NCBI GenBank assembly: GCA_016873115.1
Contig: VGYB01000007.1
Location: forward strand, 1-61,780
Direction: 5' to 3'
Origin: Planctomycetota bacterium
GTDB lineage: Bacteria; Planctomycetota; Phycisphaerae; Phycisphaerales; SM1A02
DNA: 61,780 nucleotides
Position 1 is the stretch's first letter; every line of letters begins with the position of its first letter. Made by a program: the position numbers and the translations under genes. The notes below the pieces were generated by a model. It saw only the letters and a list, made by a program, of their open reading frames with translations. It was not told where the DNA came from and searched no databases. Shown here one piece after another: positions 1 to 61,780 of this stretch.

Positions 1-208
1 CACGCGGAATCCCGTTCCGCGTGCCGAGCGTCCCGACGATGCCCTCGGGACGAAGGCACGCGGAATCCCGTTTCGCGTGCCGAGCGTCCCGACGATGCCC
101 TCGGGACGAAGGCACGCGGAATCCCGTTTCGCGTGCCGAGCGTCCCGACGATGCCCTCGGGACGAAGGCACGCGGAATCCCGTTTCGCGTGCCGAGCGTC
201 CCGACGAT
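1..208. repeat. 56-bp tandem hairpin array at the 3' end of speA
   Basis: Units start at 1, 57, 113 and 169 (three full, the fourth cut at about 208). Each unit holds two inverted repeats: CACGCG...CGCGTG around about 11 nt, and CGTCCCGA-8 nt-TCGGGACG. Unit 1 has TTCCGCG where units 2-4 have TTTCGCG, so its first stem is perfect over 9 bp and the others carry one change. The last unit ends directly before the speA stop codon, so on the minus strand the array is the immediate 3' untranslated region. It may continue left of the window. A role in termination or mRNA 3' protection is inferred. Confidence 0.85.
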
Positions 209-209
209 G

Positions 210-2219
210 TCAGTGGTTGAAGACCGGATGCTCACCCGACTCGAGGTACGTGTACCCCGACAGGCCGGCATCGTAGGCGCGGATGTACGCCTGGCTCTCG
301 GCGGCGCTCATGCGCTTGTCGCGCACGGCGATCTCGCACTCGCGGCGGATCGCCGCGCTCAGGTCGTTCACGTTGTACTGCACATAGCTCAGCACCTCGC
401 GCACGGTGTCGCCGTGCACGACCTCGTCGATCCACCAGTCGCCATCGTCATCGAGGCGAACATGCGCGACATGGGTGTCGCCGAAGAGGTTGTGGAGGTC
501 GCCCAGGGTTTCCTGGTACGCGCCACAGAGGAAGACGCCGATGAAGTAATCCTGGCCTTCCTGGAAGTCGTGCAGTTCGACCCACTTCTTCACATCGTGG
601 TCGTCGCAGAAGCGATCGATCTTGCCGTCCGAGTCGCAGGTGATGTCGGCCAGCGTGGCCTTGCGGGTGGGCTTCTCGCCGAGCCGGTGGATCGGCATGA
701 TCGGGAAGAGTTGCTTGATCGCCCAGATGTCGGGCAGGCTCTGGAAGATCGAGAGGTTGCAGAAATAGATGTCCGCCATGTCCCCTTCGATGTCGTCGAG
801 TTCCTCCGGAACCTCGTCGGTGTCCATCTCGCGGACGCGATCGCGGATCTTGGCGCAGGTCGCCAAGAAGAGCCGGTCAAGCATGGCGCGGTGTTCCAGA
901 CTGAGGTGGCCGACGCTGAAGAGCCGGACCCCCTCGTCGCGTGCCTCAAGCGCATCGTGGTACTGCTCGACGAGGCGCCGTTCGCTCACCGACCTGTAGG
1001 TCTCCCACAATTCGGTGATCGGCCGCGGCAGTTCCTCCCCTGTCGGCGGGGCCAGCAAGGCGGCTGGTGCCACGACGCGGTCGGGACGATTGGCCCCGAG
1101 CGCATCGAACACCAGCACCGACTGCTGCGCGACCATGGCGCGACCAGACTCAGTCACGATCGTCGGGTGGGGCACGCCCTCCTCGTCGCAGACCGACATG
1201 ATCTTGTAGACGACCGTGCTGGCATACTCGGGCAGCGTGTAGTTCATCGAGAACTCGAAACTGGTCTGGCTGCCGTCGTAGTCGATGCCCAAGCCGCCGC
1301 CGACATCGAGGTACTTCATGCCGGCACCCATGCGCACGAGTTGCGAGTAGATGCGCGCCAGTTCGTTGACGCCCGAGGTCACCTGGCGGATGTCGTGGAT
1401 CTGGCTGCCCATGTGGCAGTGCAGGAGTTGCAGGCAATCCTGCATGCCGCGGGCCTTCAGGAACTCGAAGACCTCAAGCACCTCGGTCAGCGACAGGCCG
1501 AACTTGGCCTTTGACCCGCTCGAGTGCCGCCAGCGGCCAGCGCCCGGAGTGCTCAGATTCACGCGAACGCCGATCTGCGGGCGCACGCCCAGGCGCTGCG
1601 CGTGCGAGGCGATCAGATGGAGTTCCGTCAGGTTCTCGATGACCGGGATGATGTTGCGGCCGAGCTTGGCCGCGAGCGTGACGAACTCGATGTAGCGGTC
1701 TTCCTTGAAGCCGTTGCAGATGATCAGGCGCTCGGGACTGTCCGCGGTCATGCCCATGACCGCCAGCAGCTCGGGCTTGCTGCCGACCTCGAGGCCGAAT
1801 CCCAGCGGAACGCCGTACTTGCGGACTTCCTCGACGACGCGACGCTGCTGGTTGACCTTGATCGGGTAGACGCCACAGTAGTCCCCCGTGAAGCCGTTCT
1901 CCGTGATCGCCGAGTCGAATGCCTCGCGCAGGTCGCGCAGCCTGCGCTCCAGCAGGTCACTGAAGTGGATGAGGACGGGCGTCTTCAGGCCACGCTCGCG
2001 CATGCCCTGAACGACCTCGAAGAGATCGATCTCGGCGCCGGGCGTGCGGCTGGGGCGCACGACCACATTGCCGGATGGATTGATGTCGAAGAAGCCCTTG
2101 CCCCAGAGCCTGATCTGGTAGGCGTCGGCGCTGTCATCGATGGTCCAGCCCGGGGATCCGGTGCGGGCAGGACGCGAGGCGGGCGGGTTCGACGCGTGGT
2201 CGGGCTGGATTTGGGTCAT
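210..2219 (-). CDS. speA: biosynthetic arginine decarboxylase SpeA
   Basis: Predicted PLP-dependent decarboxylase that converts arginine to agmatine and CO2, the first step of the agmatine route to putrescine. The 669-residue length is normal for SpeA. Visible features: the PLP lysine in YPIKVNQ (Lys121), the HCHMGSQI motif near residue 268, the glycine-rich phosphate loop DVGGGLGID near 305-313, and a C-terminal CGAYQE segment that carries the substrate-side cysteine. I chose the ATG giving MTQIQPDH. The longer open frame upstream runs through the intergenic region and another gene and has no family similarity. The gene ends against a hairpin array. No agmatinase or agmatine deiminase gene is in the window. 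Confidence 0.95.
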   Translation of the reverse strand: MTQIQPDHASNPPASRPARTGSPGWTIDDSADAYQIRLWGKGFFDINPSGNVVVRPSRTPGAEIDLFEVVQGMRERGLKTPVLIHFSDLLERRLRDLREAFDSAITENGFTGDYCGVYPIKVNQQRRVVEEVRKYGVPLGFGLEVGSKPELLAVMGMTADSPERLIICNGFKEDRYIEFVTLAAKLGRNIIPVIENLTELHLIASHAQRLGVRPQIGVRVNLSTPGAGRWRHSSGSKAKFGLSLTEVLEVFEFLKARGMQDCLQLLHCHMGSQIHDIRQVTSGVNELARIYSQLVRMGAGMKYLDVGGGLGIDYDGSQTSFEFSMNYTLPEYASTVVYKIMSVCDEEGVPHPTIVTESGRAMVAQQSVLVFDALGANRPDRVVAPAALLAPPTGEELPRPITELWETYRSVSERRLVEQYHDALEARDEGVRLFSVGHLSLEHRAMLDRLFLATCAKIRDRVREMDTDEVPEELDDIEGDMADIYFCNLSIFQSLPDIWAIKQLFPIMPIHRLGEKPTRKATLADITCDSDGKIDRFCDDHDVKKWVELHDFQEGQDYFIGVFLCGAYQETLGDLHNLFGDTHVAHVRLDDDGDWWIDEVVHGDTVREVLSYVQYNVNDLSAAIRRECEIAVRDKRMSAAESQAYIRAYDAGLSGYTYLESGEHPVFNH

Positions 2220-2271
2220 CGAGTTGGTGTCGGAGTGCGAACCACCGCCGAGTGGCGTTGGGGAGTCGCGA

Positions 2272-2277
2272 AGTGTA
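2272..2277 (-). promoter_or_regulatory. candidate -10 element for speA
   Basis: TACACT on the minus strand, 52 nt before the speA start and inside the 116-bp gap after the upstream gene. It fits the TAnnnT hexamer seen before many starts here, but the leader would be long and has no clear Shine-Dalgarno sequence. Confidence 0.3.
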
Positions 2278-2335
2278 ACTCCTATCGAGGAACCTCCAAG
2301 GGCTTCGGACCGGGATTGGCATGCTCCCGGGCTCA

Positions 2336-3604
2336 TCACTCGGAGCCCGACGGTGCGCTGCCGGCCCAGCGAGCGGGCTCGACCGACCCCGGCTGCTGCA
2401 TGAGGAGCGCCATCATGCTCATGGCCGTACCGAAGTTGGCGCTGCGAGGGAAGACCCGGTCGTTCCATGTGCCCTCTGCAGAGCGGGTGCGGAAGAGCAG
2501 TTCGTTGAAGGTCGCCCAGTGCTTCGACCGGCGGTCCTCCGGCAGCAAGGCGATGGCCTGTGCCGCGTAGTAGTGGGCGTAGTAGAAGTAGTACGGTGCC
2601 ACCCCGTACGGCGCCACATGCGTGCCCGTCTTGGCTCGCCTGACCTCGAGCGCGTCCCAGTGAGCGCAGAAGGCCTCGATCGCACGCTCGAGCCCCTCCG
2701 TCGAACCACGGCCTGCCAGCGTCATGGCGACCTCGGCTGCGCACATGCGGCCGACGGCTCCCGGGATCTGGTCGGCCGTGTCCTTCACGCCCGTGCCGCC
2801 GGAGTAGTCCACATAGCCGCTGCCCTTCGCGGTCGATCCAGTGAGTGCCTTCAGTGCCCGATCGATCACCGCCGGATCCACGGCGTAGCCCTGGGCCTTG
2901 GCGGCGAAGAGCGTCTCGAGGCACGGCGCCGTCATGAAGGGGCTCGCCGGGCACGGGGTGTCTCGACCGGGCGCGCGTGAATAGGTCCAGCCCCCGACCT
3001 TGGGGATCTCGAGCTTGGCGAGCGCAACGAGGTACCACTCCGTCGCTGCCTTGACCTGGTCCTTCATCGCCTCGGGAACGGCGCCGGCACGCTGCGCAGC
3101 CAGCAGGAAGCGTGCGCCGTAGCACATGCCCCACCCGCGCACGTCGTAGCCGCCGTCGTAGTCATCCGGGCTCATCAAGGGGTCCTTGATCCCCTCGCAG
3201 ACGAACGCGATCGCCTTCGCGATGGCGGCAACCCGCGCGGGATCATCGGCGTAGGCCGGTGCGCGCAGGAGCGCTTCGCCGCAGATGCCCGTACCGCCGA
3301 TGCGGTAGCCGACCGGGATCTTGCCGCCCACGCGGTAGACGCCCTCGTACGGCCACTGCCCGGGATCTTCCTGCATCGCCACGAGCCGCTCGACCGCCGT
3401 GGCGATGATCGGCGCAAGGTCCTTGGGAACCTCGACGGGCTCACGCGGAGCACTGGGTGCAGGCGCAGGATCCGCCTTGCGTGACCTGCGCGGCGACTCC
3501 TTCTTCGCGGAGGTGGCTGGCGCGTCGGTCGGTGCCTTCGGCGCGGCATCCTGGTGCACCACGCACGCGATCGAGAGCAGGACAGGAACGAGGATGGTCA
3601 TCAT
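2336..3604 (-). CDS. secreted prenyltransferase/squalene-oxidase-repeat (alpha/alpha toroid) protein
   Basis: Residues 1-20 (MMTILVPVLLSIACVV) form an export signal. The cysteine could be a lipobox, but serine at -3 makes that weak. A Lys/Pro/Ala-rich linker follows, then an alpha/alpha-toroid region with repeated Gly-rich helices: GQWPYEGVYRVGG, GGYDVRGWGMCYGARFLL, KVGGWTYSR, GSGYVDYSGGTG and APYYFYYAHYYAAQA. Planctomycetes encode many such proteins of unknown substrate. The Asp-rich motif of true squalene-hopene cyclases is not evident, so cyclase activity is not claimed. The gene diverges from rsmD with 39 bp between the two starts. The open frame extends further upstream over rsmD, but a -10 hexamer 7 nt before this ATG supports the start. 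Confidence 0.8.
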   Translation of the reverse strand: MMTILVPVLLSIACVVHQDAAPKAPTDAPATSAKKESPRRSRKADPAPAPSAPREPVEVPKDLAPIIATAVERLVAMQEDPGQWPYEGVYRVGGKIPVGYRIGGTGICGEALLRAPAYADDPARVAAIAKAIAFVCEGIKDPLMSPDDYDGGYDVRGWGMCYGARFLLAAQRAGAVPEAMKDQVKAATEWYLVALAKLEIPKVGGWTYSRAPGRDTPCPASPFMTAPCLETLFAAKAQGYAVDPAVIDRALKALTGSTAKGSGYVDYSGGTGVKDTADQIPGAVGRMCAAEVAMTLAGRGSTEGLERAIEAFCAHWDALEVRRAKTGTHVAPYGVAPYYFYYAHYYAAQAIALLPEDRRSKHWATFNELLFRTRSAEGTWNDRVFPRSANFGTAMSMMALLMQQPGSVEPARWAGSAPSGSE

Positions 3605-3611
3605 GCTCGCG

Positions 3612-3617
3612 ATGCTA
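3612..3617 (-). promoter_or_regulatory. -10 element, leaderless-type, for the toroid protein
   Basis: TAGCAT, 7 nt before the ATG at 3604. No Shine-Dalgarno sequence fits in the remaining space. Confidence 0.55.
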
Positions 3618-3631
3618 TCCACGAGCCCGGC

Positions 3632-3637
3632 TATCCT
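3632..3637 (+). promoter_or_regulatory. -10 element, leaderless-type, for rsmD
   Basis: TATCCT, 6 nt before the rsmD ATG. It sits back to back with the divergent element at 3612-3617. Confidence 0.55.
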
Positions 3638-3643
3638 CGATGC

Positions 3644-4228
3644 ATGCTGCGCATCATTGGAGGCGAGTACCGGAGCCGCGTGCTGGCCACGCCCCGCGGC
3701 AAGGACCAGACGCGACCGATGGGTGCCCGGACCAAGGAGGCGATCTTCAACCTGCTGCGTGGCTGGTTCGAGGACGCCCAGGTGCTCGACCTCTTCGCAG
3801 GCGTGGGAACGATGGGACTGGAGGCCGTCAGCCGCGGTGCTGCGCGCGTGGTCATGGTCGAGCGCGACCGCCATGTCTTCCAACTCCTGCAGGGCAATGT
3901 GCACGCCCTGGGCTGTGGCAGCCGGGCGATCCCCGTGATGGCCGATGCGCTCGGGCCGGTCGCGATCGCGAGCGCCCCGTCACCCGTCGATGTCGTCTTC
4001 ATGGATCCCCCGTTCACGATGATGCGCGAGGAGCTCGGTCTGGCCCGGGTGAAGGCGCAGCTGGCCGCATGCCTGCCGGTGATGAAGCCCAAGTCATTCC
4101 TCGTGGTGCGATCGCCGGACCAACCGGTTGCGGCGGAATGGACGATCCCCGGACTGGCCGGTCCCGAAGTGCACCACTACGGCAACGAGCAATGGGTGAT
4201 GCTCTTCGCCCCGCAGGCCGGCGCCTGA
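3644..4228 (+). CDS. rsmD: 16S rRNA (guanine966-N2)-methyltransferase RsmD
   Basis: SAM-dependent methyltransferase of 194 residues, the normal size for RsmD, which modifies G966 of 16S rRNA during small-subunit assembly. It begins LRIIGGEYRSRVL, the conserved N-terminus of the family. Motif I is LDLFAGVGTMGLEA (48-61), and the N-methyltransferase motif IV is DPPF (121-124). The start is the ATG before LRIIGG. An upstream in-frame ATG would add 30 unrelated residues that overlap the divergent gene. The stop overlaps the ATG of the following hydrolase (TGATG), which implies translational coupling. Confidence 0.93.
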   Translation: MLRIIGGEYRSRVLATPRGKDQTRPMGARTKEAIFNLLRGWFEDAQVLDLFAGVGTMGLEAVSRGAARVVMVERDRHVFQLLQGNVHALGCGSRAIPVMADALGPVAIASAPSPVDVVFMDPPFTMMREELGLARVKAQLAACLPVMKPKSFLVVRSPDQPVAAEWTIPGLAGPEVHHYGNEQWVMLFAPQAGA

Positions 4229-5025
4229 TGGTCGACCTCGGCGGCACATTCCCGGACAGCCTCCGCAGGCACGCGCGGTGGATGGCCCTGGCGGGAGCGC
4301 CGGCGGTCGTCATGCATCCCGATCACGAGGAGGGATCAACGACGGCGCTGCGCACGCTGCCTTGGGTGCTCTGGTTCCACGGCCGCACCGCCAACAAGGA
4401 GCTCGATCCGGGTCGCTACCTGCGGTGGCTGCGTGGAGGCATCGGTTGCGTGGCGATCGATCTGCCAGGGCACGGTGAGCGGCTCGATCCCCCGCTCCAG
4501 GCACCGGGTCGGGTCCTGGATGTGGTGCGCCGTGCCGAGGCCGAAGTCGATGCGATCGTCGGCAGTGTGCGGTCGCTCGACGGATTCGACCCTGGTCGCG
4601 TGGGGATCGGCGGCATGAGCGCCGGCGGCATGGTGTCGATGGTCAGGCTGTGCAGGGCGCACGCCTTCATGGGGGTGCTCCTTGAGAGCACGACCGGTGA
4701 CTGGAGTGCGCATGGAGCCGGTGCGGACTGTCCCGTGGATCTGGTGCGTGCGCTGAATCCCATCGATCATCTTGCAGCCTGGCGGGAAATCCCTGTGCTG
4801 GCGATCCACTCGGAACTGGACCAGTGGGTGCCGATCGACGGACAGCGTCGATTCCTCGATGCCTTGCGCTCGCGTGCAGCACACCCGGAACAGATCGAAT
4901 TGCTGGCGTTCGAGTCGACCGGCGCAACCTTCGAGCACGCAGGGTTCGGCCGACTGGGGGCCGTCGCCAAGGATGCAGGAACGGCGTTCTGGCTGCGGAC
5001 CTTCGGCACCAAGCCGCACCGCTGA
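4228..5025 (+). CDS. alpha/beta-hydrolase family protein
   Basis: 265-residue hydrolase fold with a visible triad. The nucleophile is in GGMSAGG (Ser131), the acid in HSELDQW (Asp198) and the histidine in FEHAGFG (His237). The WFHGR segment near 49-53 fits the oxyanion hole, and IDLPGHGER is the typical loop after strand 4. There is no signal peptide, so the protein is probably cytoplasmic. Substrate unknown; an esterase or small-peptidase role is equally possible. Its ATG overlaps the rsmD stop, so the two are co-transcribed. It converges with the metalloprotease gene over a 9-bp gap. Confidence 0.85.
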   Translation: MVDLGGTFPDSLRRHARWMALAGAPAVVMHPDHEEGSTTALRTLPWVLWFHGRTANKELDPGRYLRWLRGGIGCVAIDLPGHGERLDPPLQAPGRVLDVVRRAEAEVDAIVGSVRSLDGFDPGRVGIGGMSAGGMVSMVRLCRAHAFMGVLLESTTGDWSAHGAGADCPVDLVRALNPIDHLAAWREIPVLAIHSELDQWVPIDGQRRFLDALRSRAAHPEQIELLAFESTGATFEHAGFGRLGAVAKDAGTAFWLRTFGTKPHR

Positions 5026-5034
5026 GGCAGCGCG

Positions 5035-6171
5035 TCAGGGCTTCGAGGGGTTCGCCGACTTCGCCGCCGCCTTGCGTGCAGCGAACCCGACCGGGTTCTC
5101 GCCAAGCCAGATGGCATCGCCCGCGCCGCTCGCCACGACCTGCTTGACGAAGTCCTGGAACTGGCGATCGAACTCGCGCTCGTCGACCTTGAAGTACTGG
5201 CTCAGGACCAGCCGACCGGGCATCAGGCGTGAACGACGCGCGAGCCCCATGCGATCGGCCATGCGGCCGTTCGCGGCATCATCGATGAGCTGGCGGAAGG
5301 CGGCGCGGTATCGCCCGCCCTCGCCTTCGTTGAGGAAGTGCATGAGTGCCCACACTTGCGCGTAGTAGCTCAGCAGTGAGTCCCGGCCATCGCCGAGGAA
5401 GGACTGCGGGGTCCCTCCCACGAGCTGGCCGAGGGAGACCATGCGACCTTCACGCACCACGCTGCGCAGTTCGCTGAAGCGCTCGAGGTTGCGCCACGGC
5501 AGGAACTCGATCGTGGTGCGATCGTTGCGCATGCGATGGCCTTCCATGAAGGTGGCCAGTCCCTCCTCCATCCACGGCGGCAACTGCTCGACGAAGGTCG
5601 ACTGCGTGTACTGGTGCCATCCCTCGTGCGCGACGATGAAGAGCGTGTCGACGGGCCCGATGTCATAGAGCACCGCGCGGCCCTCGATCGTGTACCCGCC
5701 GCGCCCCATGCCGAGGTAGAGCTCTGCACTCTCGCGCAGCGCCTCGCGGGTGTACTGCTCCCACTGCGATCGCTTGCCGAAGATGTAGGTATCGATGGGT
5801 CGTCGCGGCTCGGGCAGCGGCCCGAGCGCAGTGCGGTACTGCTGCATGGCCTGCCACGCGAAGCGCGGCAGCGTGTCGGCGAGCCACCGATCGCGAACGA
5901 CGATGTGGATCGAGAGCCCCGGAAGGCGCACGATGCTGCCCTGAGCGCCACCGAAGACCCACGGCTCGATGGTGGGTTGCGGCATCGCCGACAGGACGGC
6001 AGCCTCGGGTCCAACGGCGCCGGGCGTCGCCTGGGCGGCCGGAGACGATCCGGGCACCGTGGTGCACGCGGTGATCGGGAGCACGATGAGCAACGATGCC
6101 GCTGCACAGGTCCGAACGCCCGCACGAAGGCAGGTCCACAGGACCGGCATCCATCGTGCACCTGCGTTCAT
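5035..6171 (-). CDS. lipoprotein zinc metalloprotease-like protein (DUF1570-like)
   Basis: 378 residues. The N-terminus is a lipoprotein signal with LPITAC (Cys36). The catalytic signature HEGWH (His182, Glu183, His186) matches the HExxH zinc motif, and PPWMEEGLATF about 15 residues later supplies the third, glutamate ligand of gluzincin peptidases (Glu202 or Glu203). This layout resembles the peptidase-MA-like DUF1570 proteins common in planctomycetes. It probably acts on the periplasmic face of a membrane; substrate unknown. The ATG overlaps the valS stop (TCAT on plus), so it is the second gene of a valS operon. Confidence 0.82.
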   Translation of the reverse strand: MNAGARWMPVLWTCLRAGVRTCAAASLLIVLPITACTTVPGSSPAAQATPGAVGPEAAVLSAMPQPTIEPWVFGGAQGSIVRLPGLSIHIVVRDRWLADTLPRFAWQAMQQYRTALGPLPEPRRPIDTYIFGKRSQWEQYTREALRESAELYLGMGRGGYTIEGRAVLYDIGPVDTLFIVAHEGWHQYTQSTFVEQLPPWMEEGLATFMEGHRMRNDRTTIEFLPWRNLERFSELRSVVREGRMVSLGQLVGGTPQSFLGDGRDSLLSYYAQVWALMHFLNEGEGGRYRAAFRQLIDDAANGRMADRMGLARRSRLMPGRLVLSQYFKVDEREFDRQFQDFVKQVVASGAGDAIWLGENPVGFAARKAAAKSANPSKP

Positions 6172-9100
6172 GCCTGCGCTCCCAGCGCAACGAGTGCGCT
6201 GCGTGCTGCATCCAGATCCGACTGCGCCTGCGCGCACTTCGCGCGGGTCTCCTCGACGACCGCTGGCGGGGCTTTGGCCAGGTAGCCGGCATTGCCGAGC
6301 TTGGCCTCGAAGCCGGCGATCGCCCGCTCACGCTCCGCGATGAGCTTGGACAGGCGCTCGCGCTCGGCACCGGCGTCGACGGCGTCGACCACATTCGTCA
6401 GCCAGAGCTCCTCGCCCTCGTGCGCCAGCGCCAGGGCACCGGCAGGACGGCTGCCCGACATCAGCTCGACGCGGTCCAGGCCTGCCAGCGTCTGCACGAT
6501 GCCCTCGCCGGCCTTGATGGTGGCCATTGCGGAGGCGGCCGCATGCAGCGTGATGCGACGCTTGGGGTCGACCTTGCGCTCACCGCGCAGATTGCGGATC
6601 GCCAGGACCAACGCCTGCACCCTCGCCATGTCATGGAGCGCACGCTCATCGGCGAGCGCTGCATCAGGACGCGGCCACGACGCCATGGTGCAGAGGGCGC
6701 TCGGTGGGAGCACCAGCCCGCGCACACCGGGAGCGCCGGCCTGCTGCACGGCAGGCCACAGCGTCTCGGTGACGAACGGCATCACCGGGTGCATCAGGCG
6801 CAAGAGGCCGTCGAGCACGGTCCGCAGGCACTGCTGCTGGAGCGGGTCGGTCTTGACGGTCGGCTTGATGGACTCGAGGTACCAGTCGCAGAAGTCGCGC
6901 CAGACGATGTCATAGAGCGCATCGCCCACCTCGTTGAACCGGTAGTCGGCGATCGAGGCATCGATCGACGCCACGGCCTGGGCAAGCCGGGCCAGCATCC
7001 ATCGATCGGCCATGGACGCGGGCGCTGCCGTGGTGAGCCCGGTCGGGCGGCCCTCCGGCAGGTTGGCCAGCGCAAATCGGGTGGCGTTCCAAACCTTGTT
7101 CGCGAAGTTGCGGCCGGTGTCGAAGCGCGTGCTGGTGTTGCGGGCCAGCGGCTGGTCATCACCGGGTTCGGCGCTACCGGTCGCGGCGCCGTACGCGCTC
7201 ACCATGCGCTTGCCCGGTGCCTTCGGGCTCTCCTGGACGGGTGAAGCCACCGTGTGACCGCTCTGGGTCACGATGGTCTTGGGCGTGAACGACTCGCCCG
7301 TGTGCGCGCAGACCATGTCGACCGGGAGCCTGACATCCTGGGTGGAGGTCGACATCTGCACGAGCGTGAAGCGCAGCGCATCGGCACCGTGACTGTGGAT
7401 CACATCGCGCGGATCGAGGCCGTTGCCGAGACTCTTGGACATCTTCTGGCCGAAGCCGTCCTGCACGACGCTGTGGATGAAGACATGGCGGAACGGCACG
7501 CGGCCGCCGAGGAAGTAGCGATTGAACATCACCATGCGGCTGACCCACAGCGTGATGATCTCGCGTGCCGTGCTCAAGACCGCGCTTGGGTTGAACTCCT
7601 CGAGCAGCCCAGCCATGTCGAAGGCAGCCGGATTGGGCCAGCCGAGCGTGGACAGCGGCCAGAGCGCGCTCGAGAACCAGGTGTCGAGCACATCGGGATC
7701 GCGCACGAACCCATGGCGTTCAAGGGCCGCGCCCGCCGCATCGGTGAGCGTGCAGGCGTGCAGGTCGAACGCTCCCGAGGTCGCTTCGTGCGCGAAGACC
7801 TGGGTGCCATTCGACACCCGGACGATGGCGAGGGACGCCTCGGCGGTCGCTTGCCGAAGGTGTCCTGCACCGTGCGCAGCGAGGTCGATGCCGCCAGCGG
7901 CACCCTCGACGCGCTTGGTCCAGACCGGAATGCGATGCCCCCACCACAGTTGGCGACTGATGCACCAATCGCGAAGGTTCTCGTGCCACTGCTGGAAGGT
8001 CTTGGCATAGCGCGCCGGGAAGAACCGCAGTTCGCCGTCACCCTCTGCACCGGAGCGGGGGGCGATGTCCCTGGGCCAGGTGCCGTCGACCTGGTCGGGT
8101 GCCATCGCGCGCAAGGCAGCGCCGCGGAGCCGATCATCGGTCACCCGCACATACCACTGATCGCTCAGGTACGGCTCGACCGGCACATGGCTCCGGTACG
8201 AGTGGCCGACGCTGTGGCGGTACGGGCGGGCCTCCTCGAGCAGTCCCTTGGCCTTGAACCATGCCACGATCGCGGTGCGCGCGGCTTCGCGTGACATGCC
8301 CACGAAGGCCCGGGCCTCGTCGCCGACATCACTCCAGCCATGCCTGTCGCTGATGGATCCATCGGGCGCCATCACATTGATCGCGGCGAGGCCATGGCGT
8401 TGGCCGATCTCCCAGTCGTTGGCGTCGTGCGCGGGGGTCACCTTCAGGAAGCCGGTGGCGAACTGTGCCTTGGGATCGGACGGATCGCCGCCCATCGAAA
8501 CCGGCATGACCACATAGTCGTCCTCGACGATCGGGATCTCGCGACCCACGATCGGCAGGCGGAGCCGCTTGCCACGCAGCGCAGCGGCGCGCGGATCACG
8601 CGGATGCACAGCCACGGCCGTATCGCCGAGCATGGTCTCGGGTCGCGTGGTGGCCACGGTGACATGGCCAGACCCGTCAGTCAGCGGATAGCGCAGGTAC
8701 CAGAAGTGGCCATCCACCTCGTGCATCTCGACCTCATCGTCGGCCAGGGCGGTCTGCGAGACCGGATCCCAGTTGACCAGGCGCTTGCCGCGGTCGATGA
8801 GGCCATCGCAGAAGAGCCGGAAGAACGCCTCGCGCACCGCCGTGGCGCAAACAGGATCCATCGTGAATCGCGTGCGCTCGACATCACAGCTCGATCCCAT
8901 CGCCTTGAGCTGCGACAGGATGACGGCTTCGTACTCGTCCTTCCACTCCTGCACCTTCTGGATGAAGGCCTCGCGCGTGAAGTCCGTGCGACGCTTGCCC
9001 TGCATGAGCAGGCGCTTCTCGACGACCATCTGCGTGGCGATGCCAGCGTGGTCGGTGCCCGGCATCCACAGGGTCTCGTAGCCCCGCATGCGGTGCACGC

Positions 9101-9326
9101 GCGCCAGGACATCCTGCAGCGTGTTGTTGAGGGCGTGGCCCAGATGCAGCGCCGCCGTGACATTGGGCGGTGGGATGAAGATCGAGTACGGCGCACGGCC
9201 CGTCCCGGCCGCGGCATGAAAGCAGTGGGCCGACTCCCAACGCTGCGTGATCGCCGCCTCGTGCTCCCGCGGGGAGTAGGATTTGGCCAAGGCTGCGGAC
9301 ATCGATGCGGGAGCGCCCTGAGACAT
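6168..9326 (-). CDS. valS: valine-tRNA ligase
   Basis: Class I aminoacyl-tRNA synthetase of 1052 residues that charges tRNA-Val. It shows the HIGH-type motif HLGH (61-64) in PPNVTAALHLGHALNN, the editing-domain segment ATTRPETMLGDTAVAV, the WWGHRIP motif, KMSKS (628-632) and a C-terminal coiled coil. Between STQDVRLP and GRNFANKVWNATRF there is an insert of about 60 residues. The chosen start (MSQGAPAS) has a TATGAT hexamer 9 nt upstream. An internal ATG (MSAALAKSY, start 9302) is the alternative. The start overlaps the divergent TPR gene by 2 bp. Confidence 0.96.
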   Translation of the reverse strand: MSQGAPASMSAALAKSYSPREHEAAITQRWESAHCFHAAAGTGRAPYSIFIPPPNVTAALHLGHALNNTLQDVLARVHRMRGYETLWMPGTDHAGIATQMVVEKRLLMQGKRRTDFTREAFIQKVQEWKDEYEAVILSQLKAMGSSCDVERTRFTMDPVCATAVREAFFRLFCDGLIDRGKRLVNWDPVSQTALADDEVEMHEVDGHFWYLRYPLTDGSGHVTVATTRPETMLGDTAVAVHPRDPRAAALRGKRLRLPIVGREIPIVEDDYVVMPVSMGGDPSDPKAQFATGFLKVTPAHDANDWEIGQRHGLAAINVMAPDGSISDRHGWSDVGDEARAFVGMSREAARTAIVAWFKAKGLLEEARPYRHSVGHSYRSHVPVEPYLSDQWYVRVTDDRLRGAALRAMAPDQVDGTWPRDIAPRSGAEGDGELRFFPARYAKTFQQWHENLRDWCISRQLWWGHRIPVWTKRVEGAAGGIDLAAHGAGHLRQATAEASLAIVRVSNGTQVFAHEATSGAFDLHACTLTDAAGAALERHGFVRDPDVLDTWFSSALWPLSTLGWPNPAAFDMAGLLEEFNPSAVLSTAREIITLWVSRMVMFNRYFLGGRVPFRHVFIHSVVQDGFGQKMSKSLGNGLDPRDVIHSHGADALRFTLVQMSTSTQDVRLPVDMVCAHTGESFTPKTIVTQSGHTVASPVQESPKAPGKRMVSAYGAATGSAEPGDDQPLARNTSTRFDTGRNFANKVWNATRFALANLPEGRPTGLTTAAPASMADRWMLARLAQAVASIDASIADYRFNEVGDALYDIVWRDFCDWYLESIKPTVKTDPLQQQCLRTVLDGLLRLMHPVMPFVTETLWPAVQQAGAPGVRGLVLPPSALCTMASWPRPDAALADERALHDMARVQALVLAIRNLRGERKVDPKRRITLHAAASAMATIKAGEGIVQTLAGLDRVELMSGSRPAGALALAHEGEELWLTNVVDAVDAGAERERLSKLIAERERAIAGFEAKLGNAGYLAKAPPAVVEETRAKCAQAQSDLDAARSALVALGAQA
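9277..9282 (+). promoter_or_regulatory. candidate -10 element for the TPR lipoprotein gene
   Basis: TAGGAT inside the 5' end of valS (opposite strand), 42 nt before the ATG at 9325. GGGAG lies 11 nt before that ATG, so this would be a leadered transcript. Confidence 0.3.
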
Positions 9327-10386
9327 GAGCCAAGGATCATATCCACGCCCTTCTTCGCTCCTTCGACGGGACTCCCCGTGGCGCGCCGTGCGGCGGGGCT
9401 GCATGATCGCCTGCGCGCTCATGGCCAGCGGACTCCCTGGCTGCGACCGTCCGGCGCCGCCCAGCCAGGCCCGGGTGGATGTACCTGCCTCGGCTGCCGC
9501 CATCGAGACCTACCTTCGGGAAGGCCTTCCCGACGAGGCGCTGCGCATTGCGGATCGGCTTCGCGAACTCGAACCAGACAGCGCACTCGCCGCTGAGTTG
9601 CAGGCCCGCGCACTGCTCATGGCGGCGACGCACGATGCGGAGCGTGGGCTCGACCCCCTGCCACGGCGCCGGCTGGCGCTCGACCGCTACGCCGAAGCCT
9701 GTGCACTGGCCCCGCGTGAAGTCGGACTCTGGCGATCGCAGGGTGTGGCCGCCGACATGGCCGGCGACACGGTGCAAGCCATCCGCTGCTACCAGACCGC
9801 CGCCGGGCTCGACCCGTCATCGATGCAGGATCGGCTGCTGCTGGGCCTGGCTTACCTGCGACAACGGGAGTTCGAGGAAGCCCGTCGCGCGTTGGACGAT
9901 GCCCAGCGACTCGCGCCCGACTCCCCGTGGCCGATCTCGGCGCAAGCGAGCCTGCGCGGTGAGCTTGGCGCGTTCGATGAGGCGATCACCCTCGCTCGAC
10001 AGGCCGTGTCCATCGCGCCGACCGAGACGGGATTGTCCGTCAATCTGGGGAAGGTGCTCCGGCAATCCGGTGCGCCTGGCCAGGCCGTCGATGTCTTGAT
10101 GGCCCTGGCTCCCGAGCAGCGACTGAAGCGAGGTGCCACCGAGGAGCTCGCGCTGTCGCTTCTCGATCTCCAGCGGGTCGCCGATGCGGCGCGTGCGTGG
10201 AATGACTTCGCCTTGGCCTCACCCAACGACGCGCTGGCTGCCGCCGAGGCCGGGCGCCTCTGGCTCCGGGCCGGTGATCGTGCGCGTGCTCGAGCGTGCG
10301 TGGACCTCGCTCGCGTGGCACAACCAGATGGCAGGATCGCGAACGATCTTCAGCGTCTTCTCGATGAGGGCACGGGCGCGCCGTGA
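9325..10386 (+). CDS. TPR-repeat lipoprotein
   Basis: 353 residues. The hydrophobic stretch MIACALMASGLPGC ends in a lipobox (LPGC), predicting an envelope lipoprotein. The rest is helical repeats of TPR type, such as EAARRALDDAQRLAPDSPWPISAQASL and EAITLARQAVSIAPTETGLSVNLGKVL. TPR proteins are scaffolds, so no enzymatic role is suggested. From the ATG at 9325 the n-region is long (about 27 residues). A GTG nearer the hydrophobic core (VRRGCMIACAL) is a plausible alternative start. It diverges from valS with the two ATGs sharing one CATG. Confidence 0.8.
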   Translation: MSQGSYPRPSSLLRRDSPWRAVRRGCMIACALMASGLPGCDRPAPPSQARVDVPASAAAIETYLREGLPDEALRIADRLRELEPDSALAAELQARALLMAATHDAERGLDPLPRRRLALDRYAEACALAPREVGLWRSQGVAADMAGDTVQAIRCYQTAAGLDPSSMQDRLLLGLAYLRQREFEEARRALDDAQRLAPDSPWPISAQASLRGELGAFDEAITLARQAVSIAPTETGLSVNLGKVLRQSGAPGQAVDVLMALAPEQRLKRGATEELALSLLDLQRVADAARAWNDFALASPNDALAAAEAGRLWLRAGDRARARACVDLARVAQPDGRIANDLQRLLDEGTGAP

Positions 10387-10400
10387 CCCGACAGGTCGGG
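10387..10400. terminator. hairpin between convergent genes
   Basis: CCCGAC-AG-GTCGGG begins directly after the TPR gene stop and faces the convergent SDR gene. There is no T-tract, so it may be a processing or pausing hairpin rather than a canonical terminator. Confidence 0.4.
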
Positions 10401-10422
10401 ACCGGCGGTCGGCGAGCCTCGT

Positions 10423-11148
10423 TCACTGCAACGCGCGGCCGCCATCCACCCTGACGATCGTCCCGGTGGTGTACCGCGCGTCCAGCGCCAACCAGCAGAC
10501 GGCGCCGGCTGCATCGTCGGGGGTGCCAGCACGCGCGAGCGGGATGCGGGCCTCGTACCGGGCACGCTCGGCAGGATCGGCCTTCTGGTCCCACTCCACC
10601 ACACCGGGTGCGACACCGTTCACACGCACCGAGGGTGCAAGTTCGATCGCGAGCGCATCGACGAGCCCCGCGAGTGCTGCCTTGCCCGTGAGGTAGACGG
10701 CTTGACCGGCGCGCGGGCGACCCATGGCATGGATGTCGAGCATGGCGACGACCGACGCATCGCCATGCTCATCGTGAGCACGGCGCAAGGCAGGGACGAG
10801 CGCCTGCGTCAGGAGCAGCGGCGCGGTGGCGTGGACGGCGAGCGACGACTCGATCGCTGCCCGTTCGATCGACCCGATCGGACTGGACTCGTAGGAACTT
10901 GCGTTGTGCACGATCGTGCGAACGACTGGCCCGGCTGCCTCACGCACAGCCGCGATGCCCCGGTCGGTCGTGACGTCGGCACACAGGGCCGTGATCGAGC
11001 CGTCGCCGCAGGCGATCGATCCGAAGGACCGCGCCCGAGCCGGGTCGCGCGTGGTCACCAGCACCGTCATTCCGCGCTCGGCCAGCGCAACAGCGATCGC
11101 ACGCCCAACGCGATGCGTTCCGCCGGTCACCACGGCCCGGGGCATCAT
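10423..11148 (-). CDS. short-chain dehydrogenase/reductase, pteridine reductase-like
   Basis: 241-residue Rossmann oxidoreductase. The cofactor loop TGGTHRVGRA (8-17) has the TGxxxR-type arginine seen in NADPH-dependent pteridine reductases (PTR1, FolM). VHNASSY near residue 80 matches the NAG-type motif. The active site is Tyr152 and Lys156 (YLTGK), and the usual catalytic Ser is an Asp (Asp138 in MLDIHA), as in PTR1/FolM. Reduction of dihydropterins is therefore the best guess, but SDR specificities are hard to call. GAGG lies 7 nt before the ATG. The open frame upstream covers the divergent gene and is a shadow. Confidence 0.82.
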   Translation of the reverse strand: MMPRAVVTGGTHRVGRAIAVALAERGMTVLVTTRDPARARSFGSIACGDGSITALCADVTTDRGIAAVREAAGPVVRTIVHNASSYESSPIGSIERAAIESSLAVHATAPLLLTQALVPALRRAHDEHGDASVVAMLDIHAMGRPRAGQAVYLTGKAALAGLVDALAIELAPSVRVNGVAPGVVEWDQKADPAERARYEARIPLARAGTPDDAAGAVCWLALDARYTTGTIVRVDGGRALQ

Positions 11149-11177
11149 CGGACGACCTCGCTCATGTGCATGCCCGG

Positions 11178-11183
11178 AGCATA
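11178..11183 (-). promoter_or_regulatory. candidate -10 element for the SDR gene
   Basis: TATGCT, 29 nt before the SDR ATG. The short leader contains the GAGG ribosome-binding site. Confidence 0.35.
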
Positions 11184-11205
11184 CGGCTGCGGCGTGGCCG
11201 CTCCG

Positions 11206-11211
11206 TACACT
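11206..11211 (+). promoter_or_regulatory. -10 element, leaderless-type, for the AsmA-led operon
   Basis: TACACT, 6 nt before the ATG at 11218. Confidence 0.55.
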
Positions 11212-11217
11212 CCATGC

Positions 11218-14200
11218 ATGAGCGCCCGTTGGCGACCGAAGCACCCCTTCCTCCGCCACGCGCGACGCGTCAGGCGCAGGTTCGTGCGGCGGACCGTGCT
11301 CACGGGCGTGGCTGCCGTGGCGCTCATCGTCACGGCCGTGATCTGGGAAGGCTCGCTCGTGCGCAGCATGCTCGAACGCGCCTTCTCCGAGGCTCTCGGT
11401 GGGCCCGTATCGATCGCCCGGCTGTCGTGGACGGCGCCCGATGCCATCCGGCTCGATGGCGTCACGCTGGATGCACCCGACTGGTCCGGTCCCGGTTCGC
11501 GCATCGCCTCGATGGCGAGGCTCGACGCCGACCTCGATGTACCGAGCTTGCTCATGGGCCGCGTCGTGTTCAACTCGATCGTGGCCGACGGCGTGGAGTT
11601 GACGATCGTCGAGGATCCCTCGAAGGAAGGCGCACTCAATGTTTCGGCGCTCAAGCCCCCCGTCGATCAGGGCGGTGGGCCGTCGCAGCCGGTCGAGGTC
11701 GTGCAGGCCCAGATGACCGATCTGGAGGTGCGCCGTGCCACCGTGGTCCACGGCGAACTCGAGATCGACCAGGCCCAGCGCTTCGCCGGCCTGCTCGGCC
11801 CCGATGCCCAGCGCCCGGGCTGGACGAGCTTCGATCTCCGCGTCAAGGACATGCCGACGGCGCTGTCGGGCAGCGTGAACCAGCGCAGCCGCGCCCTCGT
11901 GGCGAACCTCCAGCAGCTCGAGGCCCTGCCCACGCTGCGCACGCTGCTGCCGGCATCGCTGCGGGCGATCCTCGACCTGAACCCGGGCGGTTCCATCAGC
12001 TCGGCCAGCGTGCAGGTCGCACCACGCGTCGGCGTGACGGCGCAGGTCGTTCTGGAGGAACTCACGCTCGATCTGCCCAGCGCGTGGGTCCCAAGTGGAT
12101 GGGCGCGTTTCGCCGGACTGCAGGCGATGCCCACGCTCGCCACCCCGACGGTCACCCTCGAACGAGCCGAGGTGCACTTTGCAGGGACGGCCGCATCGGT
12201 CTCCAACGGCCGAGCACGGTTCACCGTCGCCGATGGATCGGCTGCACCACTCATCCTGACCTTTGACGGGGAGCTCACGCTGCCCGAGGACGCCGAGACC
12301 GGCGGCGGCTCGCTGTCGGAAGCCTTGGAGCACGCCACCTTCGCCATCGAGGCGAAGCTCGCCACGGTCAGCTACGGCAAGCCGGGCGATCCGTCGTCGT
12401 TGCTCCTGCCGATGTCCGCCGCGCGGCTTCTGAGTTTCTTCACCCTCGAGCAGATCGATCTGGGGATCGATGCGGTCGTTGCGCGGCGCGATCCCATGGG
12501 CGAGGTCACGAGCGACACCACGATCTCGATACGCAACGGCATCGGCGCGTTCCACCTGTTCACCTACCGACTGACCGATGTGGAGGCCTCGATCGAGATC
12601 CACGCGGACCGTGCAGAGATCACCTACCTGCGTGGCGCCGGTGCCAACGGTGCTCCGGTCCAGCTCTCTGGCAGCGTCTTCCCCCTGATCGATGACCCCG
12701 GCGTGAAGCTCAGGCTCTCGACGACGGGCATCGTCGTCGACGAGCGGTTCGTCTCCGCGTTCATGCCGCGACCGCGTCGCATCTTCGAGACGCTCATGGA
12801 CCGCCGGGCTTGGACGCAACTGGCCCAGGCTGGGCTCATCGACGATGGCCAAGGCACCTTCCCGCCCGGCGTGCCGCGGTGCGTCCCCGGCGGTCGCGTC
12901 TCCTTCGACCTCGCCATCGACCGTGAACCTGGAACGGGCCAGCCGGAGTTCATCACCGGGCGCGTGAACCTGCATGAGGTCGATCTGGTCCTGGGTTTCC
13001 TGCCGATTCCCATTCGTGTGCGCGAGGGTGCGGTGCAACTGGGGAAGGACTCGGTCGAGTTCCTCGGCGGCGGGCTGGCCTTCGAGGAACTCTCGTCGAT
13101 CGGCCAGCCCACGCCCGCTCTGGGCCTCGTGAGCGGATCGATCGCGATCCCGCCGGGAGCGGATGTCCCGCTGCGTCCAGACCTGAAGATCGTGTGCACG
13201 GACCTCCCGATCACGCCGCTCGTGCTGGCGTGCCTTCCTCACGAGGATGGTTCACGACCGATCGATTGGCCGCGCAGCGATCGAAGCGTGGCTGCCCGCG
13301 TGCTGGCCCAGGTCGGCGCAGCGGGCCGCGTCTCGATCGATGGCCGCGTCAGCCCGGCCACCGTCCCCACGCGCGAGGTCGACTTTCGCTTCGTGGTGCG
13401 CCTGCACGACTGCACCGTCGATCCCTCCCAAGGCAGCGGAGCGCAGGTGATTCCATGGCCGCGCGGCTTCGTACTGGATCGCGTCACTGGATCGCTCGAA
13501 GGAAGCCATGACGGCCTGCGGTTCCTCGGCATCGAGGGCCGTCGGGGCGATGCTCGGTGCCTGCTGCACGGCACGGTCGGATTTGATGGCGGCCTCAATC
13601 TCGACGCACAGTGCTACGGCCTCGAGCTGGAACACTGGCTGCTCGATGCACTCGATCCAATGGTCCGGGACGGCGCACGGAACTGGTGGGACCGCCTGGT
13701 GCCGATCGTGCGCATCGATGGTGGCCTGTCGATCAGGGGTGCCGTGGCCAGCCCTTCGATCACCGCGTGGGCGCGGCCCGTCGAGGCGAGCATCCTTGCT
13801 GACGGAGCACGCACGATCTTCAGGCGGATGGATGGGCTCGCCATCTGGGACGGTGATGCACTCACCTGCACCGGGCTTCGCGGCCACAACGACGATGGCT
13901 GGTCGAGCTCATGCCTCGATCTGTCGTGGGCCGACGGCGCGATCGACGCCTCGATGGCCGCGGATGGGGTGTGGACCAACGCGCCGGCCGTCCGCCAAGC
14001 CCTGTCGCTCGTGGCACCCGAGGCACTCGGCGTCCTGGCCGAGTGCGGACTCGAGGCACGCTGCGATCTCGCTGCACGCGTGCACGGTCCCCTCTCGGAT
14101 CTCTCGATCGAGGCGACGGTGCATCCTGATGTCGGCGTCGTGGGCAGCGGCGAACGCGCCGTGCCGGTGGCCTTCGATCGGGGCAGCGCTGTCCGCTTCA

Positions 14201-15303
14201 TGAACGGGCGCATCACCGTGACTCTTGACGAGGTGCGCCTACCCGGCGGTCGGGTCCGTGTGGGAGCGGTCATCGATCCTTCCTCGCCCGATCTGATCGC
14301 GCAGGCGAGCTGCCGAGCCGAGCTCGGCGGCTGGTACCCCGGCCTCGAATCGGTCTTCGGTGCCGCAGCATCGAGCGTGCTGAGATCGGCCGATGCGCAC
14401 TGGAGCGATGTCATCCTTGGAGATCTGGAAGTGATCTCGCGACCATCTCCCCTGCAACCAAGCCTGATCGTGCGTGGCACCGCACTCATGCAGGATGCCT
14501 CCTTCACGGGCATGGTGCCGATCGAGGGTGCCACGGGCTCGGCATCCATCCTGGTCGAGTCGATGCCGACGGGTGTGGCGGTCCATCTCGATGCCTCCGC
14601 CCCGGTCATCTCGGCCGTCGGCCGGCCACTGACCATGGGAACGCTCTCGCTTGAGCGGCCTGCCGGCGGTGAGCGCATCGAGATCAGACGGTTCGGGATC
14701 GGTGTGGGCGAGGGAAGCGCCTCGGGCAGCGGCTGGGCCCACCCCGATGGATCGTGGCGACTCGATGCCACGCTCGATCGAGGCAGCGTGTGGGCGATCG
14801 GCGGCGATCTGCCGGGCTCACGCCCGGGCCTCATCGATGCTCGGATCGAACTGGATGGCACGCACGGAGCCCGGACCGGCAAGGGGTCCTTCAGCGCCTC
14901 GGGGCTCACGCTCGGTGGTGGTTCGATCGGATTGGGCCTGTTGCAACTGGCCCAACTGTCGCTGCCGGGCTTCGATCGGCTCGAGCAGGCCAAGGGCGAG
15001 TTCACGCTCGACGGCGACATCGCCACGGTCACCGGGCTCACGGTCGCCGGCAACTCCCTGACGCTTGAGGGGAGTGGCACCATGAATGTGGCGACCTCAG
15101 CGCTCGATCTGCGCCTGAGCAGCCGCAGCGGCCTGCCGGTGCTGGGGCAAGTGCTCGGTGCCCTCGGCGATGCATTCCTTCGCATTCGCGTGACGGGTAC
15201 GATCTCGGATCCACAACCAGCCCTGGAACCCGTGGTCGAGCCGGCTGCACCACCGGCACCCGAGCCTGACCAGCCCAGCGTTGGCGCAGCCAAGGAACCA
15301 TGA
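11218..15303 (+). CDS. AsmA/TamB-like envelope protein with N-terminal anchor
   Basis: 1361 residues. A basic N-terminus (HARRVRRRFVRRT) leads into one membrane helix (about 26-44), followed by a very long beta-rich periplasmic region. The opening segment after the helix (LERAFSEALGGPVSIARLSWTAPDAIRLDGVTLDAP) and the C-terminal part (LTLGGGSIGLGLLQLAQLSLPGFDRL...GEFTLDGDIATVTGLTVAGNSLTLEGSGTMN) are typical of AsmA-like proteins. In proteobacteria these move phospholipid between membranes. Its co-transcription with pssA fits a phospholipid-transport role, which is inference. The start is the second ATG of ATGCATG, the only one in frame. The stop overlaps the next ATG (ATGA). Confidence 0.85.
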   Translation: MSARWRPKHPFLRHARRVRRRFVRRTVLTGVAAVALIVTAVIWEGSLVRSMLERAFSEALGGPVSIARLSWTAPDAIRLDGVTLDAPDWSGPGSRIASMARLDADLDVPSLLMGRVVFNSIVADGVELTIVEDPSKEGALNVSALKPPVDQGGGPSQPVEVVQAQMTDLEVRRATVVHGELEIDQAQRFAGLLGPDAQRPGWTSFDLRVKDMPTALSGSVNQRSRALVANLQQLEALPTLRTLLPASLRAILDLNPGGSISSASVQVAPRVGVTAQVVLEELTLDLPSAWVPSGWARFAGLQAMPTLATPTVTLERAEVHFAGTAASVSNGRARFTVADGSAAPLILTFDGELTLPEDAETGGGSLSEALEHATFAIEAKLATVSYGKPGDPSSLLLPMSAARLLSFFTLEQIDLGIDAVVARRDPMGEVTSDTTISIRNGIGAFHLFTYRLTDVEASIEIHADRAEITYLRGAGANGAPVQLSGSVFPLIDDPGVKLRLSTTGIVVDERFVSAFMPRPRRIFETLMDRRAWTQLAQAGLIDDGQGTFPPGVPRCVPGGRVSFDLAIDREPGTGQPEFITGRVNLHEVDLVLGFLPIPIRVREGAVQLGKDSVEFLGGGLAFEELSSIGQPTPALGLVSGSIAIPPGADVPLRPDLKIVCTDLPITPLVLACLPHEDGSRPIDWPRSDRSVAARVLAQVGAAGRVSIDGRVSPATVPTREVDFRFVVRLHDCTVDPSQGSGAQVIPWPRGFVLDRVTGSLEGSHDGLRFLGIEGRRGDARCLLHGTVGFDGGLNLDAQCYGLELEHWLLDALDPMVRDGARNWWDRLVPIVRIDGGLSIRGAVASPSITAWARPVEASILADGARTIFRRMDGLAIWDGDALTCTGLRGHNDDGWSSSCLDLSWADGAIDASMAADGVWTNAPAVRQALSLVAPEALGVLAECGLEARCDLAARVHGPLSDLSIEATVHPDVGVVGSGERAVPVAFDRGSAVRFMNGRITVTLDEVRLPGGRVRVGAVIDPSSPDLIAQASCRAELGGWYPGLESVFGAAASSVLRSADAHWSDVILGDLEVISRPSPLQPSLIVRGTALMQDASFTGMVPIEGATGSASILVESMPTGVAVHLDASAPVISAVGRPLTMGTLSLERPAGGERIEIRRFGIGVGEGSASGSGWAHPDGSWRLDATLDRGSVWAIGGDLPGSRPGLIDARIELDGTHGARTGKGSFSASGLTLGGGSIGLGLLQLAQLSLPGFDRLEQAKGEFTLDGDIATVTGLTVAGNSLTLEGSGTMNVATSALDLRLSSRSGLPVLGQVLGALGDAFLRIRVTGTISDPQPALEPVVEPAAPPAPEPDQPSVGAAKEP

Positions 15304-16352
15304 AGCGCCCCCGACCGAAACCAGATCCCACGGCAGCACTGAAGCGGGCCCTCGACGCATCGAGCGAGAACGATCCACGGTGGTTGACCGTGCAGGAGGC
15401 CGTCGAGTCCGTGGCCGGATTGCTGGTGGACGGGGGTGATCTCGGCCAGCTTCGGCTCGTGCGCACCGCGCTGGACGAGTTGCGACGCACCTACCGCCTC
15501 TTCAACCAGTACCGGAGCGTGCGCAAGGTGAGCATCTTCGGCAGCGCGCGCACGCCCTCGCACCATCCCGACTATCTCGCCGCGCGTGAGTTCGGCCGGC
15601 TGATGGCCAGCCACGGCTGGATGGCCATCACGGGCGCTGGCGATGGCATCATGAAGGCCGGACACGAGGGCCCCAGCCGCGAGGCGAGCTTCGGCCTGGG
15701 GATCAGGCTCCCGTTCGAGAGCCGACCCAACGACATCATCGAGGGCGATGACAAGCTCATCGAGTTCCGCTACTTCTTCACGCGCAAACTGATGTTCCTG
15801 TCGCAGTCCGATGCGGTCGCGGTCTTCCCCGGGGGGTTCGGCACGCACGACGAACTCTTCGAGACCCTGACGCTCGTGCAGACCGGCCGCAGCCACATCA
15901 TGCCGATCGTGCTCGTCGAGGGGCTCAATGTCGATGGGACGAGCCGCGGCTACTGGCACGACTGGCAGGAGTTCGTGCGCGACGAACTGCTGCGCAACGG
16001 CTGGATCAGCCCCGAGGACATGGCGCTCTTCCGCATCGTGCAGACGCCGCAGGAAGCCGTGGACGAGGTCCTGCGCTTCTACCGGCGCTACCACTCGAAC
16101 CGCTATGTGCGTGACCACCTCGTGATCCGTCTCAACGCACCCCTGCCCTCCGCTGACCTGGAGCGGATCGCCTCCGAGTTCCGCCCGCTCTTCGCCAGCG
16201 GCACCGTCGAGCAGCGCGGAGCACTCTCCGAGGAGCGGGGCGAGCACGCCCACCTCACGCGCCTGGTCTTCCATCACACGCGACGCGACTTCGGCATGCT
16301 GCGCCGGCTGATCGACCGCATCAACGATGTCCCGTTGGAGTCCGGCGCATGA
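15300..16352 (+). CDS. LOG-family Rossmann protein (nucleotide 5'-monophosphate phosphoribohydrolase-like)
   Basis: 350 residues. The central domain has the family signature PGGFGTHDE (177-185) and an upstream FGSARTPSHHPDYLAAREFGRLMASHGWMAITGAGDGIMKAGHEG segment. LOG proteins, once annotated as lysine decarboxylases, cleave nucleoside monophosphates to base and ribose 5-phosphate. The extra N- and C-terminal regions (about 80 and 100 residues) make it longer than plant-type LOG. The ATG overlaps the stop of the AsmA-like gene and the stop overlaps the next start, so it lies inside a coupled operon. Confidence 0.85.
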   Translation: MKRPRPKPDPTAALKRALDASSENDPRWLTVQEAVESVAGLLVDGGDLGQLRLVRTALDELRRTYRLFNQYRSVRKVSIFGSARTPSHHPDYLAAREFGRLMASHGWMAITGAGDGIMKAGHEGPSREASFGLGIRLPFESRPNDIIEGDDKLIEFRYFFTRKLMFLSQSDAVAVFPGGFGTHDELFETLTLVQTGRSHIMPIVLVEGLNVDGTSRGYWHDWQEFVRDELLRNGWISPEDMALFRIVQTPQEAVDEVLRFYRRYHSNRYVRDHLVIRLNAPLPSADLERIASEFRPLFASGTVEQRGALSEERGEHAHLTRLVFHHTRRDFGMLRRLIDRINDVPLESGA

Positions 16353-17215
16353 TGCGACGGCTCGCCGCGATCGCGATGCTCACGGGAGCCTGCGCCGGCA
16401 GCACGCCCATCGCCACCGATCGACCGGAGTTCGGAGACGCTTCATCGACGCCGGTTGCTGCACCGCTCGACGGCATCCAGCGCCCCGGACTGCTCACCAT
16501 GCGATGGACGGTGCCCGAGGAGGGCTTCGTGCTCGACCAGACGCTCGCGACGATGGAGCCATGCCCCGACCTTGCGCCGATCGATCATGAGCGTCTGGCA
16601 CGAAGCGGCCTGGTCGTGGTTCGGATCCCGATCAATGAGCTGCAGCATGCCGTCGACATCCTCGGCGGCTCGTACAGCGATGTGCGCACCTGGCACGAAC
16701 AGGCGCTCGGCTGGCGAGACTGTGTCGGCCAGACCGCGTCGGTTCGTCGCGTGCTGGTCGATGGCGGTGTCACCCAGCTTGATGGCCGTGATGTGCGGCT
16801 GCTGGTTCGTGGGTGGGTGATGCCGACACACGATGGTGCCGTGGTGCATGTGGAGTTCACGCCGGCAGAGGCTCCCGATCGTCGCGACACGGTGCGCCTG
16901 GGTACGACGATCGACGCCGCCGACGATGCCGTCCGGGAGTTCCGCCGCGCTGGTGCGTCGTGGACCCTTCGGCGTGGTTTCGTCGATGTCGTGACCTCGT
17001 GCGCACCATCGGCCGTGGGCGGCACCGGACCGACCACTGACCTGCCGCTCTCGATCGGTGAAGTGCTGTTCGCACCCGATCTGGCCACGGCCGACAGCAC
17101 GCCCCGCGCGCTGCCTCGGCGCACGCTGCTCCTGCTCGTCCCCAGCCTCCCGCCACAACTCTTTCCTGAAGCCGCGCCCGTAGCATCAGGTACCCCGTCG
17201 CCGAGCGAACCGTGA
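16349..17215 (+). CDS. lipoprotein of unknown function
   Basis: 288 residues. The short signal MMRRLAAIAMLTGAC has a lipobox cysteine at 15. The body has no domain I recognise and reads like a mixed alpha/beta periplasmic domain. The C-terminus is Pro/Ser-rich. Both ends overlap neighbouring genes (ATGA at the start, GTGA at the end), so it is translated as part of the AsmA-pssA-trpB run. An accessory envelope role is possible by context only. Confidence 0.75.
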   Translation: MMRRLAAIAMLTGACAGSTPIATDRPEFGDASSTPVAAPLDGIQRPGLLTMRWTVPEEGFVLDQTLATMEPCPDLAPIDHERLARSGLVVVRIPINELQHAVDILGGSYSDVRTWHEQALGWRDCVGQTASVRRVLVDGGVTQLDGRDVRLLVRGWVMPTHDGAVVHVEFTPAEAPDRRDTVRLGTTIDAADDAVREFRRAGASWTLRRGFVDVVTSCAPSAVGGTGPTTDLPLSIGEVLFAPDLATADSTPRALPRRTLLLLVPSLPPQLFPEAAPVASGTPSPSEP

Positions 17216-18147
17216 ACGATCCCAGCCCCATCGACTCCGAGCGCGCCAGCGCCACGCCACCGCGGACCACCCGCCGGCTTCGCCTGAGGCGTCAGCGCGG
17301 CAAGGGCGGCATCGCGGCCGTGCGTGCACTGCCGACCCTGCTCACGCTGGGCAACCTGATGTGCGGCTTCGCAGCCATCCACTTCGTGGCCAAGCCGATC
17401 GAGCCCACGGCGATCTTCGGCTGGAACACGCTGACCGTCGCCGGGACGCTCATCTTTCTGGGCATGTTCTTCGACGGCATCGATGGCTTCGCGGCACGGC
17501 TCACACGCTCGGCCAGCAGCTTCGGCGCACAACTCGATTCGCTGGCCGATGTGGTGACCTTCGGCGTGGCGCCGGCCTTCATGATGCTGCGCCTGGTCAG
17601 CCACTACTACGGGCCGAGCAACTACACGGGCATCCTCGGACCCGATGCCGACAGCATCTACATCAAGATCGTGTGGATCATCGCGGCGTTCTATGTCTGC
17701 TGCACAGCGCTCCGTCTGGCGCGCTTCAATGTCGAGAGCGGCTCGACCAAGGAAGAGGATCACCGGTGGTTCGCTGGCCTGCCGAGCCCGGGCGCAGGCG
17801 GCACCGTGGCCAGCCTGATCATCCTGCATCAGCACATGCTGTTCATCGACTACCAGCAGTCTGCGCCTGACACGTTCGAGCGCGCGAGCAGCCTCGTGAT
17901 CCCGCTGGTCACGCTCGCCTGCGGCATCGGCATGGTGAGCCGGATCCGCTACGCGCATCTGGTCAACCGCTACCTGAAGGGTCGCAAGGACTTCGCCTTC
18001 GCGGTGCGCCTGGTGCTGCCGCTGGCCTTCGCGATGGTCTGGTTCCATCCGACCATGGCCGCGATCTTCACGATCTATGCGCTGTCGGGTCCCATCGGTG
18101 CGATCGTGCGCCGCCAGCCCGACATGGCTCCTACGCTCCCGTCATGA
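17212..18147 (+). CDS. pssA: CDP-diacylglycerol-serine O-phosphatidyltransferase
   Basis: Integral membrane enzyme that makes phosphatidylserine from CDP-diacylglycerol and serine, the precursor of phosphatidylethanolamine. The CDP-alcohol phosphotransferase signature DGxxARx8Gx3Dx3D is complete at residues 91-113 (DGFAAR...GAQLDSLAD). The [14 protein letters not shown] opening is typical of type II PssA. A basic N-terminal tail of about 30 residues precedes the first helix, and about six hydrophobic segments are visible. The start is GTG, with GTGA overlapping the stop of the lipoprotein gene. No phosphatidylserine decarboxylase gene is nearby. Confidence 0.92.
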
Positions 18148-19346
18148 CGACGGCCCCGCCAGATCCGATCCTCGGCCGCTTCGGCCGCTTCGGTGGCCGG
18201 TATGTGCCGGAGACCTTGGTGGCCGCGCTCGATGAACTCGAGGCCGCCTACCTCGCCGCGCGCGTCGATCCGTCCTTCCAAGCCGAGCTCGCCGAGCTGT
18301 TGCGCGATGTCGTCGGCCGCCCGACCGCATTCTGCCACGCGCCACGGCTCACCGAGCACGCCGGCGGTGCGCAGATCTGGCTCAAGCGCGAGGATCTCGC
18401 GCACACCGGTGCGCACAAGATCAACAACACGATGGGGCAGGTGCTGCTCGCGCGACGCATGGGCAAGTCGCGGATCATCGCGGAGACCGGCGCTGGCCAG
18501 CATGGGGTGGCCACGGCCACGGCTTGCGCCCGCTTCGGCCTGCCCTGCGAGGTCTACATGGGTGCCGAGGACATCCGCCGTCAGGCGCTGAATGTCTTCC
18601 GCATGCGCCTCATGGGTGCCCGCGTCAACGAAGTGACCAGCGGCAGCCGAACGCTGAAGGACGCCACCAACGAGGCGATGCGCGACTGGATGGGCAGCGT
18701 CGGACGGACGCACTACATCATCGGCAGCGTCGTCGGTCCGCATCCCTTCCCGCTCATGGTGCGTGACTTCCAGTCGGTCATCGGCACGGAGTGCCGCGCC
18801 CAGTCGCTTGCCACGCTCGGCAGGCTGCCTGATCTCATCGTCGCCTGCGTGGGTGGCGGCAGCAACGCCGCGGGGATCTTCGCGCCCTTCGTGGGCGATG
18901 CATCGGTCGGCCTGCTTGGCGTCGAGGCCGGCGGTCGCGGACCGGGCGCGGGTGATCACGCAGCGCCCCTCTCGCACGGCACGCCAGGCGTCCTGCACGG
19001 TTCGCTCTCGTATGTCCTCCAGGATGGCGATGGCCAGACCGCGGAGGTGCACTCCTGCAGCGCGGGGCTCGACTATCCGGGCGTCGGCCCTGAGCATTCG
19101 CACTGGAAGGACGCGGGCCGCGTCGGCTACACCGCCGTCACGGATGCCGATGCACTCGAAGCCTTCCAGCTGCTGGCTCGGCTTGAGGGGATCATCCCGG
19201 CCTTGGAGACCAGCCACGCCGTGCACGCAGCGGTCCACGCGGCACGCTCGATGCGGCCCGACCAGGTCGTGGTCATCAATGTGAGCGGTCGCGGCGACAA
19301 GGATGTCGTCGAGGCCATGCGGCTGCTCGGCATGAGCCAAGGCTGA
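18144..19346 (+). CDS. trpB: tryptophan synthase beta chain
   Basis: PLP enzyme joining indole and serine to give tryptophan. The 400-residue length, the opening [15 protein letters not shown] and the PLP lysine in HTGAHKINN (Lys92) mark the standard TrpB1 type that partners TrpA. The phosphate-binding loop is [10 protein letters not shown]. The ATG overlaps the pssA stop. No trpA, trpF or trpC is adjacent, which is unusual, so the alpha subunit must be encoded elsewhere. The stop codon lies in one arm of a hairpin shared with the convergent gene. Confidence 0.96.
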
Positions 19347-19368
19347 CCGCTGCGGGTGCGACGGTCAG
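19343..19368. terminator. hairpin containing both stop codons of convergent genes
   Basis: CTGACCG-12 nt-CGGTCAG. The trpB TGA lies in the left arm and the endonuclease stop in the right arm. No T-tract. Bidirectional termination is inferred. Confidence 0.45.
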
Positions 19369-20627
19369 TCGTCGTCAGCGTCAGGCTTCGACGAGGACTT
19401 GGACGACGACTTCACCGATGACTTCGAAGAACCCTTGGCGGCCGGCTTCGCCTTGCCGCCTTCGGCGAGCTCGGAATCATCCGGCGTGAAGTCGATCGCG
19501 ATCGGATAGTGGTCGCTGGCGTAGCCCTTCGGGGGCTCCTCGCCCTTGCGCCAGTCGTAGTCGTCGCCGGCATGCATCGTGCCGAGGACGAAGAACGAAC
19601 TGTTGACGAAGTCCTCGCTCAGGCCGGGCGACGCCATGATGTAGTCGATCGGGCGACCCGAGGCGTGCGTGGTGTACGCGGCCTTCATGTCCTTGCGCGA
19701 ACGGTCACGGAAGTCGTAGGCACCGACCAGGCCGCCTTCGGAGTAGATCTTGGCGGTCTTGTGGCTCGGCTGCGCGTTGAAGTCACCCAGCACGACCAGA
19801 TTGATGTGCTCGTCCTTCGCCTGTGCTTCCTTGACCCACTCCATGACCTGCAGCGACTCGGCCTCGCGCTGGTACGCAAACTCCAGGCCACCGGCCTTGT
19901 GATGCACGACGATCACGCGAAGCAGGTAGTCGGGCGTCACGCGCACATCGGCCATCAGCGGGCTGCGCTGGAACCGCTGCCCCTGCTCATCGCCTGCCTT
20001 CGTCGGCTTCTCGGCGAAGCCTGTGCCATCGCGCTTCACATCGGAGAGATCCTCGTCCGGCCGCACCTCGACCGACTCGATGGGAAAGCGGCTCAGGATC
20101 GACTGCTCGACCCCGCGGTAGTACCCGACATCCTTGCTCGCCAGATGCTCGTAGCCCATGTTCTTGAGGTAGGTGTCACGGAACCAACGCAGGCACTCCT
20201 CGCTCTCGACTTCCTCAAGTGCGAGGATGTCGGCATCGAGTGCCTTGATCGCCTTGGCGATCGCCTCCAGCCGGTCCTCGCTCGTCCGTTCCTTCAGGTC
20301 ATCGACATCGCCAATGAGTTTCGGGTCGTCCACCCCATCAAAGAGATTCTCGACGTTGTAGGCCGCCAGGCGAACGGCACCCTTCTGCTTGGCTGGGGCC
20401 TCCTTGAAGCCGTAGTAGACGCCGGGCGGGCGCTTGGCCTTGGGCTGCTGCTCTCCGCCCTGCTGTGCATCCTGCGCATCGGTGCCGCGGCGCGGGCCGC
20501 TTGATCCCTGCTGCGTGGTGGCAGGTGATTTCGAACTGCGATCAGTGTCGGTGGCGGACTGCGTGAGGCCAAGGAGCGATGGCGCGAGCGCACAGCCGGA
20601 AAGCACGAGGATCAGAGGAAGGCTCAT
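19365..20627 (-). CDS. endonuclease/exonuclease/phosphatase-family lipoprotein
   Basis: 420 residues. MSLPLILVLSGC gives a lipobox (Cys12). A low-complexity Gln/Ser/Gly-rich linker follows, then an EEP domain with the hallmark motifs AYNVENLFDG, LALEEVES, VVLGDFNAQPSH and YASDHYPI. The fold cleaves phosphodiesters in nucleic acids, lipids or inositol phosphates. An exported copy suggests a nuclease or phosphodiesterase acting outside the cytoplasm. The C-terminus is a Ser/Lys repeat (SSKSSVKSSSKSSSK) ending in DADDD. The ATG at 20627 is preceded by a -10 hexamer at 7 nt; a GTG nine bases upstream is the alternative start. Confidence 0.85.
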   Translation of the reverse strand: MSLPLILVLSGCALAPSLLGLTQSATDTDRSSKSPATTQQGSSGPRRGTDAQDAQQGGEQQPKAKRPPGVYYGFKEAPAKQKGAVRLAAYNVENLFDGVDDPKLIGDVDDLKERTSEDRLEAIAKAIKALDADILALEEVESEECLRWFRDTYLKNMGYEHLASKDVGYYRGVEQSILSRFPIESVEVRPDEDLSDVKRDGTGFAEKPTKAGDEQGQRFQRSPLMADVRVTPDYLLRVIVVHHKAGGLEFAYQREAESLQVMEWVKEAQAKDEHINLVVLGDFNAQPSHKTAKIYSEGGLVGAYDFRDRSRKDMKAAYTTHASGRPIDYIMASPGLSEDFVNSSFFVLGTMHAGDDYDWRKGEEPPKGYASDHYPIAIDFTPDDSELAEGGKAKPAAKGSSKSSVKSSSKSSSKPDADDD

Positions 20628-20634
20628 GCAGGGC

Positions 20635-20640
20635 ACTGTA
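20635..20640 (-). promoter_or_regulatory. -10 element, leaderless-type, for the endonuclease gene
   Basis: TACAGT, 7 nt before the ATG at 20627. Confidence 0.5.
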
Positions 20641-20649
20641 ACCGCCCCC

Positions 20650-20655
20650 TAGCAT
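20650..20655 (+). promoter_or_regulatory. -10 element, leaderless-type, for the ABC exporter
   Basis: TAGCAT, 6 nt before the ATG at 20662. It is back to back with the divergent element at 20635-20640. Confidence 0.55.
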
Positions 20656-20661
20656 GATCCG

Positions 20662-22617
20662 ATGCCGCACACCAGCAGTCGACGCCGCTACAACGCCTAT
20701 CGGGCGCAGATGCGCGAGCGATTCGCACGCCTGCGCCGCGAGGGCTCCATGGTGTCGCAGCAAGGCACCGAGCGAAGCCTGCGCCGATCCCGGGGCTTCG
20801 GTGCGCTGCTTCGGGAGTTCCTTCGCCTGCTCGGCCCGAGCCGTCGCTCGCTCGCGCTCGCCCTGGGCACGCTGACCGTGAGCACGCTGCTGGGCCTTGT
20901 GCCCCCTGCGGCGACGAAGTTCGCCATCGACAATGTCTTCGGTGGCGCGCCCCTTGAGCCCTCGATACGCGGTCTCTTCCCGGAGTCGTGGACCACACTC
21001 GACACGCCGCGGGGGCTGCTCGTGGCGCTTGCCGTCGGCATGATCGCCCTCACCGCGGTGCAGCTGGTGATTGGCCTCTGGGGTCGATGGCTCGCGACCC
21101 GGACCGTCAAGCGCATGCAGAATGCCGCGCGACGATTGGCCTTCACGCACGCCGCGGACCTGCCGCTCCACCGGCTGCAGTCGCTCAAGTCCGGTGGGCT
21201 CGTCAGCATGCTGCGCGAGGATGCGGGTGGCGTTGGTGAGCTGGTCTTCTCGATGGTCTACAACCCCTGGCGCGCCATCATCCAGCTGCTCGGCAGCCTG
21301 ACCGTCCTCGCGTGGACCGACTGGCGACTGCTCGTGGGCAGCCTCCTGCTCCTGCCCATGGTCTGGTTCACGCACCGCACCTGGATCTCGCGCATCCGTC
21401 CGCTGCACCGAGACATCAAGGTCACGCGCGATGCGATCGATGGGCACGCCACCGAAACCTTCAGCGGGATCCGCGTGGTGCGCGGATTCGCTCGCACCCC
21501 CGCCGAGAGAGGCCGCTACGCCGAGGGTTCGCACCTCATGGCGCGGCAGGAGATCAATGTCTGGTGGTGGTCACGCGGCATCGAGTCGGCGTGGGAGATC
21601 ATGATCCCGGTGGCCAGTGCGCTGCTGCTCTGGTACGGCGGGATGCAGGTGATTGAGGGAACGCTCACGACCGGTGACCTGATTCTCTTCCTGACCTACC
21701 TGGTGATGCTTCTGGTCCCGCTCGAGACCCTGGCCACGAGTGCCACCAACTTCCAGGCCAGCCTCGCGGGGCTCGACCGCGTGCTCGATCTGGTCGCCGA
21801 GCCATCGGAACTGCCTGATCGGGCGGGCGCCGTGGTCCCGGCGCGCAGCCTCGTGCGCGGTCGCGTCGAGGTCCGCGATGTGCACTTCCGCTACCCGAGC
21901 GCCGAGCGCGAGGTGCTGCGCGGCGTGAGCCTGGTCGCCGAACCCGGCCAGATGGTGGCCTTGGTCGGCGCCAGCGGCAGCGGCAAGACCACCCTCTGCA
22001 ACCTCATCGCCAGATTCAGCGATCCCACCGCCGGCACGATCCTGATGGATGGCACCGACCTGCGCGACCTTCGGCTGGCCGGCTACCGCCAGCTCCTGGG
22101 CATCGTCGAGCAGGATGTCTTCCTCTTCGACGGCACGGTCGCCGAGAACATCGCCTACGCGCAGCGTGATGCCTCGGACGCGGCGATCCGCGAGGCGGCA
22201 CGCATCGCCTTTGCCGATCGCTTCATCGAGGAGATGCCAGAGGGCTACGCGACGATCATCGGCGAGCGCGGGGTCCGGCTCTCGGGCGGCCAGCGCCAGC
22301 GCATCGCCATCGCGCGTGCGGTGCTGGCCGATCCGCGGATCCTGATCCTCGATGAGGCAACGAGCAATCTCGACAGCGAGAGCGAACGCTTCATCCAGGT
22401 TGCGCTCGCCACGCTCATGCGCTCACGGACGAGCTTCGTCATCGCCCACCGACTCAGCACGATCCAGCACGCCGACCGCATCGTCGTCATCCGTGACGGC
22501 GTCGTGGATGAACAGGGAACCCATGCAGAATTGATGGAGCGCAGCGAGCACTACAGGCAGATGGTGGCGCTGCAGACGGCGCCGCCGGTTCCGTTCACCG
22601 GCTCCGCGACCTCATGA
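20662..22617 (+). CDS. MsbA-like ABC exporter (fused membrane and ATPase domains)
   Basis: 651 residues: an N-terminal cytosolic tail, a six-helix exporter domain (about 60-370) and an ATPase domain. Walker A is GASGSGKTT (436-444), the signature LSGGQ starts at 540, Walker B is ILILDEATS, and the H-loop is IAHRLS. The architecture matches lipid or drug exporters of the MsbA/LmrA group. With Lpt genes nearby, a lipid A flippase role is attractive but not proven. It converges on the carotenoid cluster; the two genes overlap by the 6-bp palindrome TCATGA, which holds both stop codons. Confidence 0.9.
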   Translation: MPHTSSRRRYNAYRAQMRERFARLRREGSMVSQQGTERSLRRSRGFGALLREFLRLLGPSRRSLALALGTLTVSTLLGLVPPAATKFAIDNVFGGAPLEPSIRGLFPESWTTLDTPRGLLVALAVGMIALTAVQLVIGLWGRWLATRTVKRMQNAARRLAFTHAADLPLHRLQSLKSGGLVSMLREDAGGVGELVFSMVYNPWRAIIQLLGSLTVLAWTDWRLLVGSLLLLPMVWFTHRTWISRIRPLHRDIKVTRDAIDGHATETFSGIRVVRGFARTPAERGRYAEGSHLMARQEINVWWWSRGIESAWEIMIPVASALLLWYGGMQVIEGTLTTGDLILFLTYLVMLLVPLETLATSATNFQASLAGLDRVLDLVAEPSELPDRAGAVVPARSLVRGRVEVRDVHFRYPSAEREVLRGVSLVAEPGQMVALVGASGSGKTTLCNLIARFSDPTAGTILMDGTDLRDLRLAGYRQLLGIVEQDVFLFDGTVAENIAYAQRDASDAAIREAARIAFADRFIEEMPEGYATIIGERGVRLSGGQRQRIAIARAVLADPRILILDEATSNLDSESERFIQVALATLMRSRTSFVIAHRLSTIQHADRIVVIRDGVVDEQGTHAELMERSEHYRQMVALQTAPPVPFTGSATS

Positions 22618-23778
22618 TGCCGTGACGCCGGCGGTGCGCCCCTTCCAGGCGCGGCGACCGGTCAGGTGCAGCCACAGGCTGTGCCACTGGATCGCCGTGA
22701 GCATGAGGATGCCGATCGGGTGCAGTGCCACGGACACCCATGCGTGCGCGAAGCGCCGGGCCAGCACGATGCGCTGCGCGAAGCCCGCCACGATCGTGAG
22801 CGCGGCGACCCACGGCACCCACGGGGCCATGCCCACCCCAACAAGCCACAGGAGCAGGGTGACCCACGGCAGGAGCACGGCACATCCATGCAGCACGGTC
22901 ACGAAGAGCAAGAGCGCCGGCGAGCCCAGGCCTTCGTAGGCGTTCTTCGCGAAGCCCCGCCAGACCTGTCCACATCCCCGGTACATCCTGCATGACACCA
23001 GATCGGTGCCGTCGAAGAGATCGGTCCTGAACCCGGCGCTGCGGAAGGCGCGTGGCATCTTGATGCCATCGTGCATGCTCGCGCGGAACGCAGCGTGCCC
23101 GCCGCTGGCCAGCCACGCCTCGCGCCTGGCCAGGATGAATTGCCCGCACGCACCGCTCGCCGCCGGGCTCGTGGTGGTGCGCATCCGGCCCATGGGCAGG
23201 TACGAGAGCAGCACGAACGAGATCAGCGGGATCACCGCATGCTCCGCCCACGACCCGGTGACCTGCCGAGGAACGGTCGAGAGCAGGTCTGCGCCGAGCG
23301 ACTCGGCACGCGCCAAGGTCCGCGGGACGCAATCGGGCTCGAAGCGCACATCGGCATCCGTGAAGAGCACCCAGGCCCCGCGCGCAGCCTGGCCCATGCG
23401 CTCGCACCCCCACTGCTTGCCGTTCCAGCCCTCAGGCAAGGGCTGCGTCGGTACCACGCGGACGCGGGGATCCAGGGCGACCAGGCGGGCGAGGATCCTC
23501 GGGGTGGCATCGGTGCTCTGGTCGTCATAGACCAGCACCTCGACGGGGACATGCACGCTCGCGAGAATGCTGCGCACGCACGCCTCGATGTTGGCTTCTT
23601 CGTTGCGGGCCGGGATGCACACGCTCACCACCGGCCCCTCACCCGCGCGAACCGGGCAATCGCCGCGTGCGGTGCGTGTGTAGAGCCGCAGGTTCGAGAG
23701 CATGCCGCCCCAGGCGACCGCGGCACCGACCGCACCCGCGACCGTACCCACCGACAGGAGCGTCGCCGCCAGGCTCAT
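22612..23778 (-). CDS. family 2 glycosyltransferase, CrtQ-like, membrane bound
   Basis: 388 residues. An N-terminal helix precedes a GT-A domain with VSVCIPARNEE, DDQSTD (85-90) and the metal-binding DAD (141-143), followed by several C-terminal hydrophobic helices. This layout matches CrtQ, which glucosylates the C30 carotenoid acid in staphyloxanthin synthesis, and also hopanoid-associated HpnB. The context (acyltransferase, two CrtI enzymes, aldehyde dehydrogenase) favours the carotenoid role. The ATG overlaps the acyltransferase stop (TCAT on plus). It is the last gene of the minus-strand crt unit. Confidence 0.85.
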   Translation of the reverse strand: MSLAATLLSVGTVAGAVGAAVAWGGMLSNLRLYTRTARGDCPVRAGEGPVVSVCIPARNEEANIEACVRSILASVHVPVEVLVYDDQSTDATPRILARLVALDPRVRVVPTQPLPEGWNGKQWGCERMGQAARGAWVLFTDADVRFEPDCVPRTLARAESLGADLLSTVPRQVTGSWAEHAVIPLISFVLLSYLPMGRMRTTTSPAASGACGQFILARREAWLASGGHAAFRASMHDGIKMPRAFRSAGFRTDLFDGTDLVSCRMYRGCGQVWRGFAKNAYEGLGSPALLLFVTVLHGCAVLLPWVTLLLWLVGVGMAPWVPWVAALTIVAGFAQRIVLARRFAHAWVSVALHPIGILMLTAIQWHSLWLHLTGRRAWKGRTAGVTAS

Positions 23779-24572
23779 CGCACGCCCGCCCGTCGAGCAC
23801 GCACATCGATGGCGGCACCCTGGCCGCGCGCCCGGAGCATGGCGTCATAGACGGGGTTGATCGTGGCGCCTGCACCGCCGAACACCATCTCGAATCGCGC
23901 TGGATCGCGGGTCATGACCGCGTCGGCCAGGTCGTGGCAGGCCGACGAGAGCGAGGCCTCGATCGCACGATGCCAGCCACGGGCACTGGCCTCGGACGGT
24001 GCATCGACGATGCGCGCACTCAGGAACACCTCGGGGCGCTGCTCGGTCCAGAAGCCATACTCGACGGCGAGCACCGCGACCTTCGGCCCGCGTGCGCGGT
24101 GGGCCACGACCCCCACGCCTGGACGCAAGACGATCGGGCTGCGCACATCGGCAAAGCGACCCTGCGGCGTGATCCAGAGCGTGCTGCGAGGTTCGCGGGC
24201 GAACTCGCGCGCGCTGTAGTCAGCCAGGCGTGACAGGCTCGCCGGCGAATCGGGCTCGACCCCGAACAGGCCGCAGCGTGCGAAGAAGCGGAACTTCCGA
24301 AGCATGGCTTCGTCGATGGGCGCGAAGACGCCTCGCTCCCCTGCGGTCATCGGGTGCAGCACGCACGGAATCATGGGGTCCCACCAGCTCGAGTGGTTCA
24401 TGGCCACGATCGCCGGGCCATCGTGCGAACCGATGGCGCACAGGACATCCATGGCGCCGGGCATGGCCCGGATGGCTGCAAAGCGCTTGCGCACCAAGCG
24501 CCGCGCATACCAGCCGAACACGCGCTTGAAGCCCGCGCTCGGTCGACCGTCGGTCAGGCCGGCTGCAGACAC
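23775..24572 (-). CDS. PlsC-type 1-acyltransferase, probable carotenoid glycoside acyltransferase
   Basis: 265 residues with the HX4D catalytic motif NHSSWWDP (His60, Asp65) and a later LWITPQGRFAD segment in place of the usual FPEGTRS block. The fold transfers acyl chains to a hydroxyl acceptor. In staphyloxanthin synthesis CrtO acylates the sugar; CrtO is a different acyltransferase sequence, so this is a functional analogue by context only. The start is a GTG (VSAAGLTD) that overlaps the end of the CrtI-family gene by 19 bp. No in-frame ATG lies before the conserved part. Confidence 0.78.
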   Translation of the reverse strand: MSAAGLTDGRPSAGFKRVFGWYARRLVRKRFAAIRAMPGAMDVLCAIGSHDGPAIVAMNHSSWWDPMIPCVLHPMTAGERGVFAPIDEAMLRKFRFFARCGLFGVEPDSPASLSRLADYSAREFAREPRSTLWITPQGRFADVRSPIVLRPGVGVVAHRARGPKVAVLAVEYGFWTEQRPEVFLSARIVDAPSEASARGWHRAIEASLSSACHDLADAVMTRDPARFEMVFGGAGATINPVYDAMLRARGQGAAIDVRARRAGVR

Positions 24573-26122
24573 GCCTCGCGCTCCTGCACCTGGACCGGAC
24601 GGATGCCGATGTCCTCGCAAACCGCGTTGGCCGCGGTGACGCCGCTCATCAGGACCATCGGCACGCCGGGGCCGGGATTCGCGCTGCCGCCGGCGAGGTA
24701 GAGCCCCTTGAGCACCTTGCTGCGGTTGCGTGGCTTGAAGCCGCCGCGCAGCTTGCCATGCGAGGCAAGGCCGTAGATCGCGCCGCCCTCGGCGTTGTAG
24801 ATGCGGTCGATCATGGCTGGCGTCAGACGACGCTCGACCACGATGTGCCTCTCGATGTCCGTGAACCCGTTGCGACGAAGCTTGTCGATGATGACCGGCC
24901 GGTACTGGTCGAACAGGCCACCGGGGGCATCCCACTCCTGGCCTTCGCGCCGGAACGGCGTGTGCACCAGGATGTAGAGCGACTCGCACCCCGCCGGTGC
25001 CTGGCCCGGGTCGGTGCGGCTGGGGACCGCGAGGTACAGCGTCGGATCGCGCGCCGGGATCCCGAGGCGGTAGATGTCGTCGAACTCGTACTGCGAGTCC
25101 CGGCTGAAGAGGAAGTCGTGGTGCAGCACATGGTCGTACTGGCGATCGAGCCCGAGGTAGAGCACGACGCCGCTGCACGCCGGGGTGTACTTCCCGGCGA
25201 TGTCTTCCTGCTCGGCACGGCCCTGCGGAGTGCCAATGAGGTCCCGATTGGTCCGCTGCACATCGCAATTGCTCACGACGACCTCGGCACGGAGCTGGCG
25301 GCCATCCTCGAGCTCCACGCCAACGGCTCGGCCGCCCTCCTGGATGATCCGCCGGACGCCGACGCCGGTGATCAGTTCAGCCTGTTCCTCGCGCAGGATC
25401 CGCTCGAGCGAACGGGCCACCATGCGGGTCCCGCCCATGCTGTACATGCAGCCGTGGTCGATCTGTGCCGAGGCGATCAAGGTGAGGATCGCCGGCGCCA
25501 GGAACGGGCTCGAGCCGACATACTGCAGGAAGTGTTCGCAGAGCTGCGCCATGTGCGGCTCGCCGATGTGCTTGTGGATGGTGCCGGCCACGGTCGAATG
25601 CACGCGCATGTTGAGGACATCGCCCAGCAGCCCCGCATCGCGCGCAGGCGGCTTGCGCATCAGGTCGCCGATGCCCCCAAGGTCCTTGTAGAAGAAGACC
25701 TTGTCGCTCAGACGGTACATGCGGCGGCTGTAGTCGACGAACGAGCCCCAGCCTGCGCCCGCACCCGTGCCCGGGAACTGCCGATCGAGCGCCGCGGACA
25801 TCGTCGAGGGATCCTTGAGCAGGTCGATCACCGTGCCGTCGTCCCACATGCAGCGCCACTGTGGATCGAGGTCGACCAGATTCAGGTAGTCCGGCACCGA
25901 ACGGCCGCTGCGCGAGATGATCCCACGCACGACCTGCGGCATCGTGAGGATGGTCGGTCCCATGTCGAAGGTGAAGCCCTTCTCCGTGAGCACGTTCATC
26001 TTGCCGCCCAGGTGCTGGTTGCGCTCGACGACCGTGACGCGGAATCCGTTGGTGGTGAGCTCGGTGGCCGCCGAGAGCCCGGCGAGGCCTCCACCGATGA
26101 CGATGGCCGTGGGTCGATTCAT
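24554..26122 (-). CDS. CrtI/CrtN/CrtP-family carotenoid desaturase or oxidase (copy 1)
   Basis: 522 residues, the family's usual length. The N-terminal FAD fold is AIVIGGGLAGLSAA, followed by ERNQHLGGKMNVL and the substrate-side FDMGPTILTMP. The C-terminal signature is LYLAGGSANPGPGVPMVLMSG. Enzymes of this family desaturate phytoene or diapophytoene, or oxidise the terminal methyl group (CrtP). Which step this copy performs cannot be told from motifs. The ATG lies 7 bp after the aldehyde dehydrogenase stop, so the two are co-transcribed. The frame's upstream extension is ignored. Confidence 0.9.
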   Translation of the reverse strand: MNRPTAIVIGGGLAGLSAATELTTNGFRVTVVERNQHLGGKMNVLTEKGFTFDMGPTILTMPQVVRGIISRSGRSVPDYLNLVDLDPQWRCMWDDGTVIDLLKDPSTMSAALDRQFPGTGAGAGWGSFVDYSRRMYRLSDKVFFYKDLGGIGDLMRKPPARDAGLLGDVLNMRVHSTVAGTIHKHIGEPHMAQLCEHFLQYVGSSPFLAPAILTLIASAQIDHGCMYSMGGTRMVARSLERILREEQAELITGVGVRRIIQEGGRAVGVELEDGRQLRAEVVVSNCDVQRTNRDLIGTPQGRAEQEDIAGKYTPACSGVVLYLGLDRQYDHVLHHDFLFSRDSQYEFDDIYRLGIPARDPTLYLAVPSRTDPGQAPAGCESLYILVHTPFRREGQEWDAPGGLFDQYRPVIIDKLRRNGFTDIERHIVVERRLTPAMIDRIYNAEGGAIYGLASHGKLRGGFKPRNRSKVLKGLYLAGGSANPGPGVPMVLMSGVTAANAVCEDIGIRPVQVQEREACLQPA

Positions 26123-26129
26123 GGTTGGT

Positions 26130-27479
26130 TCAGGTGGTTGGGCCGCGACGACGGGAGAGGTTGGCTCGCATGATCCAGCCGAGCGCGCGCAGCAGGAAGG
26201 ATGGTGGTGGGCCCACGGGCACATCGGCACCACGGCGTGTGAACGCGATGGTGACCGGTCGAGTCATGGCCAGGAGGCCGTCGGCGCCGCGGCTGGTTCC
26301 CCAGCCACTCTCACGAGAACCCGCCAGCGGCACCGCAGGGTGTCCCGAAGCGACCAAGCACTCGTTGATGGTCACGATGCTGGCCCCGGTTGCCTCGGCC
26401 ATCGCGCGCGACGGCGTGCTGCGAGTGAAGATCGAGGCGCTGAGGTTCTGGCCGTATCCACGATGGCGCTCGAGCGCGGCCTCGTCATCGCGCTCGATGA
26501 GCACCGCAAGCGCCGGACCGAAGTGCTCACCCCGGGCGAGCGCGCAGGTCGGGGGCGCATCGACCACGACTTGGGGCCGCATCACCCGGCCCCGCCGCGA
26601 TTCCAGGATGCCCGTGATCGGCATGCCGCCTGCCGCGACGGCCTCATGCACGGCGGCATCGACCTGACGGGCTGCTGCCTCGTCGATCAGCGTGACCGGA
26701 TGAGCCGATGCAGCCAGCACGCGCAGTTCGTGCAGGAAGCCGGGCGCCGACTCGCGGGTGACGATGGCCCGACGCGGCGCCATGCAGGTCTGGCCTGCGT
26801 TCATGGTGAAGCCGTTCCAGACGGCGCGTGCCGCGCGGACCGGATCCGCGTCGGCGAGGACCAGTGCACTGTCCGCCCCGGAGAGTTCCAGCGTTGACGG
26901 AATCATGTCCAGCGCGCAGCGTTGCGCCACACGACGGCCCACGGCACTGGAGCCGGTGAACACGACATGGTCGAACCGGCCACCGGCCAGCAGGCGCTCC
27001 CCCGCTTCGCGCGTGGCTTCGGTCCAGACCAGCATGCCGTCAGGCAGCCCCTGACTGAGCAGGCAGAGCAAGGCCGCATGGGTGCGTGGGCATCGTTCGC
27101 TCGGCTTCACCGTCACTCGATTGCCGGCGACGAGGGCGTGCACGATCTGCACACCCAGGAGCTGCAGCGGGTAGTTCCATGTGCCGATGATGGCCACATG
27201 ACCGAGCGGCGCACGCTGTGTGCGGATCGAGCGACCAAGGAACATGGCGCTCCCCCAACCGGCGCCACGAGGAGCGAGGATCGATGGTGCCCGCCGAGCG
27301 GTCCAGCGCATCGCCGCCAGGAGTGCCATCACATCAGCGATGACGGCTTCGTGCTCTGGCTTGCCGGTCTCATCGGCCACCAGTGCGGCCAGGTCACCGG
27401 CCTTCGAGGCGAGCGCACGGCTCCGGCCCTCGAGCCACGCAATGCGCCGTCCCAGGTCGGTCCACGCGGTTGGCGCCAT
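26130..27479 (-). CDS. aldehyde dehydrogenase, candidate carotenoid aldehyde dehydrogenase
   Basis: NAD(P)-dependent aldehyde dehydrogenase with the cofactor segment IGTWNYPLQLLG, the general base in LELSG and the catalytic cysteine in NAGQTCMAPRR. The C-terminal half carries GEHFGPALAVL and SGWGTSRG. In staphyloxanthin synthesis AldH oxidises the C30 aldehyde to the acid, and its place between two CrtI-family genes fits that. Start: GGGAG lies 7 nt before the ATG at 27479 (449 residues). An in-frame ATG at 27578 would add 33 poorly conserved residues. Confidence 0.88.
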   Translation of the reverse strand: MAPTAWTDLGRRIAWLEGRSRALASKAGDLAALVADETGKPEHEAVIADVMALLAAMRWTARRAPSILAPRGAGWGSAMFLGRSIRTQRAPLGHVAIIGTWNYPLQLLGVQIVHALVAGNRVTVKPSERCPRTHAALLCLLSQGLPDGMLVWTEATREAGERLLAGGRFDHVVFTGSSAVGRRVAQRCALDMIPSTLELSGADSALVLADADPVRAARAVWNGFTMNAGQTCMAPRRAIVTRESAPGFLHELRVLAASAHPVTLIDEAAARQVDAAVHEAVAAGGMPITGILESRRGRVMRPQVVVDAPPTCALARGEHFGPALAVLIERDDEAALERHRGYGQNLSASIFTRSTPSRAMAEATGASIVTINECLVASGHPAVPLAGSRESGWGTSRGADGLLAMTRPVTIAFTRRGADVPVGPPPSFLLRALGWIMRANLSRRRGPTT

Positions 27480-27607
27480 GACCGAACTCCCATGGCACGG
27501 CTCGGAGCCCAAGGCGCTCGGATCACGCTCTCTGGGCGGGGCCAGGCTGGGATCGACAACGGCAGCGGTGACGCGCATTGATGGCGAGTTCGCACCCTTG
27601 CAGGGCG

Positions 27608-27623
27608 CGGATTCGTGAATCCG
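27608..27623. promoter_or_regulatory. palindrome in the divergent crt promoter region
   Basis: CGGATTC-GT-GAATCCG, a perfect 7-bp inverted repeat with a 2-nt centre. It lies between the aldehyde dehydrogenase gene (minus) and the second CrtI-family gene (plus). It is about 30 bp before the plus-strand GTG, where a -35 region would be. A regulator operator is inferred. Confidence 0.4.
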
Positions 27624-27651
27624 GGCTTGGTCGGCACCCGAAACGATCCCC

Positions 27652-29235
27652 GTGACCGCGAACGCTTCACTGTCGGCTGAACGATCCGTCGCCATCGTCG
27701 GTGCCGGGCCGGGTGGCCTTGCAGCCGCCTTGCTCCTGGCGGCAAGCGGCCTCCATGTCACCGTCTACGAGGCACACGACCGCGTCGGAGGCCGCTCGCG
27801 GCGTTTGAGTCAGGATGGCTTCCACTGGGATTGCGGTCCGACCTTCTTCATGATGCCGTACGTGCTTGAGGAGATCGTCCGCGCGACTGGCCACTCGTTG
27901 CACGATCACGCCGAGCTCGTCCGCCTCGATCCGATGTACCGGCTGCTGCATGGCCAGCCCGGTGCACCCGCCGTGCAGATCGACGCCACGCAGGATGTGG
28001 CGCGCATGGTCCAGCAGTTCGAGGCTCGCCGAGCCGGCGATGGCGTGGCGTTCAGACGCTTCCTCGATGACAACCGTGCCAAGCTCGCTGCGATGACGCC
28101 GATGCTTGAAGCCCCCATGCGCGGGCTCTACGACCTCCTGACGCTCGATGCGCTCAAGGTCTCTCCGAAGATCAAGCCATGGCAGTCGCTGCACGCGCAC
28201 CTCGGCGAGTACTTCCAGGATCCGCTCGTGCGTCTGTCGCTCTGCTTCCAGAGCAAGTACCTGGGCATGAGCCCGTTCGAGTGCCCGAGCCTCTTCAGCA
28301 TCCTGCCCTTCATCGAATACGAGTTCGGCATCTGGCACCCCACGGGCGGCTGCAACGCCCTCATGCAGGCGATGGGCGACATTGCGCGCTCGATGGGTGT
28401 GCGCCTCCACATGTCCTCGCCGGTCGAACGCCTGACCTTCGATGGTTGCACCGTCCGGGGCGTGGTCGTCGATGGGCTCGAGCATCGGCACGGCCAGGTC
28501 ATCGTCAATGCCGATGCCACCTGGGCGATGAAGAACCTGATCCCGGCCGAGTTGCGGCGCCGTGACCAGCAGGATGGCGTGCTGGATGCCAAGCGCTACT
28601 CGTGCAGCACGGTGATGATGTATCTGGGCCTCGATGGCGCCATCGACCTGCCCCATCACACGATCTACACCAGCGAGACCTACAGCGAGAACCTGAAGGA
28701 CATCGCCGAGCGCGGCTGCTGGAGCGATGATCCCTCCATCTATGCGTGCAATCCCTCGCGCATCGATCCCACGCTTGCGCCCGAGGGCAGCAGTTCGCTC
28801 TATGTGCTGCTTCCGTCCACCAACAACAAGGCCGGTCACTGCACCCTGGACTGGGACGCCATGCGCCCCAAGCTCCGCGCCGATGCCCTGCATCAACTCG
28901 AGCACCGCCTCGGCATTCCCGACATGGCCCGTCGCATCCGGACCGAGCGGCTCGTCACACCTGCCGATTGGCAGTCGGAACGCATCAACCACGGAGCGAC
29001 CTTCAACCTGGCCCACAACCTCGGTCAGATGCTGCACCTTCGGCCGCAGCACCGCCTGCCCGGCTTTGATGGTCTGTGGCTCGTCGGCGGCGGAACGCAT
29101 CCCGGATCGGGGCTGCCCGTCATCTTCCTGTCGAGCCAGATCACCTCGCGCATGCTGTGCGAGGAACTCGGTACACCGTTTGCCATGGACCGTGTGGCAA
29201 CGCGCCCCGCGGCTCGCGAACTCGCCCTCGCCTGA
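27652..29235 (+). CDS. CrtI/CrtN/CrtP-family carotenoid desaturase or oxidase (copy 2)
   Basis: 527 residues. The FAD fold is VAIVGAGPGGLAAALLLAASG near residue 13, followed by EAHDRVGGRSRRL and FHWDCGPTFFMMPYVLEE. The C-terminal signature is LWLVGGGTHPGSGLPVIFLSSQ. Its FMMP motif and VGGRSR differ from copy 1, so the two probably catalyse different steps (desaturation versus terminal oxidation). It is transcribed away from the minus-strand crt genes across a short shared promoter region. The start is GTG; no closer ATG precedes the FAD motif. The gene ends 2 bp before a hairpin array. Confidence 0.9.
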   Translation: MTANASLSAERSVAIVGAGPGGLAAALLLAASGLHVTVYEAHDRVGGRSRRLSQDGFHWDCGPTFFMMPYVLEEIVRATGHSLHDHAELVRLDPMYRLLHGQPGAPAVQIDATQDVARMVQQFEARRAGDGVAFRRFLDDNRAKLAAMTPMLEAPMRGLYDLLTLDALKVSPKIKPWQSLHAHLGEYFQDPLVRLSLCFQSKYLGMSPFECPSLFSILPFIEYEFGIWHPTGGCNALMQAMGDIARSMGVRLHMSSPVERLTFDGCTVRGVVVDGLEHRHGQVIVNADATWAMKNLIPAELRRRDQQDGVLDAKRYSCSTVMMYLGLDGAIDLPHHTIYTSETYSENLKDIAERGCWSDDPSIYACNPSRIDPTLAPEGSSSLYVLLPSTNNKAGHCTLDWDAMRPKLRADALHQLEHRLGIPDMARRIRTERLVTPADWQSERINHGATFNLAHNLGQMLHLRPQHRLPGFDGLWLVGGGTHPGSGLPVIFLSSQITSRMLCEELGTPFAMDRVATRPAARELALA

Positions 29236-29237
29236 GG

Positions 29238-29387
29238 CACCCTGCGCCGTTCTGGCGGCGCACACCACCCTGCGCCGTTCTGGCGGCGCACACCACCCTG
29301 CGCCGTTCTAGCGGCGCACACCACCCTGCGCCGTTCTAGCGGCGCATACCACCCTGCGCCGTTCTAGCGGCGCACACCACCCTGCGC
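29238..29387. repeat. 28-bp tandem hairpin array between convergent genes
   Basis: Five full units start at 29238, 29266, 29294, 29322 and 29350, followed by a 10-bp remnant. Each unit holds TGCGCCG-6 nt-CGGCGCA. The loop is TTCTGG in units 1-2 and TTCTAG in units 3-5. The array fills the space between copy 2 of the CrtI family and the LptC/LptA-like gene, and it runs into the latter: its TAG stop lies in the loop of unit 5. Confidence 0.88.
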
Positions 29388-32300
29388 ACCCTCGACCGTC
29401 AGCTTGCCCGCGGCCATGTCCCATCGAAACGCTGCTGCGCGTGTCGGTGTGGACTGGCCGGTCGGCACGAGGGCAATGAGCCGCCCAGGTGCCGCCCGCA
29501 GCACGGCAACCTGCTTCTGCGCGTCGTAGTCGAAGGACTCGCACTCGCAGTCAAACTGCGAGGTGCGCACGAACACCGCGCCCTCGGCGAAGAGTGTGCG
29601 GATCTCGGCTGCACCGCCGAACCCCATCACCTCATCCTTCGCGGCCTTGGCCGCGGCCGGACGGAAGAGATCCGCATCGAGCGCTGCGCAGGTCAGGGTG
29701 AAGGTGTCTCCCTCGCGCGGCCCCGCGTGCGCCACCTCGACCGACTTGCGCAGGCTCATCCGGTGAAGGTCACCCCCGACCTGCTTGATCTGCATGCCGT
29801 CGGCGAAGCGGAAGCGTGTCACACCCTCACTCCCGGGTCCGACGAAGCTCGCAGCGCGCGCACCGGCAGCCGATGGATTGTTCACGAGCATCGATCCCAC
29901 CCCGGGAACCACGACTTCGCTGCGAACCATGTCGAACTCGAGTCGCTCACCCTGAAGCCGCACCAGCCGCGGGTCACCGATCCGGCGTCCATTGCGCATC
30001 GTCCACACCTGGTTCTGAACCTGGGCGTCGCCAAGGGCCACGACCTTGCTCACCCGCAGGTCCTCGCCGCCGGCAGCCGACTCCGGGGATTCGGGCGCCG
30101 CACCGGACGGGGAGGCGTCCGAGGCGACTTTCGGCAGGAACTCGACCGTCACGGTGCGCGCATCGAGCAGGTCGATCTCGCCGACTTCGGGCTCAGCGCG
30201 TACGGCGACTTGGCCGCGCAGCTCAAGCAACGCGCTTTCGTCCTCACGCTCCTGGAACGCCATCTGCTCCTGCCATGTGGCTTCGAATTGCTTGCGGAGC
30301 GTCGGTTCCTTGGGTGCCGTGGCCTTGGCCGAAGCGAGTGTGTCGGCCAGGAGCGAACCCTCGAATCCCTGCGCACGCCCCGGGCCATCCACACGCGCCA
30401 AGCGCTCCCGGTCATCCACCCGCAGCGACGCGATCTGGTCCATGCGGACCGGGCCGCGCACGACCTGCAATCCCGGACCGCGCAAGAGCGCCTGCCGCCG
30501 CACCAGATCGGCCTGCAGCGAGTCGGCAAAGACCCGTACACCATCCTTGACCTGCAGCTGGACCATGGACGATGCATCCGCCTGCGTGAGTTGATGGCCC
30601 TTTGAGCCCTCCAACGGCCCGAGCGAGCAGTCGACCTCCTTGGCCCACAGCACCTGGAGGTCGTCGCTGATGCGGACTTCGGTGCGCAGTCGCGCCCGCA
30701 CCGGCTGCGCTGCACCATCGACCTCAATGAAGTCCAGATCAAGATCGCCCGCGCCCACCGTGCGTTGGCCCTCGACCATCGTCACGCCGCCGCGCAATTC
30801 GGCGCGCCGCGGCTGCGCCTTGCCATCAATGCCTCGCGCGAAGCGGATGTCCGCCGTTTGGGCGCTGGCCGCGCGTTCGCGATCGGACAGCCGAACCTGC
30901 TCGGTGAGGACGGCCCGGCGAGGCTCGCTGCCTCCGGGCTGGCCATCGAGCAGGATGTCCATCGTGGATGCCTCGATCACCCGTGTCCCGTCGGTGGCGC
31001 GCGCACCGCCCTTGGCCAGCAATCGTTCGGGTTGGTCTCCATCGGTCGTCCGCACGAGGTCGACCGTGACATCAGGCGCGCGCAAGGCCATCGGCAGGTC
31101 AGCCAACTCGACCGGTCGCCCATCGAGCTCGATGCGCATGCGATCGTCGGCTGGTGGCTGCTCATCGGCGACGGCCGGGCGCATGAGGAGTGGTCCGGCA
31201 AAGCGCACCACCACGCGCTCGGGATCCTCGAGCACCGGCATCGTGATGGGTTGCGATGGAACCGACGCAACGACCTGCGACGCCACGATTGAAGGAAACG
31301 ATGCCGAACCATGACCAGCATGACCAGCATGACCAGCATGACCAGCATGACCAGCATGACCGCTCAGCGGTACACGGACCGGATGCACGGGGTGATCCAG
31401 CGCACCGGCCACCGAAGACCGTGGAGCGGCGGCATCGACGAGCGCATCACCGGTCTGGCCCTCCTCGAGATGGAAGTACGCCACGAGGAGGTCACCGGTC
31501 ACCGAACTCGACTGCCCGGAACGCTCCCTGGTGATGTGCACCTGATCACGCAGCTGCAATCGATAGGGCCGACCGCCACGCTTTGGTTCCTGCTGCGCAA
31601 ACTGCGGCAAGGCCATCGGCGGATGGATCGCGCCGTGCGGTGGAGGGGTCTGCGCGGCCAATGCCGCGTGTGTGCCGGATGCCATCGGCCAGGATGCTGC
31701 GGCGGCCTTCCTGCCCGGCGAGCGCGTGATGATGAGTGGCGAGAGGGGTCGGCGCACCGACAGCAGTTCGATCGATCGTCCGTCCGCCGAGAGCACGAGT
31801 TCGAGCGTCTCGCCCGTGAATTGCATCGTGTCGCTGGTGATCTGCACCTCGCCGGGCGCATCGATGCGGTTGCGGATCGCATCAAAGGTCGCTTCATGCG
31901 CAAGCACCACGACCGACGGGGCCTCCGTCGAGATGTCACGGCTGCGGCCTTGGTCATCAGGCATCCAGACGCTCACGACCACATTGCCCTCGAAGTACCC
32001 GTTCTCGAGCGCCCTCGCCGGAACGTGCGCCCGGCCGCGGTCGCCACGGAGGGCCACGATCCGGCCGTTCGGACTGTGCATCACCGCGCGAGGCTGGACC
32101 ATCTCGAGCCACTGGCCCGGGCGAGGATCGATGCGATCAGCCGTATAGCGCTGCTTGACCCGGCCATCGGGGTCGGCGACCTGCACCCACGCGCCGGCAT
32201 CGAACTGCATGCCGCCGCGAAGTTCGGTTGGTGCACCGGCACGGGCCGCCTCATCCTGGCCAAGCGACGCGGGCGGGGCGAGCGATGCGGGATCCTTGAT

Positions 32301-32423
32301 GCGACGCGGGGCCTCGCGCGGGATGCCGCGATCGCTGCCCGAAGCCACCACGAGCAGCCCGGCACTGATCAGCAGCGCCGAACCCAGCAGCAACAGGCGT
32401 GTCGGCGTCAGCCCGCGAAGCAC
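29364..32423 (-). CDS. large LptC/LptA-like (OstA-type) LPS transport protein
   Basis: 1019 residues. One N-terminal membrane helix (TRLLLLGSALLISAGLLVVAS) is followed by repeated OstA/LptA-type beta segments (e.g. NPNGRIVALRGDRGRAHVP-like, EVQITSDTMQFTGETLELVLS, VIEASTMDILLDG, MRNGRRIGDPRLVRLQGERLEFDMV). Such beta-jellyroll strands bridge inner and outer membranes in LPS export. The usual LptC and LptA are each about 190 residues, so this looks like an expanded or fused version. It follows kdsC, as in the proteobacterial kdsC-lptC-lptA order. The start is a GTG (VLRGLTPTRLLLL) overlapping kdsC by 16 bp. A Gly-His-Ala repeat lies near residues 354-370. Confidence 0.72.
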   Translation of the reverse strand: MLRGLTPTRLLLLGSALLISAGLLVVASGSDRGIPREAPRRIKDPASLAPPASLGQDEAARAGAPTELRGGMQFDAGAWVQVADPDGRVKQRYTADRIDPRPGQWLEMVQPRAVMHSPNGRIVALRGDRGRAHVPARALENGYFEGNVVVSVWMPDDQGRSRDISTEAPSVVVLAHEATFDAIRNRIDAPGEVQITSDTMQFTGETLELVLSADGRSIELLSVRRPLSPLIITRSPGRKAAAASWPMASGTHAALAAQTPPPHGAIHPPMALPQFAQQEPKRGGRPYRLQLRDQVHITRERSGQSSSVTGDLLVAYFHLEEGQTGDALVDAAAPRSSVAGALDHPVHPVRVPLSGHAGHAGHAGHAGHAGHGSASFPSIVASQVVASVPSQPITMPVLEDPERVVVRFAGPLLMRPAVADEQPPADDRMRIELDGRPVELADLPMALRAPDVTVDLVRTTDGDQPERLLAKGGARATDGTRVIEASTMDILLDGQPGGSEPRRAVLTEQVRLSDRERAASAQTADIRFARGIDGKAQPRRAELRGGVTMVEGQRTVGAGDLDLDFIEVDGAAQPVRARLRTEVRISDDLQVLWAKEVDCSLGPLEGSKGHQLTQADASSMVQLQVKDGVRVFADSLQADLVRRQALLRGPGLQVVRGPVRMDQIASLRVDDRERLARVDGPGRAQGFEGSLLADTLASAKATAPKEPTLRKQFEATWQEQMAFQEREDESALLELRGQVAVRAEPEVGEIDLLDARTVTVEFLPKVASDASPSGAAPESPESAAGGEDLRVSKVVALGDAQVQNQVWTMRNGRRIGDPRLVRLQGERLEFDMVRSEVVVPGVGSMLVNNPSAAGARAASFVGPGSEGVTRFRFADGMQIKQVGGDLHRMSLRKSVEVAHAGPREGDTFTLTCAALDADLFRPAAAKAAKDEVMGFGGAAEIRTLFAEGAVFVRTSQFDCECESFDYDAQKQVAVLRAAPGRLIALVPTGQSTPTRAAAFRWDMAAGKLTVEGAQGGVRR
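31310..31361. repeat. 9-bp coding minisatellite (Gly-His-Ala)
   Basis: Five perfect copies of CATGACCAG plus a partial sixth. Read on minus they encode repeated Gly-His-Ala inside the LptC/LptA-like protein. The near-perfect DNA identity suggests recent slippage and possible copy-number variation. Confidence 0.9.
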
Positions 32424-32920
32424 GATTGGGCCTCGGCCAGGCGCCCCTGCGCCTGAAGCAGGTGTTCGATCGCCTCGCGGACTGCGCCATGCCCACCACG
32501 ATGGCGGGCAACGAAGTCGGCAATGCTGCGGACATCCTGGCACGCATCACCGACGGTGATCCGGTAGTGGCACGCCATCATGGCCGGCAGGTCCGGCCAG
32601 TCATCGCCCATCATCGCGGTCTCGTCGAGCGTGCACCCGCAGCGTTCGACGATCGCGCGAAGGTCAGCCAGCTTGTCCTTCGATCCCTGCACCACGACCT
32701 CGATGCCGAGCTCGCGCGCACGCCGTTCGACCGTCGACGACACGCGTCCCGACAGGATCGCCACGCGATTGCCCAGGCGGCGCCACGCCACGATGCCCGC
32801 TCCGTCGCGCGCACAAAAGCGCTTGTGCTCCACGCCGTCCTCGGAGTAGATGATGCCGGCATCGGTGAGGACGCCATCCACATCGAGCACGAGAAGACGG
32901 ACGGAGCGTGCATCGGACAT
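32408..32920 (-). CDS. kdsC: 3-deoxy-D-manno-octulosonate 8-phosphate phosphatase
   Basis: 170-residue HAD-family phosphatase without a cap domain, the size of KdsC. It removes phosphate from Kdo 8-phosphate in the route to the LPS inner core. The nucleophile motif is LDVDGVLTD (Asp13, Asp15), followed by GVEHKRFCARDGAGI, the serine motif AILSGR, the lysine region VVQGSKDKL and MMGDDWPDLPAM. The ATG has a -10 hexamer 7 nt upstream that overlaps the stop codon of the preceding gene. It couples to the Lpt-like gene downstream. Its presence argues for Kdo-containing LPS. Confidence 0.92.
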   Translation of the reverse strand: MSDARSVRLLVLDVDGVLTDAGIIYSEDGVEHKRFCARDGAGIVAWRRLGNRVAILSGRVSSTVERRARELGIEVVVQGSKDKLADLRAIVERCGCTLDETAMMGDDWPDLPAMMACHYRITVGDACQDVRSIADFVARHRGGHGAVREAIEHLLQAQGRLAEAQSCFAG

Positions 32921-32927
32921 GGGAGCG

Positions 32928-32933
32928 ATGTTA
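32928..32933 (-). promoter_or_regulatory. -10 element, leaderless-type, for kdsC, overlapping a stop codon
   Basis: TAACAT, 7 nt before the kdsC ATG. Its first three bases are the TAA stop of the CPBP gene. Confidence 0.5.
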
Positions 32934-33728
32934 TCCCACGGGATGCCAAACCGCCGTCACGATGATGTCGTACGACGCGTGTGCCGCGACCGCGATCCCG
33001 AAGCCCCGTACCACATACAGGGCGCCGAAGTAGAGCCCGGCCATGAAGAGCGACGCGAACACCGGCCACTCGATGGCTCCCGTCGCGCCTCGCAGCGGGT
33101 GGTACGCCGCGAACGCCAGTGCCGCCAGGACCACCGCCACCCAAGTCGACCATGGTTCCTTGATCCGCAGCAGGTCTGCCAGCAGCGAGTGCAGCAGGAG
33201 CAGCGCCACCATGCGGAAGATGAACTCCTCGTAGAGCCCCGCCCCGATCGAGATCAGGATGCGGTCCCCAAGCCAGGCAACCGGTTCTGCAGTCGTGGCC
33301 AGGGTGGCGATGCCCATGATCACACGGACCAGCACGAAGAGCGGCAGCCCGGCGAGCACTCCCTCCATGACCATGCCGGCGACCGTGGGCAGGTTCACCG
33401 TCCAGGGCTTGCGTGAGAGCGCGTGCAGCACGAGCAGCACCACGACCATCGCCACCGCCGGCAGGCTGAGCACCGGCAGGCCCAGGCGAGTGGCGTCCAT
33501 GCCGAAGGACTGGAAGAGGTGCACCAGCGCTCGGTGTGCATCGTTGGTCTGCACGCCCTGCGCTGTGGCGAGCCAGCGCACGAGGCCGATCTCGTACAGC
33601 ACGATCAGCGGCACGAGCAGCACAAGGATCTCCAGTGGCTGCTTGGAGCGCTCCCAATAGGACAGCGGCCCGGCGTCAGGCCGGACCGCTCGGGGCTTGG
33701 TTCGGGTGCGCGGCGTGCGGGCCGCCAC
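32931..33728 (-). CDS. CPBP-family intramembrane metalloprotease
   Basis: 265 residues with about seven hydrophobic segments. The CAAX-protease/bacteriocin-processing motifs are present: EEFIFR (EExxxR), FAAYH (FxxxH) and AHASYD (HxxxD/N). These membrane glutamic/metalloproteases cleave prenylated or other membrane peptides; the substrate here is unknown. The start is GTG, 3 bp after the rpsT stop, so it is the second gene of an rpsT transcript. Its TAA stop doubles as part of the kdsC promoter element. Confidence 0.86.
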   Translation of the reverse strand: MAARTPRTRTKPRAVRPDAGPLSYWERSKQPLEILVLLVPLIVLYEIGLVRWLATAQGVQTNDAHRALVHLFQSFGMDATRLGLPVLSLPAVAMVVVLLVLHALSRKPWTVNLPTVAGMVMEGVLAGLPLFVLVRVIMGIATLATTAEPVAWLGDRILISIGAGLYEEFIFRMVALLLLHSLLADLLRIKEPWSTWVAVVLAALAFAAYHPLRGATGAIEWPVFASLFMAGLYFGALYVVRGFGIAVAAHASYDIIVTAVWHPVG

Positions 33729-33731
33729 GGC

Positions 33732-34004
33732 TCACTTCTTCGCCGTAAGACCGGCCAGGCGCTTGGCAAGGCGGCTCTTGCGACGGGCCGCCGTGTTCTT
33801 GTGCATGGTCGGGGTGTGGGAGAACTTGTCCATCAGGCTCGCCACCTTGTTGTAGGCCTCGGCGGCAGCCTTGCCGTCGCCAGCCAGCACGGCGGTGTTG
33901 AACGCCTTGACGGCATCCTTGACATGGGTGCGGCGCCAGCGGTTGCGGGCATTGCGCTCTTCGGTCTGGCGAACTCGCTTCTTGGCCGATGCGGTGTTGG
34001 GCAC
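33732..34004 (-). CDS. rpsT: 30S ribosomal protein S20
   Basis: 90 residues, highly basic, with the S20 pattern NTASAKKRVRQTEERNARNRWRRTHVKDAVKAF...TMHKNTAARRKSRLAKRL. It binds the 5' domain of 16S rRNA. The start is GTG (VPNTASAKK), with GAGG 10 nt upstream; the longer open frame has no ribosomal similarity. Non-ATG starts are also known for rpsT in enterobacteria (UUG), where they limit translation for autoregulation, so the GTG may be meaningful. A promoter lies just upstream. Confidence 0.95.
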   Translation of the reverse strand: MPNTASAKKRVRQTEERNARNRWRRTHVKDAVKAFNTAVLAGDGKAAAEAYNKVASLMDKFSHTPTMHKNTAARRKSRLAKRLAGLTAKK

Positions 34005-34040
34005 TGGTGTGGTTCCTCTGCTGTCTGCGGGGGATCCGCC

Positions 34041-34069
34041 ATTATGGCGGCAAGGCGGCTTCGGCGCAA
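34041..34069 (-). promoter_or_regulatory. rpsT promoter
   Basis: -10 CATAAT (34041-34046) and a weak -35 TTGCGC (34064-34069) with 17-bp spacing. The predicted transcript starts about 30 nt before the GTG, leaving room for the GAGG site. The -10 lies in a CCGCCA/TGGCGG palindrome. Confidence 0.5.
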
Positions 34070-34189
34070 CCCGCCCAGCGATGTGGTGATCGGACCACCG
34101 ATCCGCTTGACGCATACCCCCTCCATGCGCGACACTCCGGGTCTCGGGGTGGCCCTCCGCCACCCCCGCCCCCCACGAGGTCCTTTCCC

Positions 34190-35509
34190 ATGGCATCGCG
34201 CTCCGGAAGCAACGGCACCATCATCGGCCTGGTCATCTTCGTCCTGGCGACCGTTGGGCTCCTGGTGACCAGCATCGTCCTTTGGTCCAAGTACGACGAG
34301 GCCCGCAAGCTGGCCGATGCGGCCCGTGGCGGACAGACGGAGGCCAACCGAAAGGCGGAGGAAGCCGCCCAGCGCCTTGGGCAGGCCCTGACGCTCATGG
34401 TTGGCCGGACCGATGCATCGCTCGACGAACTGCGTCAGGAGTTTGGCGCGAGCGAGAACGACATCGTCAAGACCATGCTCGACAAGGCCAAGAGCGAGAC
34501 GGCCAAGCTCCGCAAGGACTTGGATGCCGCGGGCGAGGCCACCAAGAAGGCCGAGGGCGAGCGCGACGTGGCCAGGCGTCGCATGGACGAGGCGAAGCAG
34601 GCCTATGACGACGCGCTCAGAGCCAAGGAGCCCGAATTCCAAGAACGCGAGGACGCGATCGCCAAGACGCAGACCGAACTCGATCAACTCAAGAGCCAGC
34701 TCGCCAGCGCTCGTGAAGAGGTCGCCAGCGCCGGCCGCGCCCGCGAGGAAGACCTCCAGAGCCAGCTCGAAGCGATCACCGGCCAGAAGAACGAGCTTGA
34801 GGCGCGAACGGGCGACCTGCAGCGTCAGGTCGATCGCATCCGTGTGCAGCCAAAGAATGCGGCTGCGCTCGTCGATGGCCATGTGCTCGCCTCCAACGCC
34901 GAAGGTCGCGTCTACATCGACCTCGGCCGCCAACACCGCATCCGTCCGGGGATGACCTTCGAGGTCTATGCGGATGCCGTTGGTGCGGGTGTCGACCCCG
35001 CCACCGGGGCGATCCAGCCCGGAAAGGCGAGCATCGAAGTCCTCAAGGTTGACGAGACGACCAGCACCGCGCGGGTGACCCGACAGCAGCGCGGTGCCAG
35101 TCCGCCGGTCAAGGACGATGTCCTCATCAACGCGATCTACAGCCCCGACTACACCTATCGCTTCTTCGTCTTCGGCGAGTTCGACACCGATGCCGACGGA
35201 CGCACCAGCGCCGAAGAAAAGGCGTTCGTCATCCAGCGCATCCGCGACTGGGGTGGGACCGTGATCGAAGGAGAGGCACTGCCCGGCGATGTCGATTTCG
35301 TGCTGGTCGGCGTGGAACCCCGCGAGCCGCGTGCCAGCATGCGCGAACTCACATCGGTCGAGGATAGGCGCGACGAGTTGGAGGCTCAGGAGCAGGCGCG
35401 CGAGCGGCGTACGAAGTACCTCGATCTGTGGAACCGCGCGACCGATGCTCGCATCCCGATCCTCAACTGGAGTCGATTGCGCACGCTGACCGGCGACGCG
35501 GATCGCTGA
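34190..35509 (+). CDS. membrane-anchored coiled-coil protein with beta-barrel-like and BRCT-like C-terminal parts
   Basis: 439 residues. One membrane helix (about 10-32) is followed by a long coiled coil (about 35-220) of Ala/Glu/Lys-rich heptads. Next comes a beta domain (GRVYIDLGRQHRIRPGMTFEVYADA) that resembles the SH3-like C-terminal domain of FlgT-type proteins. The last part (TYRFFVFGEFDTDADG...RIRDWGGTVIEGEALPGDVDFVLVG) reads like a BRCT fold. No function is known to me. GAGG lies about 10 nt before the ATG. An upstream in-frame ATG would add a Pro-rich stretch from the intergenic region and is rejected. Confidence 0.8.
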   Translation: MASRSGSNGTIIGLVIFVLATVGLLVTSIVLWSKYDEARKLADAARGGQTEANRKAEEAAQRLGQALTLMVGRTDASLDELRQEFGASENDIVKTMLDKAKSETAKLRKDLDAAGEATKKAEGERDVARRRMDEAKQAYDDALRAKEPEFQEREDAIAKTQTELDQLKSQLASAREEVASAGRAREEDLQSQLEAITGQKNELEARTGDLQRQVDRIRVQPKNAAALVDGHVLASNAEGRVYIDLGRQHRIRPGMTFEVYADAVGAGVDPATGAIQPGKASIEVLKVDETTSTARVTRQQRGASPPVKDDVLINAIYSPDYTYRFFVFGEFDTDADGRTSAEEKAFVIQRIRDWGGTVIEGEALPGDVDFVLVGVEPREPRASMRELTSVEDRRDELEAQEQARERRTKYLDLWNRATDARIPILNWSRLRTLTGDADR

Positions 35510-35516
35510 GCCGCGC

Positions 35517-36551
35517 GTGGCCTCCACGGTCGCGCCAGCCGTTCACTTCGCCCAATACGCGGCCCTGCGGTCCTGCTTCGGACTGCTGCACAGCTTCGGT
35601 GTGGAGGAGAACCTCCGCACGGCAGCAGGCTTCGGCCGGCTCTATGCCTCCGTGGTCTCGCGGCACCGACAGCGCGCCATGGACAACCTCGGGCACGCGA
35701 TGCCGCACCTGAGCGATCGGGATCGACGCGATCTCGCCGTTCGGAGCATCGAGTCGATGTTCCAGCTCTTCATGGTCGAGAGTGTGGCCACGCCGCGTCT
35801 GGTCACGCCCACGACCTGGACGAGCCATGTCTCGTTCGCCCCCTCGAACCCACTGCTCCAGCGCGCCCTCGGACTGCTGCTTGAGCGTCGACCGGTGATC
35901 CTCTGCACGGGGCACTGCGGCAACTGGGAACTGCTCGGATTCGTCATGACGATGCTCGGGTTCGACATGACCGCGCTGGCACGCCCCTTGGACAACCCCT
36001 GGCTCAACCGCTGGATCCTTGGCGTCCGCGAGGCGCGCGGTCTGCGCATCCTCACCAAGTGGGGCGCGACCGAGGTGGTCCAGGACATCCTGGACCGCAG
36101 CGGGCGGGTGGCGTTCATCGCCGACCAGAATGCAGGTCACGACGGGCTCTTTGTGCCCTTCTTCAACCGCCTTGCGAGCACCTACAAGTCGATCCCGCTC
36201 CTGGCCATGCGGCACGACGTGCCCATCGTGGTCGGTGCTGCCCATCGCAACGGCGATCGCTTCCACTACGAGTTCGATGTGCATGACGTGATCGAGCCGC
36301 ATGAGTGGGCAACCGCCGATGACCCCGCGTTCCTGATCGCGGCGCGCGTGAACCGCGGCATCGAACTGGCGATCCGTCGCTCGCCGTGGCAGTACCTCTG
36401 GATGCACCGACGCTGGAAGAGCAGGCCGCCGCACGAGCGCCAAGGCAAGCCAATGCCCGATCGCCTCCGCGCCAAGCTGCAATCGCTGCCCTGGATGACC
36501 GATGCACTGCTTGAGCAGCTCGCCCTGCCCCTTCCGCCGATCGCCGACTGA
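35517..36551 (+). CDS. LpxL/HtrB-family lipid A acyltransferase
   Basis: 344 residues. The acyltransferase motif HX4E is HCGNWE (His133, Glu138), followed by ARPLDNPWLNRWI, an IADQNAGHDGLFVPFF segment and YLWMHRRWKSRP near the C-terminus, all typical of LpxL/LpxM. These inner-membrane enzymes add secondary acyl chains to Kdo2-lipid IVA or similar glycolipids. The start is GTG, 7 bp after the coiled-coil gene, so the two form a unit. A different lipid acceptor, as in mycobacterial PatA relatives, cannot be excluded. Confidence 0.88.
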   Translation: MASTVAPAVHFAQYAALRSCFGLLHSFGVEENLRTAAGFGRLYASVVSRHRQRAMDNLGHAMPHLSDRDRRDLAVRSIESMFQLFMVESVATPRLVTPTTWTSHVSFAPSNPLLQRALGLLLERRPVILCTGHCGNWELLGFVMTMLGFDMTALARPLDNPWLNRWILGVREARGLRILTKWGATEVVQDILDRSGRVAFIADQNAGHDGLFVPFFNRLASTYKSIPLLAMRHDVPIVVGAAHRNGDRFHYEFDVHDVIEPHEWATADDPAFLIAARVNRGIELAIRRSPWQYLWMHRRWKSRPPHERQGKPMPDRLRAKLQSLPWMTDALLEQLALPLPPIAD

Positions 36552-36576
36552 ACCGGGTCCGGCTCCCTGCGAGCGC

Positions 36577-36582
36577 TACGAT
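36577..36582 (+). promoter_or_regulatory. -10 element, leaderless-type, for the response regulator
   Basis: TACGAT, 7 nt before the ATG at 36590. Confidence 0.55.
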
Positions 36583-36589
36583 CCCGCGT

Positions 36590-36964
36590 ATGCAGCGGCG
36601 TCTTGAAGGCAAGACCATTCTCGCCGTCGATGACGACTTGGACATCCTCGCGGGCATGGTGTTGGTGCTCGAAGCCGAGGGTGCCAGCGTGGTACGGGCC
36701 AGTGACGGTGCTCAGGCGTGGACGGCGCTTCTGGCGGGCGGGATCGACGCCGTGGTGCTCGACATGATGCTTCCGCAATTGTCTGGGCTGGCGATCCTCG
36801 AGCGGCTCGGGGCAGCGGCCAAGCGACCACCTGTCGTGATGGTCACCGCGAACCAAGGACGCCGGCACCGTGAGTTCGCGACCGCGCTCGGCGCGAGCGC
36901 GTACTTCAACAAGCCCGTGCCGCTGGAGCGCCTGGTCGATGCTGTGTGCGAATCGCTCCGATAG
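36590..36964 (+). CDS. single-domain response regulator
   Basis: 124-residue CheY-like receiver with no output domain. The acidic pocket is VDDD (14-16), the phospho-acceptor is Asp58 in VLDMMLP, the switch Thr86 is in VMVTAN, and Lys108 is in YFNKP. It therefore acts through protein contacts or as a phosphorelay intermediate. No histidine kinase gene is adjacent, so the partner is elsewhere. Its TAG stop forms the start of the -10 hexamer before the next gene. Confidence 0.92.
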   Translation: MQRRLEGKTILAVDDDLDILAGMVLVLEAEGASVVRASDGAQAWTALLAGGIDAVVLDMMLPQLSGLAILERLGAAAKRPPVVMVTANQGRRHREFATALGASAYFNKPVPLERLVDAVCESLR

Positions 36965-36967
36965 ACT
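36962..36967 (+). promoter_or_regulatory. -10 element overlapping the response regulator stop codon
   Basis: TAGACT, 9 nt before the GTG at 36977. Its first three bases are the TAG stop. Confidence 0.4.
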
Positions 36968-36976
36968 CACTCACGC

Positions 36977-37327
36977 GTGCATCGCTCGTACTACATCTAC
37001 GGCCTTCCCGAGAACATCGAGGATCTCGATCCCGATGGCGACATCCCGCGCCTGCCGATCGGTGAGCGAGCCACCGTGCTGCGCAGGCTGGCTCAACTCA
37101 ACACCTCGCCCGACGCTCCCGGAAGCTGCACGCTGTACGGGCCGGGCATCGAGATCAGCCTGCCCGAGGGCGACGAAGTGCTCGACTTTGCCGTGCTGCG
37201 CGTGAGCGACGAAGCCATCTCGTGGCCCGTGATGCTGCGCATCGCCGGTGAAATGGGCTGGTGCCTCTGGGATCCCGAAGAGAAGCGCAACCTCTTCAGG
37301 GTGCGTCGGCACCACAACGACTTCTGA
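36977..37327 (+). CDS. conserved small protein of unknown function
   Basis: 116 residues, acidic N-terminal half (GLPENIEDLDPDGDIP), with no signal peptide or membrane segment. The C-terminal part (MLRIAGEMGWCLWDPEEKRNLFRVRRHHNDF) looks like a folded cytosolic domain. I do not recognise the family. The start is GTG, 12 bp after the response regulator, so the two may be co-expressed. Confidence 0.7.
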   Translation: MHRSYYIYGLPENIEDLDPDGDIPRLPIGERATVLRRLAQLNTSPDAPGSCTLYGPGIEISLPEGDEVLDFAVLRVSDEAISWPVMLRIAGEMGWCLWDPEEKRNLFRVRRHHNDF

Positions 37328-37331
37328 CCGC

Positions 37332-37341
37332 GAGCGCGCTC
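37332..37341. terminator. short palindrome between convergent genes
   Basis: GAGCGCGCTC lies between the stops of the two small convergent genes and touches the minus-strand stop codon. No T-tract. Confidence 0.25.
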
Positions 37342-37714
37342 AGTCGAGCGTTTCGCTCTCGATGCTCGCGCGTTCGCCAGCAAGCCGCTTCTCGGCGTAG
37401 CGCCGGACCCAGTTCTCCCAGGTCTTGCCCGCCGCGGCATCGCGCCCGGTGATCCGGATGGCGGCGATCTCGCGGCCGGCGACAGAACGGCGGGTCGCCT
37501 CACCGGGGACCAACAGTCGAAGCGCGCAGGAGCCAAGGTCGGTACCGACGATCACATCGAACACGAAGCCCTCGATGGTGGCACCGTCGTGCAGGACCAG
37601 CGTCACATCGCCGCGGAAATCGCGGATGGCATCAAGGCGGGCCAGAAGTTTGGCTGGGTCGGACGCGTCGAGCGCGTCACCCTCCTTGATGGCGGTCACC
37701 TGGGGGATCACCAA
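37340..37714 (-). CDS. small protein of unknown function
   Basis: 124 residues. The central DFRGDVTLVLHDGATIEGFVFDV...CALRLLVPGEATRRSVAGREIAAIRITG has the strand pattern of a small beta-barrel (Sm-like or SH3-like), and the C-terminus is helical (TWENWVRRYAEKRLAGERASI). No catalytic motif. Starts are TTG at 37714 or GTG at 37711. It lies 6 bp after another small gene, so the two are probably co-transcribed. Function unknown. Confidence 0.7.
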   Translation of the reverse strand: MVIPQVTAIKEGDALDASDPAKLLARLDAIRDFRGDVTLVLHDGATIEGFVFDVIVGTDLGSCALRLLVPGEATRRSVAGREIAAIRITGRDAAAGKTWENWVRRYAEKRLAGERASIESETLD

Positions 37715-37720
37715 GGAAGG

Positions 37721-38035
37721 CTACCGGCTCGCCTCGGCCGACAGGCGCTCGTCGAGCACCCGGACCAACTCGGCCAGTTCGGCGGCCGCACGCTCCAGGC
37801 TGTTGGTTCCGGTGATGGCCTGGATCGGGTCAGTGCGACCATCCTGCCTCAGGCGGACCTGCAGGCGCATGGCCTCGGCCACCAAGGCCGCCTGGGCTGC
37901 ACAGGCTTGCCGCAGCAGCAACATCCCCGCGTGGTCGACGGGGAGGCTGTTCAGGGCCGCGGTCCCGACCAAGCGGAACCCAGCATCGGCCACGGGTGCC
38001 TTGGGTTCAGGTTGGGTCAGGGGGTCTGTCTTCAC
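37721..38035 (-). CDS. small helical protein of unknown function
   Basis: 104 residues from the GTG at 38035 (VKTDPLTQPEPK), with GAGG about 10 nt upstream. After a Pro-rich start it is mostly helical and Ala/Leu-rich (AAQAALVAEAMRLQVRLR, ERAAAELAELVRVLDERLSAEAS). An earlier start would add 15 residues. No family recognised. The 158 bp upstream, before the PagL-like gene's end, show no feature I can support. Confidence 0.55.
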   Translation of the reverse strand: MKTDPLTQPEPKAPVADAGFRLVGTAALNSLPVDHAGMLLLRQACAAQAALVAEAMRLQVRLRQDGRTDPIQAITGTNSLERAAAELAELVRVLDERLSAEASR

Positions 38036-38193
38036 GCGAGTAGCCTCGTTCGAAGCACATGGGCAGTGTACCGGCGGCATGGGTCCTGGCTTGGCGTTCC
38101 GGGCTCAGGGGGTTTGTTCCCTCACTGGCCCGGAAATGTCATCGGTCCACGCCCATGAACGCCATGATTCTGCGGACCGCCAGTTTGGTGGGC

Positions 38194-38751
38194 TCAGAGC
38201 GACCAGCTCAGGCCGATGTAGGCGCCAACGCTGTTCCGGCCGGGATTCTGTTCGTCCGTCCGGGCGTTGCTCTGGTGAAACCATTGCACGCCGAGCATGA
38301 GCGACGTTCCGGCATCGAGTTGATGGCGCACCCCCAGCCCTGCCCACGGGGTGAAGTTCGTGTCGCTCGTGTCGGCCGGGACCTCGCTCGTGGTGAACTG
38401 CACGCCGCAGCCGAGCTCACCGTAGACCGACCAGGTCTCTTGACGAAGGAAGTGCCAGCGGATGTCGAGTCCCACGCCACCCCCAGCGGCATCCTCGACC
38501 GGCTGCCAGACACCGATGCCACTGGCGTAAAGACCAAGTCCCAAGCCTTCGGCCACGAACCACGAATACTCCACGATTCCCTGCACATAGTCAGCACCAT
38601 CGAAATCGGAGCCAACGCCCGCAAGCACCGTCACGGCACTCGAGCCCTCCGCGCCGTACCGCAGGGCGGCCGCAGCCTCGAGGTCCTTCTCTTTCGGCAC
38701 TGGGTCGGTGCCGACCTCTGACGCAAGCACGAGCGCAAGGGCATCGATCAT
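38194..38751 (-). CDS. PagL-like acyloxyacyl hydrolase, outer membrane beta-barrel
   Basis: 185 residues. A short hydrophobic N-terminus is followed by alternating amphipathic strands and a C-terminal aromatic strand. The C-terminus FHQSNARTDEQNPGRNSVGAYIGLSWSL resembles the lipid A 3-O-deacylase PagL, where the His-x-Ser pair (here His159, Ser161) is catalytic. The acidic triad member of PagL has no obvious equivalent at the expected distance, so activity is uncertain. A remodelling enzyme for lipid A would fit the LPS genes in this window. The ATG has a -10 hexamer 7 nt upstream. Confidence 0.68.
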   Translation of the reverse strand: MIDALALVLASEVGTDPVPKEKDLEAAAALRYGAEGSSAVTVLAGVGSDFDGADYVQGIVEYSWFVAEGLGLGLYASGIGVWQPVEDAAGGGVGLDIRWHFLRQETWSVYGELGCGVQFTTSEVPADTSDTNFTPWAGLGVRHQLDAGTSLMLGVQWFHQSNARTDEQNPGRNSVGAYIGLSWSL

Positions 38752-38758
38752 GCCGCGG

Positions 38759-38764
38759 ACGCTA
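38759..38764 (-). promoter_or_regulatory. -10 element, leaderless-type, for the PagL-like gene
   Basis: TAGCGT, 7 nt before the ATG at 38751 and downstream of an intrinsic terminator on the same strand. Confidence 0.45.
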
Positions 38765-38813
38765 CCGGAGCACGCTCGGCTGGACTGAGTCGACCACGGC
38801 GGGGACCAAATGG

Positions 38814-38854
38814 AAAAACCGCCGTCCGAACGCTCCGACACGCTCGAACGGCGG
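38814..38854 (-). terminator. intrinsic terminator
   Basis: CCGCCGUUCGA-14 nt-UCGGACGGCGG on minus, with 11 pairs including one G-U, followed by UUUUU. This is the only hairpin with a clear U-tract I found in the window. Confidence 0.7.
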
Positions 38855-38886
38855 CATCACGGCCGGAAGGCCGCGAAGAAGTCTGA
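38814..38886 (-). ncRNA. candidate small RNA of about 73 nt
   Basis: On minus, a promoter-like pair is followed by two stable hairpins. The first has a 7-bp stem with a UUCC loop (CGCGGCC...GGCCGUG). The second has an 11-bp stem and ends in five U. No open frame of note lies inside. The PagL-like gene downstream has its own promoter-like element, so this looks like a separate short transcript rather than a leader. An attenuator remains possible. Confidence 0.45.
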
Positions 38887-38892
38887 ACCCGA

Positions 38893-38920
38893 AGTATCTA
38901 CGACGGCGATGCCCCGTCAA
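38893..38920 (-). promoter_or_regulatory. promoter for the candidate small RNA
   Basis: -35 TTGACG (38915-38920) and -10 GATACT (38893-38898) with 16-bp spacing on minus. It is among the closest matches to a classical sigma-70 pair in the window. Confidence 0.45.
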
Positions 38921-38994
38921 TGGGTGATGCGCAGCCGATTTCGTTGATTTTCCAAGTGGTTTTGCACATCAGCCCCCCGCCGCCAGCCTTGTCT

Positions 38995-39000
38995 GATAAT
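38995..39000 (+). promoter_or_regulatory. -10 element, leaderless-type, for the NUDIX gene
   Basis: GATAAT, preceded by T (extended TGATAAT), 8 nt before the GTG at 39009. Confidence 0.5.
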
Positions 39001-39008
39001 CTCGACTC

Positions 39009-39455
39009 GTGCCCTCCGCCATTGCCGCCGTTGCGATCGCCCGGAACGGTCCGGGTGGGTGCCCAGAGTGGCTGGTCGCCCGGCGACTTCCCTCCTCGAC
39101 ACTTGGCGACTACTGGGAGTGGCCCGGAGGCAAGGTCGAACCAGGCGAGTCCGCGGCTCAGGCAGCGGCGCGTGAACTGCTCGAGGAGGTCGGTGTGCGC
39201 ATCGCGGCGAAGGACCTTCGCGCCGTGGGTCCAACCATCCACGCCGGCCCACTCGCGCTGGATCTCTTCTGGACGATGGCGCCGCACGACGCGGCTCCCA
39301 GGGCGATCGGCTGTGCGCAGGTTCGCTGGGTCGAGTCGAGCGAGTTGTCCCAGCTGAGGTTCCCGCCTGCCAACGCGCCACTCACCGAGGGCATCGTGGC
39401 CCTTGACCGCGACCTGCGTTCAGGGTCGCCGCACGATCGACCGTTCACTTCGTGA
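39009..39455 (+). CDS. NUDIX hydrolase, MutT-like
   Basis: 148 residues. The complete Nudix box GX5EX7REUXEEXGU is at 41-63 (GKVEPGE...RELLEEVGV). WPGGKVEPGES and a following C-terminal strand pattern match MutT, which hydrolyses 8-oxo-dGTP to prevent mutation. Other nucleotide substrates are possible. The start is GTG with a -10 element 8 nt upstream. The gene ends inside a hairpin and overlaps the convergent lipoprotein gene by 11 bp. Confidence 0.88.
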   Translation: MPSAIAAVAIARNGPGGCPEWLVARRLPSSTLGDYWEWPGGKVEPGESAAQAAARELLEEVGVRIAAKDLRAVGPTIHAGPLALDLFWTMAPHDAAPRAIGCAQVRWVESSELSQLRFPPANAPLTEGIVALDRDLRSGSPHDRPFTS

Positions 39456-39459
39456 ACGG
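39441..39459. terminator. hairpin containing both stop codons of overlapping convergent genes
   Basis: CCGTTCAC-TTC-GTGAACGG, a perfect 8-bp stem with a 3-nt loop. The NUDIX stop (TGA 39453-39455) lies in one arm and the PEGA gene stop (39445-39447) in the other. Bidirectional termination is inferred. Confidence 0.5.
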
Positions 39460-39843
39460 CGGCTTCGACGCCTCGACCTTGGCGGCACGCGCTCGCTCGA
39501 TGAGCGCTGCATCGTCCTTCGACAGCGGGACGAGCGTCACATGCCATTCGGTACGGCTGCGCAGGTCGACCGGGAGGATCTCGCCGACGAGGTCAGGGCC
39601 AGGTGCATCCCAAGCCGGCATGTCCACGCTGCGACCATTCCAGTCGGCGGCGTAGCCCTCCTTCACGATGCGTACATCGAAGGTGCCGTAGTCCCTGATG
39701 CCGACGACGCACGGCGTGGTGCCGACTTCGCGATCGTTCATCCACACGCGTGCGCCCGGCGGATCACTGGTGATGCTGACCGTGCGCTCGACACAGCCGG
39801 CACATGGCAGGCACGCGAGCACGATGGCAGTGAGCTGTCGCAT
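39445..39843 (-). CDS. PEGA-domain lipoprotein
   Basis: 132 residues. The signal MRQLTAIVLACLPCAGC offers lipobox cysteines at 11 or 17. A PEGA domain follows: RTVSITSDPPGARVWMNDREVGTTPCVVGIRDYGTFDVRIVKEGY. PEGA domains occur in surface and envelope proteins, often beside carbohydrate- or signalling-related domains. The C-terminal part (HVTLVPLSKDDAALIERARAAKVEA) is helical. It diverges from lptB with 36 bp between the starts, which suggests shared control with LPS export. Confidence 0.85.
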   Translation of the reverse strand: MRQLTAIVLACLPCAGCVERTVSITSDPPGARVWMNDREVGTTPCVVGIRDYGTFDVRIVKEGYAADWNGRSVDMPAWDAPGPDLVGEILPVDLRSRTEWHVTLVPLSKDDAALIERARAAKVEASKPPFTK

Positions 39844-39851
39844 GGGCGACG

Positions 39852-39857
39852 ATGCTA
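39852..39857 (-). promoter_or_regulatory. -10 element, leaderless-type, for the PEGA lipoprotein
   Basis: TAGCAT, 8 nt before the ATG at 39843. Confidence 0.5.
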
Positions 39858-39867
39858 GCGGGACCGC

Positions 39868-39873
39868 TACACT
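39868..39873 (+). promoter_or_regulatory. -10 element, leaderless-type, for lptB
   Basis: TACACT, 6 nt before the GTG at 39880. Confidence 0.55.
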
Positions 39874-39879
39874 CCCGGC

Positions 39880-40614
39880 GTGCCGCTGCTTGCCGCCAAC
39901 GAACTCGTGAAGTCCTACGGCGGCCGCCGCGTCGTCGACCGTGTGAGCTTCACCGTCGATGCGGGTGAGATCGTCGGCATCCTCGGCCGCAACGGTGCCG
40001 GCAAGACCACCAGCTTCCGCATGGCGATCGGGATGATCGCACCCGAGAGCGGCTCGGTCGAGTTCGACGGCCTCGACATGACGCACCTGCCGATGTACCA
40101 GCACGCCCGCGCGGGGATGGGCTATCTCGCCCAGGAGCCCAGTGTCTTCCAGCGGCTGACCTGCGAGCAGAACCTGATGGCGATCCTGCAGACCTTGCCC
40201 CTGACCGGTGCCGAGCGGACCAACCGGTGCAATGCGCTGCTGGCGCAGTTCGGCCTCGAACACAAGCGCCGCGACGAGGCGCGCACCTGCTCCGGCGGCG
40301 AACGGCGCCGTCTGGAGATCGCCCGCGCACTCGTGACCGATCCGCGGCTGCTCCTGCTCGACGAGCCCTTCGCCGCCGTCGACCCCCACACGGTCGAGGA
40401 ACTGCAGGGCGAGGTGCGCCGCCTCGCGGACACCGGCATCGGGATCCTGGTGACCGACCACAGCGTGCAGCAGACGCTGCGCATCTGCGACCGCGCCTAC
40501 ATCATCCACGAGGGCCGCAACCTGCGTGATGGCGCTCCGAAGGACATCATCAACGACCCGATGGTGCGCAATGCCTACCTGGCCAGCACCTTCCGCGGCG
40601 ACGAGTTCGGCTGA
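39880..40614 (+). CDS. lptB: LPS export ABC transporter ATPase LptB
   Basis: 244 residues, the length of LptB, which powers LPS extraction from the inner membrane with LptF and LptG. Walker A is GRNGAGKTT (36-44), the signature is CSGGERRRLEIARAL, Walker B is LLLLDEPFAAVDP and the H-loop is VTDHSV. GMGYLAQEPSVFQRLTCEQNLMAILQ is strongly LptB-like compared with LivF or other importers. The start is GTG. The C-terminal 40 bp overlap the convergent CNNM/CorC gene. LptF and LptG are not in the window. Confidence 0.93.
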   Translation: MPLLAANELVKSYGGRRVVDRVSFTVDAGEIVGILGRNGAGKTTSFRMAIGMIAPESGSVEFDGLDMTHLPMYQHARAGMGYLAQEPSVFQRLTCEQNLMAILQTLPLTGAERTNRCNALLAQFGLEHKRRDEARTCSGGERRRLEIARALVTDPRLLLLDEPFAAVDPHTVEELQGEVRRLADTGIGILVTDHSVQQTLRICDRAYIIHEGRNLRDGAPKDIINDPMVRNAYLASTFRGDEFG

Positions 40615-41867
40615 GCCTTCAGCCGCACCGTCACGCTTCGGATGGCCGCCGGCGAGGCGTCGATCACGGCGAAGGTGGCCCCGTGCGAATCGACCGACTC
40701 CCCCGCCGCCGGCACGCGCCCGAGTGACGACAGCAGGAAACCCGCGACGGTGTCGTAGTCCTCGTCCTCGGGAAGCGACAGGCCGGTCTCGCGGTTGAAG
40801 TCGTCGACGCGGTAGCGCCCATCGACCGTCCAGCCCGCCACGGCGTCGCCGGTCATCGAGGCGATCACCTCATGCTCGGGCTCGTGCTCATCGATGATCT
40901 CGCCCACGATCTCCTCGAGCACATCCTCGATGGTGACCAGGCCCGCCGTGCCGCCGAACTCATCGACCACGATCGCCTGGTGCACCTCGCTGCGCTGGAA
41001 CTCCAGCAGCAGCTCGCGCACCGGCTTGGTCTCGGGCACGCGCACGGGGACGCGAAGCAGCCGGGAGAGATCGAAGTCCTCAGTCTCGTCGCCGAGGTAG
41101 CGCACCAGATCCTTCACATAGAGGATCCCGATGATCGCATCGAGGCTCTCGCGGTAGACCGGGATGCGGCTGTGACCGGCCCCGAGGATGAACTGCCGGA
41201 TCACCTGCAGGTCGCTGGTGTACGGCAAGCCCTCGATCGCCGTGCGCGGGGTCATGACCTCGCTCACCAGCGTGCCCTTGAGGGCCACGACATTCTCCAT
41301 CATGGTGGCGATCGTCTCGTCGACCCCACCGGCGCGCTGCGTGTCCTCGATCGTCTGCAGCAGCTCGCGCTCGGCGTGGACGGCTCCCTCCTCGGCGCCG
41401 GCAATGCGGCGCACCGCCTCGTCCACGAAGCGCACGGAGCGCACGAGCGGCCACGAGAACACCCAGCATGCCCGCAGCACCGGCACGCTGCGCACGATGA
41501 TCCATGCCGGCGCATGGCGCGCAGCCGCGCCTGCCACCACGCTCGTGGTCAGCCAGACGATCGGGGCAGCGATGACCAGCCCCAGGATCGCCTGCATGGC
41601 CAAGTCACCCTCCGGATCCCGGACATGGATCGCCACGATCACGACCGCCAGCGCCCCGAGCCGGCCGAAGGTCCGCAGGAAGGCCACCGACTGCTCGAGT
41701 GCCACCGTCTCCTGCAGGATCCACGGTCCGACCGGACCACGGCCGCGCTGGTCGAGCCTGCGCTGGAGATGGCTCGGGCTCACGGCGACCAAGGCCAGAT
41801 TGAGGGCGCTGAAGTAACTTGCCAGGACGAGGCTCACGATCAGGAGCGCCAGGTGCAGGCCGCTCAT
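40575..41867 (-). CDS. CNNM/CorC-family (HlyC/CorC) membrane protein with CBS pair
   Basis: 430 residues: an N-terminal DUF21/CNNM membrane domain (about four hydrophobic segments to residue 150) and a CBS pair (VMTPRTAIEGLPYTSDL...YVKDLVRYL and VPETKPVRELLLEFQRSEVHQAIVVDEFGGTAGLVTIEDVLEEIVGEI). The C-terminal CorC_HlyC domain ends in VDSHGATFAVIDASPAAIRSVTVRL. The family is linked to Mg2+ efflux or homeostasis. It follows ybeY with overlapping codons, mirroring the ybeY-ybeX (corC) order of enterobacteria. The last 14 codons overlap lptB on the other strand. Confidence 0.9.
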   Translation of the reverse strand: MSGLHLALLIVSLVLASYFSALNLALVAVSPSHLQRRLDQRGRGPVGPWILQETVALEQSVAFLRTFGRLGALAVVIVAIHVRDPEGDLAMQAILGLVIAAPIVWLTTSVVAGAAARHAPAWIIVRSVPVLRACWVFSWPLVRSVRFVDEAVRRIAGAEEGAVHAERELLQTIEDTQRAGGVDETIATMMENVVALKGTLVSEVMTPRTAIEGLPYTSDLQVIRQFILGAGHSRIPVYRESLDAIIGILYVKDLVRYLGDETEDFDLSRLLRVPVRVPETKPVRELLLEFQRSEVHQAIVVDEFGGTAGLVTIEDVLEEIVGEIIDEHEPEHEVIASMTGDAVAGWTVDGRYRVDDFNRETGLSLPEDEDYDTVAGFLLSSLGRVPAAGESVDSHGATFAVIDASPAAIRSVTVRLKAQPNSSPRKVLAR

Positions 41868-42325
41868 GGGCGCTCCTCGCGGGCGTAGACGGCACCCAGG
41901 CCGATCGCCTGGAGGATGCGGTCCTCCTCGGCGTGCATCCGTGCGTGCTCATCAGGGGTGCGGTCGTCAAAGCCCATGCAGTGCAGGACGCCGTGCAGCG
42001 CGTAGAGCAGCAACTCCTGACGCAAATCGTGCCCACGCGCACGCGACTGTCGCGCGGCCTCGTCAACGCAGACGGCGAGGTCGACCTCGACCGGTTCGCC
42101 CGGACCGCTGGCTGGGAAGGTCAGGACATCCGTGGTGCCCGGCACATGGCTGAAGCGCTCGTGCAGGGCCGCCATGCGGTGGTCATCGATGACCTCGACG
42201 GTCACTCGCGCGATGGCTCCCCCAAGGTGGGGAAGGCATGCAGCAAGCCGGTCCGAAACCCAGGCGCGCTCGGCCTCGAGTTGCTTCACGGGCGCATCGA
42301 GACGGACATCGACCACGGGAACCAT
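41864..42325 (-). CDS. ybeY: endoribonuclease YbeY
   Basis: 153-residue zinc-dependent RNase for 16S rRNA 3' maturation and 70S quality control. The motif HGVLHCMGFDDRTPDEH gives two zinc histidines (111, 115). The third ligand position (121) is Asp instead of the enterobacterial His, with His127 nearby as an alternative. TTDVLTFP and VDLAVCVDEA are also typical. The start at 42325 is supported by TAGCAT 7 nt upstream; an in-frame ATG at 42346 would include that element. The stop overlaps the next ATG. Confidence 0.88.
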   Translation of the reverse strand: MVPVVDVRLDAPVKQLEAERAWVSDRLAACLPHLGGAIARVTVEVIDDHRMAALHERFSHVPGTTDVLTFPASGPGEPVEVDLAVCVDEAARQSRARGHDLRQELLLYALHGVLHCMGFDDRTPDEHARMHAEEDRILQAIGLGAVYAREERP

Positions 42326-42332
42326 GGAGGAA

Positions 42333-42338
42333 ATGCTA
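42333..42338 (-). promoter_or_regulatory. -10 element, leaderless-type, for ybeY
   Basis: TAGCAT, 7 nt before the ATG at 42325. It decides between two in-frame ATGs. Confidence 0.55.
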
Positions 42339-42416
42339 CCGATCATGCTGCCTGAGCCCGCCACAGGCCGCCAGCGCGCCGTGGTGGGCCGTACCAGCGC
42401 CTGACCGCATGAATCG

Positions 42417-42430
42417 GGCCCCAAGGGGCC
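42417..42430 (-). terminator. hairpin downstream of nuoF
   Basis: GGCCCC-AA-GGGGCC, 17 bp after the nuoF stop on minus. No U-tract; termination of the nuo unit is inferred. Confidence 0.35.
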
Positions 42431-42447
42431 ACAAGCGCGCCGAGTGT

Positions 42448-43806
42448 TCAGTGTGCGCTCACATGCACCGGCACGAACTTCGGCTTCACGCGCTTCTCGA
42501 ACTCGCCGCGGAACTTGCCGACGATCGTGCGGATCGCCCAGTTGTTCCCGTCGGCCAGGCCGCAGATCGTGGTGCCGGGCGTGAGCCCCATGCTCATGCC
42601 GAGTTCGAGCAACAAGTCGAGGTCGGCCGTCGTGGCGTTGCCCTGCTCGATGCGGCAGAGGAGCTTGTAGATCCAGCCGCTGCCCTCTCGGCACGGGGTG
42701 CACTGGCCGCACGACTCGTTCTTGAAGAAGCGCGCGATGTTGCGCGCAACCATGACCATGTCGGTGTCTTCGTCGAAGATGGTCGGGCATGCCGTGCCCA
42801 GGCCCAGGACATTGCACGCACGGCCGATGTCGAAGTCCATCGCGGCATCGAACTGGTCGGTCCCAAGCACGCCCATGCTCACGCCGCCGGCGATCGCGCC
42901 CTTGAAGCGCTTGCCCTTGCGCATGCCGCCGCAATACTCGTTGACGAGTGTGCTGAGCTTGACCCCCAGCGGTGCCTCGAAGACGCCCGGACGGTTCACA
43001 TGGCCGCTGACGCCCATGAGCTTGGTGCCGTAGCTGGGCATGCCGCCGAGCGAACTCTCCACACCGATCCCCTTCCACCACGCCACGCCCTTCTCGACGA
43101 TGGGCACGACGGCGGCCAGGGTCTCGACATTGTTGATGATCGTGGGGCGGCCGAAGAGGCCCTTCACCGCGGGGAACGGCGGCTTCACGCGGGGCCAGCC
43201 GCGCTTGCCCTCGATCGCCTCGAGCAGGCCGGTCTCTTCGCCGCAGATGTACGCGCCGGCGGAGCGGTGCAGGAAGCACTCCACGCTGATCGCACCGGCC
43301 CGGCGCATCAATCCGCCCTTGCCGAAGATGCCGCCGGCATAGGCCTCCTGGATCGCCTTCTCCATCACCTTGGCTTGGTGGTGGTACTCGCCGCGGATGA
43401 AGAAGTACGCGGTGTCGAGCTTGCACGCGTGGCACGCGATCGCGATGCCTTCGAGGATCAGGTGCGGATCGAAGTCGCAGAGCAGGCGATCCTTGAAGGT
43501 GCCTGGCTCGGCCTCGTCGCAATTGATGCAGAGGTAACGGTGCCCCGCGCCGTCATCCTGCGGAAGGAACGACCACTTGAGGCCCGCCGGAAAGCCCGCG
43601 CCGCCTCGGCCGCGGACGACCGCGTCCTTGACGAGCTCGACCACCTTGGCCGGCTCCATGTCGAGCGACTTCGCCAGCGAGGCATAGCCGCCCGTGGCCT
43701 TGTATTGCTCGAACGACACGATGGTGCGCGCTGCGGTGCCGCCGTCGTGGACGCCGGGCACGCAGCCCGGGATGCGCTTGGTGAGGACGGGTTCAGTGAG
43801 TCGCAT
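42448..43806 (-). CDS. nuoF: NADH-quinone oxidoreductase subunit F
   Basis: 452-residue NADH-binding subunit of complex I carrying FMN and a 4Fe-4S cluster. Residues 66-80 (GRGGAGFPAGLKWSF) form the FMN/NADH glycine loop; ICGEETGLLEAIEGKRGWPRVKPPFPA and the cluster motif ESCGQCTPCREG with a later TTICG cysteine are all present. The start MRLTEPVL was chosen because the longer frame overlaps the upstream small gene without similarity. It is the last gene of the nuoD-E-(small gene)-F order. The remaining nuo genes are outside the window. Confidence 0.95.
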   Translation of the reverse strand: MRLTEPVLTKRIPGCVPGVHDGGTAARTIVSFEQYKATGGYASLAKSLDMEPAKVVELVKDAVVRGRGGAGFPAGLKWSFLPQDDGAGHRYLCINCDEAEPGTFKDRLLCDFDPHLILEGIAIACHACKLDTAYFFIRGEYHHQAKVMEKAIQEAYAGGIFGKGGLMRRAGAISVECFLHRSAGAYICGEETGLLEAIEGKRGWPRVKPPFPAVKGLFGRPTIINNVETLAAVVPIVEKGVAWWKGIGVESSLGGMPSYGTKLMGVSGHVNRPGVFEAPLGVKLSTLVNEYCGGMRKGKRFKGAIAGGVSMGVLGTDQFDAAMDFDIGRACNVLGLGTACPTIFDEDTDMVMVARNIARFFKNESCGQCTPCREGSGWIYKLLCRIEQGNATTADLDLLLELGMSMGLTPGTTICGLADGNNWAIRTIVGKFRGEFEKRVKPKFVPVHVSAH

Positions 43807-44047
43807 GGTTGGTCCTGTGGTCCTGTTGGGCCGCACCGTCGGTGGGCGGCACGATGACTTCGTCGATGATGGTGCGTCGGAGGACGACGCCGTCGACCTC
43901 GCGGTCCTCGACACGCGTGGCCACGGTGCGCGAAGTGCTCTCCGGACGGGCGGGCTTGCCCGGACGGGAGGTGATGCCGCTCCAGATGGCGCCCACGAAG
44001 GCACCAAGGCTCTCGGCAACACTCATGTCCTGGTCGCGACGCTTCAT
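43793..44047 (-). CDS. small protein encoded between nuoE and nuoF
   Basis: 84 residues (MKRRDQDMSVAESLGAFVGAIWSGITSRPG...), filling the 248-bp gap between nuoE and nuoF. It starts 7 bp after the nuoE stop and overlaps nuoF by 14 bp. This tight packing argues for a real gene. A short hydrophobic stretch near 11-25 is too weak for a firm membrane call. No family recognised. It could be an assembly or regulatory factor of complex I, by context only. Confidence 0.55.
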   Translation of the reverse strand: MKRRDQDMSVAESLGAFVGAIWSGITSRPGKPARPESTSRTVATRVEDREVDGVVLRRTIIDEVIVPPTDGAAQQDHRTNHATH

Positions 44048-44054
44048 GGCCTGT

Positions 44055-44606
44055 TCAGTGGTGATGACCGCCCGCCGGCGCCTTCCGCGCCTGCGCGATC
44101 AGTCGATCAACCGTGGGGACATCGAGTTTCTCGTGCAGGGTCTCGTTGAAGAGCGCGACCGGCGCCGTATCGCACGAGCCCAGGCATTCCATGGCCAAGA
44201 GCGTGAACGACCCGTCGGCGGTCGTCTCGCCGGGCTCGATGCCCAGCATGCGGCGGCAGTGGTCCATGAGCGGCTTGTGGTCGCACGCCTCGCAGGCGAT
44301 CGACTGGCAGATGCCGATCGTGCAGCGACCGCGCGGCTCGAGGCTGAACTCCTCGTAGAAGGTGGCGCAGTCGAGCACCTCGGCGGGCGAGATGCCCAGG
44401 AAGCGTGCCACCTCGACCATCGCTTGGTACGGGATGCAGCGGTGCTCGTGCTGGATCTCATGCAGGATCGGCATGAGCGCACCCTGGCGCACGTGGTACT
44501 TGGCGACGATCTCGCGCTCCCAGCGCTCGGCCACGGCAGCGGAGACATACGGCTCGGCGCGGCGCGGGATCTGCAGGGTGCTCGATGGCTTGGTCTTCCA
44601 GCTCAT
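44055..44606 (-). CDS. nuoE: NADH-quinone oxidoreductase subunit E
   Basis: 183-residue 2Fe-2S subunit of the complex I NADH module. The four cluster cysteines are at 100, 105, 141 and 145 (GICQSIAC...ECLGSCD), the canonical Cx4C...Cx3C. The helical N-terminal thioredoxin-like part begins near VAERWEREIVAKY. The C-terminus ends in three histidines (GGHHH). It lies 52 bp after nuoD and 7 bp before the small gene. Confidence 0.95.
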   Translation of the reverse strand: MSWKTKPSSTLQIPRRAEPYVSAAVAERWEREIVAKYHVRQGALMPILHEIQHEHRCIPYQAMVEVARFLGISPAEVLDCATFYEEFSLEPRGRCTIGICQSIACEACDHKPLMDHCRRMLGIEPGETTADGSFTLLAMECLGSCDTAPVALFNETLHEKLDVPTVDRLIAQARKAPAGGHHH

Positions 44607-44658
44607 GTCGTTGGTCCTTGGCGTGTGGCTCGGTGGCGTTCCGGATGGTCCCCGTCGA

Positions 44659-45948
44659 TCACCGGTCCAGCTCGGCGGCGATGATGTTCAGCGAGCCGAT
44701 GATGGCGACGACATCGGCGAGCTGATGGCCTTCCATCAACTTGGGGAAGGCCTGGAAGTGGATGAACGATGGCGGGCGGCACTTGGCGCGGAACGCGCAG
44801 CGGCCGCCGTCGCCGACCACGAAGAAGCCCATCTCGCCGTTGGGGCCCTCGATGGCTGCGTAGCTCTCGCCCACCGGCGACACGAAGCCGCGGTTGTTCA
44901 TGAAGAGCTCGAAGTGCTGGATCGTGCTCTCGATGGAGCCGTAGACCTCGGACTTCTGCGGCACGCGGACCTTGCGGTCGTGCGTGGTGTCGATGGGGCC
45001 GCCGGGGATGCGGTCGATGAGCTGGTCGATGATCGATCGGCTCTGCTTCATCTCCTCCAGGCGCACGAGGTAACGGCTCAGGCAGTCGCCCTCGCTGGCC
45101 ACCGCCACACTGAAGCGCACCGGCTCTGCGCCTTGGCCGTCCCAATTCGCCTTGTAGCACATGTACGGCTCGTCCTTGCGCAGGTCGCGGCGAACGCCGC
45201 TGGCGCGGGCGTTGGGACCGCTCAGCGCCCAAGCGATCGCATCCTCGCGGTCGATGACGCCAACCCCTTGCAGGCGATCGACGAAGATGCGGTTGCGGTT
45301 GCAGAGGTTCTCGAGGTCCGCGATGGCGTTGGGCAGGCGGACATCGATGAAGTTCCGCACCATGCGGCGGAAGGTCTCGTCATCGGGGAGGTCTCGCCAG
45401 GCACCACCCACGCGGGTCCAGTCCGGGTGGAAGCGCTGGCCGCTGACATACTCGATGATGTCGTAGATGCGCTCGCGCTCGTTGAAGCCGTAGAGGAAGC
45501 CCGTGAACGCGCCGAGGTCGAGCGCGGCGGCACCCACGCAGAGCAGGTGGTTCTGGATGCGGCCCAGTTCGGCCAGGATCGTGCGCACCACCGTGCAGCG
45601 CGGGGTCAATTCGACGCCGAAGAGCGTCTCGACCGCATGGTGCCAGGCGATGTCGTTGACGATCGGGCTGATGTAGTCCATCCGGCTCGCGGTGCACACA
45701 TACTGGTTCCAGTCGTGGTGCTCGGCGAGCTTCTCGAAGCCCGAGTGCAGGTAGCCGATGTGCGGGGTCGCGCGGGCCACGCGCTCACCGTCGATCTCAA
45801 GGACCAGGCGCAGGGTGGTGTGCGTGGCAGGGTGCTGCGGGCCGAAGTTCAGCACCCAGCGGTCCGATCCCCGGATGTGCTCCTTGAGGTACTCCAGCGT
45901 CTCGATTTCGAGTCCGTAGCCCTCGTCGGGCATCAGCGTGTACGGCAT
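44659..45948 (-). CDS. nuoD: NADH-quinone oxidoreductase subunit D
   Basis: 429-residue 49-kDa-type subunit at the quinone site of complex I. It shows LNFGPQHPATHTTLRLVLEIDGE, GYLHSGFEKLAEHHDWNQYV, ELGRIQNHL and the C-terminal PPSFIHFQAFPKLMEGHQLADVVAIIGSLNIIAAELDR with the final acidic residue of the family. The ATG at 45948 has TATACT 9 nt upstream, and the preceding gene ends 81 bp away, so nuoD probably heads its own transcript here. nuoA, B and C are not adjacent. Confidence 0.96.
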   Translation of the reverse strand: MPYTLMPDEGYGLEIETLEYLKEHIRGSDRWVLNFGPQHPATHTTLRLVLEIDGERVARATPHIGYLHSGFEKLAEHHDWNQYVCTASRMDYISPIVNDIAWHHAVETLFGVELTPRCTVVRTILAELGRIQNHLLCVGAAALDLGAFTGFLYGFNERERIYDIIEYVSGQRFHPDWTRVGGAWRDLPDDETFRRMVRNFIDVRLPNAIADLENLCNRNRIFVDRLQGVGVIDREDAIAWALSGPNARASGVRRDLRKDEPYMCYKANWDGQGAEPVRFSVAVASEGDCLSRYLVRLEEMKQSRSIIDQLIDRIPGGPIDTTHDRKVRVPQKSEVYGSIESTIQHFELFMNNRGFVSPVGESYAAIEGPNGEMGFFVVGDGGRCAFRAKCRPPSFIHFQAFPKLMEGHQLADVVAIIGSLNIIAAELDR

Positions 45949-45957
45949 GGTCCGGCA

Positions 45958-45963
45958 AGTATA
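45958..45963 (-). promoter_or_regulatory. -10 element for the nuoD-E-F unit
   Basis: TATACT, 9 nt before the nuoD ATG. No recognisable -35. Confidence 0.55.
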
Positions 45964-46029
45964 GGACCGACCCACGCACGCCGGCAGCGTGCGGCGCGGG
46001 CCAGAGTGGCCCCGCCGGCCCGGTGGTGC

Positions 46030-47748
46030 TCACGCGCGGAAGACCGCACCCAAGCGCTTGCCCAAGACCAGGCTGGCACCAAGGAGCGTGGCCGCCAGGA
46101 GCGCCATGGCCCAGACCCCGAGCGCACTGGCGATCGCCTGGCCATCGCCCAACCGTTCGGCGAGCGCGTAGATCGCCTTGGTCACGGGATAGTCGCTCTC
46201 GCGCTGGGCCAGCAGGATGCTGTCGCTGACTTCGAGCATGGCGAAGCTGAACGCGAGCAGCGCGCCCGCCACCAGGTTCGCGGCAACGAGCGGGAAGACG
46301 ATCCTGCGCGTGACGGTCGTGCGCTTGGCGCCGCACATCGAGCCCGCTTCCTCGAGTTCTGCCGGGGTCTGCTCGAGCCCTGCTACGGCCGCGCGCACGA
46401 CATAGGGCAGTCGCCGCACCGCATAGGCAAGGACCAGGAACGGGAAGGGATTCGGCGTGGCCCCCATGATGTCGGTGTAGGGCTTCAGCACGCTCGAGTT
46501 GAAGGGCCAGGACATGCTGAGCGCGATCATGCCGAAGGCCATCACGATCCCGGGCACGGCCAGGGGCAGCATGACCAGTCCATCGAGCACCGGCTTGCCC
46601 CAGCCGCGCCCGCGCACGAGCGATCGCGCGATGACCAGCCCCACTGCCATCGAGAGGACGACCGCGAGCAGGCTGAGGACCAGCGAGTTGCGGATCGCAC
46701 CGGCCGAGAGCGGGTGCGAGACGACTTCGGCGAAGTGGTGGCCGGTCCAGGCTTGCGGCAGCACCGTGCCATACCACTCGCCCTGCACCGCCAAGCTGCT
46801 CAGGATCACGCCCAGATGCGGGGTGCAGGCCAGGCCGCCCACCAGGACGAAGAGCCCCGCGGCGGCGATTCCCTGCCACCCCGTGAGCGGGCGCTCCTCG
46901 CGGCGGATGGTGGCCTTGGTCGATTGGGTGCCGGCGTTGCGGCCGAAGATGTACTTGCTCGCCAGGTAGAGCGAGACAGCGATTGCGAGCATGATCGCGG
47001 TGAGTGCGTAGGGCTGGCGGCTCGTCTCCAGTTCCTTCAACCCATCGAAGACCTGCACCGGCGTCACCACGCGGTACTCGAACATGAGCGGCGTGCCGAG
47101 TTCGGTGTACGACCAAATGAAGACGATCGTCGCGCCGGCGAAGAGCCCGCCCCGGACCATCGGCAGCGTCACGCGGCGCCAGCGCGTGAACGCGCCGGCA
47201 CCCACCCCGCGCGCGGCTTCCTCGAGGGCCGGATCGATGTTCGAGAGCGCTGCGACGAGGTTCAGGTAGATGATCGGGTAGAGGCTGAAGCCCTGGATCG
47301 CGACGATGCTCCAGAAGCCGCCATCCCCGAGGAAATCGATCGGCGCCGAGGTCAGGCCGATGTCCTGGAGGAGCGCGTTGAGCGCCCCCATGCGGCCGAG
47401 CACCTGGCGAAGGCCGATCGCACCCACGAAGGGCGGCAGGATCAACGGCACCAGCACGAAGGCGTTGAGGATCGCCTTGCCCCTGAAAGCGCATCGAGCA
47501 CCGACGGTGGCGAGCGGGAAGGACAGCAGGATCGCCAGGAGCGTGGTGCATGCCGCCAGACGGAAACTGTTCCCGAAGCCCTGCACGAGCAGCGGATCGC
47601 GGAAGACATCCTCGAGGTGCGCGAGCGTGAAGTCGCCCGCACCATCCTGGAACGCCCCGCGCAGCACCATCCAGATCGGCCAGAGCAGCGTGACGGCCAA
47701 CAGGCCCACGAGGCTCCACAGGACAGCGGTGTCACGGCGCACGCTCAC
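46030..47748 (-). CDS. iron(III)-type ABC transporter permease, two fused permease domains
   Basis: 572 residues with about 12 hydrophobic helices. Each half carries a binding-protein-dependent permease segment with the EAA loop (DPALEEAARGVGAGAFTRWRRVTLPMV and TPAELEEAGSMCGAKRTTVTRRIVFPLV). This duplicated layout is that of FbpB/SfuB-type ferric iron permeases, though thiamine or phosphonate importers look similar. No ATPase or binding protein gene is adjacent, so it is an orphan subunit. The start is GTG with a -10 element 7 nt upstream. It diverges from the dehydrogenase gene over 49 bp. Confidence 0.88.
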   Translation of the reverse strand: MSVRRDTAVLWSLVGLLAVTLLWPIWMVLRGAFQDGAGDFTLAHLEDVFRDPLLVQGFGNSFRLAACTTLLAILLSFPLATVGARCAFRGKAILNAFVLVPLILPPFVGAIGLRQVLGRMGALNALLQDIGLTSAPIDFLGDGGFWSIVAIQGFSLYPIIYLNLVAALSNIDPALEEAARGVGAGAFTRWRRVTLPMVRGGLFAGATIVFIWSYTELGTPLMFEYRVVTPVQVFDGLKELETSRQPYALTAIMLAIAVSLYLASKYIFGRNAGTQSTKATIRREERPLTGWQGIAAAGLFVLVGGLACTPHLGVILSSLAVQGEWYGTVLPQAWTGHHFAEVVSHPLSAGAIRNSLVLSLLAVVLSMAVGLVIARSLVRGRGWGKPVLDGLVMLPLAVPGIVMAFGMIALSMSWPFNSSVLKPYTDIMGATPNPFPFLVLAYAVRRLPYVVRAAVAGLEQTPAELEEAGSMCGAKRTTVTRRIVFPLVAANLVAGALLAFSFAMLEVSDSILLAQRESDYPVTKAIYALAERLGDGQAIASALGVWAMALLAATLLGASLVLGKRLGAVFRA

Positions 47749-47755
47749 AAGCGGG

Positions 47756-47761
47756 AAGGTA
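47756..47761 (-). promoter_or_regulatory. -10 element, leaderless-type, for the permease
   Basis: TACCTT, 7 nt before the GTG at 47748. Confidence 0.5.
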
Positions 47762-47785
47762 GCGCGGCGAAGCGTCGTGTGCCGT

Positions 47786-47791
47786 TACCCT
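47786..47791 (+). promoter_or_regulatory. -10 element, leaderless-type, for the 2-hydroxyacid dehydrogenase
   Basis: TACCCT, 6 nt before the GTG at 47798. Confidence 0.5.
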
Positions 47792-47797
47792 TGCGCC

Positions 47798-48748
47798 GTG
47801 AGCCTGCCCACCTGCATCGTGACCGAATCGCTCGATGAGGCAGCCATCGATTGGCTCGCCGGGCACGCGCGGATCGTGCGTGGCTCTCCGACGAGCGCCG
47901 AGTTCGCCGCGGCCGCGGCCGGAGCCCACGCGCTTGTCGTGCGCACCTACACGATCGTGGACGATGCGCTGCTCGGACGGCTCCCCGCGCTGCGGGTCGT
48001 GGCGCGGGCAGGCGTCGGTCTGGACAACATCGATGTCGCCGCCTGCCGCCGACGCGGGGTCGAGGTCGTGCACACGCCCGATGCCAACACGCAGGCGGTC
48101 GTCGAGTATGTGCTGTGCCTCCTGTGCGATGCGCTCAGGCCGCGGCTCTTCCTCGATCGGCCCTTGGCGAAGGACGCGTGGGACGATGTGCGCGACGAGG
48201 TCGTCGGGGCGTGGCAGATGGATGAACTCGTGCTGGGGATCCTCGGCATGGGACGGATCGGTCGCCGAGTGGCCGAGGTCGCCGGGGCGATCGGGTTCCA
48301 CTGCATCTACCACGATCTCCTGGAGATCCCCGAGTCGGCCCGGCATGGCGCGGAGCCGTGCGGGATCGAGCAGCTCTTTGCCGACAGCGATGTCGTGACG
48401 GTGCATGTCGATGACCGCGCCACCAACCGCGGGCTCGTGGGCGCGCCGCTGCTGGAGCGCCTGCGCGACGATGCGGTCCTCATCAACACGAGCCGGGGCT
48501 TCGTGATCGACGATCACGCGCTGGCCGCGTGGCTCGGCACCCGCCCGACCGCGCAGGTGATCCTCGATGTGCACGATCCCGAGCCCTTCACGCATGCTCA
48601 CCCCCTCCTGGGCATGCCCAACGCCCACCTGGCACCGCACCTGGCCAGCCGCACCCTGACGGCGATGGCCAACATGAGTTGGGTCGTCAAGGATGTCGCC
48701 GCCGTCCTCGACGGGGCGACACCTCGATACCCAGCACCGCTACGCTGA
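47798..48748 (+). CDS. D-isomer-specific 2-hydroxyacid dehydrogenase
   Basis: 316 residues. The N-terminal half has [29 protein letters not shown], the NAD fold is [15 protein letters not shown], and the catalytic residues fall in NTSRG (Arg), DVHDPEP (Glu) and [10 protein letters not shown] (His). The segment resembles 3-phosphoglycerate dehydrogenase without its C-terminal regulatory domains. Placement before enolase suggests a role near 3-phosphoglycerate, by context. The start is GTG; the long upstream frame overlaps the divergent permease and is rejected. Confidence 0.88.
48741..48746 (+). promoter_or_regulatory. candidate -10 element for enolase
   Basis: TACGCT at the very end of the dehydrogenase gene, overlapping its stop by one base. 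The leader is 21 nt and contains GGAG 8 nt before the enolase ATG. Confidence 0.35.
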
Positions 48749-48767
48749 CCCCACCGGAGACACCACC

Positions 48768-50063
48768 ATGAGCTTCTCGATCGATGCCGTCCACGCGCGC
48801 CAGATCCTCGACAGTCGCGGCAATCCCACCCTTGAGTGCGAGGTCACGCTGGACGGTGGAGCCACGGGTCGCGCGGCCGTACCGAGCGGTGCGAGCACCG
48901 GCGAGCACGAGGCGGTCGAGCTGCGCGACGGCGACAAGGCCCGCTGGCTCGGCAAGGGCGTGACCAAGGCGGTCAGCAATGTGAACGAGCTGATCGCGCC
49001 CAACCTGGTGGGCGCGGACGCGCGCGATCAGGAAGGGATCGATCGCCTGCTCCTGGCGCTCGACGGCACGCACAACAAGGGCAAGCTCGGTGCGAACGCC
49101 ACGCTCGGCGTGAGCATGGCGGTCGCCCACGCGTCCGCGGTCGGCTGCGACCTGCCGCTCTACCGCTACCTCGGCGGTGCGGCGGCGTGCACGCTGCCGG
49201 TGCCGATGCTGAACATCCTCAACGGCGGCAAGCATGCCGACAACACGGTCGACTTCCAGGAGTTCATGGTGCAGCCGTGGGGCTTCGACACCTTCGATGA
49301 TGCGCTGCGCGCGGGCGTCGAGATCTACCACGCGCTGCGCACGGTGCTGCACGATGCGCACCTGTCAACCGCCGTCGGCGACGAGGGCGGCTTCGCGCCC
49401 AACCTGAAGAGCAACGAGGAAGCGCTCGAGTACATCGCGCGCGCGGTCAAGAAGGCCGGCTACGACCTTGGTCGCCAGGTGAAGATCGCGCTCGATCCGG
49501 CGACGAGCGAACTCGCCAACGAAGCGAAGGCCGTGGGCAAGGTCGGCTACCGCTTCTTCAAGAGCGCGCCCGACAAGGTGGCCTCGAGCGACGAGATGAT
49601 CGAGCTCTGGGCGGGCTGGTGCGCGAAGTGGCCGATCTGCTCGATCGAGGATGGCCTGGCCGAGGATGACTGGGCCGGCTGGGCGAAGCTCACCAAGCGC
49701 CTGGGCGCGACCACGCAGCTCGTGGGCGACGATCTCTTCGTGACGAACCCGCACTTCCTCGAGCGCGGGATCCGCGAGCACTGCGCCAACGCGATCCTGG
49801 TCAAGGTGAACCAGATCGGCACGATCAGCGAGACGCTGCGCGCAGTCGACATCGCGCACAAGGCCGACTACCGCGCGGTGCTCAGCCACCGCAGCGGCGA
49901 GACCGAGGACGCGACGATCGCGGATCTTGCGGTCGCGACCAACTGCGGCCAGATCAAGACCGGCGCCCCCTGCCGCAGCGACCGCAACGCGAAGTACAAC
50001 CAGCTCATCCGCATCCAGGAATCGCTCGGCAGCGCCGTGCGCTTCGCCGGCAAGGCGGGGTGA
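48768..50063 (+). CDS. eno: enolase
   Basis: 431-residue glycolytic enzyme interconverting 2-phosphoglycerate and phosphoenolpyruvate. All signatures are present: [48 protein letters not shown], the Mg2+ ligands in ALDPA and SIEDGL and DDL, and [11 protein letters not shown]. The start [11 protein letters not shown] follows a good GGAG site; a longer upstream frame overlaps the previous gene. The MFS gene begins 15 bp after the stop. Confidence 0.98.
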
Positions 50064-50078
50064 GGTGGCGAATCGTCG

Positions 50079-51413
50079 ATGACCAAGCACACTGAGTCAC
50101 CGGTGACCGCCCCCGCCCCAAAGTCGCTGATCTGGCGGGTCATTGGTGCCGCCAGCGCGGGCACGCTCATCGAGTGGTACGACTTCTATCTCTTCGGCAG
50201 CCTCGCGACGATCCTGGGGGCCAAGTTCTTTCCCGGCGACGACCCGACGGCTGGCTTCCTGAAGACGCTGGCGATCTTCGCGTCGGGGTTCATCGTGCGC
50301 CCCTTCGGTGCGATCGTGTTCGGCCGGCTCGGCGACCTCGTGGGGCGCAAGTACACCTTCCTTCTCACGCTGCTCCTGATGGGCGGCTCGACCTTCCTGA
50401 TCGGGCTGCTGCCGGGCTACGAACAGATCGGCGTGCTCGCACCACTCGCGCTCACGGTGCTGCGCCTGGCGCAGGGACTGGCGCTCGGCGGTGAGTACGG
50501 CGGCGCCGCGACCTATGTCGCCGAGCACGCGCCCGATGCGCGACGGGGCTTCTACACGAGCTTCATCCAGACGACCGCCACGCTCGGACTCTTCGCATCG
50601 CTCGGCGTGATCCTGGCGTGCCGGCAGTGGCTGGGCAAGGATGCCTTCGAGGACTGGGGCTGGCGCATCCCGTTCCTCCTCTCGATCCTGCTCGTGATCC
50701 TGTCCTACTGGATTCGCATCCGCATGGAGGAATCGCCGCTCTTCGCCAAGGCGAAGAGCGCCGGCAACCTCTCGCGCAACCCGATCGCCGAGAGCTTTGC
50801 GCGGCCGGAAAACCGGCGGCTCGTCCTGATCGCGCTCTTTGGTGCCGTCGCGGGCCAGGGCGTGGTCTGGTACACGGGCCAGTTCTACGCGCTCTTCTTC
50901 CTGCAGCGTGTGGCGGGGATCGAGTTCGTGCAGGCGAACCTGACGGTCGTCTACGCGCTGCTGCTCGCCACGCCGTTCTTCGTCTTCTTCGGCAGCCTGT
51001 CCGACCGGATCGGGCGCAAGCCGATCATCCTCGCGGGCTGCCTGCTCGCTGCGCTGCTGTATGTGCCGATCTACCGGGGCATGATGCACTTCGCCGAGCC
51101 CTTCAATCAGGTGATGATGGTGGTGCTGGTCTTCGTGCAGGTGCTGCTGGTCACGATGGTCTACGGACCGATCGCGGCGTTCCTCGTCGAGCTCTTCCCC
51201 ACGCGCATCCGCTACACCTCGATGTCGCTGCCCTACCACATCGGCAACGGCGTCTTCGGCGGGCTCACGCCGTATGTGGCAACGCTGCTGGTCGACAGGA
51301 CCGGCAACATCTACGCCGGGCTGGCGTATCCGATCGCCATCGCCGCGATGACGTTCGTGGTCGGCCTGCTGCTGGTCAAGGAGCGCCGCGGCGTCTCGCT
51401 TGCGGATGGGTGA
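50079..51413 (+). CDS. MFS transporter, metabolite:H+ symporter (MHS) type
   Basis: 444 residues with about 12 helices. AGTLIEWYDFYLFG at the first helix, FGRLGDLVGRKYTF (the MFS loop 2-3 motif), LRLAQGLALGGEYGGAATYVAEHAP in helix 4-5 and GSLSDRIGRKP in the second half mark the MHS group (ProP, ShiA, KgtP relatives). The substrate may be a carboxylate, osmolyte or shikimate-like acid and cannot be fixed. It follows enolase by 15 bp, so co-transcription is likely, and converges with ccsA. Confidence 0.9.
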   Translation: MTKHTESPVTAPAPKSLIWRVIGAASAGTLIEWYDFYLFGSLATILGAKFFPGDDPTAGFLKTLAIFASGFIVRPFGAIVFGRLGDLVGRKYTFLLTLLLMGGSTFLIGLLPGYEQIGVLAPLALTVLRLAQGLALGGEYGGAATYVAEHAPDARRGFYTSFIQTTATLGLFASLGVILACRQWLGKDAFEDWGWRIPFLLSILLVILSYWIRIRMEESPLFAKAKSAGNLSRNPIAESFARPENRRLVLIALFGAVAGQGVVWYTGQFYALFFLQRVAGIEFVQANLTVVYALLLATPFFVFFGSLSDRIGRKPIILAGCLLAALLYVPIYRGMMHFAEPFNQVMMVVLVFVQVLLVTMVYGPIAAFLVELFPTRIRYTSMSLPYHIGNGVFGGLTPYVATLLVDRTGNIYAGLAYPIAIAAMTFVVGLLLVKERRGVSLADG

Positions 51414-51429
51414 GGCAGAAGAAGCCCGC

Positions 51430-53271
51430 TCACGCGTACGAGTGCAGGCCGGTGATCACGAAGTTGATCACGATCCAGTTGAAGAGCATGACTGCGGCGC
51501 CGACGACCGCCAGGATCGCCGTCCACAGGCCCTTGTCCTTCACGCGCCAGCGCACATGGATGAGCAGCGCGAAGACGATGAAGGTGTTCAGCGCGAAGAC
51601 TTCCTTCGGGTCCCAGCCCCACGGCCGGCCCCACGAGTGATCGGCCCAGATCGCACCCATGACGATGCCGGCCCAGAGCAGGATGAAGCTCAGCTCCATG
51701 AGCAGGAGCGTCACGCCGTCGAGCAGCTCTCCGAGCCCGCCGCGCCCGGCCGCGGACTGGGCATCGTCACCGAAGCCCATCGCACCCCCGCCGCTTCCGC
51801 CAGCCATGACGATCGCGGCCGTGCCGCCGGCGCGCGCGTAGGTCGCGGGGCCGCCGCGCCAGCGGTAGAGCATGTACGCACCCGCGCTGATCGCCGCCAT
51901 GAAGATCAGTGCATAGCTGAAGATGATCACATTGGTGTGGATGTAGAGCCACACATCGTGCAGCACCGGCATCATGTTGCTGATGTTGGGATTGAGCTGC
52001 ACCGGCAGGAAGTGCGCGGCCATGAGCGCCACCATGCTGCAGGCGGCGGCCGTGAGCGCAAACCACCCCCGCACTGCGCGACGCCGCAGCCAGAGCTCAA
52101 GCACCACTGCACAGCACGCGCCGAACCAGCTCGCGGTCGTGACGGCCTCGAACATGTTGCTGTTGGGCCAACGCTGGCTGATCCACCAGCGCAGCATGAC
52201 AGCCGCGGTCTGCAGGAGGAAGGCCACACCAAAGACGCCGAACCCCCACGCCAGCGCGCGCGGCCAGCGATAGACGAGCCCCAGCAGCAGCAGGATGATC
52301 GACGCCATGTAGACCAGCCACACGCGCGTGAGGTTGCCGTTGCGGAAGTACCAGGACTCCCAGCCCAATCGGGCCGTGTCGGGATAGACCGAGGGATTCA
52401 CGGCGTGCAGCGAGGCCGCCAGCGCAGCCACCGCCTTCGACGCCGCCGGCGCATCCTGCGCAGCCCACGCATCGACGAGGTCCTTCCACGCCCCCGCCAC
52501 CGCCCGCTGCTTCTGGAGGTCGATGCCCGCGATCGGCACCTGTTCGATGCCTGCCGCCTTGGCACGCTCGGCATCGACGGCGAGCATCATCACCTCGCCA
52601 AGACCGTGCCAACGCTGCTGCGCATCGTCGGCAGCCGGCGGGATCACGAGCAACCGCCCAAGCAGGTACTTGGGCTCGCGCACGCCCATCGCACCCTGGA
52701 TCTGGCTCACGACCTTCTCGGTGCGGATCAGGTCCTGCTCCATCTGGCGCAGCGTGGCCATGACCTCGGGCCGCTTGAGGAGCGCCGGCGAGATCAGGCC
52801 GTGCTTGAGGAACGCGTCCATGCGCGCCTGGGCATCTGCCTTGGCGGCTTCGTCGCGGAAGGAGTCGATGACGGCCTCGGCGATCGGCACGCGCGCGGCG
52901 GCACCCTTCACGAAGACGATGTCGGCGTCCTCGTAGCTCTCGGGGCGCAGGAGCATGTCGAGGTAGGTGAACTCGGGGCTCTGGCCGTTGATCCGGCGCG
53001 GCCCGCTGACGAACGACATCTGCGTGTTCGCGAAGCTGCCGAAGCTCTTCAGCCGGCCCTCGGTCTGCACGGCGACCTCGCCCAGCGGCAGGAGATCGAC
53101 CGCCTCATGGAAGGGCTTGGCCGCTTCCTGGGCGCGCGCCGGAGCGGCCACCGCCACGACGAGTGTTGCCACGAGTGCAGCGATCAGGCCGCGCAGCCGG
53201 GCACGCACGCTGGCAGGGCCGGGCACGCGAATCAACGCGGCATCACCACAGGACAGAGTCGATCGATCCAT
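51430..53271 (-). CDS. cytochrome c biogenesis protein, CcsA-like, with large N-terminal periplasmic region
   Basis: 613 residues. A signal or anchor helix (RGLIAALVATLVVAVAAPARA) is followed by about 270 soluble residues, then about eight helices. The heme-handling WWD-type motif is WGRPWGWDPKEVFAL, and conserved histidines are in LMAAHFLPVQ and WADHSWG. CcsA (ResC) exports heme and with ResB attaches it to apocytochrome c (system II). The preceding ResB gene overlaps by TGATG. The ATG at 53271 is preferred over the GTG one codon earlier. Confidence 0.88.
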   Translation of the reverse strand: MDRSTLSCGDAALIRVPGPASVRARLRGLIAALVATLVVAVAAPARAQEAAKPFHEAVDLLPLGEVAVQTEGRLKSFGSFANTQMSFVSGPRRINGQSPEFTYLDMLLRPESYEDADIVFVKGAAARVPIAEAVIDSFRDEAAKADAQARMDAFLKHGLISPALLKRPEVMATLRQMEQDLIRTEKVVSQIQGAMGVREPKYLLGRLLVIPPAADDAQQRWHGLGEVMMLAVDAERAKAAGIEQVPIAGIDLQKQRAVAGAWKDLVDAWAAQDAPAASKAVAALAASLHAVNPSVYPDTARLGWESWYFRNGNLTRVWLVYMASIILLLLGLVYRWPRALAWGFGVFGVAFLLQTAAVMLRWWISQRWPNSNMFEAVTTASWFGACCAVVLELWLRRRAVRGWFALTAAACSMVALMAAHFLPVQLNPNISNMMPVLHDVWLYIHTNVIIFSYALIFMAAISAGAYMLYRWRGGPATYARAGGTAAIVMAGGSGGGAMGFGDDAQSAAGRGGLGELLDGVTLLLMELSFILLWAGIVMGAIWADHSWGRPWGWDPKEVFALNTFIVFALLIHVRWRVKDKGLWTAILAVVGAAVMLFNWIVINFVITGLHSYA

Positions 53272-55778
53272 CACGCACCTCCCTTGGCATCAAGCGCAGC
53301 CACGGCCGCGGGCGACAGCTTGCCTTCGGCACGGAGCCGTGCGGCGAGCGCGAGGGCAGCCTCGCGGTGGCGACGCTTGATGATCGGCTTGACATAGAAC
53401 GCGTAGCACATCCCGAGCACCGAGATCACGCACCCGAGCAGCTGGATCAAGACGCCCTCGCGATTGGCCACCCCGAGCACGGTGTAGTTCAGTCCTCGGC
53501 TCGCGCGATCGCCCTCGAACCGTGCCTGGTCCGGCGGATCCCACTGCGCCTGGAAGAACCACCAGCCATCGTGCTCGACCGGCGCGTTGACGCTGCACGG
53601 CACTGGCTTGGACCAACCCGAGCCGTCATCGAAGCGCAGCATGCTGGTGTAGTCGCGGATCGTCGAGGCCTCGCCGGTGTAGCCGCCAATGTGCGTGGCC
53701 AGGATGAAGTCATCGAGCGCCACGGCGGTCGGCATGGGTTCGCGCCGGCGCGAGAAGAGGACCTCGGCCTTGCGGCCTCCGCCGAGATCGACGACCGTTG
53801 GCTCGAAGGGATGCCGCCGGAGTGCATCCGCGCGGCGGTCGAACACATACGGGTGGTAGTCGAGCCACTGCGCACCGCCGGCTGGACCCGAGACCAGCGC
53901 ACGCGAGAAGAGTTCGCGCGCATCGCGCTGGCGCTCCTCGGGCGGCACGATGAAGGGCTTGGTCACGGCGACCGCGTTGGGCAGATAGTCGAGCAGCGTG
54001 ATCGTGAGGCCCGACGGCAGCGCGAACGGCTTGCCCACCTCGATCGGTTGTGGCGCCGAGCGCATCGAGCCGATCGAGCTCGCGAGCCGGAGCTGGTTCG
54101 GGCCCGGACCGATGAGCACGGTCAGCAACGCGCCCTCCTCGGCCGGTTCGTAGACCATCGTGATCGAAGAATCGGGCGGCAGCGGTTGCTGCTGACCTTG
54201 GTCCTCGGGTGGCAGGTCGCGCGTCATCGACGGATTCGAGAACGCCCAGCGCCGCCAGGTGCGCTCGGGCGACGTGATCTCGACGATGGCCACATCGGCC
54301 GTGACCTCGCCGATCGTGAGTCGATCCTGCACCGCGACCACGCGATACGACCAACCTGAGTCGGCCGTACCGATCGGCGTGGGTACACCTGGCGCACCGG
54401 CGGTCGGCGGGGTGATCGGGAGGACGCCGTCGAAACCGATCGAAGGGATCGCCACGCGGAGGCTCGGGACCGAGCTCGCGCGCGCGATGTCGGCTTCGTC
54501 CTTGATGACTTGCGCGCGCAGGATCCCTCCGTCGGCCATCGACCGCTCAGGGTCGAGCGCCTGCAGCTGGTAGCGATCGGCCTGCGCGGCGGGCTGACCC
54601 GCGGCCTTCGCCTGTGCAACCTCCAGGATCACGACAGGATTGAAGGGCTCGCGTTCACCGCCAGCCATCCACTTGGACCGGTCGAGCGCGTACCGCAGGT
54701 AGCCGGTGACCCGGAAGTCGACATCCTTGAAGGGATCCTTGGGATCGACAGCGGGGACAGCAAGATCGATGGGATCGATCGGCGTGGCGTCGCCGTTGAA
54801 GACCTCATCGCGACTGGCGATGTGGTCGTTGTAGAGCGGCATCCCGTCGATGGGCCGCATGGTCCACGGCCCGTCGCCCGGCGTGCGCACATAGAGCGCC
54901 CACGCCTTCGCGAGATCGTTGCGCAGGTAGAACCACTGCTGGCCCTCGTACTCCAAGTCCACCGCGAGCGCACCGTCGATGATGGGGTTGCCGTCCGGAT
55001 TGACCTTCCGCGCACGCTTGACCGGCTGCTGCGGATCGTCGGTCAGCACCAGATCCTCGGTGTACTCCGGGTACCCCGCCACGACCTGCCGCATGAAGCG
55101 CTGGTCGCCTCGGTTCACCGTGAGCGTGACGCTGTAGGCGCGCTTGCCCTTGTCGCTCCCGCTGAGGAGTTCCCACGACGGATCGATGTCCGTGACCTCG
55201 ACCAGATAGGGATCGGGTCCTGCGCCCAGCTGGGTGCGCGCACCCGGCACCGCGATCACGCGTTCGCGCACGACGACTGCACCCGCGGCATCCTTGATCG
55301 ACACGACGACCGCGCGGCGGATCACCGGTGCCTCGCCCTCGACCTTCTGGCTGAAGTAGATGATGCTGCCCACCACCAGCACGATGATGCCGGTGTGGAT
55401 CATCCAGACGCCGTAGTTGACGGACTTGAGCGGGATCCGGCGGATCGTGGTCACGATGAGGTTGGCCGAGAGCAGGCCCATCAGGAGGTCGAAGGGCCAC
55501 CAGTGGAACCACTCGAACTCGGTCATCTCGAGCGGGCGCCACTGGCGGAACTGGGCATGCACCCAGGCATCCGGGTGGAAGACATTGGGGTGGACGGGAT
55601 AGATGATGCCGGCACTGCCGACCGACATGTAGAGGAAGAGCAGCGTCAGCAGCACGATGCCGAAGCGCACGCTGCTGAAGAGGTCGATCACCGGGGCCAG
55701 AGGGCCACCCACGCGCGGCAGCGAACGGCGGGCCATGGTGGGATCGGTCGTGGTGGGCGTGTCCATCAGGTTCCGCAT
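53271..55778 (-). CDS. ResB-like cytochrome c biogenesis protein
   Basis: 835 residues. Three N-terminal helices (SSVRFGIVLLTLLFLYMSVGSAG, FDLLMGLLSANLIVTT, GVWMIHTGIIVLVVGSIIYF) are followed by a very long periplasmic region and a final helix (LIQLLGCVISVLGMCYAFYVKP). The VRFGIVLL opening and the late GWWFFQAQWDPP match ResB/Ccs1, the apocytochrome chaperone of system II. It is much longer than the usual 450-550 residues because of the periplasmic insert. An ATG at 55766 with TACCAT 10 nt upstream is an alternative start. It is coupled to ccsA. Confidence 0.85.
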   Translation of the reverse strand: MRNLMDTPTTTDPTMARRSLPRVGGPLAPVIDLFSSVRFGIVLLTLLFLYMSVGSAGIIYPVHPNVFHPDAWVHAQFRQWRPLEMTEFEWFHWWPFDLLMGLLSANLIVTTIRRIPLKSVNYGVWMIHTGIIVLVVGSIIYFSQKVEGEAPVIRRAVVVSIKDAAGAVVVRERVIAVPGARTQLGAGPDPYLVEVTDIDPSWELLSGSDKGKRAYSVTLTVNRGDQRFMRQVVAGYPEYTEDLVLTDDPQQPVKRARKVNPDGNPIIDGALAVDLEYEGQQWFYLRNDLAKAWALYVRTPGDGPWTMRPIDGMPLYNDHIASRDEVFNGDATPIDPIDLAVPAVDPKDPFKDVDFRVTGYLRYALDRSKWMAGGEREPFNPVVILEVAQAKAAGQPAAQADRYQLQALDPERSMADGGILRAQVIKDEADIARASSVPSLRVAIPSIGFDGVLPITPPTAGAPGVPTPIGTADSGWSYRVVAVQDRLTIGEVTADVAIVEITSPERTWRRWAFSNPSMTRDLPPEDQGQQQPLPPDSSITMVYEPAEEGALLTVLIGPGPNQLRLASSIGSMRSAPQPIEVGKPFALPSGLTITLLDYLPNAVAVTKPFIVPPEERQRDARELFSRALVSGPAGGAQWLDYHPYVFDRRADALRRHPFEPTVVDLGGGRKAEVLFSRRREPMPTAVALDDFILATHIGGYTGEASTIRDYTSMLRFDDGSGWSKPVPCSVNAPVEHDGWWFFQAQWDPPDQARFEGDRASRGLNYTVLGVANREGVLIQLLGCVISVLGMCYAFYVKPIIKRRHREAALALAARLRAEGKLSPAAVAALDAKGGA

Positions 55779-55812
55779 GGTAGGAGCGAGGACCCGTAGC
55801 GGTCCGCCCCGC

Positions 55813-55818
55813 TAGGAT
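55813..55818 (+). promoter_or_regulatory. candidate -10 element for the cyclophilin gene
   Basis: TAGGAT, with a 33-nt leader carrying GAGGAG at 55836-55841, 10 nt before the ATG. Confidence 0.4.
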
Positions 55819-55851
55819 TCCCCTTCACACCCTGTGAGGAGCCAACCAACC

Positions 55852-56511
55852 ATGATGCGCACCCTGCTTGCCACCGTTCTCTCGCTGACTGCCCTCGCAG
55901 CTGCCCAGGATGCAGCCAAGCCGGCCCCTGCCGCACCCGCCGCCCCGGATGCAGCCGCCCCCGCTCCCGTCCCGGACAAGCTGGTCTTCGCCAAGCTCTC
56001 GACGAGCAAGGGCGACATCATCCTGGAGTTGAACGAGTCCAAGGCTCCGCTGAGCGTGGCCAACTTCGTCCAGTACATCAAGGACGGGCACTATGACGGC
56101 ACGACCTTTCACCGAGTCATCGGGAACTTCATGATCCAGGGCGGTGGCTTCACCCCCGACATGAAGCAGAAGGGCACGCGCGACCCCATCAAGAACGAAT
56201 GGAAGAACGGCCTGAAGAACACGCGCGGCACGATCTCGATGGCGCGCACGAGCATGGCCGACAGCGCGACGAGCCAGTTCTTCATCAATGTGGTCGACAA
56301 CCGTGGCCTCGACATGCCGCGCGACGGCGCCGCCTACGCCGTCTTCGGCCGCGTGATCGGCGGCATGGAGGTGGTCGATGCGATCCGCAACGTCAAGACC
56401 GGCAGGAAGGGTGGCATGCAGGATGTGCCACTCGAGGATGTGATGATCACGAAGGCCTCGCTGCTCTCCGCCGAAGAAGCCACGGCCGCCACGACACCCA
56501 AGGCACCCTGA
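55852..56511 (+). CDS. exported cyclophilin-type peptidyl-prolyl isomerase
   Basis: 219 residues. The signal peptide MMRTLLATVLSLTALAAAQ is followed by an Ala/Pro-rich linker (about 25-50) and a bacterial cyclophilin domain. The active-site arginine lies in FHRVIGNFMIQGG, with glutamine in SATSQFFINV and FGRVIGGMEVVDAI near the end. It catalyses proline cis-trans isomerisation in the periplasm. A strong GAGGAG site fixes the ATG; a GTG 18 bp upstream in frame is less likely. The next gene starts 1 bp after the stop. Confidence 0.92.
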   Translation: MMRTLLATVLSLTALAAAQDAAKPAPAAPAAPDAAAPAPVPDKLVFAKLSTSKGDIILELNESKAPLSVANFVQYIKDGHYDGTTFHRVIGNFMIQGGGFTPDMKQKGTRDPIKNEWKNGLKNTRGTISMARTSMADSATSQFFINVVDNRGLDMPRDGAAYAVFGRVIGGMEVVDAIRNVKTGRKGGMQDVPLEDVMITKASLLSAEEATAATTPKAP

Positions 56512-56512
56512 C

Positions 56513-57229
56513 ATGACCAAGTCGACCATGACCAGTTTCCGCATCTACACCGGTGACGGCGACCGGCTCGTCCAGGTCCCCGAGGGCTGCCCGCACCTCA
56601 ACCTCATGCCCAGCGGCGATCCGCGGTTGGCCGATCCGAAGCCGGGGATCCGGATCCAGTGGGGGCAGCATCTCCTGAGCGATGTCGTCCATGGGCGGTA
56701 TCGCACCCTCATCTGCGGGGTGAACGACACCGACAACAGCCGCGGCGTGCTCGGAGAGATCCTGTCGCTGGTTCCCACCAGCCAATGGACCCTCGGCAGT
56801 GCCACGAGCTACGCCAAGGTCTTCCGTCAGGCAACGCACCTGCACGCGCAGGAAGACCGTGAGCCCTATGTGCTGAAGTTCGATCTTGACAGGCTGCTCG
56901 TGCTCGCGCTCCTGCGCCCGGCCGGGCGAAACCACTTCACCCTCGAGGACATCCACCGTGGATTCTCGACGGTCTCGAAGATGCTCCAGGGCCGTCATGA
57001 TCGACAGCCCGCCGCCGCGGTGTCCTTCCTGGGTGCCCGCAGCAATGTGCTGGTCAACAGCAAGGGTGTCGAGGCGAGCTTCGAGTCGGTCCTCGACGCC
57101 ATGCACAAGGCGGGATTCACGGGCGATGTCTATCCGCCCGTCGCCGCGTGGGACCGCCAAGAGACCGGCGTGTACGCGCGGTTCCCCTTCCCGGAGCAGC
57201 TTGACCGGATGCGCGAAGGCTCGAGTTGA
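56513..57229 (+). CDS. protein of unknown function downstream of the cyclophilin gene
   Basis: 238 residues, cytosolic by sequence, with no signal peptide or membrane helix. It has a mixed alpha/beta composition with EILSLVPTSQWTLGSATSYAKVFRQATHLH and FTLEDIHRGFSTVSKMLQGRHDRQPAAAVSFLGARSNVL, and a C-terminal YPPVAAWDRQETGVYARFPFPEQLDRM. I do not recognise a family. It is tightly linked to the cyclophilin gene (1 bp), so the two are co-expressed. It converges with the ALDH7 gene over 45 bp. Confidence 0.75.
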   Translation: MTKSTMTSFRIYTGDGDRLVQVPEGCPHLNLMPSGDPRLADPKPGIRIQWGQHLLSDVVHGRYRTLICGVNDTDNSRGVLGEILSLVPTSQWTLGSATSYAKVFRQATHLHAQEDREPYVLKFDLDRLLVLALLRPAGRNHFTLEDIHRGFSTVSKMLQGRHDRQPAAAVSFLGARSNVLVNSKGVEASFESVLDAMHKAGFTGDVYPPVAAWDRQETGVYARFPFPEQLDRMREGSS

Positions 57230-57274
57230 GCCCACGCCGCCCCTCGCTGCGGGTTCCCCCGGCCGCTTGACCGT

Positions 57275-58822
57275 TCACCCGAACTGGATGCCCTGCGCGA
57301 GCGGAAGGTCCTTGCTGGCGTTGATCGTGCAGGTCTGCCGGCGCATGTAGGTCTTCCAGCTGTCGCTGCCGGATTCGCGGCCTCCGCCGGTGTCCTTCTC
57401 GCCGCCGAACGCGCCGCCGATCTCGGCGCCGCTGGTGCCGATGTTCACATTCGCGATGCCGCAGTCGCTGCCGGCTGGTCCCAGGAACCGCTCGGCTGCA
57501 CGCACGCTGTCGGTGAAGATCGCGCTGCTCAGGCCCTGGTCGACACCGTTCTGGATCGCGATCGCCTCGTCCAGGTCCTTGACGCTGAACACATACAGGA
57601 TCGGTGCAAAGGTTTCCTCGCGGCAGATCGCCGGCACCGAGCCCTTGGCCACGCGGATGATCGTGGGGGTGACATAGTGGCCGGGCGTGTCCTTGAAGCG
57701 GTCGATTCCCTCGAGGCCACCGCAGACGACCGTGCAGCCCTGAGCCACGGCCTGCTCGATGGCGTGGCGCATGTTCTCGACCGCCTGCCGATTGATGAGC
57801 GGACCGACCAGCGTGCCGGGCTTGAGGGGATCGCCAACGGGAATGCCCTTGTACCCCTTGGCCAAGCGCTCGACCAGCTGGTCCACGATCGATGCGTGCA
57901 CGAGCAGGCGACGCGTCGTCGTGCAGCGCTGCCCGGCCGTGCCGACCGCGCCGAAGAGCACGCCTCGCACGACGAGCTCCAGATCCGCATCGGGAAGCAC
58001 GATGATCGCGTTGTTGCCGCCCAGTTCAAGCAGCGTCCGGCCGAGGCGCTTGCCCACGACCTCGGCCACACGGCGACCCATGCGGCACGAACCGGTCGCA
58101 CTCACGAGCGGGATCCGTCGATCGGCAATCAGCGGTTCCCCGACCTCGGCATCCGCACCGATGATGAGCGGGAAGATGTCGGCAGGATCGATGCCCTCGG
58201 GGCGCCAGAGTTCCTGCTCGCGCATGACCTTCCACGCGACTTCGCTGCCGGCGATCGCCGTGAGCGGCGTGAGCAGGCTTGGCTTCCACAGCGTGCTGTT
58301 GCCGCAGGTCGCCGCGAGCATGCTGTTCCAGGCCCAGACGGCGATGGGGAAGTTGAACGCCGTGATGCAGCCGACGATCCCCAGCGGATGCCATTGCTCG
58401 TACATGCGATGGCCGGGGCGCTCGCTGTGCATGCTCAAGCCATACAGCTGGCGCGAGAGACCGACGGCGAAGTCAGCGATGTCGATGCACTCCTGCACCT
58501 CACCCAGACCCTCGGCCTTGATCTTGCCCATCTCGAGGCTGACCAACTCGCCCAGCGCATCCTTGTGCACGCGGAAGGCCTCGCCGATGCGCCGCACGAT
58601 CTCGCCTCGCTTGGGCGCCGGCAGCATGCGCCAACTCTCGAAGGCCCGTTGGGCACGGGCGATCGTGGCCTCGAGCTCGGCTCGCGGCTGGAGCTGCACC
58701 ATCGCCAACGGCGAACCGTCGGCTGGGTTCTCCGAGTTCACCCAGCCGGACGGCGCAGGACCGGACGCGGACTTCACACGGGGGTGGCGATCAAGACCAA
58801 GCGCGTTCAGGACAGGGTGCAT
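57275..58822 (-). CDS. ALDH7-family aldehyde dehydrogenase (alpha-aminoadipic semialdehyde dehydrogenase-like)
   Basis: 515 residues with the ALDH7 hallmark LLELGGNNAIIVLPDADLELVVRGVLFGAVGTAGQRCTTTRRLLVH, which contains the general base Glu and the catalytic Cys. ITAFNFPIAVWAWN (cofactor) and SSAIFTDSVRAAERFLGPAGSDCGIANVNIGTSGAEIGGAFGGEKDTGGGRESGSD follow the antiquitin pattern. The family oxidises alpha-aminoadipic semialdehyde in lysine breakdown. Lysine catabolism is a possible pathway here, not shown. The ATG at 58822 has a -10 element 6 nt upstream. Confidence 0.93.
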   Translation of the reverse strand: MHPVLNALGLDRHPRVKSASGPAPSGWVNSENPADGSPLAMVQLQPRAELEATIARAQRAFESWRMLPAPKRGEIVRRIGEAFRVHKDALGELVSLEMGKIKAEGLGEVQECIDIADFAVGLSRQLYGLSMHSERPGHRMYEQWHPLGIVGCITAFNFPIAVWAWNSMLAATCGNSTLWKPSLLTPLTAIAGSEVAWKVMREQELWRPEGIDPADIFPLIIGADAEVGEPLIADRRIPLVSATGSCRMGRRVAEVVGKRLGRTLLELGGNNAIIVLPDADLELVVRGVLFGAVGTAGQRCTTTRRLLVHASIVDQLVERLAKGYKGIPVGDPLKPGTLVGPLINRQAVENMRHAIEQAVAQGCTVVCGGLEGIDRFKDTPGHYVTPTIIRVAKGSVPAICREETFAPILYVFSVKDLDEAIAIQNGVDQGLSSAIFTDSVRAAERFLGPAGSDCGIANVNIGTSGAEIGGAFGGEKDTGGGRESGSDSWKTYMRRQTCTINASKDLPLAQGIQFG

Positions 58823-58828
58823 CGGGGG

Positions 58829-58834
58829 AGGATA
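58829..58834 (-). promoter_or_regulatory. -10 element, leaderless-type, for the ALDH7 gene
   Basis: TATCCT, 6 nt before the ATG at 58822. Confidence 0.55.
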
Positions 58835-58893
58835 CGGCGTGCACGCGCCACGCTGCACGACGCACCCCCCCGCGTGCTACAACACGCGCCCAC

Positions 58894-59550
58894 ATGCCGC
58901 TCGACCGCAACCAACTCGCCAAGCGCGCCGCCCGTGAACTGCGGGACGGCTTCTATGTGAACCTGGGCATCGGCATTCCCACGCTCGTGGCGAACTATGT
59001 CCCGGCTGGCATGACCGTCTGGCTGCAGAGCGAGAATGGGCTGCTGGGCATGGGCCCCTTCCCGACCGAGGACAAGGTCGATCCCGACCTCATCAATGCC
59101 GGCAAGCAGACCGTGACGGGCGTGCCCGGCCACAGCTTCTTCTCGAGCGCGGACAGCTTCGGCATGATCCGTGGCGGCCACATCGATCTGGCGATCCTCG
59201 GGGCGATGGAAGTCGATGAGCACGGCGACCTCGCGAACTGGATGATCCCCGGCAAGCTCGTCAAGGGCATGGGCGGAGCGATGGATCTGGTCGCGGGCGT
59301 CAAGCGGCGCATCGTGGTCATGGAGCACTGCAACAAGAAGGGCGAGAGCAAGTTCATTCCCCGCTGCACGCTGCCCCTGACCGGCAAGTGCTGCGTCGAC
59401 ATGCTCATCACCGACCTTGCGGTCTTCGAGAGGCGCGGTGCGCGGTTCATGCTCACCGAAGTCGCTCCAGGCCATCCGGTCGAGGATGTGCTCTCGAAGA
59501 CGACGGCCCGAGTCGATGTCTCGTCGAGCGTGTCGACGATCGACGCCTGA
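58894..59550 (+). CDS. 3-oxoacid CoA-transferase beta subunit
   Basis: 218 residues, the size of ScoB/AtoA/PcaJ beta subunits. The active-site glutamate is in LQSENGLLGMG. NLGIGIPTLVANYVP and DLVAGVKRRIVVMEH are typical. The enzyme swaps CoA between succinate and an oxoacid such as acetoacetate. The alpha subunit gene normally lies directly upstream but is absent here: the neighbour is the divergent ALDH7 gene. It must therefore be encoded elsewhere. Pairing with ALDH7 could reflect amino-acid or ketone catabolism (inference). Confidence 0.92.
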   Translation: MPLDRNQLAKRAARELRDGFYVNLGIGIPTLVANYVPAGMTVWLQSENGLLGMGPFPTEDKVDPDLINAGKQTVTGVPGHSFFSSADSFGMIRGGHIDLAILGAMEVDEHGDLANWMIPGKLVKGMGGAMDLVAGVKRRIVVMEHCNKKGESKFIPRCTLPLTGKCCVDMLITDLAVFERRGARFMLTEVAPGHPVEDVLSKTTARVDVSSSVSTIDA

Positions 59551-59659
59551 TCGCGCACTGCGTGCTGTCCGCAGGTTCGTGGCTGAATGGAATCACCACC
59601 CGGAGGCTTCGATCCCTCCTCAAGGTGCTTCCGCCCCTGCCCGCCGACCCTCCGCCCGG

Positions 59660-59665
59660 TACCCT
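59660..59665 (+). promoter_or_regulatory. -10 element, leaderless-type, for the DUF1080 gene
   Basis: TACCCT, 6 nt before the ATG at 59672. Confidence 0.55.
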
Positions 59666-59671
59666 GCACGC

Positions 59672-61144
59672 ATGAACACCTCCATTCTTGCCGCATCCTT
59701 GGCCGCCTGCTCGGTGACATCGATCCTCGTGGCGTGCTCGGGTCCAGTGCGCCCGGCAACGGCCGCTCCCGCCGAGAACACCAGCGCCTCGCGTGATGCC
59801 GCCGTGGCCCCCGCTCTGCAGGCTGGCATCTTCACGGTCGACTTTGCGCGCGAACAGGCCGCCAAGCCCGAAGGCTGGCAGCCGCTCTTCAACGGCGCGA
59901 ACCTCGACGGCTGGACCAATGTGAACACCTCGCCCACCACCTGGACCGTGGGCAAGGACGAGGCCGGCACGCCGGTCATCGTCTGCTCGGGCACACCCAC
60001 CGGCGTGCTGCGCACCGACCGCCAGTACCGCAACTTCGTCTTCGAGATGGAGTACAGCCACCGCAAGCCCGGCGGCAACGCGGGGCTCTTCGTGTGGAGC
60101 GATGCGATCTGCGCACGCGGCGTGCCGTTCACGCGCAGCATCGAGGTGCAGGTGATGGATGGCGTCGAGAGCCGACTGCCCGATGGCCGCCTGCGCTACA
60201 CCTCGCAGGGCGACATCTTCAGCATCCACGGAGCGAGCATGGTGCCGGATCGCGCACACCCCGAGGGCTGGGAGCGCTGCCTGCCGAGCGAGGACCGCGT
60301 GAAGGGCGCGCCTGCGTGGAACCACTACCGCGTGATCGGCGTCGACGGCACGATCAAGCTCGAGGTCAACGGCAAGGAAGTCTCGGGCGGCAAGGACATC
60401 AAGCCGCGCCAGGGCTACATCTGCCTGGAGAGCGAAGGCTCGCCGGTGTGGTTCCGCAACCTGCGGATCAAGATGCTGCCCGAGAACCGCATGCTGATGC
60501 CGGCGCCTGAGATGCGGGCCGATCCGGAGCTCGCCGAGTTCCGTCCGCTGTACGACGGCACGCTCGATCAGTGGACGATGCCCAAGGAGAGCGAAGGTCA
60601 CTGGAAGCCCAGCGACTGGACGCTCGACTTCGATGGCCAGGGCGGCGACCTCTGGAGCAAGGAGAGTTTCGGCGACTTCGAGCTCATTGCCGACTGGCGA
60701 TGGTCGGGTCCGAGCCAGGGCACACAGCAGCGCCCGGTCATCGGGCCCAAGGGTGATGTGGTGCGCAACGCCGACGGCAGCGAGATGACCGAGGAGATCG
60801 CCGAGTACGACAGTGGCATCTTCCTGCGCGGCAAGCCCGAGAGCCAGGTCAACATGTGGAACTGGAGCGTGGGCAGCGGAGAGGTGTGGGGCTACCGCAC
60901 CAACCCCAATGTCTCGGCTGAAGTCCGTCAGGCCTGCACCCCCGTCGAGAAGGCCGACGCGCCGATCGGCCAGTGGAACCGCTTCCGCATCCGCATGCAG
61001 GGCGAGGTCCTGAATGTCTGGCTCAATGGCAAGCATGTGCTTCGGGACGCCACGCTCAAGGGCATCCCGGCAAACGGCCCCATCGGCCTGCAGAAGCACG
61101 GCAGCGCGGTGCAGTGGGCGAACATCTACGTTCGGAAACTCTGA
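59672..61144 (+). CDS. lipoprotein with two DUF1080 (3-keto-disaccharide hydrolase-like) domains
   Basis: 490 residues. The signal ends in a lipobox (ILVAC). Two concanavalin-like DUF1080 domains follow. The first, about 75-270, begins GWQPLFNGANLDGWTNV and includes NFVFEMEYSHRKPGGNAGLFVWSD and WNHYRVIGVDGTIKLEVNGKEVSGG. The second, about 290-490, begins FRPLYDGTLDQWTM and includes DFELIADWRW, YDSGIFLRGKPESQVNMWNWSVGSGE and WNRFRIRMQGEVLNVWLNGKHVL. DUF1080 proteins are greatly expanded in planctomycetes and take part in polysaccharide breakdown. It probably acts at the cell surface. Confidence 0.92.
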   Translation: MNTSILAASLAACSVTSILVACSGPVRPATAAPAENTSASRDAAVAPALQAGIFTVDFAREQAAKPEGWQPLFNGANLDGWTNVNTSPTTWTVGKDEAGTPVIVCSGTPTGVLRTDRQYRNFVFEMEYSHRKPGGNAGLFVWSDAICARGVPFTRSIEVQVMDGVESRLPDGRLRYTSQGDIFSIHGASMVPDRAHPEGWERCLPSEDRVKGAPAWNHYRVIGVDGTIKLEVNGKEVSGGKDIKPRQGYICLESEGSPVWFRNLRIKMLPENRMLMPAPEMRADPELAEFRPLYDGTLDQWTMPKESEGHWKPSDWTLDFDGQGGDLWSKESFGDFELIADWRWSGPSQGTQQRPVIGPKGDVVRNADGSEMTEEIAEYDSGIFLRGKPESQVNMWNWSVGSGEVWGYRTNPNVSAEVRQACTPVEKADAPIGQWNRFRIRMQGEVLNVWLNGKHVLRDATLKGIPANGPIGLQKHGSAVQWANIYVRKL

Positions 61145-61152
61145 CGCACGCG

Positions 61153-61158
61153 TAGCAT
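61153..61158 (+). promoter_or_regulatory. candidate -10 element for the terminal lipoprotein gene
   Basis: TAGCAT, with a 19-nt leader carrying GGAGG 5 nt before the ATG at 61178. Confidence 0.4.
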
Positions 61159-61177
61159 GGGGTCGCCGGAGGTTCCC

Positions 61178-61780
61178 ATGCGCACGCCGATTCAGGGTCT
61201 GGCCAGACTTCGCTTCGTGATCACGCTGGCGGGTGTGGCTGCATTCGCGGCATGCTCGAGCCCGCCGAAGCAGGATGAGGCAGTCATTGCCACGGATCCT
61301 GTCGCCGTGGCGATCGATGGCGAGACCTCGTCGGCCAACACACCCTTCAACCCGCGTGAACCTCGCGGTGCACTTGATGTCGAGGTGAACGATGGCGAAG
61401 GCGCGACGCCAGGCGCCACGCCGTTCCAGGCCGGGCGCGGGCGCGCGGGATCGGGCGCCGGATCCGGATCGGGCAGCGGGTCTGGCAGTGGAAGCGGCAA
61501 GAACGGTGCGAGCTCCAGCGGATCAGGAAGCTCCGGGAACCAAGGGAAGAGCGGATCGCAAGGTGGTTCGCAAGGCGGTTCGCAAGGTGGTTCGCAGGGC
61601 GGTTCGCAAGGCGGTTCGCAAGGTGGTTCACAAGGCGGATCACAAGGCGGATCACAAGGTGGTTCGCAAGGCGGATCACAAGGCGGTTCGCAAGGTGGTT
61701 CGCAAGGTGGTTCACAAGGCGGTTCACAAGGCGGTTCGCAAGGCGGATCACAAGGCGGTTCGCAAGGTGGTTCGCAAGGT
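61178..61780 (+). CDS. lipoprotein with Gly-Ser-Gln-Gly tandem repeat (truncated by window end)
   Basis: The open frame runs 201 codons to the last base with no stop. The N-terminus MRTPIQGLARLRFVITLAGVAAFAAC is a lipoprotein signal with lipobox FAAC (Cys26). About 60 ordinary residues follow, then an Arg/Gly and Gly/Ser-rich stretch (GRGRAGSGAGSGSGSGSGSG), and from codon 126 a strict GSQG tetrapeptide repeat of 19 copies to the window edge. GGAGG lies 5 nt before the ATG. A surface-exposed flexible or adhesive protein is possible. What follows the repeat is unseen. Confidence 0.8.
   Translation, partial: MRTPIQGLARLRFVITLAGVAAFAACSSPPKQDEAVIATDPVAVAIDGETSSANTPFNPREPRGALDVEVNDGEGATPGATPFQAGRGRAGSGAGSGSGSGSGSGSGKNGASSSGSGSSGNQGKSGSQGGSQGGSQGGSQGGSQGGSQGGSQGGSQGGSQGGSQGGSQGGSQGGSQGGSQGGSQGGSQGGSQGGSQGGSQG
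61553..61780 (+). repeat. 12-bp coding tandem repeat (GSQG), 19 copies to window end
   Basis: 228 bp, exactly 19 units of GGN-TCR-CAR-GGY, in frame. Units vary only at third codon positions (TCG/TCA, CAA/CAG, GGT/GGC/GGA). It continues beyond the window. Confidence 0.93.

Follow-up and report, generated by a model that had tools for sequence, protein, structure and literature searches.

A predicted small RNA gene with its own promoter and intrinsic terminator, conserved across the class Phycisphaerae

Features of the locus

We analyzed a stretch of 61,780 nucleotides from a planctomycete of the order Phycisphaerales (referred to here, at its full length, as the window). Its minus strand carries, between a divergent NUDIX gene and a PagL-like gene, the promoter-like motif TTGACG-16-GATACT followed by two hairpins and five U. 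All of these elements, described in the original prediction, are present where it placed them. The features of the locus are:

38937-38966, minus strand: upstream stretch kept among members of the genus; outside it, other genera have an inverted repeat that precedes the -35 element at constant spacing and is degenerate in this genus; possible regulator site
38915-38920, minus strand: -35 element TTGACG; TTGAC recurs in 41 of the 56 copies from the order and in all 14 from the class families
38893-38898, minus strand: -10 element GATACT, 16 nt downstream of the -35 element
38814-38886, minus strand: predicted small RNA (sRNA) of about 73 nt; the start at 38886 is placed from the -10 element, and both ends are predicted from sequence
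38857-38876, minus strand: hairpin 1; its 3' side and the linker read CCGTGGC in most families, CCGTGAT here
38818-38855, minus strand: terminator hairpin of 16 pairs (from sequence and fold)
38832-38838, minus strand: segment TCGGAGC of the terminator loop, almost invariant across the order
38814-38818, minus strand: U-tract TTTTT (from sequence)
39009-39455, plus strand: NUDIX (MutT-type) gene, divergent, a conserved neighbour; TGATAAT immediately precedes its start in each of the seven same-genus loci
38194-38751, minus strand: PagL-like gene, downstream and outside the RNA; start taken as the ATG at 38751

The region 38790-38930 folds with -64.9 kcal/mol (z -2.86; 1 of 200 shuffles was equally good), and the RNA alone, taken as 74 nt, with -45.4 kcal/mol. 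Across the whole window there is a single promoter-like match, the one before the sRNA, and there are eight terminator-like matches, among which the sRNA terminator has 16 pairs and the next best 8. In line with the claim that this is the only clear U-tract terminator, no other match has a stem longer than 8 bp. In scans of 20 kb, shuffled sequence gave 1.4-1.5 promoter-like and 5.0-6.1 terminator-like matches per 20 kb, and the counts of bare motifs were not above chance; the weight therefore rests on the combination of the motifs and on their conservation.

Distribution, covariation and the terminator loop

No Rfam 15 family matched the window above the gathering cut-off, permissive scans gave chance-level matches only, and the loci of nine relatives yielded just one match, a tRNA. 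When 61 genomes were searched at the DNA level, the stretch was recovered from six of the eight other genomes of the genus (E 4e-51 to 6e-46), the two genomes without it (G001 and G002) being 74% and 81% complete and fragmented; other genera and family f4 yielded weaker hits in the terminator region. A first covariance model (R1), built from 21 sequences, matched 148 of the 301 order genomes searched, belonging to 77 of 147 genera (E <= 0.01). A few of these 148 are false, and about 130 carry one match, the others two or three. At the same threshold, 153 of the 301 genomes had no R1 match; these include six well-assembled genomes from the same family (G025, G104, G118, G163, G196 and G213; genera g18 and g53), in which the RNA has either been lost or diverged too far.

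From 60 order loci we aligned 61 matches and kept 56 for the covariation analysis. The five that were dropped are L132, which by eye overlaps a tRNA-like stretch, L127, which was unclear, L136 and L137, which are hairpins after ssb, and L123, which has a long insertion and is probably real; it has TTGACC and a NUDIX neighbour. A partial antisense hit in L094 fell away once the cut-off was tightened. Among the 56 sequences, all 16 modelled pairs have changed on both sides, with 140 two-sided cells versus 31.2 (sd 8.2) in shuffles, none of 500 of which reached 140; the covariation score was 0.521, versus 0.208 after shuffling and no more than 0.144 when the partners were slid. Both measures are to be read knowing that the alignment was fitted to the structure, which favours covariation, and that relatedness inflates such counts. 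A covariance search across related genomes, the check proposed with the original prediction, thus found a conserved structure with strong covariation. These data also bear on the reading that the transcript codes for a very small protein, be it as a simple mRNA or as a dual-function RNA: over the 74 nt, two of its three frames have no stop codon, which is often the case in GC-rich DNA, but most of its length is taken up by hairpins that covary and change in sequence, leaving little room for conserved codons and making this reading extremely unlikely.

While the terminator stem changes, TCGGAGC is found in all 56 aligned order copies. Since the model itself favours this sequence, seven other 7-mers served as a control in these loci: TCGGAGC lies inside a hairpin of at least 11 bp 52 times, the control 7-mers between 0 and 6 times.

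A broader model (R2) matched 86 of 397 genomes in a search of the class and 12 of 294 in a search of the phylum (E <= 0.001). Among 20 further R2 loci, we accepted three from the order and 14 from the class families f11, f24, f26, f20, f8 and f15. The matches in G459, G797 and G847 were judged to be plain terminators and rejected as copies; those in G797 and G847 were the only matches outside the class. A search for the terminator-with-loop pattern in 84,980 species genomes returned 20 stretches, 17 of them titled as planctomycetes of some kind. The other three, titled Singulisphaera, uncultured bacterium and Vicinamibacteraceae, were taken to be G007, G008 and G047 of the window's genus or order. 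The resulting set of about 70 aligned copies is an alignment ready to become an RNA family. In 27 of 31 copies with a clear promoter (relatives and the window's own), the predicted RNA is about 75-97 nt long; these lengths come from 31 rows, promoter fits being poor for about half of the 61.

Promoter, upstream repeat and neighbouring genes

Both R1 and R2 exclude the promoter, so its recurrence is an independent check. The pattern TTGAC-N15..19-TA lies within 150 nt upstream of 40/56 order copies (versus 1.4 expected from shuffles) and of 14/14 class copies (versus 0.7 expected); it precedes none of the three rejected matches and one of the five dropped rows. The spacing between the -35 and -10 elements is 16 in 31 of 32 well-scored promoters.

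Further upstream, an inverted repeat (CATAAGT-N15-ACTTACG) forms a clear element in 20 of the 30 promoters examined, and in 16 of these 20 it ends 22-24 nt before the -35 element. It is present in L080-L087, L091, L119 and others, and in other families in L173-L175 and L186; in the window's genus it is degenerate. Its score of 9.7 versus 8.1 in shuffled sequence is biased, because the consensus was drawn from the same sequences, whereas the fixed spacing is unbiased. In a wider search allowing one mismatch, the repeat matched in 87 of 121 genomes, with a reversed control scoring alike in many, and no regulator could be named at eight inspected repeat sites away from the sRNA. The repeat is possibly the site of a regulator.

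The gene neighbourhood, with gene names taken from Pfam, is conserved on one side and varies on the other. A divergent NUDIX gene was found within 520 nt of 31/56 order copies, 3/3 further order copies and 5/6 f11 copies; none was detected beside 25/56 order copies and the other eight class copies. These counts are lower bounds, coming from tblastn with four NUDIX queries on contigs that are in part short. Together with the promoter, this neighbour recurs independently of the model, which speaks against an ordinary terminator or chance motifs, with the matches elsewhere being unrelated GC-rich terminators. Such a reading would account for raw motif counts that do not exceed shuffles and for those model matches that are plain terminators (G459, G797, G847), but the covariation and the 7-mer control also oppose it; it is already contradicted for the strong matches, and we give it next to no credence.

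On the downstream side, 19/56 order copies have a PagL-like gene no more than 600 nt away on the same strand, the window's among the loci with this arrangement, and nine have it further off. Other copies are followed by opposite-strand genes, namely a convergent pfkB-type kinase in 10/56 and a convergent CstA gene in 9/56, and 24/56 loci have no PagL match. Immediately before the genes that flank the sRNA in the window there are -10-like boxes, at 38759-38764 (minus strand) and 38995-39000 (plus strand), about 8-10 nt from the start codons. Both recur in 7/7 same-genus loci, as (A/G)GTAGCGTCC before the PagL-like ATG and as TGATAAT before the NUDIX start, which suggests that the mRNAs of the flanking genes are leaderless or nearly so, and makes plausible the earlier claim that the gene after the terminator has its own -10 element.

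The alternative raised in the original prediction, a 5' leader or attenuator whose terminator would be read through under some condition into the PagL-like gene, draws on the 19 copies with that gene close by on the same strand. The variable and often opposite-strand downstream genes argue against it, as do the box before the PagL-like ATG and the lack of a competing antiterminator fold in an unsystematic look, and we consider it very unlikely. A downstream gene that varies, with PagL often missing from the locus, is what one would expect of an independent gene. The proposal of a standalone RNA of about 73 nt between the NUDIX and PagL-like genes is upheld by the conserved structure, by its covariation and by a promoter outside the modelled region. 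The RNA has its own intrinsic terminator and, judged by recurrence in relatives, its own promoter, and is tied to no one downstream gene or strand. We conclude that the locus is almost certainly a standalone sRNA gene, with a predicted sigma-70-type promoter and an intrinsic terminator kept across the class Phycisphaerae.

In kind it is a bacterial intergenic sRNA, and within that known kind a new family. A literature search covering open journals turned up no description of this RNA, nor of any other sRNA from Phycisphaerae. For the PVC group, one sRNA count table has the figure 8 (PMC9029176). The Rhodopirellula-1 candidate motif, reported from planctomycetes and proteobacteria in a table row without an Rfam number (PMC2864571), is likewise a candidate structured RNA from planctomycetes, a likeness drawn from the taxon listing in that table and not from sequence. 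The sRNA is likely a new regulator in bacteria whose regulation has been little studied.

Possible mode of action

Beyond the order, the loop is kept to different degrees. In f11, GGAGC is retained in 6/6 copies and the full TCGGAGC in two; in f24, f26 and f20 the loop has changed and reads GTGGATGA; in f8 and f15 it is not kept, with other loops in its place. CCGTGGC, which covers the 3' side of hairpin 1 and the linker, is found in 14/14 class copies, and in 22 of the 56 order copies exactly or 35 with one mismatch allowed.

From the frozen loop we infer pairing. The RNA would be transcribed from its own promoter, possibly under a regulator bound upstream, and would act in trans without Hfq; the terminator loop UCGGAGC would pair with target mRNAs, as would the stretch that follows hairpin 1, which reads CCGUGGCGC in many families. 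That these two segments pair seems to us somewhat better than an even bet, and we put at roughly 60% the reading as a whole, namely a standalone, Hfq-independent regulatory sRNA that pairs through its loop and inter-hairpin segment. Sites complementary to a 10-mer of the loop showed no excess in nine genomes of the genus (49 versus 69 for the reversed control), and among the 30 of these 49 loci that were read there was no conserved match at a start site.

Hfq (PF17209) was found in 0/41 genomes, with 5/14 control genomes positive, which sets the RNA apart from Hfq-dependent sRNAs. To our knowledge, Helicobacter pylori is also without Hfq. For its sRNA RepG, the single-stranded terminator loop is the proposed contact site (PMC8295292), and this provides a precedent. 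Both are short intergenic sRNAs of bacteria that manage without the Hfq route, with a terminator loop as the proposed contact; however, the RepG loop is C/U-rich and binds G-repeats, whereas the loop here is UCGGAGC, and no sequence likeness is expected. The sRNA makes it testable whether a terminator loop is the contact site when Hfq is missing, and a class-wide RNA with a frozen loop would offer a handle on post-transcriptional control in mostly uncultured bacteria.

The loop could instead be contacted by a protein. Like the sRNAs of the CsrB/RsmZ type, the RNA carries GGA in a hairpin loop, and CsrA is present in nearly all genomes tested: 40 of the 41 searched for Hfq, 25 of which have two matches, and 30 of 31 further genomes. 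Its co-occurrence with the sRNA is uninformative, because CsrA occurs in almost all genomes, including those in which no copy of the sRNA was recognised. On this reading, the loop GGA would bind a CsrA-type protein, and the sRNA, joined in this genus by the ssb 3' hairpin, would titrate it. GGA is indeed kept in the loop throughout the order, and f24, f26 and f20 have GUGGAUGA; a hairpin after ssb bears the same TCGGAGC loop in 8/8 readable genomes of the genus, the window's own included (in the ninth, G001, the end of ssb was not readable). The only CsrA match in the window's genus is of a divergent kind, canonical CsrA being absent; this relative retains the PVHRSEV region, yet the loop is intact in a genus without the canonical protein. 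Conversely, f8 and f15 are without the loop, although G487, G543, G346 and G452 have CsrA.

The structure of the RNA also differs from that type, with one exposed GGA in the fold instead of several, a very long stem and no RUACARGGAUGU. According to PMC7652899, base-pairing sRNAs that bind CsrA have at least two GGA motifs, and SELEX ligands present RUACARGGAUGU on short stems. Moreover, the U and C before GGA and the GC after it are fixed too. We favour pairing over protein binding because of these fixed flanking bases, the long stem and the single exposed GGA, and regard a protein-binding RNA as unlikely.

The divergent CsrA-like gene lies at L231 (G000:C17:23488-23649), L232 and L234, beside or instead of canonical CsrA.

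A more speculative proposal, which we hold doubtful, joins the two kinds of hairpin: UCGGAGC hairpins might mark the RNAs recognised by a regulatory system that Phycisphaerae run without Hfq, in which the class-wide sRNA and the ssb 3' end of the genus would compete for one partner, either a protein or a shared target RNA. If true, such a system would link the sRNA with genes of DNA maintenance (ssb and the NUDIX/MutT neighbour). The ssb hairpins (L221-L223, L225-L228 and L230; in the window's own genome G000:C10, near 12484) have a stem sequence that differs from that of the sRNA, and a tail that reads CCTGTTATT or GTGTTATT.
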